Positions 1 through 39,130 of a DNA stretch of 39,130 nt are shown in pieces. The DNA lies in contig NZ_AAWL01000016.1 of NCBI RefSeq assembly GCF_000169155.1, positions 15,001 to 54,130 on the forward strand, written 5' to 3'. The position numbers and the translations under genes are program-made. The notes beneath the pieces were generated by a model, which was given only the letters and a program-made list of their open reading frames with translations, had not been told where the DNA came from and made no database searches. The DNA is from Thermosinus carboxydivorans Nor1 (lineage in GTDB: Bacteria > Bacillota > Negativicutes > Sporomusales > Thermosinaceae). Positions within the stretch are counted from its first letter, which is position 1; every line of letters starts with the position of its first letter.

Positions 1-771
<771 letters not shown>

Positions 772-814
772 AAAAAGGGCTAAAATGTGCGAATAATCTT
801 CTGTGCAGTTTTGA

Positions 815-845
815 GGGAAAGTGGAAAACGGATTATTACTTTCCC
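815..845 (+). other. Spacer hairpin between 23S and 5S rRNA
   Basis: The arms GGGAAAGT (815-822) and ACTTTCCC (838-845) can pair perfectly around a 15-base loop in the 23S-5S spacer. By position this is probably part of an rRNA processing stem, although that role is inferred. Confidence 0.45.
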
Positions 846-855
846 GAATTAAATA

Positions 856-971
856 TCCGGTGTCGATAGCTACGGGGATCCACCTGTTCCCATACCGAAC
901 ACAGAAGTTAAGCCCGTAAACGCCGAAAGTACTTGGCTGGAGACGGCCTGGGAGGATAGGTAGACGCCGGT
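856..971 (+). rRNA. 5S ribosomal RNA
   Basis: About 116 bases match the bacterial 5S consensus: the conserved CCGAACACAGAAGTTAAGCC segment (895-914) and the closing helix formed by CCGGTGTC near 857-864 with GACGCCGG near 963-970. It lies 85 bases after the 23S end, as in a normal 16S-23S-5S operon. No tRNA follows. Confidence 0.95.
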
Positions 972-977
972 TACCTG

Positions 978-1010
978 AGAGCGCCCGTAACAAGGTGCTC
1001 TTTGTTTTTT
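978..1010 (+). terminator. rRNA operon terminator
   Basis: AGAGCGCC (978-985) pairs with GGTGCTCT (994-1001, one G-U pair) and is followed by the T-rich run TTGTTTTTT. It is placed just after the 5S gene, so it most likely ends the rRNA transcript. Confidence 0.8.
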
Positions 1011-1033
1011 AATTTAGGCAAGAGGTGTGGGCT

Positions 1034-1582
1034 ATGCGGTTGTTTATCGGCATCGAGTTTCCGGAAGACATACTTGATAAACTGGGACAAACGCAGGACT
1101 ATTTGCGGCGGTATGTCAGCAGCGGACGGTTTACGGCTAAACATAATATGCACCTCACGCTTCAGTTCTTAGGCGAAGTAGCGGAGGATAAAGTGGGGGA
1201 TATATGCCGTTGTCTGCAGCAAGTAGCCAAAGAGCACAGCCCTTTGCGCCTTGCCCTTGGGGCGTTAGGCTGCTTTGGGCAAAACAATCCTTACCGCGTT
1301 GTCTGGGTGGGATTAGGCGGTGACTTGACCGCGCTGAACCGACTGCAGCGTGCTATTGTCCTGGGGATGAAGGATCTGGGTTTTATTCCGGAAAACCGGC
1401 CTTATAAGCCGCATATAACTCTTGCCCGGGATGTCTGGTTTACCGATGCCCAAGCATACCAGCAGGCGCTGCGGCTAACCGCTGGCGGCACCAGCTTTTC
1501 TGTAAAAAGTTTTTCCTTAATATCTAGTGCTGTTGAAGAGAAAAAGAGAGTATACCGCTCATTGGCTACCTTTGAATTGTAA
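1034..1582 (+). CDS. thpR: RNA 2',3'-cyclic phosphodiesterase (2H / LigT family)
   Basis: A 182-residue protein of normal family length. The two signature HxTL motifs of the 2H phosphoesterase superfamily are visible as HLTL (residues 40-43) and HITL (127-130); their histidines form the active site that opens 2',3'-cyclic phosphates at RNA ends (known for the family). The protein starts with MRLFIGIEFP, typical of ThpR. The ATG at 1034 is preferred because AAGAGG lies 8-9 bases upstream; a GTG at 1025 overlaps that ribosome site. It is a single-gene unit closed by a strong terminator. The in vivo substrate is not known. Confidence 0.93.
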   Translation: MRLFIGIEFPEDILDKLGQTQDYLRRYVSSGRFTAKHNMHLTLQFLGEVAEDKVGDICRCLQQVAKEHSPLRLALGALGCFGQNNPYRVVWVGLGGDLTALNRLQRAIVLGMKDLGFIPENRPYKPHITLARDVWFTDAQAYQQALRLTAGGTSFSVKSFSLISSAVEEKKRVYRSLATFEL

Positions 1583-1627
1583 AAGACCAAGCGCCCACGT
1601 TGAATTGTGGACGCTTGGTCTTTTTTT
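1583..1627 (+). terminator. Terminator after thpR
   Basis: A long hairpin: AAGACCAAGCGCCCAC (1584-1599) pairs with GTGGACGCTTGGTCTT (1607-1622) with one mismatch, followed by a run of T. It starts directly after the thpR stop codon. Confidence 0.9.
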
Positions 1628-1803
1628 AGACAATCTATCTTGCCATTCGTCCTGACAGTTTTGGATTTGATTTTGTGAAATTTTATTCCTTGGCACTCAA
1701 ATTACAATTTTTAGGAAGATTAATAATTCCTATATATATATGAAACAATATAGTCAATGAGAATAAGACCTTTGTACTTTGTGAAAAAATTAACTTGTGG
1801 CGC

Positions 1804-1856
1804 TTGTATTATGTATACACAATGCGCTAGACACATAAATTTCAGGAAGATACAAT
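1804..1856 (+). promoter_or_regulatory. Operator-like palindrome and promoter of the glutamate dehydrogenase gene
   Basis: ATTATGTATACACAAT (1808-1823) is an imperfect palindrome (14 of 16 positions symmetric) around TGTATACA. Twenty bases here (1805-1824) match 5060-5079, upstream of the symporter gene, at 19 positions. Directly downstream is a possible promoter, TAGACA (1828-1833), 17 bases, TACAAT (1851-1856). The resulting start of transcription would lie almost on the ribosome site, so the exact promoter is uncertain. TNGTATACA-type palindromes are typical of GntR-family regulators; that assignment is inference. Confidence 0.6.
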
Positions 1857-1879
1857 GAATTTAGGAGGTGTTCATAAAA

Positions 1880-3118
1880 ATGCAAAATATTTTTGAGATG
1901 GCCAAGAAGAACCTCGAAAAAGCGGCTGCGGCTATGAAACTTGACCCCAAGGTGGCCAAGATCCTTGAGCAACCGGAGCGGACGCTGGAGGTAAGCATAC
2001 CCGTTACGATGGACGACGGGCGGATTGAGGTATTTACCGGCTACCGCTCGCAGCACAACACTGCGCTCGGACCGGCTAAAGGCGGCATTCGTTTTCACCA
2101 GGACGTGACCATGGACGAGGTCAAGACGCTGGCTTTCTGGATGACTTTTAAATGCGCCGTTATTGGACTGCCCTATGGTGGAGGCAAGGGTGGGGTTGTC
2201 GTAGATCCGCGCAAGTTGTCCCGCAGTGAACTGGAGCGGCTGTCCCGGGGTTATATTCAGCGGATTGCCCCGATCATTGGCGAATATGACGATATTCCGG
2301 CGCCGGATGTAAATACCGATTCGCGCATTATGGGCTGGATGGTAGACGAATATAGCCGCTTGCGCGGCCATAACGTTCCCGGGGTTATTACCGGCAAGCC
2401 CAAAACCATCGGCGGTTCGGCGGGCCGTGGCTCGGCTACCGGCCGGGGTGTGATGTTCTGCGTACGGGAAGCTTTCAACGTTTTAGGTATCGACAAGTCC
2501 CAAGCCACCGTAGCCGTACAGGGCTTTGGCAATGTCGGCGGCTTTTCGGCCAAACTCATTCATGACCTGGGGGCCAAGGTAGTGGCCGTTAGCGATGTCA
2601 ATGGCGGCATCTACAACGAAGAAGGCCTTAATCCCTATGATGTGGAGAAATATGTCAAGGAGACGGGCTCGGTGGTCGGTTATCCTGGCGCTAAGGCCGT
2701 CAGCAACAAGGAACTGCTTGAACTGCCTGTGACCGTGCTGGTGCCGGCGGCGCTCGAAGGTCAGATTACCGCCGAAAATGCCGACCGCATTAAGGCCCAA
2801 GTCATTGCCGAAGGGGCTAATGGTCCGACAACGCCGGAAGCCGACGAAATCCTGAGCGCTAAGGGCGTCATGGTCATTCCCGACATTCTCGCCAACGCCG
2901 GCGGGGTAACGGTCAGCTATTTCGAATGGGTGCAGAACCTGTACCGGTACTACTGGAGCGAACGGGAAGTCCACGCCCGTGAAGAAGAACTGATGGTGAA
3001 AGCCTTCAACGAAGTTTATAAAGCTTCGCAGAAATATCAAGTGAATATGCGCGTAGCCGCCTATATCGTCGCTCTCGAACGCCTGTCCGAAGCGATGAAA
3101 CTGCGTGGTTGGATTTAA
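1880..3118 (+). CDS. gdhA: Glutamate dehydrogenase (Glu/Leu/Phe/Val dehydrogenase family)
   Basis: A 412-residue protein with the layout of hexameric GDH. The N-terminal substrate domain has PAKGGIRFH (65-73) and the catalytic-lysine motif LPYGGGKGG (97-105, Lys103). PAPDV (140-144) holds the active-site Asp. The Rossmann domain has GFGNVG (215-220). The reaction is reversible deamination of glutamate to 2-oxoglutarate and ammonium. The length and the GDH-type substrate residues favour glutamate over leucine, but cofactor preference cannot be read with certainty. The start is the ATG at 1880, with AGGAGGTG nine bases upstream; the GTG at 1868 lies inside that site. The gene stands alone with its own terminator and shares an operator-like motif with the symporter gene at 5188. 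Confidence 0.93.
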   Translation: MQNIFEMAKKNLEKAAAAMKLDPKVAKILEQPERTLEVSIPVTMDDGRIEVFTGYRSQHNTALGPAKGGIRFHQDVTMDEVKTLAFWMTFKCAVIGLPYGGGKGGVVVDPRKLSRSELERLSRGYIQRIAPIIGEYDDIPAPDVNTDSRIMGWMVDEYSRLRGHNVPGVITGKPKTIGGSAGRGSATGRGVMFCVREAFNVLGIDKSQATVAVQGFGNVGGFSAKLIHDLGAKVVAVSDVNGGIYNEEGLNPYDVEKYVKETGSVVGYPGAKAVSNKELLELPVTVLVPAALEGQITAENADRIKAQVIAEGANGPTTPEADEILSAKGVMVIPDILANAGGVTVSYFEWVQNLYRYYWSEREVHAREEELMVKAFNEVYKASQKYQVNMRVAAYIVALERLSEAMKLRGWI

Positions 3119-3128
3119 TTTAATAGTT

Positions 3129-3157
3129 AAGGGCAGCCGAAAGCGGTTGCCCTTTTA
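3129..3157 (+). terminator. Terminator after gdhA
   Basis: GGGCAGCCG (3131-3139) and CGGTTGCCC (3144-3152) form a nine-pair stem with an AAAG loop, followed by TTTTA. Confidence 0.85.
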
Positions 3158-3226
3158 CTATTGCTTATGCAGGTTTTTGCCGGGTAAAGGCCGAATAACT
3201 ACATATCCTAAAAAAGGAGTCGCATT

Positions 3227-4249
3227 ATGCTCAATTACCGTCGATTTGTGGTGCTTTTGCTGGCGTTGCTGCTGGCCCTGCTGGCGGCCGGCTGCGGCTT
3301 AGCCAACTTTACTACGCCTAAGCCATACAAGGAAACGCAGTTTTTAATGGATACAATCATTGAAATTACCGCCTACGGGCCGGGGAGCGAACAGGCGGTC
3401 AAAGCGGCGTTCGGCGAATTTAAGCGCATTCACGACCTTGCTAACCAGTTTGATCCCAATAGCCAGCTAGCCAAGATCAATGACCAGGCCGGCAAAAGCA
3501 AGGTAAGCGTAGACCCCGAGCTTGTGCATTTGCTTAAACGGGCTAAAGAGCTCTCTGCCCAGGTGGAAGGGGCCTTTGATTTCAGCATCGGGCCGCTAAC
3601 CGAGCTATGGGGCATCGGCCGCAAGGGTGATTTTGTTCCTACCCAGGCGGAAATAAACGCCCTTTTGCCGCTAGTGGACTACCGTCTGGTAGAGGTGGAT
3701 GAGGTGCATAACACGGTATACTTGCCCAAACCGGGGATGCGCTTGGATTTGGGCGGCATCGCCAAAGGGTATGCTACTGACAAGGCGGTGGAAAAGCTAA
3801 AAGCTATGGGGGTTAAATCGGCCCTTGTTAACGCCGGCGGCAATGTACGGGTAATCGGCGTTAAACCGGACGGCGCCCCGTGGCGCATTGGCATCCAGCA
3901 TCCGCGGCGGAGTGAGGACATTATCGCCAAGCTGGCCTTAACCGACTGGGATACTTTACAAACATCGGGCGACTATCAGCGGTTTATTGAGAGGAATGGG
4001 GTCCGCTACGCCCATATTCTTGATCCGCGGACAGGCCGCCAGCCCCAGGAAGTGGCCAGCGTTACCGTCGCCTTAAATAATTCGACCGACGGCGATGTTT
4101 TAAGTACCGCCCTTTTTGTTCTGGGCGTTGAGCGAGGAATGCAGCTTTTGCAAAAATTCCCCGGCGTTGAGGCGGTATTTGTTACCCAGGACGGCCGGGT
4201 AGTAACGACGCCGGGCCTCGCCGGCAAGATCGAAATTACTGGGAAATAG
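3227..4249 (+). CDS. apbE: FAD:protein FMN transferase, lipoprotein
   Basis: A 340-residue exported protein. The signal peptide ends in the lipobox LAAGC (Cys23), so it should be anchored on the outside of the membrane. ApbE-family marks are MDTIIEITAYG (41-51), GGIAKGYATD (176-185), VNAGGNVRVIG after it, and DPRTG near the C-terminus. The family attaches FMN through a phosphoester bond to Thr/Ser of redox proteins such as RnfG/NqrC (established). No Rnf or Nqr genes lie nearby, so the target is elsewhere. A strong AAAAGGAG site precedes the ATG. The NUDIX gene follows 13 bases after the stop, which suggests co-transcription. Confidence 0.93.
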   Translation: MLNYRRFVVLLLALLLALLAAGCGLANFTTPKPYKETQFLMDTIIEITAYGPGSEQAVKAAFGEFKRIHDLANQFDPNSQLAKINDQAGKSKVSVDPELVHLLKRAKELSAQVEGAFDFSIGPLTELWGIGRKGDFVPTQAEINALLPLVDYRLVEVDEVHNTVYLPKPGMRLDLGGIAKGYATDKAVEKLKAMGVKSALVNAGGNVRVIGVKPDGAPWRIGIQHPRRSEDIIAKLALTDWDTLQTSGDYQRFIERNGVRYAHILDPRTGRQPQEVASVTVALNNSTDGDVLSTALFVLGVERGMQLLQKFPGVEAVFVTQDGRVVTTPGLAGKIEITGK

Positions 4250-4262
4250 CGGAGGAATGTTC

Positions 4263-4955
4263 ATGCAGGGCAGGGATTTTTGCGACCGGCTGCAAAAGCT
4301 GCTGGCCGCTCGACATGGTGATATCGGCAATAAAAGCGACTTTTTCCGCTCTGCTGTTTTACTCCCCTTGGTGGATACCGCCGAGGGTCTGGCAGTGCTG
4401 TTCGAAGTGCGCTCCGGCAACTTGGCCTGGCAGCCCGGCGAAATCTGTTTTCCCGGAGGCAGGATCGAAGCAAGTGACCAGAGTGCATTGGCGGCGGCGG
4501 TAAGGGAAACAGCCGAAGAACTTGGCCTTGCCCCGGCGCAGATCCGCCCGCTGGGGCCGCTGGACTGGGTCATCGGCCAAATTGGGGTATTATTATATCC
4601 CTTTGTCGGCTATCTGGCGGCCGATGTGGCGGACCTCAAACCGAACAGGGAAGAAGTGGCCGAAGTTTTTACTGTGCCGTTGGTCTGGCTTTTGGCTGCC
4701 CAGCCCCAGGTCGGACATATGGAAATGGCTACCCGGCCGCTATCTGACTTTCCCTTCCATCTTTTGGCTGACTATTCGCCGGACTGGAAGCCGCGGATCA
4801 CTTATCCTGTCTGGTTTTACCAATATGGCGCCCGTGTTATTTGGGGACTGACGGCGCGGGTCCTGAAAGGTTTTCTTGACTTGTGCCGGGAAATGGAACG
4901 GCCTTCCGAAAATTTACCAACAAACCCGTCCAAAATTTGCTTGCCTGATCGCTAA
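4263..4955 (+). CDS. NUDIX hydrolase, CoA-pyrophosphatase-like
   Basis: A 230-residue NUDIX protein. The Nudix box runs from about residue 65 to 89: GGRIEASDQSAL followed by RETAEELGL. The spacing (GG-x5-D ... RE-x2-EE-x-G) is that of the CoA-diphosphatase subgroup (NudL/YeaB-like), which cleaves CoA to phosphopantetheine and 3',5'-ADP. Substrate assignment rests on this spacing only. The ATG at 4263 is chosen because GGAGG lies seven bases upstream; the ATG at 4257 touches the ribosome site. It probably forms an operon with apbE. Confidence 0.85.
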   Translation: MQGRDFCDRLQKLLAARHGDIGNKSDFFRSAVLLPLVDTAEGLAVLFEVRSGNLAWQPGEICFPGGRIEASDQSALAAAVRETAEELGLAPAQIRPLGPLDWVIGQIGVLLYPFVGYLAADVADLKPNREEVAEVFTVPLVWLLAAQPQVGHMEMATRPLSDFPFHLLADYSPDWKPRITYPVWFYQYGARVIWGLTARVLKGFLDLCREMERPSENLPTNPSKICLPDR

Positions 4956-5004
4956 GTATGCTTTTGCTTATTTTGACGATGCTATTAATAGCTTGAATTT
5001 CAGT

Positions 5005-5033
5005 TTCCGCCTTGTTAGCCGGGGCGAATTTTT
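5005..5033 (+). terminator. Possible weak terminator after the NUDIX gene
   Basis: TTCCGCC (5005-5011) can pair with GGCGAA (5023-5028) with a bulge and is followed by five T. It is about 50 bases after the stop codon. The stem is short, so this is a tentative call. A separate perfect 12-base palindrome, GCTATTAATAGC, lies at 4981-4992. Confidence 0.35.
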
Positions 5034-5047
5034 AAGCGCAACCAGTC

Positions 5048-5124
5048 TTGTATAGGCAATGTATTTTGTATACACAATGTTCTGTATTTTTTGTATAGAC
5101 TTTTTTAGTTGCTTCGGCTATAAT
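5048..5124 (+). promoter_or_regulatory. Operator-like palindrome and promoter of the symporter gene
   Basis: ATTTTGTATACACAAT (5063-5078) is the second copy of the palindrome found upstream of gdhA; 5060-5079 matches 1805-1824 at 19 of 20 bases. Two extra half-like units TTGTATA flank it, at 5048-5054 and 5091-5097. A promoter is visible: TAGACT (5096-5101), 17 bases, TATAAT (5119-5124). The downstream TTGTATAG half site overlaps the -35 box, which would suit a repressor, but the sign of regulation is not known. Confidence 0.65.
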
Positions 5125-5187
5125 GTGGACGTGGCCGGACTCGCAAAAGAGTATTAGGGAATTATTTCAGCAAAGGAGGTACAATTC

Positions 5188-6444
5188 ATGGCAGAAGTCA
5201 AAAAAGGCAAAGGTATGGGACTTACCACGCAAATCTTTATTGGCCTTTTCCTTGGTATTATTTTTGGTTATGTGTTTCCTCAGTACGGTCAGCAACTCAA
5301 ACCGGTCGGCGACATGTTCATCCGGATGATTAAGATGATTGTCGTGCCGCTGATTTTCAGCTCGCTCATCATGGGTATTGCCGGTACCGGCGACTTCAAA
5401 AAGCTGGGTCGCCTCGGCGCCAAAGCAATTATCTGGTTTGAAGTCGCCACGACAGCGGCGCTGATTGTCGGATTGGCCGTGGTTAATATCTTCAAGCCCG
5501 GGGTGGGCGTGTCTGTCTCCGGGGTGGACGCCGGCGCCGCTGCCGCCGCTGCGAAAAAGTCCATTGACATGATGCAGATGGTCGTTAATATCGTCCCGAC
5601 CAATATCGTGGATGCCATGGCCCGCGGCGACATGCTGCAAATCGTCTTCTTCTCCACCTTCTTTGGTGTTGCCGCCGCGGCAATGGGCCCCACGGGTGAA
5701 CCGGTGGTCAAACTGGCCCATAGCGTTGCGGAAATCATGTTCAAGTTTACCTGGTATGTTATGAAGCTGGCCCCGATCGGCGTTTTTGCCCTCATTGCCT
5801 TTACCGTCGGCAAGTTCGGTTTGGGCATGCTTATCCCGTTGGCCAAGCTTATCTTGTCGCTGTACCTTGCGCTGCTTCTTTTCATTTTCGTCGTCCTGAT
5901 GGGGGCCTCGGCTATTTTGCGCGTCAACTTCTTCCATCTGATGCGGGCCATTAAGGAACCCATTCTGATTGCCTTCTCCACTGCGTCCAGTGAAGCAGCG
6001 TTGCCGCTGGCGATGGAGAAATTGGAGAAGTTTGGCGTTCCCAAGCATATCGTCACCTTTGTGCTGCCGACAGGCTATACCTTCAACCTGGACGGTTCCA
6101 CCCTCTACAGCGCGTTGGCCGTTGTTTTCATCGCCCAGGTATATGGCGTGCCGTTCGAACTGCCCCAGCAGCTTCTTATGGTGCTGACGCTGATGCTGTC
6201 TACTAAGGGTATTGCGGCCGTGCCGGGCGCGTCTCTCATCGTTATTGCCGGTACTGTCGCCGCTTTCGGTCTCCCGGTAGAAGGCGTGGCCATCATTTTG
6301 GGCGTTGACCGTATCCTCGACATGGGCCGCACGGTTTGCAACCTGATCGGCAACTGCGTCGCCGCCGTTGTCGTAGCTCGCTGGGAAAAAGAACTGCCCG
6401 ACGAAGTGCTGCAGGTGGCCTACAGCCGCAGCTACGACGATTAA
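5188..6444 (+). CDS. gltP: Glutamate/aspartate-type dicarboxylate:cation symporter (DAACS family)
   Basis: A 418-residue membrane protein with the fold of GltPh/GltP/DctA. Visible marks are the serine-rich tip of hairpin 1, TASSEA (265-270), NLDG (300-303), hairpin 2 GIAAVPGAS (341-349) and LDMGRTVCNLIGN (377-389). In this last segment Asp378 and Arg381 correspond to the residues that bind the amino group and side-chain carboxylate in GltPh. DctA proteins have Ser/Glu in place of the DMG, so an acidic amino acid is more likely than succinate or malate. An alanine-rich insertion (115-123) lies in the variable loop. AAAGGAGGT precedes the ATG. The gene is monocistronic, with its own promoter and terminator. 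Confidence 0.9.
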   Translation: MAEVKKGKGMGLTTQIFIGLFLGIIFGYVFPQYGQQLKPVGDMFIRMIKMIVVPLIFSSLIMGIAGTGDFKKLGRLGAKAIIWFEVATTAALIVGLAVVNIFKPGVGVSVSGVDAGAAAAAAKKSIDMMQMVVNIVPTNIVDAMARGDMLQIVFFSTFFGVAAAAMGPTGEPVVKLAHSVAEIMFKFTWYVMKLAPIGVFALIAFTVGKFGLGMLIPLAKLILSLYLALLLFIFVVLMGASAILRVNFFHLMRAIKEPILIAFSTASSEAALPLAMEKLEKFGVPKHIVTFVLPTGYTFNLDGSTLYSALAVVFIAQVYGVPFELPQQLLMVLTLMLSTKGIAAVPGASLIVIAGTVAAFGLPVEGVAIILGVDRILDMGRTVCNLIGNCVAAVVVARWEKELPDEVLQVAYSRSYDD

Positions 6445-6476
6445 TTAAAAATAAGTACGGGTTACCGGCCGAAGAT

Positions 6477-6507
6477 AAGCGGGGAAGAATCCTCGCTTGT
6501 TTTTTTA
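6477..6507 (+). terminator. Terminator after the symporter gene
   Basis: AAGCGGGGA (6477-6485) pairs with TCCTCGCTT (6490-6498, one G-U) around the loop AGAA, followed by GTTTTTTT. Confidence 0.88.
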
Positions 6508-6575
6508 TGTTCGCATGATTTCTATTTCGCCCGCCCATACTAAAATCAGACAAATGTATGGAAAGGGTGACGCTT

Positions 6576-7664
6576 TTGCGAAACTGGAAATCGGTAGCTG
6601 TTTTTTTGCTTTTGGTTTTTGTCTTTGCCGCTGTGATGGCAGGTGGGTGCAGCACCAAACCGGCGCCAAAACCGCTTCCTGACAATCCGGGTCCGGGTAA
6701 ACAAGCGGCGCTTATGCCGTCCCGCATGGTTATCGGCTACTATGAAAATCCCTGGCCGGGCACTCCTGATCAGACCGGGTCTTTCCCCAGCATGAAAGCC
6801 TTTGCCAACCATATGAGCCATGTTGCGCCTTTTTGGTATAAGGCGGCCGCCGACGGCACGCTCGAGACGCGAGAGAGTCAACTCGTTTACGACACGGCTA
6901 GACAGGCGGGGCTAAAAATCTTTCCGCTCATCACCTATAAAACCGGAGCCATTGATACTATTCTCAGCGACCCGGCCATACGCACCAAAACCATCAACAA
7001 CATTGTCAAGGTTGTGAGGGAGAAGCCTTATGACGGCGTCAATATTGACTTTGAACTGTTAAAGCCGGAGCAAAAAGATAATTTAATCGCCTTTATGGCT
7101 GAGCTTTATCCGAAACTGAAGGCCATCAACAAGACGGTGATTGTTTCGGTGTTTCCTAAGGTGGATGTCCACGAGAGCGTCCACGGCGCGTATGATCATG
7201 GCGCATTGGCCAAAAACGCCGATTTCATCCAGGTGATGCTGTACGACCGCCATTGGGCGACTTCTGAGCCAGGCCCTATTGCGCCGATAGACTGGTATGA
7301 AAAGAACTTGAAGTACGCGATTGAGCAGGCTGGTGGGCCGCACAAAGTTATTGCCGGTGTGGGCGCCTATGGTTACGACTGGCCGCCGGATAAAGACAGA
7401 CCGGCTGAAACGGTCAAATATGTCGATGCCATCGTGCTGGCGGAGAAATACGGCGCTAAGATTTTATACGACGAGACAGTGCAGGCGCCCCACTTCAAAT
7501 ACAAGGGCCATGAAGTCTGGTTTGAAAACGATCGGAGTACTGCCGCAAAATTGGATGTGGTGGCCAAGTATAACCCGGCCGGCATTGCGATCTGGCGGTT
7601 AGGGCAGGAACAGCCGGAAATTTGGCCGCTAATTGACAAGAAATTCCCGAAAGGACAACATTAA
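6576..7664 (+). CDS. Glycoside hydrolase family 18 lipoprotein, spore-germination (YaaH)-like
   Basis: With the TTG start at 6576 the protein is 362 residues long. It begins with a signal peptide and a lipobox-like MAGGC (Cys25), so it should be a surface lipoprotein. The GH18 catalytic motif is DGVNIDFE (153-160) with Glu160 as the acid. Other GH18 features are the VIGYYENP opening strand and the QVMLYDRHW strand. The family hydrolyses chitin- or peptidoglycan-type GlcNAc bonds; the YaaH-like group acts on cortex peptidoglycan, but no LysM domain is present. GAAAGGG eight bases upstream supports the TTG start; the ATG at 6558 has no ribosome site. Specific substrate is inferred. Confidence 0.82.
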   Translation: MRNWKSVAVFLLLVFVFAAVMAGGCSTKPAPKPLPDNPGPGKQAALMPSRMVIGYYENPWPGTPDQTGSFPSMKAFANHMSHVAPFWYKAAADGTLETRESQLVYDTARQAGLKIFPLITYKTGAIDTILSDPAIRTKTINNIVKVVREKPYDGVNIDFELLKPEQKDNLIAFMAELYPKLKAINKTVIVSVFPKVDVHESVHGAYDHGALAKNADFIQVMLYDRHWATSEPGPIAPIDWYEKNLKYAIEQAGGPHKVIAGVGAYGYDWPPDKDRPAETVKYVDAIVLAEKYGAKILYDETVQAPHFKYKGHEVWFENDRSTAAKLDVVAKYNPAGIAIWRLGQEQPEIWPLIDKKFPKGQH

Positions 7665-7670
7665 ATTTCG

Positions 7671-7699
7671 CTGCCGGGAATAACCGGCAGGTTTTTTTT
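7671..7699 (+). terminator. Terminator after the GH18 gene
   Basis: CTGCCGG (7671-7677) pairs with CCGGCAG (7684-7690), followed by eight T. Confidence 0.9.
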
Positions 7700-7749
7700 G
7701 CTAGAAAGCGAATACTTTAATAGTGACAGTCCGAAAGGTGTGACAGGCT

Positions 7750-8256
7750 ATGGCTAAGGTAATGCTGCTAATTGAGGACGGTTTTGAAGAAATGGAAGCC
7801 CTGTATCCTTACTACCGTATGAAAGAAGCGGGTCACACCGTAGATGTGGTCGCTCCGGCCAAAGGCGTTTATAAAGGCAAATACGGCTATCCGCTCACGG
7901 CGACCTTGACGCCGAACGAAGTAAACGTGGCTGATTATGCAGGGCTCATTATTCCCGGCGGCCAGGCGCCCGACCGGATGCGCGTGCATGACGGCCTGGT
8001 GGACCTAGTGAAGCAGGCCGACAAAGCCGGCCTGGTGGTAGCGGCAATTTGCCACGGGCCGCAAATGCTTATTGAGGCCGACATCGTGCGCGGCCGCAAT
8101 GTTACCTGTTATAAGTCCATTTTGACGGATGTTCTCAATGCCGGCGCTATTTACCATGACCTGGAGGTCATCATCGACGGCAAGCTGATTACATCGCGGT
8201 TGCCAGCTGATTTGCCGGCTTTTTGCAAAGAGATCCTAAAATTATTGCCGAAATAA
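7750..8256 (+). CDS. DJ-1/PfpI family protein
   Basis: A 168-residue protein of the class I glutamine-amidotransferase-like fold. The nucleophile elbow is AICHGPQM with Cys101 followed by His102, and an acidic residue sits in GFEEMEA (Glu13/14), as in PfpI and YhbO-type proteins. Family members are described as proteases, glyoxalase/deglycase-type or stress proteins; the activity here cannot be told from sequence. It heads a three-gene operon: 15 bases separate it from the next gene. AAAGGTGTG precedes the start. Confidence 0.87.
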   Translation: MAKVMLLIEDGFEEMEALYPYYRMKEAGHTVDVVAPAKGVYKGKYGYPLTATLTPNEVNVADYAGLIIPGGQAPDRMRVHDGLVDLVKQADKAGLVVAAICHGPQMLIEADIVRGRNVTCYKSILTDVLNAGAIYHDLEVIIDGKLITSRLPADLPAFCKEILKLLPK

Positions 8257-8271
8257 AAAGGGGGAGAACTT

Positions 8272-8568
8272 ATGGCAATTGTGGAAGTGACCATTGCGCC
8301 TCTTGGCGTAGGCACAAGCATCAGCCAGTATGTGGCCGCCTGCCATAAGGTGCTGGAACAGGCCAAAGACCTCAAATACCAGTTGACGCCAATGGCGACG
8401 GTAATTGAAGGCGACCTGGACCGGATTATGGAGGTCATCCGGCAAATGCACGAAGTGCCATTTGAGGCCGGAGCGCAAAGGGTGTCGACTCTCATCCGCA
8501 TTGATGACCGCCGCGACAAGGAATTGACGATGGCGGGAAAAATCAAAGCCGTACAAGAAAAACTATAA
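8272..8568 (+). CDS. MTH1187/YqgV family thiamine-binding-like protein
   Basis: A 98-residue protein of the UPF0045 / MTH1187 family: [14 protein letters not shown] at the start, a conserved [12 protein letters not shown]-type strand (residues 38-49) and a ferredoxin-like alpha/beta layout. Structures of relatives are oligomers that bind thiamine or similar small ligands; a cellular role is not established. GGGGGAGAAC precedes the ATG. It is the middle gene of the pfpI - MTH1187 - copZ operon. Confidence 0.85.
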
Positions 8569-8581
8569 GGGAGGAAGAACT

Positions 8582-8821
8582 ATGTGCAAACATTGCGGCT
8601 GTCATGGAGGTAAACTGGAAAAAGCGACGCTTACTGTGGAAGGTATGAGCTGCGGTCATTGCAAAGCGACGGTGGAAAAGGCCGTCCGCGGTCTGCCGGG
8701 CGTAATGGCCGCTGAAGTTGATTTGGCGGCAAAAACGCTCAAAGTTGAGTTTGACGACGAAAAATCCAGCTTGGCCGACATCAAAAAAGCGGTGGAAGAT
8801 GCCGGTTATACCGTGAAATAA
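8582..8821 (+). CDS. copZ: Heavy-metal-associated (CopZ-like) chaperone with Cys/His-rich N-terminal tail
   Basis: A 79-residue protein. Residues 14-79 form one HMA domain with the metal site GMSCGHC (21-27; Cys24 and Cys27), as in CopZ, which carries Cu(I) to a P-type ATPase. An unusual extra tail of about 13 residues, MCKHCGCHGG, adds three Cys and two His and may be a second metal site. No copper ATPase or CsoR repressor is nearby, so the metal is inferred from family. GGGAGGAAG precedes the start, and the gene follows the previous one by 13 bases. Confidence 0.85.
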   Translation: MCKHCGCHGGKLEKATLTVEGMSCGHCKATVEKAVRGLPGVMAAEVDLAAKTLKVEFDDEKSSLADIKKAVEDAGYTVK

Positions 8822-8844
8822 GAAAAATTATTGTAGGAGTATTC

Positions 8845-8883
8845 ATGGAAAAGAGAAGAAGACACCACCATCTGGCAGGATGA
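8845..8883 (+). CDS. Possible 12-residue peptide MEKRRRHHHLAG
   Basis: TAGGAGT lies six bases before an ATG that opens a 12-codon frame rich in Arg and His, ending at a TGA at 8881-8883. It could be a small leader peptide, or the surviving start of a gene cut off by the debris that follows. Nothing else supports expression. Confidence 0.2.
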   Translation: MEKRRRHHHLAG

Positions 8884-8920
8884 GTAATCAAAATCGATTA
8901 CTTAAGAGGGGATGTCTTCT
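8857..8920. repeat. Nested inverted repeats after copZ
   Basis: An outer imperfect inverted repeat (AGAAGACAC at 8857-8865 against GATGTCTTCT at 8911-8920) encloses an inner perfect hairpin, AGTAATC (8883-8889) with GATTACT (8896-8902). It has no T-run and is not a normal terminator. It may be an end of a lost mobile element. Confidence 0.4.
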
Positions 8921-8973
8921 ATAGGAAAAGAAACTTCGTTTTGTTATGCCGTTACTCCTTTTGGTATTTGAAG

Positions 8974-9150
8974 ATGTTTTTAAATAATTTATCTGGCAAA
9001 ATGGACTTTCAAGAGTTTTAGTGCCGGCTTGACGACAAACTTAATAAAGTTGGCCGCAAAATTACCGAACTTGTTTTAGAAGAATTAGGCAGACAGCTTC
9101 AACAAGATAAAACAAAATGGCGCGGGTGGCAGAACTGCGTAAGCGCCTGA
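8974..9150 (+). pseudogene. Decayed ISLre2-like transposase (UPF0236) N-terminal fragment
   Basis: The frame reads MFLNNLSGKMDFQEF, a TAG stop at 9019-9021, then CRLDDKLNKVGRKITELVLE and onward to KTKWRGWQ, ending at a TGA (9148-9150). The pattern of a charged helix followed by ELVLEELGRQL and KWRGW resembles the N-terminus of ISLre2-family transposases; the rest of the roughly 450-residue protein is missing. The family call is from memory of the pattern and is moderate. The fragment carries an internal stop and is clearly non-functional. Confidence 0.5.
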
Positions 9151-9163
9151 TTAGGTTTGTCGG

Positions 9164-9199
9164 GAGGCAGAACTTTGAGGTTTCTGCCTCTTGTTTTTT
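9164..9199 (+). terminator. Terminator before the sigma-54 activator gene
   Basis: GAGGCAGAA (9164-9172) pairs with TTCTGCCTC (9182-9190), followed by TTGTTTTTT. It isolates the activator gene from upstream transcription. Confidence 0.88.
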
Positions 9200-9290
9200 G
9201 CTTCATAGGAACCTAAAGCGATAAACTTAACTTTGCATCTTATGATGCTAAGCATTTAAAAATAAACTCTCCGTAGGGGGAATAGCGATA

Positions 9291-10970
9291 ATGCTTTTCG
9301 AACAGGGAACTTTCATGTTCGTGATTTGTTCCGAAGATGGGACTATTCTATACGCTGATTCCAGGTTATCGACAGAGGATTTTAAACGTGGCACGGTATT
9401 ACAGGGATTTTCGGGACATCGCCAACCAGCAGCAGGAGAGTTTAAGATTGTCCAAACCAAGAACGGGTTGCTCGAACTTTGCTATGTGGAAACAGAATTT
9501 TTTAAGGGATATATCGGTGTAATGTGTAACGCCGAACTTCGGGATTTGGTAATCAACAAGTTAGAGGAAATCAACAAAGAGCTTGAGGCAATTTTCGAGT
9601 CGTCCCACGATGGCATTGTTGTTGCTGATGAGAACGGGGTTTTTATCAGGATTAATTCGAGCTATGAGCGGATTACGGGCATACCAAGGGAAGAAATCAT
9701 CGGGAAAACGGCGCAGTCGATTGTAGAAAAGGGTCTGGTTTCTGATTCGGTAACGATACATGTGTTAAAGACTGGTCAATCGCATACTTTTAGTCAGACC
9801 TTCCGCTCGGGTCGGCAGAGCGTTATCACCGGCAGTCCGGTTTTCGACAGCAACAACAGGATAATCCGCGTTGTGACCAATGTGCGCGATATGACGGAGA
9901 TAAATCGTCTTAAAGAAGAGTTGGCTGAATCGCAGAAAAAGCTGACACAATATTCTCAGATCGTTGAGACAATGACCGAAGAGCAGATGTTTAACGAAAA
10001 GCTCATTTTTCGCAGTAGGAAAATGGAGGTGGTGCGGGACAGCGCAATTAAATTTGCTAAGGTCGATGCGCCGCTTCTAATTACTGGGGAGTCAGGGGTC
10101 GGCAAGGAAGTCATCGCCGATCTTGTTTACAGGTATAGTCCTCGTAAAGGGTTACCGTTTTTGAAAATAAACTGCGGGGCTATTCCGGAAACATTATTGG
10201 AATCCGAGCTATTTGGCTACGAGGGTGGGGCTTTTACCGGGGCAAAGAAGGAAGGCCGGACTGGTCTCTTCGAAATGGCTAATGGCGGCACGGTTATGCT
10301 GGATGAAATAGGGGAGTTGCCGCTGGCACTTCAGGTTAAGTTGTTGCGTTTTGTTCAGCAGAAGGAGTTTTACCGGGTTGGTGGCAAAAAGGTCGTGAAG
10401 GTCGATGTGCGGCTTATTGCAGCCACTAATCGGGATTTGCAAGAGATGGTAAACCAGAAGCAATTCCGGTCGGATTTATTCTATCGGTTGAATGTGTTAA
10501 GGATTCACATTCCGCCACTGCGAGAAAGACCAGAGGATATTATTCCGTTAGTAAATTATCTATTAGACAAATATAACAAGAAATATAATGTATCCAAGCG
10601 AATTTCCGGCGATGTGTATCATGCTTTTACCAACTATACATGGGTAGGCAATGTGCGGGAACTAGAAAATCTGATAGAACGCCTGGTAGTGATCTGTGAC
10701 CGGGATGAGATTACCCTAGACTACCTACCGGACGAAATGAAAAAGGCAATATATGTGTGGCGCGATGACAGTATTGGTAGAGAACAGACCTATAAGGAGG
10801 CAAAAGAGGAGTTTGAAAGGGAGTTCTTCTGTCGGGCTCTAGAAAAATACAAAAGCTCACGTCAGGCAGCGGAAAAGCTTGGTCTCGATCACTCGACAAT
10901 TGTTAAGAAGGCGGCCAAATACGGTATTAAGCTGTTGTCGCGGAGCAGGACTTTTTCGGGCGAAAGTTAA
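9291..10970 (+). CDS. PAS-containing sigma-54-dependent transcriptional activator
   Basis: A 559-residue bacterial enhancer-binding protein. Residues 1-90 form an uncharacterised input region, 95-205 a PAS domain, 210-235 a short coiled linker, and about 240-465 the AAA+ domain: Walker A GESGVGK (266-272), sigma-54 contact loop GAFTGA (313-318) and Walker B VMLDEIGE (335-342). A Fis-type helix-turn-helix lies near 528-550. The family remodels sigma-54 RNA polymerase using ATP. The next gene has a well-formed sigma-54 promoter with inverted-repeat upstream sites, so this protein is the likely regulator of the MFS gene and perhaps of the whole catabolic island. The PAS ligand is not known. The ATG is preceded by TAGGGGGAA. 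Confidence 0.93.
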   Translation: MLFEQGTFMFVICSEDGTILYADSRLSTEDFKRGTVLQGFSGHRQPAAGEFKIVQTKNGLLELCYVETEFFKGYIGVMCNAELRDLVINKLEEINKELEAIFESSHDGIVVADENGVFIRINSSYERITGIPREEIIGKTAQSIVEKGLVSDSVTIHVLKTGQSHTFSQTFRSGRQSVITGSPVFDSNNRIIRVVTNVRDMTEINRLKEELAESQKKLTQYSQIVETMTEEQMFNEKLIFRSRKMEVVRDSAIKFAKVDAPLLITGESGVGKEVIADLVYRYSPRKGLPFLKINCGAIPETLLESELFGYEGGAFTGAKKEGRTGLFEMANGGTVMLDEIGELPLALQVKLLRFVQQKEFYRVGGKKVVKVDVRLIAATNRDLQEMVNQKQFRSDLFYRLNVLRIHIPPLRERPEDIIPLVNYLLDKYNKKYNVSKRISGDVYHAFTNYTWVGNVRELENLIERLVVICDRDEITLDYLPDEMKKAIYVWRDDSIGREQTYKEAKEEFEREFFCRALEKYKSSRQAAEKLGLDHSTIVKKAAKYGIKLLSRSRTFSGES

Positions 10971-11125
10971 ATGTATCTATCTACACTTACTGACCGTATT
11001 TCCTATTTGGCCAGTGATTTTAGTAGGTTTTGGGCAAAAATTGAGCAGAAACACATGAAAGTAATCTGGATTTTATCAATTAGACAAAATAAAAATCTTT
11101 ATACTCTCAGCGTATACTGTTTGTT

Positions 11126-11223
11126 CTGGTGAAAAATAGCACCATTAGTGATTTTTTTCACCAGACATTTGCTAATTATTGTAACATTTAATGGTGCCAC
11201 CTGGTGAAATATGTCACCAGGTG
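11126..11223 (+). promoter_or_regulatory. Upstream activator sites with TGGTGA/TCACCA repeats
   Basis: Two inverted repeats share the half site CTGGTGA. Site A is CTGGTGAAAAA (11126-11136) with TTTTTCACCAG (11154-11164). Site B is a perfect ten-base repeat, CACCTGGTGA (11198-11207) with TCACCAGGTG (11214-11223), six bases apart. They lie about 70 and 130 bases upstream of a sigma-54 promoter, the usual range for enhancer-binding proteins. The protein encoded at 9291 is the obvious candidate to bind them (inference). Confidence 0.75.
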
Positions 11224-11269
11224 CGTTTTATTTAAAACAATAAAACGCATAAAGTCTGAATTTTCGGTC

Positions 11270-11286
11270 TGGCATGAAATTTGCAT
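11270..11286 (+). promoter_or_regulatory. Sigma-54 (-24/-12) promoter of the MFS gene
   Basis: TGGCATGAAATTTGCAT matches the sigma-54 consensus TGGCAYR-N4-TTGCW, with GG (11271-11272) and GC (11283-11284) exactly ten bases apart. Transcription should start near 11296, giving a leader of about 48 bases. Confidence 0.88.
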
Positions 11287-11343
11287 TAATATTTAGCGCC
11301 GCGGCAATATACCAACATGATTTTATATGAGAGGAGTGCACTT

Positions 11344-12669
11344 ATGAACGTAGTGCAAAGTGGCGCAAGAAAAATCTGGGGTTACCGCCACATTGTCCTT
11401 ATCATGCTCTGGTTACTGTACATTATTAACTATTTTGACCGGATCAGCGTTTTGACGTTTTTGCCACTTATCAGGAAAGACCTTAACTTAACCCATCAGG
11501 AAATCGGTTTTGCGGCGTCAATCTTTTTCTTCGCTTACGCTTTAGCTCAGGTCAGTGCAGGTTATCTGGCGGATAAAATAGGACCCAAACGCGTTATGGG
11601 AATAGCCATTGTCGTATTTACTGCAGTCACCTTCCTTACTGGCATGGTACGGAACTACATTCAATTTGTCCTTTTAAGGCTCGGTCTTGGGCTTGGCGAA
11701 GGCCATCATTTCTCACCAGCCAATAAAACCATAGCGGATTGGTTTCCGAAAAGTGAAAAGGGGCGCGCCACTGCCTTCTTTTCTACAACCTGGGCTTTTG
11801 CGCCAGCTATCATACCCGTGGTAATTACCTCTATCGCTGCAGCGCTAGGTGGCGATTGGCGGACAATTTTTTACATTTTGGCCGTGCCTGGGGTTATCGG
11901 TATATTTTTGCTGTACTATTTTGTTTCCGATAAGCCGGAAGAGATGCTCAAGCGCGGCAGGCTTTCCCAGGAAGAGTACGATTATATTAAAGCAGGACTT
12001 GTGTCAGACGAGGCCGCGGTCGAAAAACTTGGTGTTAGCGTTATTTTAAAAGACCAAAGTCTATGGATGTACTCGGCGCAGTTGTTCTGCCTGCTGGCTG
12101 TTTATTGGGGTAGCACAACATGGATATCTTCTTTCCTTTTCGAACAGCATGGTTTCAGCCTTGCCAAGATGGGCGCACTCTCGGCCTTGCCATATGTTGT
12201 GGCGATTGTATCGACGATGTGCGGCGGCTGGCTTATGGATAAGGTCTTCCACCGAACCAAGCCTGTCGCGCTGATATCTTTTCTTGTTTCTATTCCTGTG
12301 CTTATGTACCTGGGTCAGGTGCCGAAAGGCAACATCAATTTACTAATCGTGATGCTGATTTTAAATGGGTTTTTCGTCAATCTGATCTGGGGGGTCATCT
12401 ATGCTTATCCGCAAGTGCGTTATCCTAAAGAGGTACTCGGTTCGGCAATAGGCCTGGCCAATGGCATCGGCCAGTTGGGTGCTTTCCTTTCGCCGTTGTT
12501 AGCCGGATATCTTGTAGAAAAAACGGCCCAAGGTATTTTTTACGACAAAGTGTTCTTTATGTTTGCCGCCTGCAGTGCACTGGGCGCCTTGGTTACTTGT
12601 CTACTAAAGGAGGAAACGCTAAGCATCGAGACATTGGTGGCCACAAAAAGCAACGCGATCCCAAGATAA
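11344..12669 (+). CDS. MFS transporter, anion:cation symporter-like
   Basis: A 441-residue protein with 12 predicted membrane segments. Typical MFS motifs are NYFDRISV in segment 1 and GYLADKIGPKRVMG in the loop between segments 2 and 3; the sequence style is that of the organic-anion ACS family. It should import an organic acid with protons. The ATG at 11344 follows GAGAGGAG; the upstream ATG at 11317 lacks a ribosome site. It is driven by a sigma-54 promoter, and its position before 4-hydroxybutyrate-type catabolic genes suggests it imports their substrate (inference). Confidence 0.9.
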   Translation: MNVVQSGARKIWGYRHIVLIMLWLLYIINYFDRISVLTFLPLIRKDLNLTHQEIGFAASIFFFAYALAQVSAGYLADKIGPKRVMGIAIVVFTAVTFLTGMVRNYIQFVLLRLGLGLGEGHHFSPANKTIADWFPKSEKGRATAFFSTTWAFAPAIIPVVITSIAAALGGDWRTIFYILAVPGVIGIFLLYYFVSDKPEEMLKRGRLSQEEYDYIKAGLVSDEAAVEKLGVSVILKDQSLWMYSAQLFCLLAVYWGSTTWISSFLFEQHGFSLAKMGALSALPYVVAIVSTMCGGWLMDKVFHRTKPVALISFLVSIPVLMYLGQVPKGNINLLIVMLILNGFFVNLIWGVIYAYPQVRYPKEVLGSAIGLANGIGQLGAFLSPLLAGYLVEKTAQGIFYDKVFFMFAACSALGALVTCLLKEETLSIETLVATKSNAIPR

Positions 12670-13095
12670 TAATTTTTGCCAATCTTATTGTAGTTTTGTC
12701 AAGATGCCATTCATCGCTAATTTTGAATTAGCGAGCGAAGCAGTGGGTAGAAACAAAAAAAGGCACTTTTGGCGGCTTACTTGTGAGTTTTGACAGTAGA
12801 AACGCGCATACCAAATTCTTCATCAAGGTTGGCGGCATTGTGTCTAGTAGGTAATACATACGCAAAGCTAAGGGAATGAGAGGCTGATAGAATTGCATGC
12901 GCTTAAAATGTCACTTATCGGCAGTAAGAGAAGAAACAGTACCGAGAATAAGGCTCGAACATAGGTTTTCATTTTCGTAGAACCTCATTTGTTTGTGATG
13001 GGAGTGAAAAAGGTGGTAGCTTCTACAGCCAGCATAAACACTGGGGTCTACGATACAAATAAATTAGCTAAAAATAAATTCTGGAGGTGTTTGCC
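12670..13095. other. Intergenic region with one hairpin, no gene seen
   Basis: Just after the MFS gene, TCGCTAATT (12714-12722) and AATTAGCGA (12726-12734) form a perfect nine-pair stem with a three-base loop. There is no T-run, so it may be a weak terminator or a protein site. The rest, to the ribosome site of the SDR gene (GGAGGTGT, 13083-13090), has no frame, repeat or sigma-54 promoter that I can support. Whether the SDR gene is read from the MFS promoter or from its own promoter is open. Confidence 0.5.
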
Positions 13096-13860
13096 ATGAA
13101 TTTTCCTAGTGCAGACCTTAGCGGCAAGACGGCGTTGGTAACCGGAGGTAGTAAGGGTATCGGTTTTGGTATGGCCTGTGCTCTGGCTCATGCCGGAGCT
13201 GATATCGTCATCGTTAGCCGTAACCTGGCCGAGGGGGAAAAAGCAGCTCAAGAAATAAGGAATATGGGTCGCAAAGCAATGGCTATTTCTTGCGATGTTA
13301 CCATACCGGCTGCAGTAAATGCAATGGTTGAGAAAGCTCTTGCGACTTTCGGCAAAATTGACATTTTGCTGAATAATGCTGGGATGAACATCCGCAAACC
13401 GGTGGTTGAGGTTACTGAGGAAGATTGGGACAAAGTGCTTGATACGAACTTGAAAGGTATTTTCTTAGTAGCTCAGCGTGTCGGAAAAGAGATGATCAAG
13501 CAACAAAGCGGTAAAGTAATCAATGTCGCTTCCATTTTGGGGGTTATCGGCCTGCCTTGGCTGGCTTCTTATGCCGCCAGCAAGGGGGGCATTGTCCAGC
13601 TGACTAAGGTTCTGGCTTTGGAGTGGGCTCAATACAACATCAATGTGAACTGTATTGCCCCGGCGTATATCCGAACGCCTATGACTGAGGGGTGGCTAAG
13701 CGACCAAGTTCGGTTGCAATCGATTTTGAGTAATACTCCGTTAGGCAGATTGGGTACGGTAGAGGACTTGGCTGGGCCGGTAGTATTCCTTGCGTCGGAT
13801 TGGTCTAACTATATTACCGGTCATACGCTGTTAGTCGACGGCGGATGGACCGCGAGATAA
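13096..13860 (+). CDS. Short-chain dehydrogenase/reductase
   Basis: A 254-residue classical SDR. Cofactor motif TGGSKGIG (16-23), NNAG (93-96), and the catalytic Ser146, Tyr159 and Lys163 in the usual YxxxK form. The ATG at 13096 lies six bases after GGAGGTGT; an in-frame GTG at 13087 sits inside that site. Relatives act as 3-oxoacyl reductases or polyol/hydroxyacid dehydrogenases. In this cluster it may oxidise or reduce a hydroxy acid feeding into or out of the dehydratase step, but its substrate cannot be read from sequence. Confidence 0.88.
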   Translation: MNFPSADLSGKTALVTGGSKGIGFGMACALAHAGADIVIVSRNLAEGEKAAQEIRNMGRKAMAISCDVTIPAAVNAMVEKALATFGKIDILLNNAGMNIRKPVVEVTEEDWDKVLDTNLKGIFLVAQRVGKEMIKQQSGKVINVASILGVIGLPWLASYAASKGGIVQLTKVLALEWAQYNINVNCIAPAYIRTPMTEGWLSDQVRLQSILSNTPLGRLGTVEDLAGPVVFLASDWSNYITGHTLLVDGGWTAR

Positions 13861-13988
13861 CATTGATAAGAGGGGCAACAGGGGGAGACGGAACATTCCC
13901 TTGGTAGACATCCACCTACGGCTATTTTCCCAAAGACATCCCAGGATCGTAAAGAGATTTTGATAATGTTTCAGTTTCAAAAATAAAG

Positions 13989-14034
13989 AAGAGCAGCTTC
14001 GGTTGATTATGTTAATCAACTGGTCGCTACTCTT
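13989..14034 (+). repeat. Long interrupted hairpin in the abfD leader
   Basis: GTTGATTA (14002-14009) and TAATCAAC (14013-14020) pair perfectly around TGT, and outer arms AAGAG (13989-13993) and CTCTT (14030-14034) extend the structure. It ends about 20 bases before the abfD start, close to the GGGGGA ribosome site. It could be an operator or an RNA structure controlling abfD; no T-run follows. Confidence 0.5.
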
Positions 14035-14055
14035 AATATACAAGGGGGATTAAAC

Positions 14056-15543
14056 ATGAAAACAGGCAAGGAGTATATCGATAGCTTGCGAAAACGGAAC
14101 ATCAAGGTGTATGTAAAAGGTCAGCTCTTGAAAAGTGAGGAAGTGGTCGATCATCCTTTCATCCGCGGCCATGTCAATTCTGCGGCCCTTACCTACGATC
14201 TGGCTCACGATCCAGTTTATGAGGACCTCATGACCGTCAAGTCCCATCTTACCGGCAAGAAGATCAACCGGTTCACCCATATTCACCAAAGCGTTGACGA
14301 TCTTGTGAAAAAGGTGAAAATGCTGAGGATGATTTCCCAGAAAACCGGTACCTGTTACCAGCGGTGCGTCGGTTTCGATGCCCTCAACGCTCTTTACACC
14401 GTAACCTACGAGATGGACAAGAAGCTGGGAACCGAATATCATCAGCGATTCAAGAAGTACCTCGAATATGTCCAGGAAAACGATATTATGGTTGCCGGTG
14501 CTATGACCGACCCTAAGGGCGACCGTAGCCTCCGCCCCAGCCAGCAGGCTGACCCGGATCTTTATGTCCATGTGGTTGAAAAGAATGACAAGGGCATCGT
14601 CATCCGTGGTGCCAAGGCTCATATGACTGGGATGGTCAACTCTCATGAGATGTTGATCATGCCGACCACGGCTATGACGGAGGAGGATAAGGATTATGCC
14701 GTGTCCTGCGCCGTACCCGTGGATGCTCCGGGAGTTTTGCACATATTCGGCCGTCAGACTAATGACGATCGCAAGTGCGAGGGTGAGATCGACCAGGGGA
14801 ACGCCCGTTACGGCATCGTAGGGGGCGAGTGTCTAACCGTGCTGGAAAATGTATTTGTGCCGTGGGAAAAGGTCTTTATGTGCGGCGAGACAGAATTCTC
14901 CGGCCTGCTGGTGGAACGGTTTGCCTGCTACCACCGCCAGAACTATGGCGGTTGCAAGGGCGGCGTATCCGACGTAGTCATCGGCGCGGCCGCCGTCATG
15001 GCGGATATGAGCGGCTACGGGAAGGCAGCGCATATCAAGGAAAAGATCAACGAAATGATTCACTTGACCGAAACGCTGTATGCTTGTTCGATCGCCTGCT
15101 CCGCCGAAGGTAAGCCCACCGCTTCAGGCGCCTACTATGTCGACCCGTTGCTGGCTAACGTCGGAAAACACAACGTTACTCGACTAATCTACGAGATTGA
15201 CCGCCTTGCCCAGGATATCGGCGGCGGCATTACGGCCACCATGCCGTCCGAATCCGACCTTAGGAATCCTGAGATCGGCAAATATGTCGAAAAATATCTT
15301 AAAGGCGTGTCCACCATACCCACCGAATACCGCATGCGTATTGCCCGCCTCATCGAAAATATGACCGGCGGTACCGCTCTAGTGGAAAGTATGCACGGTG
15401 CAGGGTCGCCCCAGGCGCAAAAGGTGTTTTATTCCAAACTTTCTAACCTCGAACACAAGAAACGCTGCGCTCTGGATATCGCCGGCGTTCCTGCTGATGA
15501 GGTTAAGGCGGCGCTGGAAGCGGCAGCTAAAGGCAAAAAATAG
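14056..15543 (+). CDS. abfD: 4-hydroxybutyryl-CoA dehydratase / vinylacetyl-CoA isomerase
   Basis: A 495-residue protein of the HpaB/AbfD flavoprotein family. All ligands of the catalytic [4Fe-4S] cluster of the Clostridium enzyme (Cys99, Cys103, His292, Cys299) are matched, each shifted by one: Cys100 and Cys104 in GTCYQRC, His293 and Cys300 in HRQNYGGC. HpaB-type monooxygenases lack these, so the dehydratase call is strong. The enzyme uses FAD and the cluster to turn 4-hydroxybutyryl-CoA into crotonyl-CoA by a ketyl-radical route and is oxygen sensitive (established). Downstream genes process crotonyl-CoA. Ribosome site GGGGGA precedes the ATG. A small cysteine protein follows after 14 bases. 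Confidence 0.95.
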   Translation: MKTGKEYIDSLRKRNIKVYVKGQLLKSEEVVDHPFIRGHVNSAALTYDLAHDPVYEDLMTVKSHLTGKKINRFTHIHQSVDDLVKKVKMLRMISQKTGTCYQRCVGFDALNALYTVTYEMDKKLGTEYHQRFKKYLEYVQENDIMVAGAMTDPKGDRSLRPSQQADPDLYVHVVEKNDKGIVIRGAKAHMTGMVNSHEMLIMPTTAMTEEDKDYAVSCAVPVDAPGVLHIFGRQTNDDRKCEGEIDQGNARYGIVGGECLTVLENVFVPWEKVFMCGETEFSGLLVERFACYHRQNYGGCKGGVSDVVIGAAAVMADMSGYGKAAHIKEKINEMIHLTETLYACSIACSAEGKPTASGAYYVDPLLANVGKHNVTRLIYEIDRLAQDIGGGITATMPSESDLRNPEIGKYVEKYLKGVSTIPTEYRMRIARLIENMTGGTALVESMHGAGSPQAQKVFYSKLSNLEHKKRCALDIAGVPADEVKAALEAAAKGKK

Positions 15544-15557
15544 GAAGCTTGGCAACA

Positions 15558-15851
15558 ATGAAGGTTGGGGTAAAGTTTTGTGGCAACTGCAATCCGTACG
15601 TCGACATGCCAACTATATTTAAGGAATTGTCGATGCGAGCTAAGGGGATTACTTTTGTCCGTTGGGACGACGAAAACTATGATGTCTTGTTAGTACTCAG
15701 CAGTTGCGGTAGGGATTGCGCCACTCGGCCGGACTTTACTGGCCCGGTGATTGTTGCCACCAGCGAGGCCGTCGATCGTTGGCCGGTGACGGCGGGAGAG
15801 TTGCCGGACGCCATCTTGGTTGCCTTAACAAAATACGGTACTGGTAGGTAA
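15558..15851 (+). CDS. Small four-cysteine protein of unknown function, thioredoxin-like fold possible
   Basis: A 97-residue protein I do not recognise as a named family. It has a beta-strand start leading to KFCGNCNP (Cys8, Cys11) and a second pair in SSCGRDC (Cys50, Cys54). The Cys-x3-Cys pair after a strand resembles the second half of thioredoxin-like [2Fe-2S] ferredoxins, but the first pair is spaced differently. It lies between abfD and the CoA-transferase gene, translated from a TAGGAAG site that overlaps the abfD stop, which suggests a helper role for the Fe-S/FAD dehydratase (inference). The ATG at 15558 is preferred to a TTG at 15549, which is too close to the ribosome site. Confidence 0.75.
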   Translation: MKVGVKFCGNCNPYVDMPTIFKELSMRAKGITFVRWDDENYDVLLVLSSCGRDCATRPDFTGPVIVATSEAVDRWPVTAGELPDAILVALTKYGTGR

Positions 15852-15863
15852 GATAAAAACGGA

Positions 15864-15891
15864 AAGCGGTGTGGGTTTACTCACACCGCTT
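15864..15891. repeat. Ten-pair hairpin between the small cysteine protein and the CoA-transferase gene
   Basis: AAGCGGTGTG (15864-15873) pairs perfectly with CACACCGCTT (15882-15891). The base run after it on the + strand is AATAAAAATT, so it is not a good + terminator. It may act as a weak terminator, an mRNA-processing stem or a stabiliser within the operon. Confidence 0.55.
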
Positions 15892-15955
15892 AATAAAAAT
15901 TGTTGGAGATAAAGGTTTAAATAAATAAAAAATATGTAATGCGAGGGTGAAAACG

Positions 15956-17158
15956 ATGACAGAAAAAAATCTTGCCGGAATTCGGGTTCTCGATTTTACC
16001 CGTGTACTTGCCGGTCCCTATCTGACCCAGATGCTTTGCGACTTAGGGGCTGAAGTTATAAAAATCGAGCAGCCGGGTAAGGGGGCGGACGAACGAGCCT
16101 TTTCTCCTATTGTCAAGGGCCAGAGCGGCTATTATATGATGCTTAACCGGGGGAAGAAGTCAATAACCCTTAACCTGAAAGATCCCAAGGCTAAGGAAAT
16201 CGTGTTTGAACTGGCCAAGAAATCTGATATCATCACCGAGAACTTCAAACCCGGGGTTATGGATTCACTCGGTTTTTCTTACGAAGCTTTCAAAAAGGTC
16301 AAGCCGGATATCATTATGTGTTCCATATCAACTTTCGGCCAGAAGGGTCCATATTCGCAACGAGTGGGCTACGATATTGTGGCCCAAGCCATGAGCGGCC
16401 TTATGTGGATGACCGGCGACCCAGATCGGCCGCCGACCCGTTCAGGCACTTCCATAGGAGATGTAAATGCTAGCGCTCACGCCCTGGGGGCTATTGGGGC
16501 GGCGCTTTATTACCGTGAAAAGACTGGTAAAGGTCAGTACATCGACATATCGATGCGTGACTGCCTGACGGCCATTATCGAAACGGCCATTCCGCGTTAC
16601 ACCATGAGCGGCGGCCAGGATAAACCCATGCGTAGCGGTCGTCATCATGCCACCATGGCCCCTTACGGCGTGTTCGATGCCGGCCGCGGCAATTATATAG
16701 TGTTGGGGGCGCTGAATCAAGCCATCTGGACAAGGTTGTGCACAGCCATGAACCGACCGGAGATGATCGATGATCCCCGCTATAATACTCCCACGGCCCG
16801 GGCTGAAAATTTGAGTGACGTGGTTACTGCTATCGAAACGTGGCTGCAGTCTTTCGCCGATGTTAATGAAGCGCTGCATATCTTGGAGGTTCACGAAGTA
16901 CCTTCAGCGCCTGTTCTCAATATCGAACAGCTGCTGCAGGATCCGCAGCTATTGATGCGCGATATGATAATCGAGGTAAATGACCCAATTTTCGGCGAAG
17001 TGAAGCTTCCGGCTACTCCTATGCGTTTTTCGGAAACCACAGTCATTAACACCACGCCGGCGCCGCTCCTCGGGCAGCATACTGAAGAGGTTCTTAAGAC
17101 TTTAGTGGGCATGACCGATGCTGAGATTGAGGCATTGCGGCAAAATAAAGTAATCTAA
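15956..17158 (+). CDS. Class III (CaiB/BaiF family) CoA-transferase
   Basis: A 400-residue protein of normal length. It starts LAGIRVLDFTRVLAGP, and GAEVIKIEQPGKGADE (32-47) follows. The catalytic aspartate is Asp169 in SIGDVNAS, the same number as in formyl-CoA transferase. Members move CoA from an acyl-CoA donor to a free acid through an aspartyl-CoA thioester. Next to abfD, it would activate 4-hydroxybutyrate using acetyl-CoA or another donor (inference); known 4-hydroxybutyrate fermenters use a class I transferase instead. The ATG at 15956 follows GAGGG by eight bases; the GTG at 15947 overlaps that site. Twenty bases separate it from the thiolase gene. Confidence 0.92.
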   Translation: MTEKNLAGIRVLDFTRVLAGPYLTQMLCDLGAEVIKIEQPGKGADERAFSPIVKGQSGYYMMLNRGKKSITLNLKDPKAKEIVFELAKKSDIITENFKPGVMDSLGFSYEAFKKVKPDIIMCSISTFGQKGPYSQRVGYDIVAQAMSGLMWMTGDPDRPPTRSGTSIGDVNASAHALGAIGAALYYREKTGKGQYIDISMRDCLTAIIETAIPRYTMSGGQDKPMRSGRHHATMAPYGVFDAGRGNYIVLGALNQAIWTRLCTAMNRPEMIDDPRYNTPTARAENLSDVVTAIETWLQSFADVNEALHILEVHEVPSAPVLNIEQLLQDPQLLMRDMIIEVNDPIFGEVKLPATPMRFSETTVINTTPAPLLGQHTEEVLKTLVGMTDAEIEALRQNKVI

Positions 17159-17178
17159 ATAGGAAAAGAGGGTTTAAT

Positions 17179-18357
17179 ATGCGGGAAGTTGTTATTGTTG
17201 GGGCCAAGCGTACTCCTATCGGCGATTTTCTCGGTTCGCTCAAAGATGTTAGCGCTGTTGACTTGGGAGTTACGGCCGTTAATGCCGCTTTAGCCCAAGC
17301 GCGGGTGAGTCCGGACATGGTCACCGAGGTTGCCTGTGGTATGATCTATAAAGCCGGCGCCAAAGGCAACCCCGGCCGCCAGATCCAGATCAAGTGCAAC
17401 ATGCCGGCGGGCGGCTACGCCTATACTGTCGATCAGCAGTGCGGTTCCGGGATGAAAGCACTGGAATTGGCCAGTCAGTCCATCCTCTTGGGTAAGACCG
17501 ACATAGCTGTCGCTGTGGGCATCGAAAGCATGTCCCAGGCCCCCTACCTGCTGAAAGGTGCCAGGGAAGGCTATCGCATGGGTCATGGCGATATTTACGA
17601 CTCTATGCTCTACGACGGCTTAATCTGCGCCATGATGGGTTACCACATGGGTGTCACGGCTGAGAACCTGGCTGAACGATACAACGTCACTCGGCAAGAA
17701 CAGGACGAATTAGCTCTCATGAGCCATCAGCGGGCCGTTCGGGCCATCCAAAACGGAATATTCAATGAGGAGATCGTCCCCGTCACTGTCCAGACTCGTA
17801 AAGGACCGGTTGTAGTTGACAGGGACGAGCATCCGCGGGTCGACGTTACCCTGGAGAGGCTGGCGGCCATGAAGCCCGTCTTTAAGAAAGACGGTACCGT
17901 CACCGCGGGCAATGCTTCGAGTATCAACGACGGCGCAGCCGCCCTCGTGCTCATGGCGGCGGACAAAGCCAGGGAACTCGGGATCAAGCCATTGGCTAAG
18001 ATCTTGGCTACAGCTAACGCCGGTGTTGCACCTGAGATTATGGGTATTGGTCCTGTTTACGCCGTACCAAAAGCGATAAAATACGCAGGCCTTAAGGCGG
18101 AAGACATTGGTTACTACGAGATAAACGAAGCCTTTGCAGCCCAATTTCTAGCCGTAAATCGTGAACTTAAGATACCCTTCGATAAGATTAACGCTAACGG
18201 TTCTGGTATTGGCCTTGGGCATCCGGTGGGCTGCACTGGGGCTAGGATAATTGTATCTCTCATTTACGAGATGAATCGGCGTGGTGTGCGTTATGGTGTG
18301 GCTTCTCTATGCGTAGGCGGTGGGCCGGCTATTGCCACTGTAATCGAAAAACTGTAG
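17179..18357 (+). CDS. thlA: Acetyl-CoA acetyltransferase (thiolase)
   Basis: A 392-residue biosynthetic-length thiolase. The acyl-accepting nucleophile is Cys88 in QQCGSGMKA. The other active-site residues are His348 in [10 protein letters not shown] and Cys378 in SLCVGGG, with NEAFAAQ before them. It catalyses the reversible reaction of acetoacetyl-CoA plus CoA to two acetyl-CoA. In this operon the cleavage direction would close the pathway from crotonyl-CoA. The chain length range cannot be told. A GAGGG-type site precedes the ATG. Confidence 0.94.
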
Positions 18358-18455
18358 CGTAGGTAGACGAAGTTATCTTACTTCTGAGTGCTTTTTCAGT
18401 GACGATAAAGTGTTTCGCTGTTTTATGGCAATAGAAAAACTAGGAGGTATAAGAT

Positions 18456-19316
18456 ATGGCGATTCAAAAGCTTTTGGTGATCGGGGCTGGACAAATGGGC
18501 AGTGGTATTGCCCAAGTCGCCGCTGCTGCCGGCTTGGAAGTGGTAATTCACGATATCAAACAAGAATTTATTGACCGCAGCCTTAAGACTATCGATAAGA
18601 ACCTGGTTAGGCTGGTGGAAAAGGGCAAACTGACGGAAGAAGACCGGCAGGCAACGTTGGGGCGGATAAGAGGTGAGCTGGATTTGGCCGCCGCCGCAGT
18701 TGCCGTCGATTTTGCCGTAGAAGCGGTTACGGAAAACTTTAATGTCAAGAAAGAAATATTTACTATTCTTGATGATACCTGCCCGGCTCACACTATCCTT
18801 GCCAGCAATACCTCTTCATTACCAATTACCCAGATTGCCGCAGTAACCAAACGGCCGGACCAAGTGATTGGCATGCACTTTTTCAACCCGGTGCCGGTAA
18901 TGCAGCTAGTTGAGGTTATCATGGGTCTTGCGACTTCGTTGGAGACTTATGAAACAACGCGGGAGTTGGCTCTTACCTTGAAGAAAACTCCAGTCAAAGT
19001 AGCGGATTTTCCAGGCTTTTGTGGCAATCGGATCATGGTGCCAATGATCAATGAAGCGATTTATGCCCTCATGGAGGGGGTGGCTAGTGTCGAGGATATT
19101 GACAACGTGGCTAAACTGGGCTTTAATCATCCGATGGGGCCACTTGCCCTCGCCGACCTGATAGGCCTCGATACTATTTTGTATGTTATGGAGGTGCTTT
19201 ACAAGGGATACGGAGATCCCAAGTACCGCCCATGTCCGCTACTTCGTAAATACGTCGATGCTGGCTGGTTGGGCCGCAAATCCGGCCGTGGTTTCTATGA
19301 TTACTCGATAAAGTAA
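18456..19316 (+). CDS. hbd: 3-hydroxybutyryl-CoA dehydrogenase
   Basis: A 286-residue stand-alone dehydrogenase of the usual Hbd length. NAD site GAGQMGSG (10-17); [10 protein letters not shown] (116-125); catalytic His141 and Glu153 in [10 protein letters not shown] and LVEV. It oxidises (S)-3-hydroxybutyryl-CoA to acetoacetyl-CoA, or runs in reverse in butyrate formers. It sits 98 bases after the thiolase gene and 13 before the crotonase gene, with CTAGGAGGT before the ATG. Confidence 0.94.
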
Positions 19317-19329
19317 GGAGGATAGGGTG

Positions 19330-20109
19330 ATGCCTGACAATATCGTGGTGGAAAGAGATGGCGCAATAGCCGTTATTATTGTGAACCGTCCCAAAGAGAT
19401 GAATGCCCTCAATCTGGCTACAATGCTGGAGCTTGACCGCATCATTCGGTCCTTGGAGGATGACCAGAGTGTAGGGGCACTGATAATAACGGGGAGCGGC
19501 GAGAAGGCTTTTGTGGCTGGAGCGGACATCAGCGAAATGGCCGATATGGGCGCCATGCAGGCCAAAGAATGGGCTCGATTGGGGCAGCAAGTCTTCTCCC
19601 GCATTGAAAACTTTCCCCGCCCAGTTATCGCCGCCGTTAACGGCTACGCTTTGGGAGGCGGCTGTGAACTGGCTATGGCGTGCGATATCCGCTTAGCATC
19701 TGAGAAAGCTAAGTTTGGCCAACCGGAAGTCAATCTAGGCATAATTCCAGGCTTTGGTGGCACCCAGCGACTCACTAGGTTGGTGGGAAAGGGACAAGCT
19801 AAACTACTTATTTTTAGTGGGGATATTATTGACGCCCAAGAAGCTTTGCGCATCGGCTTGGTAGATAGGGTTGTTTCCGCCGATGAATTAATGGTAGCTG
19901 CCAAGGCGCTAGCCAATAAGATGATAGCTAAGGCTCCGCTGGCGGTTAGCCAAGCAAAACTAGCCATTAATAAAGGTGTCGAGATGGATTCAGAATCGGG
20001 CTATATGTTTGAGTCTGAAATTTTTGGCATGTGTTTTACTACAGCCGACCAGAAGGAAGGAATGCGGGCCTTCCTAGAAAAAAGAAAACCTGTATTTAGT
20101 GGTCAATAG
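19330..20109 (+). CDS. crt: Enoyl-CoA hydratase (crotonase)
   Basis: A 259-residue crotonase-fold protein. The oxyanion-hole segment AFVAGADISEM (60-70) and ALGGGCELAMACD (107-119) are present. Both catalytic glutamates of true hydratases are found, Glu113 and Glu133 (in FGQPEVNLG). It hydrates crotonyl-CoA to 3-hydroxybutyryl-CoA. AGGAGG, overlapping the hbd stop region, lies eight bases before the ATG at 19330; the GTG at 19327 is in the same frame but nearer. It is the last gene of the catabolic island. No acyl-CoA dehydrogenase or Etf genes follow, so the cluster looks oxidative rather than butyrate forming. Confidence 0.94.
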   Translation: MPDNIVVERDGAIAVIIVNRPKEMNALNLATMLELDRIIRSLEDDQSVGALIITGSGEKAFVAGADISEMADMGAMQAKEWARLGQQVFSRIENFPRPVIAAVNGYALGGGCELAMACDIRLASEKAKFGQPEVNLGIIPGFGGTQRLTRLVGKGQAKLLIFSGDIIDAQEALRIGLVDRVVSADELMVAAKALANKMIAKAPLAVSQAKLAINKGVEMDSESGYMFESEIFGMCFTTADQKEGMRAFLEKRKPVFSGQ

Positions 20110-20422
20110 CATGGGAGTTGATGAGAGTTGCGTTTTCCCGAGCAAAACAGGGGAAACAATTGTTGCTTTCTAATAGCAGCAATAGACATCGATGGTTATT
20201 AAGCAGTGGTAATTTCTAGGCCGTATCGCGGATTAGCTAGCATGGACGCTAGCAAAGATCTAACAAGCAAGGTACTGCTCCATTCGTACTCCGTGCATTA
20301 CTGACTATAGCAAAAAGTATTCCGTTATTTTTAAAATTCAAGTAAGTTATACTACCAAATTATTACACGTATTTAGTCGTGGGACCCTATAAAAGATTGA
20401 CACGGTAAATTGCCGAAACATC
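20110..20422. other. Intergenic region, little seen
   Basis: Between crt and the CIRCE promoter I see only short features: a weak stem TTGTTGCT (20159-20166) with AGCAGCAA (20174-20181), and a repeated GCTAGC pair (20236-20241 and 20252-20257). There is no clear terminator for the catabolic island and no supported coding frame. Confidence 0.4.
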
Positions 20423-20451
20423 TTGACGAGCAGTGCAAAATTCTATAAAAT
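20423..20451 (+). promoter_or_regulatory. Sigma-A promoter of the GH130 operon
   Basis: TTGACG (20423-20428), 17 bases, TAAAAT (20446-20451). Transcription should start around 20458, at the edge of the CIRCE element. Confidence 0.75.
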
Positions 20452-20454
20452 AAA

Positions 20455-20491
20455 ACGTGTTAGCACTCGACTATAATGAGTGCTAACACGT
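20455..20491 (+). promoter_or_regulatory. CIRCE element (HrcA operator)
   Basis: TTAGCACTC (20460-20468), nine bases, GAGTGCTAA (20478-20486) is a perfect match to the CIRCE consensus. The arms extend to 14 perfectly paired bases (20455-20468 and 20478-20491). It sits right at the predicted transcription start, where HrcA represses groESL and dnaK operons. Here the next gene, 87 bases further, is a GH130 sugar enzyme and no chaperone gene is in the window. Confidence 0.95.
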
Positions 20492-20577
20492 TTCTGCTTA
20501 TTGCCCTGTTAAACACTCCAGCTGATTTTTAATGTGGCCTATCAAGCGACATTATTAATTGGTTAGGAGGTTTTATT

Positions 20578-21579
20578 ATGTCTTTTCAAAGTAAATTGCG
20601 AAATCACGATAATACTTACCGAGAACTGTTTAAACGGCATCCTGACAACCCCATATTGACCGCCCACGATTGGCCCTATGCTGCCAATACGGTGTTTAAC
20701 CCTGCGGCAACCATGTTTAACGGCAAAGTGCTGCTGTTGGCGCGGGTTGAAGACCGGCGGGGTTTTTCCCACTTAACGAAAGCGATCAGTGAAGATGGGG
20801 TAACAAATTGGCAGATCGACCCTGTTCCCACTTTTGAACCCGACCCGGAACGTTATCCGGAAGAAATCTGGGGGATTGAGGATCCCCGCATAACCTGGAT
20901 TGAAGAATTAGGCAAATGGGCCGTCACGTATACGGCCTATTCCCGGGGCGGTCCGTTGGTATCTTTGGCGTTGACTAAAGATTTTGTTAACTTTGAACGG
21001 CTTGGCCCCATTATGCCGCCTGATGACAAAGATGCTGCGCTTTTTCCGCGGCGGTTCAACGGCAAATGGCTGCTCGTTCACCGGCCTGTTTCGGCCAACT
21101 ATGGTCCGGGGGCACACATCTGGGTATCGTGGTCTGATGATTTGAAATATTGGGGCGACCACCAAATGCTGATTAATGCCCGCCGCGGCGGATGGTGGGA
21201 TAGCAATAAAATTGGCCTTTCCCCGCCACCGCTCGAAACTCCGGAAGGGTGGCTTATCCTTTATCACGGTGTGAGACAGACAGCGGCAGGAGCAATTTAC
21301 CGGCTGGGACTTGCACTGCTTGATCTGGAAAACCCTTTACACGTACTCCGCAGGAGCGATGAATGGGTGTTTGGTCCGTCAGAACCCTATGAGCGGGAAG
21401 GGGACGTCGATGACGTCGTATTCCCCTGCGGCTGGATATTGGACGAAACGACGGGCCAAATCAAGATGTACTATGGTGCTGCAGATACGTGCATTGCTTT
21501 GGCAACTGCTTCACTAAGCGATCTGCTTGAATACATAAAACGATGTCCCGAACCGAAAGAAGAAGACAACCTGATATAA
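20578..21579 (+). CDS. Glycoside hydrolase family 130 protein (mannoside phosphorylase-like)
   Basis: A 333-residue five-bladed beta-propeller type protein. Marks of GH130 are NPILTAHDWPY near residue 24, the NPAA segment (41-44), the GIEDPR active-site motif (99-104) and HRPVSANYGP (residues 164-173), which lines the sugar/phosphate pocket. GH130 enzymes are mostly phosphorylases or hydrolases of beta-1,4- or beta-1,2-mannosides. The exact substrate cannot be read. GGAGG precedes the ATG. It is the first gene behind a CIRCE-controlled promoter and is followed by glycosyltransferase and mannose-phosphate isomerase genes, which fits mannoside metabolism. Confidence 0.9.
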   Translation: MSFQSKLRNHDNTYRELFKRHPDNPILTAHDWPYAANTVFNPAATMFNGKVLLLARVEDRRGFSHLTKAISEDGVTNWQIDPVPTFEPDPERYPEEIWGIEDPRITWIEELGKWAVTYTAYSRGGPLVSLALTKDFVNFERLGPIMPPDDKDAALFPRRFNGKWLLVHRPVSANYGPGAHIWVSWSDDLKYWGDHQMLINARRGGWWDSNKIGLSPPPLETPEGWLILYHGVRQTAAGAIYRLGLALLDLENPLHVLRRSDEWVFGPSEPYEREGDVDDVVFPCGWILDETTGQIKMYYGAADTCIALATASLSDLLEYIKRCPEPKEEDNLI

Positions 21580-21638
21580 AAAACGGATGGCACGTATTTG
21601 GCGTATGCAGTGCCGCTGAGGCTAGTCGTAACCCAGCT

Positions 21639-21705
21639 TCTCTGCCGCGTATCACCTACAATGCCCTTTGTGCGGTGTTGTATAGATGGCGGCAGAGATT
21701 TTTTT
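21639..21705 (+). terminator. Terminator-like hairpin with long loop inside the GH130 operon
   Basis: TCTCTGCCGC (21639-21648) pairs perfectly with GCGGCAGAGA (21689-21698) and is followed by seven T. The 40-base interior can form further short pairs (CTACAA near 21656 with TTGTA near 21678). It lies between the GH130 and GT4 genes, so it should limit read-through or act as an attenuator. No convincing promoter is seen after it. Confidence 0.7.
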
Positions 21706-21758
21706 GCACTAGTAAATAAAAAATGCTTAAAAATGATTGTGTTTGGAGGTGGATGGAG

Positions 21759-22934
21759 ATGACTGCGCTGAACAGAATGAGAAAAATTGCCTTTTTAAGT
21801 ACTTATCCGCCGCGGGAGTGCGGCCTGGCAACCTTTACGCAGGACCTTGTGAACGCGATGGCTACAGTTGTGCCGCTCATCAAACCGGTGGTAATTGCGG
21901 TAAACAACTCGGATTATTATTATGATGACAAGGTAGTTATGGAAATTAGGCAGCACGACCGCACCAGCTACTTGGAAACTGCCCGCAAGATTAACGCATC
22001 GGATATCGAGCTGGTGATTATTGAACATGAGTACGGCATTTTCGGCGGCGAGTGCGGCGAATACATTCTGGATTTGGTTGAAAACTTGCAAGTGCCGGTC
22101 ATTACCACCTTACACACCGTATTGCCTAACCCATCGGAAAAGCAGCTAGCCATCTTGCGGGTGCTTGGGCAAAAGAGCACGCGACTGGTTACCATGGCAA
22201 GGAACACGCTGGAGATACTGGAAAATATTTACGGCATCGATCGCGGCAAAGTCGAGGTTATCCACCATGGCGTTCCTTTTCGCAATATGGAACCGCGCGA
22301 AAAACTCAAAGAAAAACATGGTTACAAAGATCACCATGTCATCAGTACATTCGGCTTGATCAGTCCGGGCAAGGGACTGGAATACGGCATCGAAGCAATT
22401 GCCAAAGTCGTTCAGGACTACAAAAATGTAATTTATCTCATCCTGGGCAAAACTCATCCCTGTGTCAAACAACAATCGGGTGAACAATATCGTCAGCAGC
22501 TGACGGAAATGGTTAAACGCCTGGGGATTGAGGAACATGTCAAGTTCGTGGACAAATATCTTACCAAGGAAGAAATAATTTACTATCTGCAGCTGTCTGA
22601 CATATACCTGACGCCATACCTGGGCAAAGACCAGGCGGTGAGCGGCACGCTCGCCTATGCCGTAGGTTATGGTCGGGTAGTGGTGTCTACGCCGTACAGT
22701 TATGCCAAGGAAATGCTTGGCGGAGGGAGGGGGCTGCTTGCCGACTTCCGGGATGCCGACTCCCTGGCGAAATGTATTAAATATGTGATTGCCAACCCTG
22801 ACAAAAAGCAGGAGATGGAAAAACGGACTTTGCTGTTGGGTCGGACAATGACATGGGGGAACGTTGCCACGCAGTATGTAAAATTATTTATAAACGTTAT
22901 GCAGCAAGGAAGAACGAGGGCTGAGGTGGGCTGA
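21759..22934 (+). CDS. Glycosyltransferase family 4
   Basis: A 391-residue GT-B fold protein. The N-terminal half opens with IAFLSTYPPRECGLATFT, as in sucrose-synthase-like GT4 enzymes that grip the acceptor. The C-terminal half has FGLISPGKGLEYGIEA and the donor-site region SDIYLTPYLGKDQAVSGTL. A retaining transfer from a nucleotide sugar is expected; neighbours suggest mannose (inference). The ATG at 21759 is eight bases after GGAGGT; the upstream ATG at 21723 has no site. Its stop overlaps the next start by one base (TGATG), so the two genes are translationally coupled. Confidence 0.9.
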   Translation: MTALNRMRKIAFLSTYPPRECGLATFTQDLVNAMATVVPLIKPVVIAVNNSDYYYDDKVVMEIRQHDRTSYLETARKINASDIELVIIEHEYGIFGGECGEYILDLVENLQVPVITTLHTVLPNPSEKQLAILRVLGQKSTRLVTMARNTLEILENIYGIDRGKVEVIHHGVPFRNMEPREKLKEKHGYKDHHVISTFGLISPGKGLEYGIEAIAKVVQDYKNVIYLILGKTHPCVKQQSGEQYRQQLTEMVKRLGIEEHVKFVDKYLTKEEIIYYLQLSDIYLTPYLGKDQAVSGTLAYAVGYGRVVVSTPYSYAKEMLGGGRGLLADFRDADSLAKCIKYVIANPDKKQEMEKRTLLLGRTMTWGNVATQYVKLFINVMQQGRTRAEVG

Positions 22935-23926
22935 TGGACAGGCACATATTCCGCCTCACCGATGACACGGGGATAATGCAGCACGCCAAATACGGCGTGC
23001 CCGACCCAACCAAGGGGTATACAACCGATGACAATGCACGGGCGCTGATTATGGCCGTAATGCTGTTTGAACGGTACGGCGAACAACGATATCTTGATCT
23101 AGCGTACCGATATGCGGCATTTATGCTGAATGCCCAAACCGCGGCGGGCAAGTTTAAAAACTTCATGACATATTCCCGGCAGTTTATTGAGGAAGAAGGC
23201 TCTGAAGACTGCTTCGGCCGGTGTATCTGGGCTTTGGGGCGCGCGCTGGGCAGCGACAAGCTGCCGCCCAATATAAAACAGGCCTGCCGCGATATGCTGG
23301 CAAAGGCACTGCCCAATATCCTCAGCCTGAAATGGCTGCGGGCTAAAGCGTACTCGCTTATCGGCCTGGGATATATTGCTGACGAAACTAAGGGATTGAT
23401 GGCGAGCCTGGCCGAAAGCCTTGCTTGTCAGTACGAACGCTATCGGGAAAGCGAGTGGTGCTGGTTTGAAGACAGCCTGACATACAGCAATGCCATATTG
23501 CCATGGGCTATGTTCGTGGCTTACCGATATCTGCAAAAGCCTCGCTACCTGGAAATTGCCGAAGAGAGCCTGGCATTTTTGGCAACAGTCACTTTTCGCG
23601 AAGAATATTTTAAGCCAGTCGGTTGTAACGGCTGGCTGGTCAAAGGCCGGCCGGCGGCAGAGTTTGATGAGCAGCCGCTTGAAGCCGGCGAAACCGTCTT
23701 GGCGTATCTTGCCGCCTATGACGTTACGAACAACGCCGATTATCTTACGCAGGCCCGTAAGGCTTTCGCCTGGTATCACGGGGTGAACTCACAGCAGTTA
23801 AACCTAATTGACGGGGAGTCTGGCGGCTGCTATGACGGAATTACGGAAAACGGGCTGAATTTAAATCAAGGCGCCGAAAGCATAATAACTTATTGGATTG
23901 CCCGGTTAGCCCTGGAGAATAATTAG
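22934..23926 (+). CDS. Predicted (alpha/alpha)6-barrel glycosidase-like protein
   Basis: A 330-residue cytoplasmic protein, rich in helices with repeated aromatic and Tyr-Arg patterns, as in six-hairpin glycosidases. It opens with MDRHIFRLTDDTGIMQHA and GYTTDDNARALIMA; the TDDNARAL signature recurs in proteins encoded beside GT4 and GH130 genes in other anaerobes (from memory, not checked). Function is not established; it may degrade, trim or bind the glycan made by its partners. Start overlaps the GT4 stop by one base, with GAGGTGGG upstream. Confidence 0.7.
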   Translation: MDRHIFRLTDDTGIMQHAKYGVPDPTKGYTTDDNARALIMAVMLFERYGEQRYLDLAYRYAAFMLNAQTAAGKFKNFMTYSRQFIEEEGSEDCFGRCIWALGRALGSDKLPPNIKQACRDMLAKALPNILSLKWLRAKAYSLIGLGYIADETKGLMASLAESLACQYERYRESEWCWFEDSLTYSNAILPWAMFVAYRYLQKPRYLEIAEESLAFLATVTFREEYFKPVGCNGWLVKGRPAAEFDEQPLEAGETVLAYLAAYDVTNNADYLTQARKAFAWYHGVNSQQLNLIDGESGGCYDGITENGLNLNQGAESIITYWIARLALENN

Positions 23927-23950
23927 CCGTTTAGCAACGGGGGGGATTAT

Positions 23951-25054
23951 ATGCTCTATCCGTTGAAGTTCGAGCCGGTATATAAAAGCTACTTCTGGGG
24001 CGGCCGTAATTTGGAAAAGTTGGGGAGGATGCTGCCGGACGGAAAAATTGCTGAAAGCTGGGAAGTGGCGTGTAACTTTGAGGGAATAAGCATAATTGCC
24101 AACGGAGCGTACAAAGGTTTACCGTTATCCCAACTTTTGGCGTTGTTTGGGGAAAATGTGCTGGGGAAGGGGACAGCAAAGTTCCCGCTGCTAATTAAGC
24201 TGCTTGACGCCAATGACCGACTTTCCGTTCAGGTGCATCCTGATGATCGGTATGCCCGGACGGTCGAAAACCAAGACTATGGCAAAAGTGAAATGTGGTA
24301 TGTGCTGGCGGCGCAGCCAGGCGCCAAAATAGTCTACAATCTGAGGGAAGGCGTTATCGGGCGCGACCTTGACCGGCTCGTGAAAACAAAAGAAATAGAA
24401 AGATGGTTTAATTATGTTGACGTATCGGCCGGGGACGCCATTTATATACCGGCCGGTACAATCCATGGGTTAGGCGAAGGAATTATTGTTGTCGAAATTC
24501 AGCAAAATTCTACCACGACATACAGGATCTACGATTATGACCGGACCGACGCAAGTGGCGCCAAACGACCGCTTCATATTGAAAAAGCCAGTGAAGTTGC
24601 TAACTTTAATCGCCAGGATGAAACGGGCAAGGTTGCCGGGCTTGTTGTTGCCTGCGGCCATGGCTCGCGTAAAACATATCTGGTGGCAGAGCGGCATTTT
24701 GCGGTCGAGTTATATGATGTTGCCGGTTCGGTGGAAGAAGTCGCCGACGGTAGCAAGTTTTACGTTTTTACAATTATTGAAGGCGCCGGGGAGGTTCGCT
24801 ATGGCAGTGGGCAAACGGTTTCGGTTTGCGCCGTAGAGACGGTGATGATACCGGCCGCGCTGGGGAGATACTGTTTGGCCGGCCGGTTTAAGGCCCTGAA
24901 AGCATATGTCCCTGACTTGACAGCCGATGTGGTTACGCCGCTCAAGGCTGCAGGCTATTCGAGCACTGAAATTTTCCGGTGCGTCGGTGGCTTGGCAGAT
25001 TTCATACACATAAATACTTACTCCAAAAACAGTTGTCGACTCTGTTCATCATAA
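23951..25054 (+). CDS. manA: Mannose-6-phosphate isomerase, class I
   Basis: A 367-residue cupin enzyme. Zinc ligands are visible: Gln94 and His96 in VQVHPDD, Glu114 in KSEMWYV, and His172 in IPAGTIHGLG. It interconverts fructose 6-phosphate and mannose 6-phosphate, the entry to mannose nucleotides. The C-terminus runs about 40 residues past the usual YVPDL end of short bacterial forms. The last 37 bases overlap the 3' end of the opposite-strand ABC ATPase gene. GGGGGG lies before the ATG. It is the final gene of the CIRCE-led sugar operon. Confidence 0.92.
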   Translation: MLYPLKFEPVYKSYFWGGRNLEKLGRMLPDGKIAESWEVACNFEGISIIANGAYKGLPLSQLLALFGENVLGKGTAKFPLLIKLLDANDRLSVQVHPDDRYARTVENQDYGKSEMWYVLAAQPGAKIVYNLREGVIGRDLDRLVKTKEIERWFNYVDVSAGDAIYIPAGTIHGLGEGIIVVEIQQNSTTTYRIYDYDRTDASGAKRPLHIEKASEVANFNRQDETGKVAGLVVACGHGSRKTYLVAERHFAVELYDVAGSVEEVADGSKFYVFTIIEGAGEVRYGSGQTVSVCAVETVMIPAALGRYCLAGRFKALKAYVPDLTADVVTPLKAAGYSSTEIFRCVGGLADFIHINTYSKNSCRLCSS

Positions 25055-26298
25055 GCAAAAAGCTCGGCGTAGCGTCCCCAGTCAATCAAAATATCCAAAT
25101 GACTTTGCACTTCTGCCGGTGGGAAGGAACGGGCCAAAATGTTTTCGAAAAACTCGATATTCATGCGTTTGTTTGACTTGGATTGTAATATGGCTAGGAT
25201 TTTTTTGACGGCGGTCACGTTTTTGACAAGTTGGGTCCGGAAGAGCTCCTTGCGTTCTAAAACAGAAGCTTGGGCGAACCGTATGCCTTCAGGTGTAAGT
25301 TCAATGTCGCCGTCTACGACTTTAGCAAATTTAAGGAGGGTTGCACCTTCTACAATTGGAAAGAAATCTTCACTGTCCATCGTGAAACGGTCAGCCAGCT
25401 TGTACAAATCCGTTTTTTCGTTTAAGTCTTCTAATAATTCCAAAAACCCTGTCAGTGCTCCGGCAGATACGTGGGGAATGGCGGCAATTTCTCGGTCTTC
25501 AGGCAAGGGAATTTTACGTAAGTCAGCTGGTTCTCGTTTCATCATCAGTGAATATAATTTATCGACAAGACCAACAAAAGCCGGAGCGTTTTTATCCCGC
25601 CAGTGGGGCAAGGTAACGGGCATATCGGCATTGATGCGGGCAGGGCTGCCGGACACTACCAGAATGCGGTCGGCCATATAGACAGCTTCTTCGATACCAT
25701 GGGTCACCATGATAATGGCTTTAGTAGGGATTTTTTTGTCGCGCCAGAGTTCAAGGATGTCGCGCCGCAAGTTTTCGGCTGTCAGCACATCAAGGGCGGA
25801 AAATGGTTCATCCATCAAGAGTACATCCGGGTCGCTCACAAGGGCGCGTCCTAAACCAACCCGCTGCTGCATACCGCCGGATAGTTCCTTCGGGTAAGCG
25901 CTTTCAAAACCATCGAGGCCGATCATATCAATGACATGTAGTGCTTTTTCTTGTTTTGCTTTATCGGACATCGCCTTAGCTTCCAGGCCCAACATGACGT
26001 TTTCTAATACCGTCAGCCAGGGGAAAAGGGCGAAGGATTGAAACACCATGGCAGCGCCAGGATTGACACCGTGATATTCTTGGCCCAAGTAGGTAACTTT
26101 GCCACTAGAGGCCGGCGTTAGGCCGGCGATAATGCGGAGCAGGGTAGATTTTCCTGACCCGGACGGGCCGAGAATGGCGATAAATTCTCCGGCGTAGATG
26201 GAAAGGTTAATGCTGGCGAGGACGGGAATTGCATTACCGCCGCCCATATCCCATTTTTTTTGCACATTTTTCAGTTCAATTAATGGTTGTTTATTCAT
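25018..26298 (-). CDS. ABC transporter ATPase with AAA-associated C-terminal domain
   Basis: A 426-residue protein. Residues 1-255 are a NitT/TauT-type ABC ATPase: Walker A GPSGSGKS (44-51), Q-loop VFQSFALFPW, signature LSGGMQQR (139-146) and Walker B VLLMDE (159-164). Residues about 270-426 are an AAA-associated, helical C-terminal domain found in a distinct group of such ATPases, possibly regulatory. It is the second gene behind an M-box riboswitch, 16-19 bases after the permease. No substrate-binding protein is encoded. Start may be ATG 26298 or GTG 26301; AGGAGG lies 7-10 bases upstream. Confidence 0.9.
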   Translation of the reverse strand: MNKQPLIELKNVQKKWDMGGGNAIPVLASINLSIYAGEFIAILGPSGSGKSTLLRIIAGLTPASSGKVTYLGQEYHGVNPGAAMVFQSFALFPWLTVLENVMLGLEAKAMSDKAKQEKALHVIDMIGLDGFESAYPKELSGGMQQRVGLGRALVSDPDVLLMDEPFSALDVLTAENLRRDILELWRDKKIPTKAIIMVTHGIEEAVYMADRILVVSGSPARINADMPVTLPHWRDKNAPAFVGLVDKLYSLMMKREPADLRKIPLPEDREIAAIPHVSAGALTGFLELLEDLNEKTDLYKLADRFTMDSEDFFPIVEGATLLKFAKVVDGDIELTPEGIRFAQASVLERKELFRTQLVKNVTAVKKILAILQSKSNKRMNIEFFENILARSFPPAEVQSHLDILIDWGRYAELFAYDEQSRQLFLE

Positions 26299-26317
26299 CA
26301 CGGGTTCCCCTCCTGTG

Positions 26318-28060
26318 TTAATTCAGATGATATTTGGTTTCGGCTAGGTGATAGAGTCTGCGCCAGAATAGGCGGTTAATAATAATCACAAAGGCGCACA
26401 TGACGATGATGCCGCCGAGAATTCCCGACCAATCACCTGCTTCCGTTACCTGGCCAATAAAGTTGCCCAGACCGGTAGCATTGAGTTGTTGGTCTTTCCA
26501 AGTCACCAATTCGGATACAATGCTGGCGTTCCAAGCGCCGCCGGAGGCAGTAATGCAACCGGTTATAAGATGGGGAAAGATGGCTGGCAGGATGAGTTTG
26601 CGCCATTTTTGCCAACCAGAGAGTTTGAAGACGGTGGATGCTTCTTTGAGGTCAGTCGGAATTGCCATTGCGCCAGCAATGACGTTAAACAAAATATACC
26701 ATTGGGTGCCTAGCATCATAAGAAGAATGGAGCCAAGCTCAAAATTAATCCCGTAGTTCAGATACAAAACTACGACGAAGGGATAAATCATATTAGCTGG
26801 GAAGGAAGCGGTCACTTGAACAATAGGTTGAAAAAATTTACTTAGGCGCGGATTTGTGCCAATCCACACACCGACCGGCACTGTCCACAACACACCAATG
26901 AGACTGGCGGCTGTGACTCTTCCCAGGGTATAAAAGCCGAGAGTGATGATTTTTACTAGCTTATCAAAGCCCATGGAGGCAATCAAGAGGATCCCTTGGT
27001 AGGTTTGCTGACCAACATAGTATATTGTTGCCAGCAACAAAGCCCATTTCATTGCTACGGTTAGATAAGAAAGCGGAGTAAGATGTTCAATTTGGGCGGC
27101 TACTTTGCCGCTAACGCGGGCGCAACGATTGAATGCGCTATCGATTAGTTGGGTGATAGGGCCGAAGAAATATTTTTGCGCCCATGCTACGAAGACCGCC
27201 CGCTTAAGAATGTCATAGACAAGGGAAGTTGAAACCTCGATGGCTTCAGTTCGCTCCATTTTGAATTTTTGCGACCATACTACTATAGGACGCCAGAATA
27301 GCTGGTCAACCAGCATAATCATAATAATCATGGTAAGAATTGCGTAGCCAACGGCTGACATATTTCCTTTTTCCACAGCGGCAGCCATGAAGGAGCCAAC
27401 GCCAGGAAGGCGGATGTCTTGGTTGAGAACGGTGATGGCTTCACTGGCTGCAAGGAAGAACCAAGCGCCTCCAAAGGACATCATGCTGTTCCATACCAGA
27501 CTAATCATGGCGAATGGTACTTCCAGTTTAATAAACCGTTGCCACCAGTTAAGGCGCAACACGGCAGCCGCTTCTTTTAGATCTTGAGGCAAGGTAGTGA
27601 GCGAGTGGTAAAAACTAAAGGTCATGTTCCAACACTGACCGGTAAAAATGGCGAAGATGGAGGCTAATTCTACGCCTAACAGGCTGTTAGGAAACAGACC
27701 AATAAACATGGTAATGGTAACGGAAAGAAAGCCCAGTACAGGCACGGATTGCAAAATATCTAGCAGTGGGACCAGTACTTTTTCGGCGGTGCGGCTTTTT
27801 GCAGCAATACTGCCGTATATAAAAGTAAAAAGGAGCGAGGCCCCATAGGCAATAAACATTCTTAGGAGCGACCGACCAGCATAGTAAGGCAAGTCGGCCG
27901 GATCGGTAGAAATTTCGATTTGGTTTTCGGGAGAAAAGGGAATAACCATACCGGCGCCTAAGTAAAGAACCGAAAACAGGAGGGCAAATACGAATGCGAT
28001 CACCAGTATGTCAATAAGACCAAACCGGCGAGAGGGTATGTGCGAAGTAAATACAGCCAT
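26318..28060 (-). CDS. Fused two-domain ABC transporter permease
   Basis: A 580-residue membrane protein with two complete BPD-type permease domains in tandem, roughly residues 60-260 and 360-575. Each carries an EAA-like loop: DLKEAAAVLRLNWWQRF in the first and DLKEASTVFKLSGWQKW in the second. The fusion replaces the usual permease homodimer. It resembles nitrate/sulfonate/taurine permeases but has no binding-protein partner here. The ATG at 28060 follows AGGAAG by eight bases; the GTG at 28069 overlaps that site. The operon is preceded by an M-box riboswitch, so the substrate is probably linked to Mg2+ supply (inference). Confidence 0.9.
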   Translation of the reverse strand: MAVFTSHIPSRRFGLIDILVIAFVFALLFSVLYLGAGMVIPFSPENQIEISTDPADLPYYAGRSLLRMFIAYGASLLFTFIYGSIAAKSRTAEKVLVPLLDILQSVPVLGFLSVTITMFIGLFPNSLLGVELASIFAIFTGQCWNMTFSFYHSLTTLPQDLKEAAAVLRLNWWQRFIKLEVPFAMISLVWNSMMSFGGAWFFLAASEAITVLNQDIRLPGVGSFMAAAVEKGNMSAVGYAILTMIIMIMLVDQLFWRPIVVWSQKFKMERTEAIEVSTSLVYDILKRAVFVAWAQKYFFGPITQLIDSAFNRCARVSGKVAAQIEHLTPLSYLTVAMKWALLLATIYYVGQQTYQGILLIASMGFDKLVKIITLGFYTLGRVTAASLIGVLWTVPVGVWIGTNPRLSKFFQPIVQVTASFPANMIYPFVVVLYLNYGINFELGSILLMMLGTQWYILFNVIAGAMAIPTDLKEASTVFKLSGWQKWRKLILPAIFPHLITGCITASGGAWNASIVSELVTWKDQQLNATGLGNFIGQVTEAGDWSGILGGIIVMCAFVIIINRLFWRRLYHLAETKYHLN

Positions 28061-28123
28061 TTGAATCACTTCCTAAATCAAATTTGGTTGTTTTGCCGAC
28101 AATACGCATTGACATGTACTTGT

Positions 28124-28168
28124 TTAATGTCGTAGTATTACGTTTTGATCCGTCTGTATCCATAACAT
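28124..28168 (-). CDS. Possible 14-residue leader peptide after the M-box terminator
   Basis: GGGAGGTGG (28179-28171) is a strong ribosome site with no long gene behind it. An ATG at 28168 opens the 14-codon frame MLWIQTDQNVILRH. A second ATG at 28163 opens a 50-codon frame that runs across the permease start and ends at 28011. Either could be a regulatory leader frame. Only the ribosome site supports translation. Confidence 0.3.
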   Translation of the reverse strand: MLWIQTDQNVILRH

Positions 28169-28192
28169 ACCCACCTCCCTCTTATATAACGC

Positions 28193-28222
28193 AAAAAAGA
28201 CCTCCCCATGCGGGAAGGTCTC
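28193..28222 (-). terminator. M-box expression-platform terminator
   Basis: On the minus strand AGACCTTCCC pairs with GGGGAGGTCT around GCAT (28221 to 28199) and is followed by TTTTTT (28198-28193). It lies between the M-box aptamer and the permease gene and would stop transcription when Mg2+ is bound. Confidence 0.9.
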
Positions 28223-28261
28223 GTGAACAATAGAAAAAATGCATAACAAAAAAGCGTGATC

Positions 28262-28437
28262 ATTTAACCTCCCCACTCGTTTGAGCTTTGGCACTGTATA
28301 ACGTAGAGTCAAACAAAATGCTCAGCCACCTTAAGTAAAACCTTATGCCGGTAATACCTGTTCTACCCATTGGCGTCTCTCGACATTTCCGGGCAGTGGC
28401 CTATGTTTATACAGGAGCCTCACCTAACGAGGAAGTA
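28262..28437 (-). ncRNA. M-box (ykoK) magnesium riboswitch
   Basis: The minus strand carries the conserved M-box blocks in order: CGTTAGGTGAGGCTCCT (about 28430-28414), CACTGCCCGGAAATGTCG (about 28399-28382), GACGCCAATGGGTAGAACAG (about 28378-28359), the GCATAAGG region and the closing GTGCCAAAGCTC block. The ends CCTCGTT and AACGAG form P1. M-box RNAs fold when Mg2+ is plentiful and turn off Mg2+ transporter genes (established). Here it precedes an ABC transporter operon rather than mgtE, mgtA or corA. Confidence 0.95.
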
Positions 28438-28468
28438 CTATTTACTTGCATTTCTATAAACTATGAAC

Positions 28469-28497
28469 ATTATAATGCTGGTGCAACGCAATGTCAA
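28469..28497 (-). promoter_or_regulatory. Consensus promoter of the M-box/ABC operon
   Basis: On the minus strand TTGACA (28497-28492), 17 bases, TATAAT (28474-28469): a perfect sigma-A promoter. Transcription should start about 25 bases before the aptamer. A transposon remnant begins 20 bases upstream of the -35 box. Confidence 0.92.
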
Positions 28498-28516
28498 TAA
28501 TTCGCAATCACTCAGT

Positions 28517-29240
28517 TAAAATGTTACTTTGTAAAATGTTACTTGCGGTTCGTCGCTCGGCCACTTCGCCTATACGCTAACGGTGACGGATGTAGTCTCC
28601 GGCTACACCCGCAGACGTGCGCTGCTAGGAAAATCCCAACTTGCCGTTCTCCGTGAACTCAAGCACATTATCGCCGAGTGGCCTATGAAACCCTGGGCCA
28701 TCCACAGTGATAACGGTCAGGCATTTTTAAACGCCCATTTGAAAACTTTTTGCACTGCGAACAACATTCACTTCACGCGTAGTCGTCCTTATCGAAAAAA
28801 TGACAATGCCCACGTGGAGCAGAAAAATGGCTTTCTTGTACGCCAGCTAGTCGGCTATGAACGCTATGACCGTCCGGAACAAGTAGAGTGGCTGAACTCC
28901 ATCTATGCTCTGCATGATTTATACTTCAATTACTGTCTGCCTACACGCAAGCTGATCCGAAAGGAGCGTTGCGGGGGACGTGTGAAAAAAACATTCGACA
29001 CGGCCAGAACACCCGCAACACGGTTGATCGAAACCAACGCGCTGTTGCCAGAACAAATCCAAAAGTTGAAGGCGTGTCAAACAGCCTAAGATCCACTTAC
29101 GTTGCATCGCCAGTTGGAAAAGGTGCTTTCTCGCCCCGTGACGTCTGCCACTACTACCATCTACCCAGACAAGGCTGTAACAGCTCATCTGGGTAACAAA
29201 ATTATATGAGTGATCTATTATCCTTCGGTAACATTTTTAA
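28517..29240 (+). mobile_element. Degraded insertion sequence of the integrase-catalytic (DDE) type
   Basis: A left-end sequence, TAAAATGTTACTT, occurs twice (28517-28529 and 28532-28544). The reverse complement of the right end (29228-29240, GTAACATTTTTAA) matches it with one extra base, giving terminal inverted repeats about 720 bases apart. Between them lies only the C-terminal part of a transposase. The element has lost its 5' half by internal deletion and carries a stop codon, so it is inactive. Confidence 0.6.
28544..29209 (+). pseudogene. Truncated integrase-core transposase
   Basis: The frame opens within GHFAYTLTVTDVVSGYTRR without a proper start; the N-terminal domain is missing. 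The DDE triad is visible: Asp in TVTD, Asp in AIHSDNGQAF and Glu in NAHVEQKN. A TAA at 29087-29089 interrupts the frame after KACQTA. The same frame then continues with DPLTLHRQLEKVLSRP to a TGA at 29207-29209, so the TAA is a nonsense mutation in an originally longer protein. Family is an IS481/IS3-like integrase-core group; the exact family is not certain. Confidence 0.75.
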
Positions 29241-29518
29241 ATGAGTTGACACGTAACTCTGTTTGTATTTTCTATCATTAGCGTTGTATAAAAACAGAAG
29301 CGCAATGTCAAGAGGAAAAAGCAAACGTACTTAGATAAGACACAAGCAATATCTCTGAGAATAATATTCAGTTTTAATCTTTTCTTGGAGTTAGTTTAAA
29401 ACAACGTCGGTATAAGGTTAACCCTTTATCTATATTTCTAGTATTATCCAGACTCTTTGTCGCTAAGCTACAAAATACAGATATATCCCTCCATCTGCAG
29501 TATCGAGAAGGCTTGTGC
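29241..29518. other. Intergenic region between two IS remnants, nothing recognised
   Basis: An A+T-rich stretch with no supported coding frame, hairpin terminator or repeat that I can identify. It probably consists of decayed mobile-element sequence. Confidence 0.4.
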
Positions 29519-29866
29519 CTAATCTTTAAATGATCGCCTACCTCGGTTTGTTCCAGCCGGCTCCCGGCTTAAGGTAGCTACCAATTCACTAAATGTCTGG
29601 TACAAGAATGTTTGGATTGCTCGCAACATTTCTAGCAGGGAATGTTTTTTTGGTAGTTGTTGGCATATGTTTTGCAACAGAGAATACCTTATCAAGGCAA
29701 ACCAAATTTGTCCATATACGGGATTTTGGTTGATACCGAAAAAATGTTTAACAATAAAATTTTGCTTAATCCATTTGAAGACCAGTTCTATTTGCCAGCT
29801 CAAGCGATGAATATTATTGATGTCTGTTGCAGGCAATGCCAAATCATTGGTCACGATAAACTTACC
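29519..29866 (-). pseudogene. IS4-family transposase C-terminal remnant
   Basis: The minus-strand frame reads FIVTNDLALPATDINNIHRL, then WQIELVFKWIKQN and NPVYGQIWFALIRY. This matches the C-terminal DDE part of IS4-family transposases, where the Y-x-x-R-W-x-I-E-x-x-F-K signature holds the catalytic Glu; here the Arg is replaced (LSWQIE). The N-terminal two thirds are absent, with frame breaks upstream of 29866. Confidence 0.75.
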
Positions 29867-29965
29867 CGTTCACCTTGTTTTTGTTGAAATTTTTCCAAAG
29901 GAAAGGCATCAAAAACTTTAAAAACGAATTTATTGCGGCGCTACTGATATTACCTCCCGATTGGC

Positions 29966-30030
29966 TTGACTGGCAAGTTCATATTCTGCTATACTTAGAA
30001 CAAGCCCCCTATCCGGGGGCTTGTTTATTA
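29966..30030 (+). promoter_or_regulatory. Promoter and leader hairpin of the LCP gene
   Basis: TTGACT (29966-29971), 18 bases, TATACT (29990-29995). Directly after it a nine-pair stem forms from CAAGCCCCC (30001-30009) and GGGGGCTTG (30015-30023), followed by TTTATTA. The hairpin lies in the predicted leader, about 33 bases before the start codon, and could be an attenuator or a transcript-stabilising structure. Confidence 0.65.
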
Positions 30031-30056
30031 ATTGTCATGGAAGGGAGAAAACGGTT

Positions 30057-31433
30057 ATGACCTCACGTCTGGAGCGACGTCTCGCCACCCAGCGCAAACA
30101 GCAGACGAAGCGGATTTTATTCGTGCTGCTGGTGCTCTTTCTCGCACTGGCTGTCGGGACCGGTTCGTATTTATATTTTAACGGTAAGCTGAATAAGACC
30201 AAGCGGGCGGTGGGGCTTGCGCCTAGCCATAAAATTAATATTGCCGTGCTGGGCGTAGATGAACGTACGGGCGATGTCGGCCGTTCGGACACGCTTTTTG
30301 TGGTGACCGTCGATCCGGATAGCAAAGAGGTAGCGCTATTATCAATTCCCCGGGATACCCGGGTTAAGATTCCGGGGCATGGCTGGGATAAAATCAACCA
30401 CGCCTACGCCAATGGTGGTCACCAGCTTACGCTGCGGGCGCTGGAGGAACTCTTGGGCATCCCGATTGATTATTATGTGCTTATCAATTTTGCCGGTTTC
30501 TATAAAATTGTCGACGCCGTGGGCGGTGTGACCATTGATGTGGAAAAGCGCATGTACTACGAAGATCCCTATGATAACCTGGTCATTGACCTGAAACCGG
30601 GCGTACAGCGAATGGATGGCAAAACGGCCATCCAATACGTGCGGTACCGCGACGCGGAAGGGGATCTGGGCCGGATTGAACGGCAGCAGAAATTTATCAA
30701 AGCCATGCTGAATGAAGTCGCTTCCCCCATGGTTATAACCCGCGTGCCGTCAATTATTCGGGAAGTTAACTCCGTCATTAAGACCGACATGTCGACCGCG
30801 GAAATGCTTAACCTGGCCAAACTCATCAATGACGCCGCCAAGCGCGGGCTCAAGACCGATATTGTTCCCGGCAAGCCAGCCTATATTGATGACATCAGCT
30901 ATTGGCTGCCTGATATCGTGTCCTTGCGCGAACATGTGGCCCAGATGCAAGGTATAGCCATGGATGACAAGTATCTGGCGGCGGCGAAACGGCTGGCGGC
31001 CGAATATGAAGCTTCTATCCCGCAGGAAATGAAAGTGGTAGAAGTGCCGAAAACGTTGCAGTCTCCCAAACAGGCGGCGGTGGCACCGGCGCAGACACCG
31101 GGGAAACAACCGGAAAAGAACGCGCCCTCCGGTCAGTCGACCAAACCGCCGGCGCCGGCCAAACTAAAGGTTCAGGTTATCAATGCCAGCGGTGCGCCGG
31201 ACGCTGGCCCCAAGGTAGCCGCCGTCCTGCGCAATCAGGGATTTGAAGTGGTAGGTATCACTACGGCGAGCCAACCGACGCCCAATACCGTCGTTACTTC
31301 CTATACGACCGATAACGCGGTTGTGGGCAAGCTGACCAGCTTACCCTTCAAATATGTGCTGCATGTCACCAAAAACGACGCCAAGGCCGACCAGGTCACC
31401 GTGCTGGTAGGCAAGGATTACGTTGAAAAATAA
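30057..31433 (+). CDS. LytR-CpsA-Psr (LCP) family cell-wall glycopolymer ligase
   Basis: A 458-residue protein: one N-terminal membrane anchor (about 20-40), an extracellular LCP domain (about 70-230) with SIPRDTRV, DKINHAYANGG and QYVRYRDAEGDLGRIERQQ, then a Pro/Ala-rich linker and a C-terminal LytR_C domain (about 355-450, KVQVINASG). The arginines and aspartates in these motifs bind the polyprenyl pyrophosphate of the glycopolymer (known for family). LCP enzymes attach teichoic-acid-like or capsule polymers to peptidoglycan. The ATG at 30057 follows GGAAGGGA; the upstream ATG at 30021 lies within the leader hairpin. The gene is followed by a terminator. Confidence 0.92.
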   Translation: MTSRLERRLATQRKQQTKRILFVLLVLFLALAVGTGSYLYFNGKLNKTKRAVGLAPSHKINIAVLGVDERTGDVGRSDTLFVVTVDPDSKEVALLSIPRDTRVKIPGHGWDKINHAYANGGHQLTLRALEELLGIPIDYYVLINFAGFYKIVDAVGGVTIDVEKRMYYEDPYDNLVIDLKPGVQRMDGKTAIQYVRYRDAEGDLGRIERQQKFIKAMLNEVASPMVITRVPSIIREVNSVIKTDMSTAEMLNLAKLINDAAKRGLKTDIVPGKPAYIDDISYWLPDIVSLREHVAQMQGIAMDDKYLAAAKRLAAEYEASIPQEMKVVEVPKTLQSPKQAAVAPAQTPGKQPEKNAPSGQSTKPPAPAKLKVQVINASGAPDAGPKVAAVLRNQGFEVVGITTASQPTPNTVVTSYTTDNAVVGKLTSLPFKYVLHVTKNDAKADQVTVLVGKDYVEK

Positions 31434-31439
31434 GCGGTA

Positions 31440-31478
31440 GCCGGCCCAAGGTTTTACTCAATGGGCCGGATTTTTTTA
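31440..31478 (+). terminator. Terminator after the LCP gene
   Basis: CCGGCCCA (31441-31448) pairs with TGGGCCGG (31462-31469), followed by ATTTTTTT. Confidence 0.92.
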
Positions 31479-31510
31479 TGGCAATAAGTGATTTTTTTCG
31501 CAAAATCCAC

Positions 31511-31594
31511 TTGCGTTTGGGCGGAAAACATGTTATAATTTTCACACACGTTAAATACACCCCTCATTAACAGCCCGCAAGGGCTATTTTTTTT
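31511..31594 (+). promoter_or_regulatory. Promoter and short terminator-like leader hairpin of the PBP2 gene
   Basis: TTGCGT (31511-31516), 17 bases, TATAAT (31534-31539). About 25 bases after the expected transcription start, AGCCC (31572-31576) and GGGCT (31581-31585) form a stem with a GCAA tetraloop, followed by eight T. A terminator-like hairpin inside a leader suggests attenuation of the PBP2 gene. Confidence 0.65.
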
Positions 31595-31665
31595 GCCGTT
31601 TTATGCCATAATAACCAGTGACCGCCCGCGTTGCCCAATATTTTTGTCCGAGGAGATATCGCTTC

Positions 31666-33492
31666 ATGTATGATACCGAGCTGTCGCGCCGTATGCGGAT
31701 CTTGATGTTCATCATTATTGCTGTCATTGGCGGCCTGGTGTTGCGCCTGGCTTGGCTACAGCTTGTGCAAGGCGCACAGTATAAAAAAATCGCCGACCAA
31801 AACCGCATCCGTCAAATCACGGCTCAGGCGCCGCGCGGCACGATCTATGACCGCAGTGGGGCCGTCTTGGTCGCTAACCGGCCCAGTTTCGCCGTTTCCA
31901 TCATCCCTGCCGAGTATACTAATGAGCAGGTTGCCACGCCGCTCTTGGCCGAGCTGACAGGCGTTTCCGCGGGCGAAATTACCAAGTTGCTGGCCGACAG
32001 TCAGGATGCTCCCTATTCGCCGGTACGGATTAAGCGGGACGTGGATGACGCCACGGTGGCCAAAATCAAAGAACGTAAATACTATCTGCCGGGAGTTTTT
32101 ATTGAGGCTATTCCTGTCCGGCACTATGTTTATAATGGACTGGCCGCCCACCTGCTCGGCTATGTGGGGCGGATCAGCGCCGAAGAGTATGAAGCCCGGC
32201 GGAACAAGGGCTACAGCATGACCGACCTTGTCGGTAAAGACGGAATTGAACGGGTCTGGGAGGAAACACTGCGTGGCGAGGACGGCGGCCTTCAAGTGGA
32301 AGTCAATGCCGCCGGCGAGGAAGTGGCCATACTTGGTAACAAGCCGGCCACTCCGGGACACGGTTTGGTGCTGACAATTGACGCCAATTTACAAAAGGTG
32401 GCGGAGAAGGCGCTGGAAGAGCAAATTGCCGCTAGCCGCAAACTGGGGGAGCCGGCTACAGGGGGCGCCATTGTTGTCCTCGACGTGAAGTCCGGGGCGG
32501 TACTGACGCTGGCCAGCAGTCCGTCCTTTGATCCCAATGCCTTTGCCGCCGGTATCAAGGCGCGCGATTGGAATGCTCTGATCGGCAATCCAAATAATCC
32601 GCTGACCAACCGAACCATTCAAAACGCTTACCCGCCCGGTTCGGTGTTTAAAATTGTTACGGCCGCCGCCGCGTTGGAAACAGGGCTGACCACCGAGCAG
32701 GAAGTCTTTGAGGATAAAGGCGTTTATGTCCTGGATGGTTGGTGGTTCTACGGATGGAATACAAAGGGGCTGGGCAGGCTGACCATTGCCGATGCCCTGG
32801 CGTGGTCCAGCGATCCGGTCTTTTATGAACTTGGCCGCCGGTTAGGGGTAGATACGCTCGCGGCTTACGCCGTCACGTTCGGCTACGGGCAACAGGTAGA
32901 CATCGGCCTGCCTGGCGAGGCGAAAGGGGTTGTGCCGACCGCAGAATGGAAACAGGCCAATTACGGTGAGCCCTGGTATCCGGGTGAGACGCTTATTGCC
33001 GCCATCGGTCAGGGTTATTATCTTGCCACGCCGCTGCAGCAGGCTCTGGTGCTCATGGCGGTCGCTAATGGCGGCGTGATCTATAAACCCCGGTTGGTGG
33101 ACAAAATCATCGCTCCGGACGGTACGCCGATCCAAGATTTTCCTGCCGAGGTGTTACGTACCGTGTATCTCCGTCCTGAAGTATGGGATATTATTAGGCA
33201 GGGCTTGGCGGCCGTCACCGCCCGGGGAACGGCGGCCGCGCCGTTTCAGGGCTTTCCCTACCCGGTCGCGGGTAAAACCGGATCTTCCGAAACGGGACGG
33301 GGGACTACCCATTCGTGGTTTGTCTGCTATGCACCGGCAGACAATCCGGCGATTGCCGTAGCCGCTCTTGTGGAAGAAGGGGGCGAAGGGTCGGTAGCCG
33401 CCGCGCCGGTAGTGCGGCGGGTGCTGGATGCCTACTTTGGCATCCCGTTCCAAGGGTCGCAACCTGTGCCGCCCAAAGGCAAAACCGACTAA
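31666..33492 (+). CDS. mrdA: Penicillin-binding protein 2 (peptidoglycan transpeptidase)
   Basis: A 608-residue class B PBP. N-terminal membrane segment (about 8-30), a dimerisation domain beginning ITAQAPRGTIYDRSGAVL, then the transpeptidase domain: SxxK as Ser326 in PPGSVFK, second motif SSD (Ser381) and KTG (537-539) in VAGKTGSS. The SSD form is typical of PBP2/MrdA rather than FtsI. It cross-links peptidoglycan in side-wall synthesis with a SEDS partner such as RodA, which is not in this window. The ATG at 31666 follows GAGGAGA. No rod-system genes (mreBCD) are in view, although they often neighbour mrdA. Confidence 0.93.
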   Translation: MYDTELSRRMRILMFIIIAVIGGLVLRLAWLQLVQGAQYKKIADQNRIRQITAQAPRGTIYDRSGAVLVANRPSFAVSIIPAEYTNEQVATPLLAELTGVSAGEITKLLADSQDAPYSPVRIKRDVDDATVAKIKERKYYLPGVFIEAIPVRHYVYNGLAAHLLGYVGRISAEEYEARRNKGYSMTDLVGKDGIERVWEETLRGEDGGLQVEVNAAGEEVAILGNKPATPGHGLVLTIDANLQKVAEKALEEQIAASRKLGEPATGGAIVVLDVKSGAVLTLASSPSFDPNAFAAGIKARDWNALIGNPNNPLTNRTIQNAYPPGSVFKIVTAAAALETGLTTEQEVFEDKGVYVLDGWWFYGWNTKGLGRLTIADALAWSSDPVFYELGRRLGVDTLAAYAVTFGYGQQVDIGLPGEAKGVVPTAEWKQANYGEPWYPGETLIAAIGQGYYLATPLQQALVLMAVANGGVIYKPRLVDKIIAPDGTPIQDFPAEVLRTVYLRPEVWDIIRQGLAAVTARGTAAAPFQGFPYPVAGKTGSSETGRGTTHSWFVCYAPADNPAIAVAALVEEGGEGSVAAAPVVRRVLDAYFGIPFQGSQPVPPKGKTD

Positions 33493-33549
33493 TGGGGCAA
33501 AAAAAGGAAAAATGCGGCGATAGTCGAATGTTTTAATAATTGATAATTT

Positions 33550-34212
33550 ATGCAGGACGTGGTAGCATTGTCCTACTATCCCGTAAACCTTAACTTAGTG
33601 GGACGGCGGTGCGCCGTCATCGGCGGCGGAGCCGTGGCCGAGCGCAAAGTACTGGCGCTGCTTGCCGCCGACGCCGCCGTGACCGTGATTAGCCCGGCCG
33701 TAACGGATGGGCTCGCCGCCTTGTCTGCGGCAGGGCAGATTACCCATATAGCGCGCCCATATTGGCCAGGCGCTATCGAAAATTTTTTTATCGTTATTTG
33801 CGCCACTGATGCCCCGGCCGTTAACCGGCAGGCGGCCGAGGAAGGCCGGGCCAAAGGCGCCTTGGTCAATGTCGCTGACGCGCCTGAGCTGTGCGATTTT
33901 ACCGTGCCGTCGCAAATTGTCCGCGGCGATCTCGTAATTACCGTTTCCACCGGCGGCAAAAGTCCGGCCCTGGCCCGGCGGCTCAGACAGGAATTGGAAG
34001 CGAGGTATGGGCCGGAATATGGTCTGTATTTGGCCATGATCGGCCGGTTGCGTGACGAAATGAAAGAGCGGCTGGCTACGCCGCGGGCGCGGGAATGTTT
34101 TTGGCGCCGCGCGCTGGATGATGAGGCGCTGGCGCTCGTGAAAGCAGGAAAGTTACAAGAGGCGGAGGAGAAGATTAGAGATGCAATTGGTGGTTCTGGG
34201 GCTGAACCATAA
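33550..34212 (+). CDS. sirC: Precorrin-2 dehydrogenase / siroheme-type NAD-dependent enzyme
   Basis: A 220-residue Met8/SirC-family protein. YYPVNLNLVGRRCAVIGGG opens the NAD-binding domain, with VAERKV after it; TDAPAVNRQ and the VPSQIVRGDLVITVSTGGKSP segment mark the active site. A helical C-terminal domain follows. It oxidises precorrin-2 to sirohydrochlorin on the way to siroheme or cobalamin. Start is uncertain: ATG 33550 lacks a ribosome site, while TTG 33568 has AGGACG about ten bases upstream. It overlaps the hemA start by 32 bases, so it heads the tetrapyrrole operon. Confidence 0.9.
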   Translation: MQDVVALSYYPVNLNLVGRRCAVIGGGAVAERKVLALLAADAAVTVISPAVTDGLAALSAAGQITHIARPYWPGAIENFFIVICATDAPAVNRQAAEEGRAKGALVNVADAPELCDFTVPSQIVRGDLVITVSTGGKSPALARRLRQELEARYGPEYGLYLAMIGRLRDEMKERLATPRARECFWRRALDDEALALVKAGKLQEAEEKIRDAIGGSGAEP

Positions 34213-35497
34213 AACGGCGCCGGTAGCTGTGCGCGAATGTTTTTCTTTTCCGGAAGACAAAATCCGGACAGGACTGGCCCATATACACGAGTGTGAAGGC
34301 GTGCACGAGGGTGTTATTCTTTCCACCTGCAACCGGACCGAGCTTTACGCCGTGGTTGATGACGCTGATGAGGCGCTGCCGGTGCTCAGGGACTTTTTCG
34401 AGCGCATGGCCGCTACTGCCATTGAAAGTGATGATTATCTTTTTTACCTGCGGGAGGAGGAGTGCATCCGCCACCTCTTCCGCGTCGCAGCCAGTCTTGA
34501 CTCTTTGGTCATCGGTGAAGGCCAAATCCTCAGCCAGGTTAAGAAAGCTTATTCGGTTGCCCGCGCCGCCGGCACGACGAGCACCGTGCTGAATACGCTG
34601 TTTCATCGTGCCATTGCCGTAGGCAAGCGGGTGCGTACCGAAACCCGCATTGCCTATAGCGCCGTATCGGTCAGCTACGCGGCGGTGGAACTGGCGAAAA
34701 AAGTATTTGGCGACCTTAGCCGCTCCAATGTCCTCATTCTTGGAGCCGGCGAAATGAGTGAGCTGACGGCTCGCCACCTAGTGGACAATGGAGTCAAGAC
34801 GGTCTTTGTTTCTAACCGCAATTACGAGCGGGCGGTTAGCTTAGCCCAGCGGTTCCGCGGCGTGGCCGTTCCTTTTGAGGACTTTATGAAAAGCGCGGTG
34901 GACGCGGACATTGTTATTACTTCCACTGGCGCCCCGCACTATATTATCACCGCCTGGGATGTTGCCCACTTAATGCCCAAGCGGCATGGCCGGCCGATTA
35001 TTTTTATCGACATTGCCGTACCCCGCGACGTGGAACCCGAAGCAGGGACCATCGCCGGGGTCAGCCTGTATAATATCGATGATCTGGAAGCCGTGGTGGA
35101 GTCGAATATCCGCAGCCGGGAGCTGGAAGCGCAGGCGGCGGAAGCGATCATTGAAGAAGAACTGGGGGAATTGGTTAACCGGTTCCGTTATCTGTCCTAC
35201 CGACCCGTCCTGGTCCGCCTGACCGACAAGGCTGAGCGCATCCGGCAGCGCGAGGTAAAGCGCGCGCTGGCCAAGCTGCCGGACATTACGCCCGAGGAGC
35301 GCAAAATTCTGGAGAATATGTCCAGGATGCTGGTGCGCAAACTGCTCCGCGACCCCATTACTCGCATCAATGAGGCGGCGGGCACGGACAAAGAGCCGTA
35401 TTACCTGGACGCGGTACGCAAACTGTTCAAAGTTGACGACATAGGAGAGGAAGCTGCCTGTGAAAAACAAACTTGTCATCGGTACGCGGGGCAGTAA
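34181..35497 (+). CDS. hemA: Glutamyl-tRNA reductase
   Basis: A 438-residue HemA of normal length. GLNHKTAPVAVRE opens the catalytic domain; the nucleophile is Cys50 in LSTCNRTE; GEGQILSQVKKAY follows, then the NADPH site GAGEMSELTARHL and a helical dimerisation domain. It reduces glutamyl-tRNA(Glu) to glutamate-1-semialdehyde, the first step of the C5 pathway. A GGAGGAG site lies inside the end of sirC. The 3' end overlaps hemC by 38 bases. Its last residues are Cys/His containing (CEKQTCHRYAGQ), probably a by-product of that overlap. Confidence 0.95.
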   Translation: MQLVVLGLNHKTAPVAVRECFSFPEDKIRTGLAHIHECEGVHEGVILSTCNRTELYAVVDDADEALPVLRDFFERMAATAIESDDYLFYLREEECIRHLFRVAASLDSLVIGEGQILSQVKKAYSVARAAGTTSTVLNTLFHRAIAVGKRVRTETRIAYSAVSVSYAAVELAKKVFGDLSRSNVLILGAGEMSELTARHLVDNGVKTVFVSNRNYERAVSLAQRFRGVAVPFEDFMKSAVDADIVITSTGAPHYIITAWDVAHLMPKRHGRPIIFIDIAVPRDVEPEAGTIAGVSLYNIDDLEAVVESNIRSRELEAQAAEAIIEEELGELVNRFRYLSYRPVLVRLTDKAERIRQREVKRALAKLPDITPEERKILENMSRMLVRKLLRDPITRINEAAGTDKEPYYLDAVRKLFKVDDIGEEAACEKQTCHRYAGQ

Positions 35498-36413
35498 GCT
35501 GGCCCTGTGGCAGGCCAATTACATCGCCCACCGCCTGTGCCAGTACCATCCCGGTCTGGAAGTGACCATCAAGCATATTGTCACTACCGGCGATAAAATT
35601 CTGGATGTGCCGCTGGCTAAGATCGGCGGCAAAGGAGTATTTACGAAAGAAATTGAACTTGCCATGCTGCGCGGCGAAATCGACCTTGCCGTCCACAGTC
35701 TCAAAGATATGCCGACCGAGCTGCCGCCCGGGCTTACGCTGGCGGCGATTACCGAACGGGAAGAACCTTTTGACGCGCTGATCAGCCCGAAGTACGGTAC
35801 ACTGGACAAGCTGCCGCATGGCGCGAAAGTGGGGACTTCTTCTCTTAGGCGGCGGGCGCAACTGTTAAATTGTCGCCCGGACTTGACGGTATGCGATCTG
35901 CGCGGCAATGTTGATACGCGGCTGCGTAAGCTGGAAACCGAGGAACTGGACGCCATCGTGCTGGCCCAAGCCGGTCTTAAGCGGCTAGGTTGGGACGACC
36001 GTATTACGCAGCAGCTGCCGCCTGACATCTGCCTGCCGGCCGTAGGCCAGGGCGCCCTCGCTCTCGAGACCCGCAGCGATGACTCCGAGGTGTTGGCCCT
36101 TGTCGCCTTTCTTCATGACGAAGATACCGCCGCAGCCGTGACAGCCGAACGGTCCTTTCTTAATGAGCTGGAAGGGGGCTGTCAGGTTCCCATCGGTGTT
36201 TACGGCCGGGTGGAAAATGGTGAGCTGGTTTTGGACGCTGCCATCTTGTCCCTTGACGGCGCGGCAGCGCTGAAGGACCGCATCTGCGGCGCGCCGGCGG
36301 CAGCGGAGGATTTGGGGCGCAAACTGGCCCAACACATGTATGTAACCGGTGGGCGGGAGATTCTGGCCGGCTTATTTGCGCGGCCGTCAGCAGGGGGAGG
36401 CAATAACAGATAA
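35460..36413 (+). CDS. hemC: Porphobilinogen deaminase (hydroxymethylbilane synthase)
   Basis: A 317-residue HemC. GTRGSKLALWQA near the N-terminus, HSLKDMPTELPPG in the active site, GTSSLRRRAQL in the porphobilinogen-binding loop, and Cys241 in LEGGCQVPIG, which carries the dipyrromethane cofactor. It joins four porphobilinogens into hydroxymethylbilane. The start is a GTG at 35460 inside the hemA end, behind GGAGAGGA. Its stop TAA shares one base with the next ATG (TAATG). Confidence 0.96.
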   Translation: MKNKLVIGTRGSKLALWQANYIAHRLCQYHPGLEVTIKHIVTTGDKILDVPLAKIGGKGVFTKEIELAMLRGEIDLAVHSLKDMPTELPPGLTLAAITEREEPFDALISPKYGTLDKLPHGAKVGTSSLRRRAQLLNCRPDLTVCDLRGNVDTRLRKLETEELDAIVLAQAGLKRLGWDDRITQQLPPDICLPAVGQGALALETRSDDSEVLALVAFLHDEDTAAAVTAERSFLNELEGGCQVPIGVYGRVENGELVLDAAILSLDGAAALKDRICGAPAAAEDLGRKLAQHMYVTGGREILAGLFARPSAGGGNNR

Positions 36414-37939
36414 TGCAAGGTTTTGTATATTTAGTAGGCGCCGGGCCGGGCGATTATAAACTAATTACGGTAAAAGCTTTGGAATGTATCCGAAAGGCCG
36501 ACACTATTGTCTATGACCGGCTGGCTGACGACCGGCTGCTGAGTGCTGCCCGGGCGGACGCGGAAATGATTTATGTGGGCAAGGCATCAAGCGATCACAC
36601 CATGCGCCAGGAAGACATCAACCGGCTGTTGGTTGACAAAGCGAAGGAAGGTAAAATCGTAGTCCGCCTCAAGGGCGGCGATCCCTTTGTGTTCGGCCGC
36701 GGCGGCGAAGAAGCGCTGGCGCTGGTAGAAAGCGGCGTGCCCTTTGAAGTAGTGCCTGGCGTTACCTCGGCCATTGCCGTGCCGGCCTATGCCGGCATCC
36801 CGGTGACCCACCGCGGGATTGCCACTTCTTTTGCTGTTGTTACCGGCCATGAAGACCCGACCAAACCGGAGTCCACCATTCGCTGGGATAAATTGGCCAC
36901 TGGCGCCGATACGCTTGTCTTTCTTATGGGGGTAGAAAACCTGCCCCAGATTACGGCGAAATTGATTGAACACGGCCGACCGGCTGATACCCCGGCCGCC
37001 GTCATCCGCTGGGGGACTAAGCCGGAGCAGCGCGTGCTGACCACTACGCTGGGCCAGGCGGCCGCTGACGTAGCTGCGGCCGGGCTAACGCCACCGGCTA
37101 TTTTTCTGGTAGGTCATGTGGCCACGCTGCGGGACAAGCTCGCGTGGTTTGACAATAAACCGCTTTTTGGGAAAAAAGTGCTCGTCACCCGCGCCCGGGA
37201 GCAGGCGAGCCAGCTGACGACCCGGCTAGAAGAGCTGGGCGCCCAGGTAGTTGAGGCGCCGGCCATTAAGATCGTGCCGCCTGAGAGTTATGAACCACTG
37301 GACAGGGCCATTGCCGAGCTGGCAACATATCAGTGGCTGATTTTTACGAGTGTCAACGGGGTGGACGCCTTCTTTGCTCGCCTGGACGTCGCCGGGCTGG
37401 ACAGCCGCGCCCTGGCCGGCGTGAAAGTAGCCGCCATCGGCGTCGTGACGGCTGAGCGCTTGCAAGCCCACGGTATCCGGGCCGATATCGTGCCGGTCCA
37501 GTTTGTGGCCGAGGGCGTGGCCAGCGCCCTGGCCGGTGAAATTGCCCCCGGCATGCGCGTCCTTATCCCACGGGCCCTGGTGGCTCGCGATGTACTGCCG
37601 GAAAAACTAACCGAAATGGGAGCCCAGGTTCAGGTCGTGCCCGCTTACCGTACCGTCACCGGCGATACTGACGGTGCGGTCCTGGCGGAGCAGCTGGCGG
37701 CCGGAGAAATCGACCTTATTACGTTTACCAGTTCGTCTACGGTCACTAATCTGCTTAGCCTCTTAGGCAGCGAGGGGGTGGCACTTATCGGCAAGGCCAA
37801 AATCGCCTGCATCGGCCCCATAACTGCCGCCACCTGCGTAGAGCAAGGCCTGACGCCGGCCATTATTGCCAAAGAGTATACGATTTCCGGGCTGATCGAA
37901 ACTATTCTCCAGTATTACAGGGGGGAGTACCATGACTAA
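36413..37939 (+). CDS. cobA-hemD: Fused uroporphyrinogen-III C-methyltransferase / uroporphyrinogen-III synthase
   Basis: A 508-residue two-domain protein. Residues 1 to about 245 are SUMT: VGAGPGD (8-14), [22 protein letters not shown] and the VVPGVTSA region bind S-adenosylmethionine. Residues about 250-508 are HemD, with [13 protein letters not shown] at its start, the [12 protein letters not shown] segment and [11 protein letters not shown] near the end. HemD closes hydroxymethylbilane to uroporphyrinogen III; SUMT methylates it to precorrin-2, which SirC uses. The fusion is common in Firmicutes. Its last eight bases overlap hemB. Confidence 0.95.
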
Positions 37940-38909
37940 CCCGTTCATCCGGCCGCGCCGCCTGCGCGCCTGCGAAGGCATCCGCCGCCTGGTGCGCGAG
38001 ACAGAACTTAACGCCGGTGACTTTGTGTACCCACTGTTTGTGGTGCCTGGTAACAATGTGAAGCAGGAAATACCGTCCTTGCCGGGCAACTATCATTTTT
38101 CACCCGATATGGCCGTGGCGGCGGCGCGTGAAGCCTATGACCTTGGCATCCCGGCCGTGCTGGTGTTTGGCCTGCCGGAATACAAAGATGCGCAGGGCGC
38201 TAGCGCCTGGGACGCCAAGAGCCCTGTCCAACAGGCCATCCGCCGCATCAAACAGGCCTTGCCCGACCTGGTGGTGATCAGTGACGTCTGCCTCTGCCAG
38301 TATACCGATCATGGCCACTGTGGCCTAGTGAGGGACGGGCGCATTGACAACGACCCCACCTTAGAACTTCTGGCCAGGGTGGCCCTAAGCCACGCCGAGG
38401 CCGGCGCCGACATGGTGGCGCCCTCGGATATGATGGACGGCCGGGTACGGGCCATCCGCGATGCGCTTGACGGCGCCGGCTTCAGCGAAGTGTCGGTCAT
38501 GTCCTATGCGGCAAAATACGCTTCGGCATTCTACGGACCCTTCCGCGATGCCGCCAATTCGGCGCCCCAGTTCGGTGACCGCCGTACCTATCAGATGGAT
38601 CCGGCCAATGCCCGGGAAGCGCTACGTGAAGTAGCGTTAGACATTGAAGAAGGTGCCGACATCGTCATGGTAAAACCCGCGTTGGCTTATCTCGACATCA
38701 TTCGCCAGGTCAAGGACAGATTTGACCTGCCGGTGGCCTGCTACAATGTGAGCGGCGAGTATGCTATGGTCAAGGCCGCGGCTGCTAAGGGCTGGATTGA
38801 CGAGCGGCGCATCGTCCTCGAACTGCTGCTTGGCATGAAGCGGGCCGGCGCGGATATCATTATTACTTACCACGCCTTAGACGCCGTGCGCTGGTTAAAA
38901 GGCGAGTAA
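37932..38909 (+). CDS. hemB: Porphobilinogen synthase (5-aminolevulinate dehydratase)
   Basis: A 325-residue zinc-type enzyme. The zinc cysteines are Cys120, Cys122 and Cys130 in [13 protein letters not shown]. The two Schiff-base lysines are Lys195 in SYAAKYAS and Lys248 in VMVKPALAY. It condenses two 5-aminolevulinates to porphobilinogen, the substrate of HemC. A GGGGGAG site lies in the end of cobA-hemD. It is the last gene seen; hemL, often next in such operons, does not start within the following 220 bases. Confidence 0.96.
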
Positions 38910-39130
38910 GAGCAGCGGTACGATGTCAAGAGGCTAATTTAACATAAAAAACTATGTATTGCTGCTACCTAAGGTGGTGAACCGAAAAAAGGCAAACCTT
39001 AACTAGACCCACCAATATCCACATCAAGATGGTAATATATGGTAACTGGTGGACAAAGAAAAATGGTCTTTTTAATCGGTTATGTCAGACTCCCCCTTCT
39101 GGTTTATAAATTCGGTTGGTACGCAGCAGA
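38910..39130. other. Non-coding tail after hemB
   Basis: No coding frame is supported. Short pairing segments are visible: TAAGGT near 38971 with ACCTTA near 38997, and CCACCA near 39009 with TGGTGG near 39049. No T-run terminator follows hemB. The content is otherwise unknown. Confidence 0.35.

Follow-up and report, generated by a model that had tools for sequence, protein, structure and literature searches.

The window analysed here is a stretch of 39,130 nucleotides from Thermosinus carboxydivorans Nor1. Its minus strand holds a Mg2+ riboswitch of the M-box class, a leader open reading frame (ORF) and the genes of a fused ABC permease and an ABC ATPase, all lying in a cassette that also carries transposase remnants. 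The features discussed below are, in window positions:

28469-28497, minus strand: sigma-70-type promoter, TTGACA-17-TATAAT, with 12 of 12 consensus matches
28265-28438, minus strand: M-box (ykoK) Mg2+ riboswitch aptamer, RF00380, 163.1 bits, E 7.8e-38
28261-28276, minus strand: 3' strand of helix P1, a possible antiterminator strand, in a duplex with the 5' arm of the terminator
28197-28222, minus strand: intrinsic terminator of the expression platform, 11 pairs and then a U-run
28171-28179, minus strand: Shine-Dalgarno (SD) sequence of the leader ORF, GGGAGGTGG, in a duplex of -12.7 kcal/mol with the anti-SD, whose letters are assumed by us
28011-28163, minus strand: leader ORF of 50 codons (MDTDGSKRNTTT...), its last 50 nt overlapping the permease start (+1 frame)
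26318-28060, minus strand: fused two-domain ABC permease of predicted type I importer fold, with two BPD_transp_1 stretches
25018-26298, minus strand: ABC ATPase with a C-terminal AAA-associated domain (ABC_tran and AAA_assoc_C)
25048-25404, minus strand: AAA_assoc_C domain (PF09821), 132.1 bits against a cut-off of 27.6
24995-29955, no strand assigned: cassette of ATPase, permease, leader ORF, M-box and transposase remnants, absent from the sister genome G020
28583-29089, plus strand: fragment of an integrase-core (rve) transposase, 27.2 bits, below the cut-off of 32.6
29519-29854, minus strand: fragment of an IS4-type transposase, 27.7 bits, cut-off 23
4913-5035, plus strand: 3' remnant of an NrmT-like gene, 65% identity over 40 aa, with an E-value of only 4.8 on its own

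A consensus promoter, an M-box and a terminator in front of a fused permease and an ATPase with an AAA-associated domain had been proposed from the letters of this DNA alone, with a search by RF00380 as a check. All of these elements were confirmed. The RF00380 match on the minus strand is full length (model positions 1-169 of 169), lies far above the gathering score of 44 and is the sole match at E 0.001 in the genome, a draft of 96.56% completeness. The scan for promoters and terminators finds about one terminator-like and 1.7 promoter-like sites per shuffled sequence, and the two sites in the window therefore count for their place and quality; promoters elsewhere in the region were near chance in the same scan. 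The P1 3' strand and the terminator 5' arm form 11 pairs at -20.3 kcal/mol against a shuffle mean of -9.8, with 0 of 200 shuffles as strong, and folding of the whole leader gave the aptamer and the terminator as separate hairpins (z -2.08). This is the usual layout of an OFF-switch. Among 19 ABC-linked copies the M-box pairing is conserved, 12 of 45 consensus pairs having changed on both sides with the pairing kept. A terminator-like hairpin occurs in 17 of 18 ABC loci, and in 7 of the 18 at most 10 of 200 shuffles matched the P1/terminator duplex. Sequence comparison supports the M-box before the ABC pair as real and, by its position, Mg2+ regulation of the pair. With plentiful Mg2+ the M-box would fold, P1 would hold the antiterminator strand and the terminator would form and stop transcription; at low Mg2+ the P1 3' strand would instead pair with the terminator 5' arm and permit read-through. 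Aptamer, pairing and terminator-antiterminator layout are shared with other RF00380 leaders, from which the window differs in the ABC pair downstream and in the leader ORF behind the terminator.

The permease ORF spans 26318-28069 and relatives favour a start at 28060, the one originally given. At E 0.001 the permease matches BPD_transp_1 alone in Pfam, with no sequence membership in CorA, MgtE, MgtA or NrmT. The best fold matches of its predicted model are FbpBC, CmpB and NrtB, with PotABC also among the matches, and among solved permeases the bicarbonate type CmpB and the nitrate type NrtB come nearest in sequence; together with the ATPase, the modelled fold points to a type I ABC importer. 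Among curated models the permease scores best with nitrate ntrB and the ATPase with a 2-aminoethylphosphonate ATPase, both far below cut-off; the cut-offs of the nitrate models TIGR01183 and TIGR01184 are missed by the permease (86.2 vs 209.05) and the ATPase (180.9 vs 291.8). The ATPase also resembles polyamine ATPases, and the AAA_assoc_C fold has no convincing PDB relative by sequence (best E 0.16). With NrtBCD and CmpBCD the pair has in common the type I permease fold and sequence similarity in the second half; it differs in its fused duplicated permease, its scores below the nitrate cut-offs, its Mg2+ switch and its lack of an adjoining binding protein. The last point, made already in the sequence-only reading, holds more widely. 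No binding-protein gene was found among the scanned neighbours in the window, and none is conserved beside the pair, since no Pfam family among the first 25 of 136 listed matches more than 3 of 87 flanking genes, which were taken with crude gene calls from 159 candidates in named genomes and leave room for a distant binding-protein gene.

Two observations concern the surroundings of the pair in other genomes. In the loci read from families f23 and f99 (L058-L069) AAA_assoc_C has a gene of its own (about 160 aa), at most 10 kb from the ATPase. An OprB-type porin gene adjoins the pair, upstream of the permease, in Bradyrhizobium and a Burkholderiales MAG (L116, L147 and L164; 3 of the 87 flanking genes), where outer-membrane entry is a possible role.

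Recurrence of the ABC pair behind M-boxes

The association of M-box and ABC pair recurs, in answer to the genome search that had been suggested for it. Among 28 genomes of the order AAA_assoc_C occurs in 4, and each of the 4 has a same-strand M-box about 2.8 kb ahead of the gene. A draw of 398 genomes from the phylum yielded AAA_assoc_C in 28, and the permease directly follows an M-box in 16 of these, 11 of them from the one family f23. Eight further genomes of the draw have the pair without an adjoining M-box (G349, G396, G354, G258, G217, G332, G185 and G235; in G354 the permease is split over two ORFs). In the remaining four the contig begins just before the permease (G318), the locus is a fragment (G270) or the domain matches are weak and come without the pair (G177, G213).

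Named genomes gave at least 589 matches, and 9 of the best 80 loci carry a same-strand upstream M-box while 71 do not, as judged with a model built from the 19 ABC-linked M-boxes whose E-values are rough. The nine include, from the Bacillota, Pelosinus, Paenibacillus marchantiophytorum and a MAG (L102, apparently G092 again); from other phyla, Citrifermentans bremense (Geobacteraceae) and Ktedonobacteria and Anaerolineae MAGs (Chloroflexota); and from the Actinomycetota, Nocardia seriolae and two Tsukamurella, in all three of which mgtC lies between M-box and permease. In a quick tree of 104 permeases, which has several long branches, the distribution of the M-box label takes 10 changes, of which supported branches force at least 7. 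The many members without an M-box, namely the eight pairs of the draw and the 71 named loci, mean that Mg2+ control does not extend to the whole family. No other riboswitch class reached its Rfam gathering score before 12 M-box-less ABC loci. Streptomyces orinoci (L108) has two M-boxes, at 4311-4484 and 8248-8421, around its ABC pair; one precedes an Nramp-family gene and the other faces away from the permease toward a gene of no assigned family.

The pair had also been put forward as a possibly undescribed class, and in that form this is not supported, as a YKOK/M-box before the ABC genes Bbr_0406-07 of Bifidobacterium breve, with a COG4986 permease, is already in print together with a suggested role in metal-ion homeostasis (Bottacini et al. 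2017, PMC5746004). We use the label COG4986 for the permease by analogy with that report (PMC5746004). The arrangement is like that of the window. B. breve is one locus, known to us from its description and mentioned briefly in the text concerned (PMC5746004), whereas recurrence, replacement and the anatomy of the switch are described here. Overall, the sequence-only reading is partly supported: the association, noted once in print, now proves from sequence comparison to recur, and the pair to change places with known Mg2+ importers.

Exchange with known Mg2+ importers

An exchange of this kind is visible within the genus of the window. DNA of the sister genome G020 (locus L293) matches the window up to 24994 and resumes at 29956 with about 80 nt between, so that it lacks a cassette of about 4.96 kb, and neither an M-box nor AAA_assoc_C was found in G020. 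That genome has an NrmT-like ORF open over 435 aa, whose product shares 64% identity with an M-box-linked NrmT and 26% with the better NRAMP match of the window's genome. The window keeps about 120 nt of the 3' end of this gene, and its DNA match to G020 resumes inside the NrmT ORF. NrmT is an Nramp-related protein that was found through its M-box and whose Mg2+ transport is backed by experiment (PMC4072509); its family is unrelated to the ABC pair, and it was likewise an unexpected family behind an M-box (PMC4072509). Compared with G019, from another family, identities are 93% for the ATPase, 86% for the permease and 71% for PBP2, the single core gene used; the values for G026 and G027 are 63 and 64% (permease), 65 and 67% (ATPase) and 66 and 68% (PBP2). 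The transposase remnants and the empty site in G020, beside the identities to G019, make horizontal gain of the cassette likely. The DNA common to the window and G020 also includes a gene for a GH130-type mannooligosaccharide phosphorylase (20578-21579) beside a glycosyltransferase gene.

The same switch precedes different importers in other families as well. Behind the M-box, f31 has the ABC pair in G048 and G092 and MgtE in G195 and G220; f99 has the ABC pair in G203, which lacks MgtE, and an MgtE pair in G228, G325, G368 and G408; and 11 of the 12 f23 genomes of the draw with an M-box have the ABC pair while the twelfth, G378, has CorA. For 89 of the 95 M-box leaders taken up on grounds other than the ABC pair, the gene that follows resembles MgtE (or its N-domain/PRC type), CorA, an MgtA-like P-type ATPase or NrmT, the classes being assigned by BLAST (E 1e-3) with one or two reference sequences per class. 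In some Actinomycetota mgtA or mgtC stands in the same gene string as the pair. With 919.1 and 1014.1 bits over a cut-off of 610.75, an MgtA-type ATPase lies directly upstream of it in Mycobacterium sp. 141 and an Amycolatopsis MAG, at loci where no M-box was found; Amycolatopsis circi has one (952.4 bits) at a distance of about 0.8 kb upstream. These ATPase genes occupy L119 2155-4803, L135 2225-4897 and L122 1486-4053. Tsukamurella asaccharolytica has MgtC (PF02308, 125.3 bits) between M-box and permease and, by BLAST and inspection of the sequences, MgtC takes the same place in the other Tsukamurella and Nocardia. In G349, a genome of 99% completeness, the pair occurs and none of MgtE, CorA, MgtA and NRAMP exceeds its cut-off; there is no M-box either. 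Replacement is not strict at the genome level, since CorA occurs in 48 of 60 genomes tested (twice in the window's genome) and G189 and G335 of f23 have MgtE elsewhere in addition to the pair.

The replacement of MgtE, CorA and NrmT behind one switch and within the genus of the window, with the mgtA and mgtC links, favours a cation over an anion role and to this extent upholds the divalent-cation function first proposed for the pair. In standing in for known importers behind the same switch the pair resembles a Mg2+ importer, and we infer that it is most likely a type I ABC importer of Mg2+ itself that works without a substrate-binding protein. A demonstration of Mg2+ transport by such a pair was not found in the literature searched.

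Other substrates are conceivable. The structures and curated permease models closest to the pair are of bicarbonate, nitrate and taurine types, and single relatives adjoin a Na/Pi cotransporter (L074) or a PhoD-type phosphatase (L143), as would suit the import of an anion or organic ligand needed under Mg2+ scarcity, such as a Mg2+-chelating or Mg2+-bound acid, phosphate or bicarbonate. We hold this to be unlikely in view of the substitutions just described, of mgtA or mgtC in the same gene string and of the flanking genes, none of whose listed families recurs beyond the count given above. Import of polyamines or of another cation (Mn2+, Co2+, K+) that replaces Mg2+ in starved cells would agree with the resemblance of the ATPase to polyamine ATPases, with PotABC among the fold matches and with one ornithine/arginine decarboxylase neighbour (L139). 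All polyamine importers known to us use binding proteins, however, and no gene for one is conserved beside the pair, which renders this possibility slighter still. The transposase remnants, and the absence of the cassette from G020, might finally suggest that the pair landed by chance behind a resident M-box and is merely co-repressed. This is very improbable: the cassette itself includes the M-box, a search of G020 gave none, and the pairing recurs in several phyla.

Leader ORFs behind M-boxes

The leader ORF of the window, which the sequence-only reading had passed over, may be the more novel part of the locus. It begins MDTDG, joins a strong SD to an acidic start in the manner of mgtQ and is probably translated. 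Salmonella mgtQ is an ORF of 8 codons with AGGAGG before mgtB, in which Asp2 and Glu5 are needed and ribosome destabilisation promotes mgtB translation (PMC8092293). The likeness lies in the strong SD, Asp2, Pro or Glu close behind and a Mg2+ transporter downstream, and is closest for leaders of the MDDPEADL type (PMC8092293). mgtQ itself sits between mgtC and mgtB, in an account whose available parts mention no M-box, and drop-off at the leader ORFs would follow by analogy with it (PMC8092293). At low Mg2+ the acidic start of the window's leader ORF may in this way make ribosomes drop off, which would free the overlapped permease start and act as a second, translational Mg2+ check. The drop-off mechanism was reportedly described by Chadani et al. 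in 2017. The leader ORF has the permease in the +1 frame in 6 of 6 ABC loci with such an overlap (the window, L052, L053, L054, L055 and L091). Selenomonas L093, by our own reading, is a seventh, with an ORF beginning MDAGADGSRDD... over the permease start; no M-box was found there, yet a terminator-like hairpin and the leader ORF are kept. A degenerate M-box was sought at this locus, but a search with default filters gave none at E-values up to 10. In two f31 genomes (L056, L057) a second strong-SD ORF of 23 codons, MHCVKALYAG..., lies between leader ORF and permease.

Such ORFs recur widely among M-box leaders. We compiled 120 leaders, 15 from the order, 25 ABC-linked or other and 80 extra ones picked by hand, roughly one per genus and exclusive of the ABC-linked leaders already included; the near-copy f23 ABC loci (L062, L065-L069) and L102 (= G092) were left out. 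An SD-supported ORF precedes the first gene in 88 of the 120, with first-gene starts called by script and wrong in a few rows (L052, corrected; L230; and L231, where the called gene begins MDGGPRW). The called gene start lies within 100 nt of the aptamer in 18 of the 32 leaders without an SD-supported ORF, against 6 of the 88 with one. Codon 2 of the strongest-SD ORF is Asp or Glu in 59 of 88 (GAT 28, GAC 23, GAA 7, GAG 1); for comparison, the share in the same leaders is 13 of 119 for main genes and 7.6% for the 1039 starts with a weak SD. The corresponding Fisher p-values, 2e-17 and 5e-38, are optimistic because the rows are related. We also applied a strict rule, which asks for an acid among residues 2-4 and for two or more of D, E and P among residues 2-6. 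It was passed by 63 leaders (L003 and L223 through chance-like matches) and failed by 57. Sorted by downstream gene, the passes are 21/35 for MgtE_N/PRC, 10/19 for MgtE, 12/20 for CorA, 3/8 for MgtA-like, 3/10 for NrmT, 9/18 for ABC, 3/3 for MgtC and 2/7 for unassigned genes. None of 30 TPP riboswitch leaders of the same phylum passes and 9 have any SD-supported ORF, in a set kept from a search of 81 genomes; TPP leaders tend to be the shorter ones, 17 of these 30 exceeding 100 nt.

The ORF does not belong to the ABC genes as such, an idea that was rejected since only 4 of 80 M-box-less ABC loci pass the strict rule. It was absent from the f23 and f99 ABC loci tested. A variant count found it in 5 of 27 M-box ABC loci, a low figure because a stop near the permease start was demanded and f23 loci without the ORF were included. 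The three actinobacterial mgtA genes at which no M-box was found are preceded by ORFs with a strong SD that seem similar on inspection (MAEGSSS, MTGEGSS and MTGEGSS). Between M-box and gene, translated or ribosome-protected uORFs have been described in mycobacteria: Rv1805A, a conserved uORF behind an M-box with a peptide called mycobacteria-specific and a role left open (PMC12810186), and a ribosome-protected uORF with an M-box before mgtE of M. abscessus (PMC4974804). Rv1805A, as presented there, belongs to a translational platform with Rho (PMC12810186). The leader ORFs of the present set differ from it in lying mostly behind terminators across the Bacillota, with few loci in other phyla, and in their acidic/Pro start. 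Acidic/Pro leader ORFs behind M-boxes outside mycobacteria were not recognised in the literature searched, in which spelling variants such as 'Mbox' may have escaped us, and within those bounds the ORF appears from its distribution to be a new general element of M-box leaders.

Whether these ORFs sense Mg2+ is a separate matter. Their starts might merely favour strong initiation, or they might encode a small functional protein as proposed for Rv1805A, whose function was left open (PMC12810186). The accessibility of the main-gene start, which shows no clear difference from shuffles, suits such a non-sensing role: 37 of 61 leaders lie below their shuffles (means 0.349 and 0.383), and the window is more open than its own. 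The acidic/Pro start is rare, however, in main genes and in weak-SD starts of the same leaders and missing from all 30 TPP leaders, and the peptide is conserved at its first residues only, as a nascent-chain effect would need. A role other than sensing is accordingly somewhat doubtful to us, if a serious contender, and by analogy with mgtQ the leader ORF may be a second Mg2+ sensor.

Proposed Mg2+ control of the uptake operon

Taken together, the locus is best explained as a Mg2+-repressed uptake operon of an ABC Mg2+ importer with the leader ORF as a possible second check, to which we give a probability of roughly 0.7. Its products would assemble into an ABC importer of type I that needs no soluble binding protein and brings in Mg2+ with ATP, a further class beside CorA, MgtE, MgtA/B and NrmT. 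The broader proposal, that such pairs are widespread dedicated Mg2+ importers and also that M-box leaders in general carry a ribosome-destabilising acidic/Pro ORF, is more tentative, and we would put it slightly below even odds.

NrmT provides a precedent, in which an M-box exposed an unexpected family and experiment then showed Mg2+ transport (PMC4072509). If confirmed, an ABC importer of Mg2+ would bring ABC transporters into the set of bacterial Mg2+ uptake systems, and a large permease family, put close to anion importers by sequence models, would gain a function. If the leader ORF acts as proposed, Mg2+ would gate both transcription and translation of Mg2+ importers, and riboswitch and nascent peptide, two principles of Mg2+ sensing known separately, would be joined in many bacteria.
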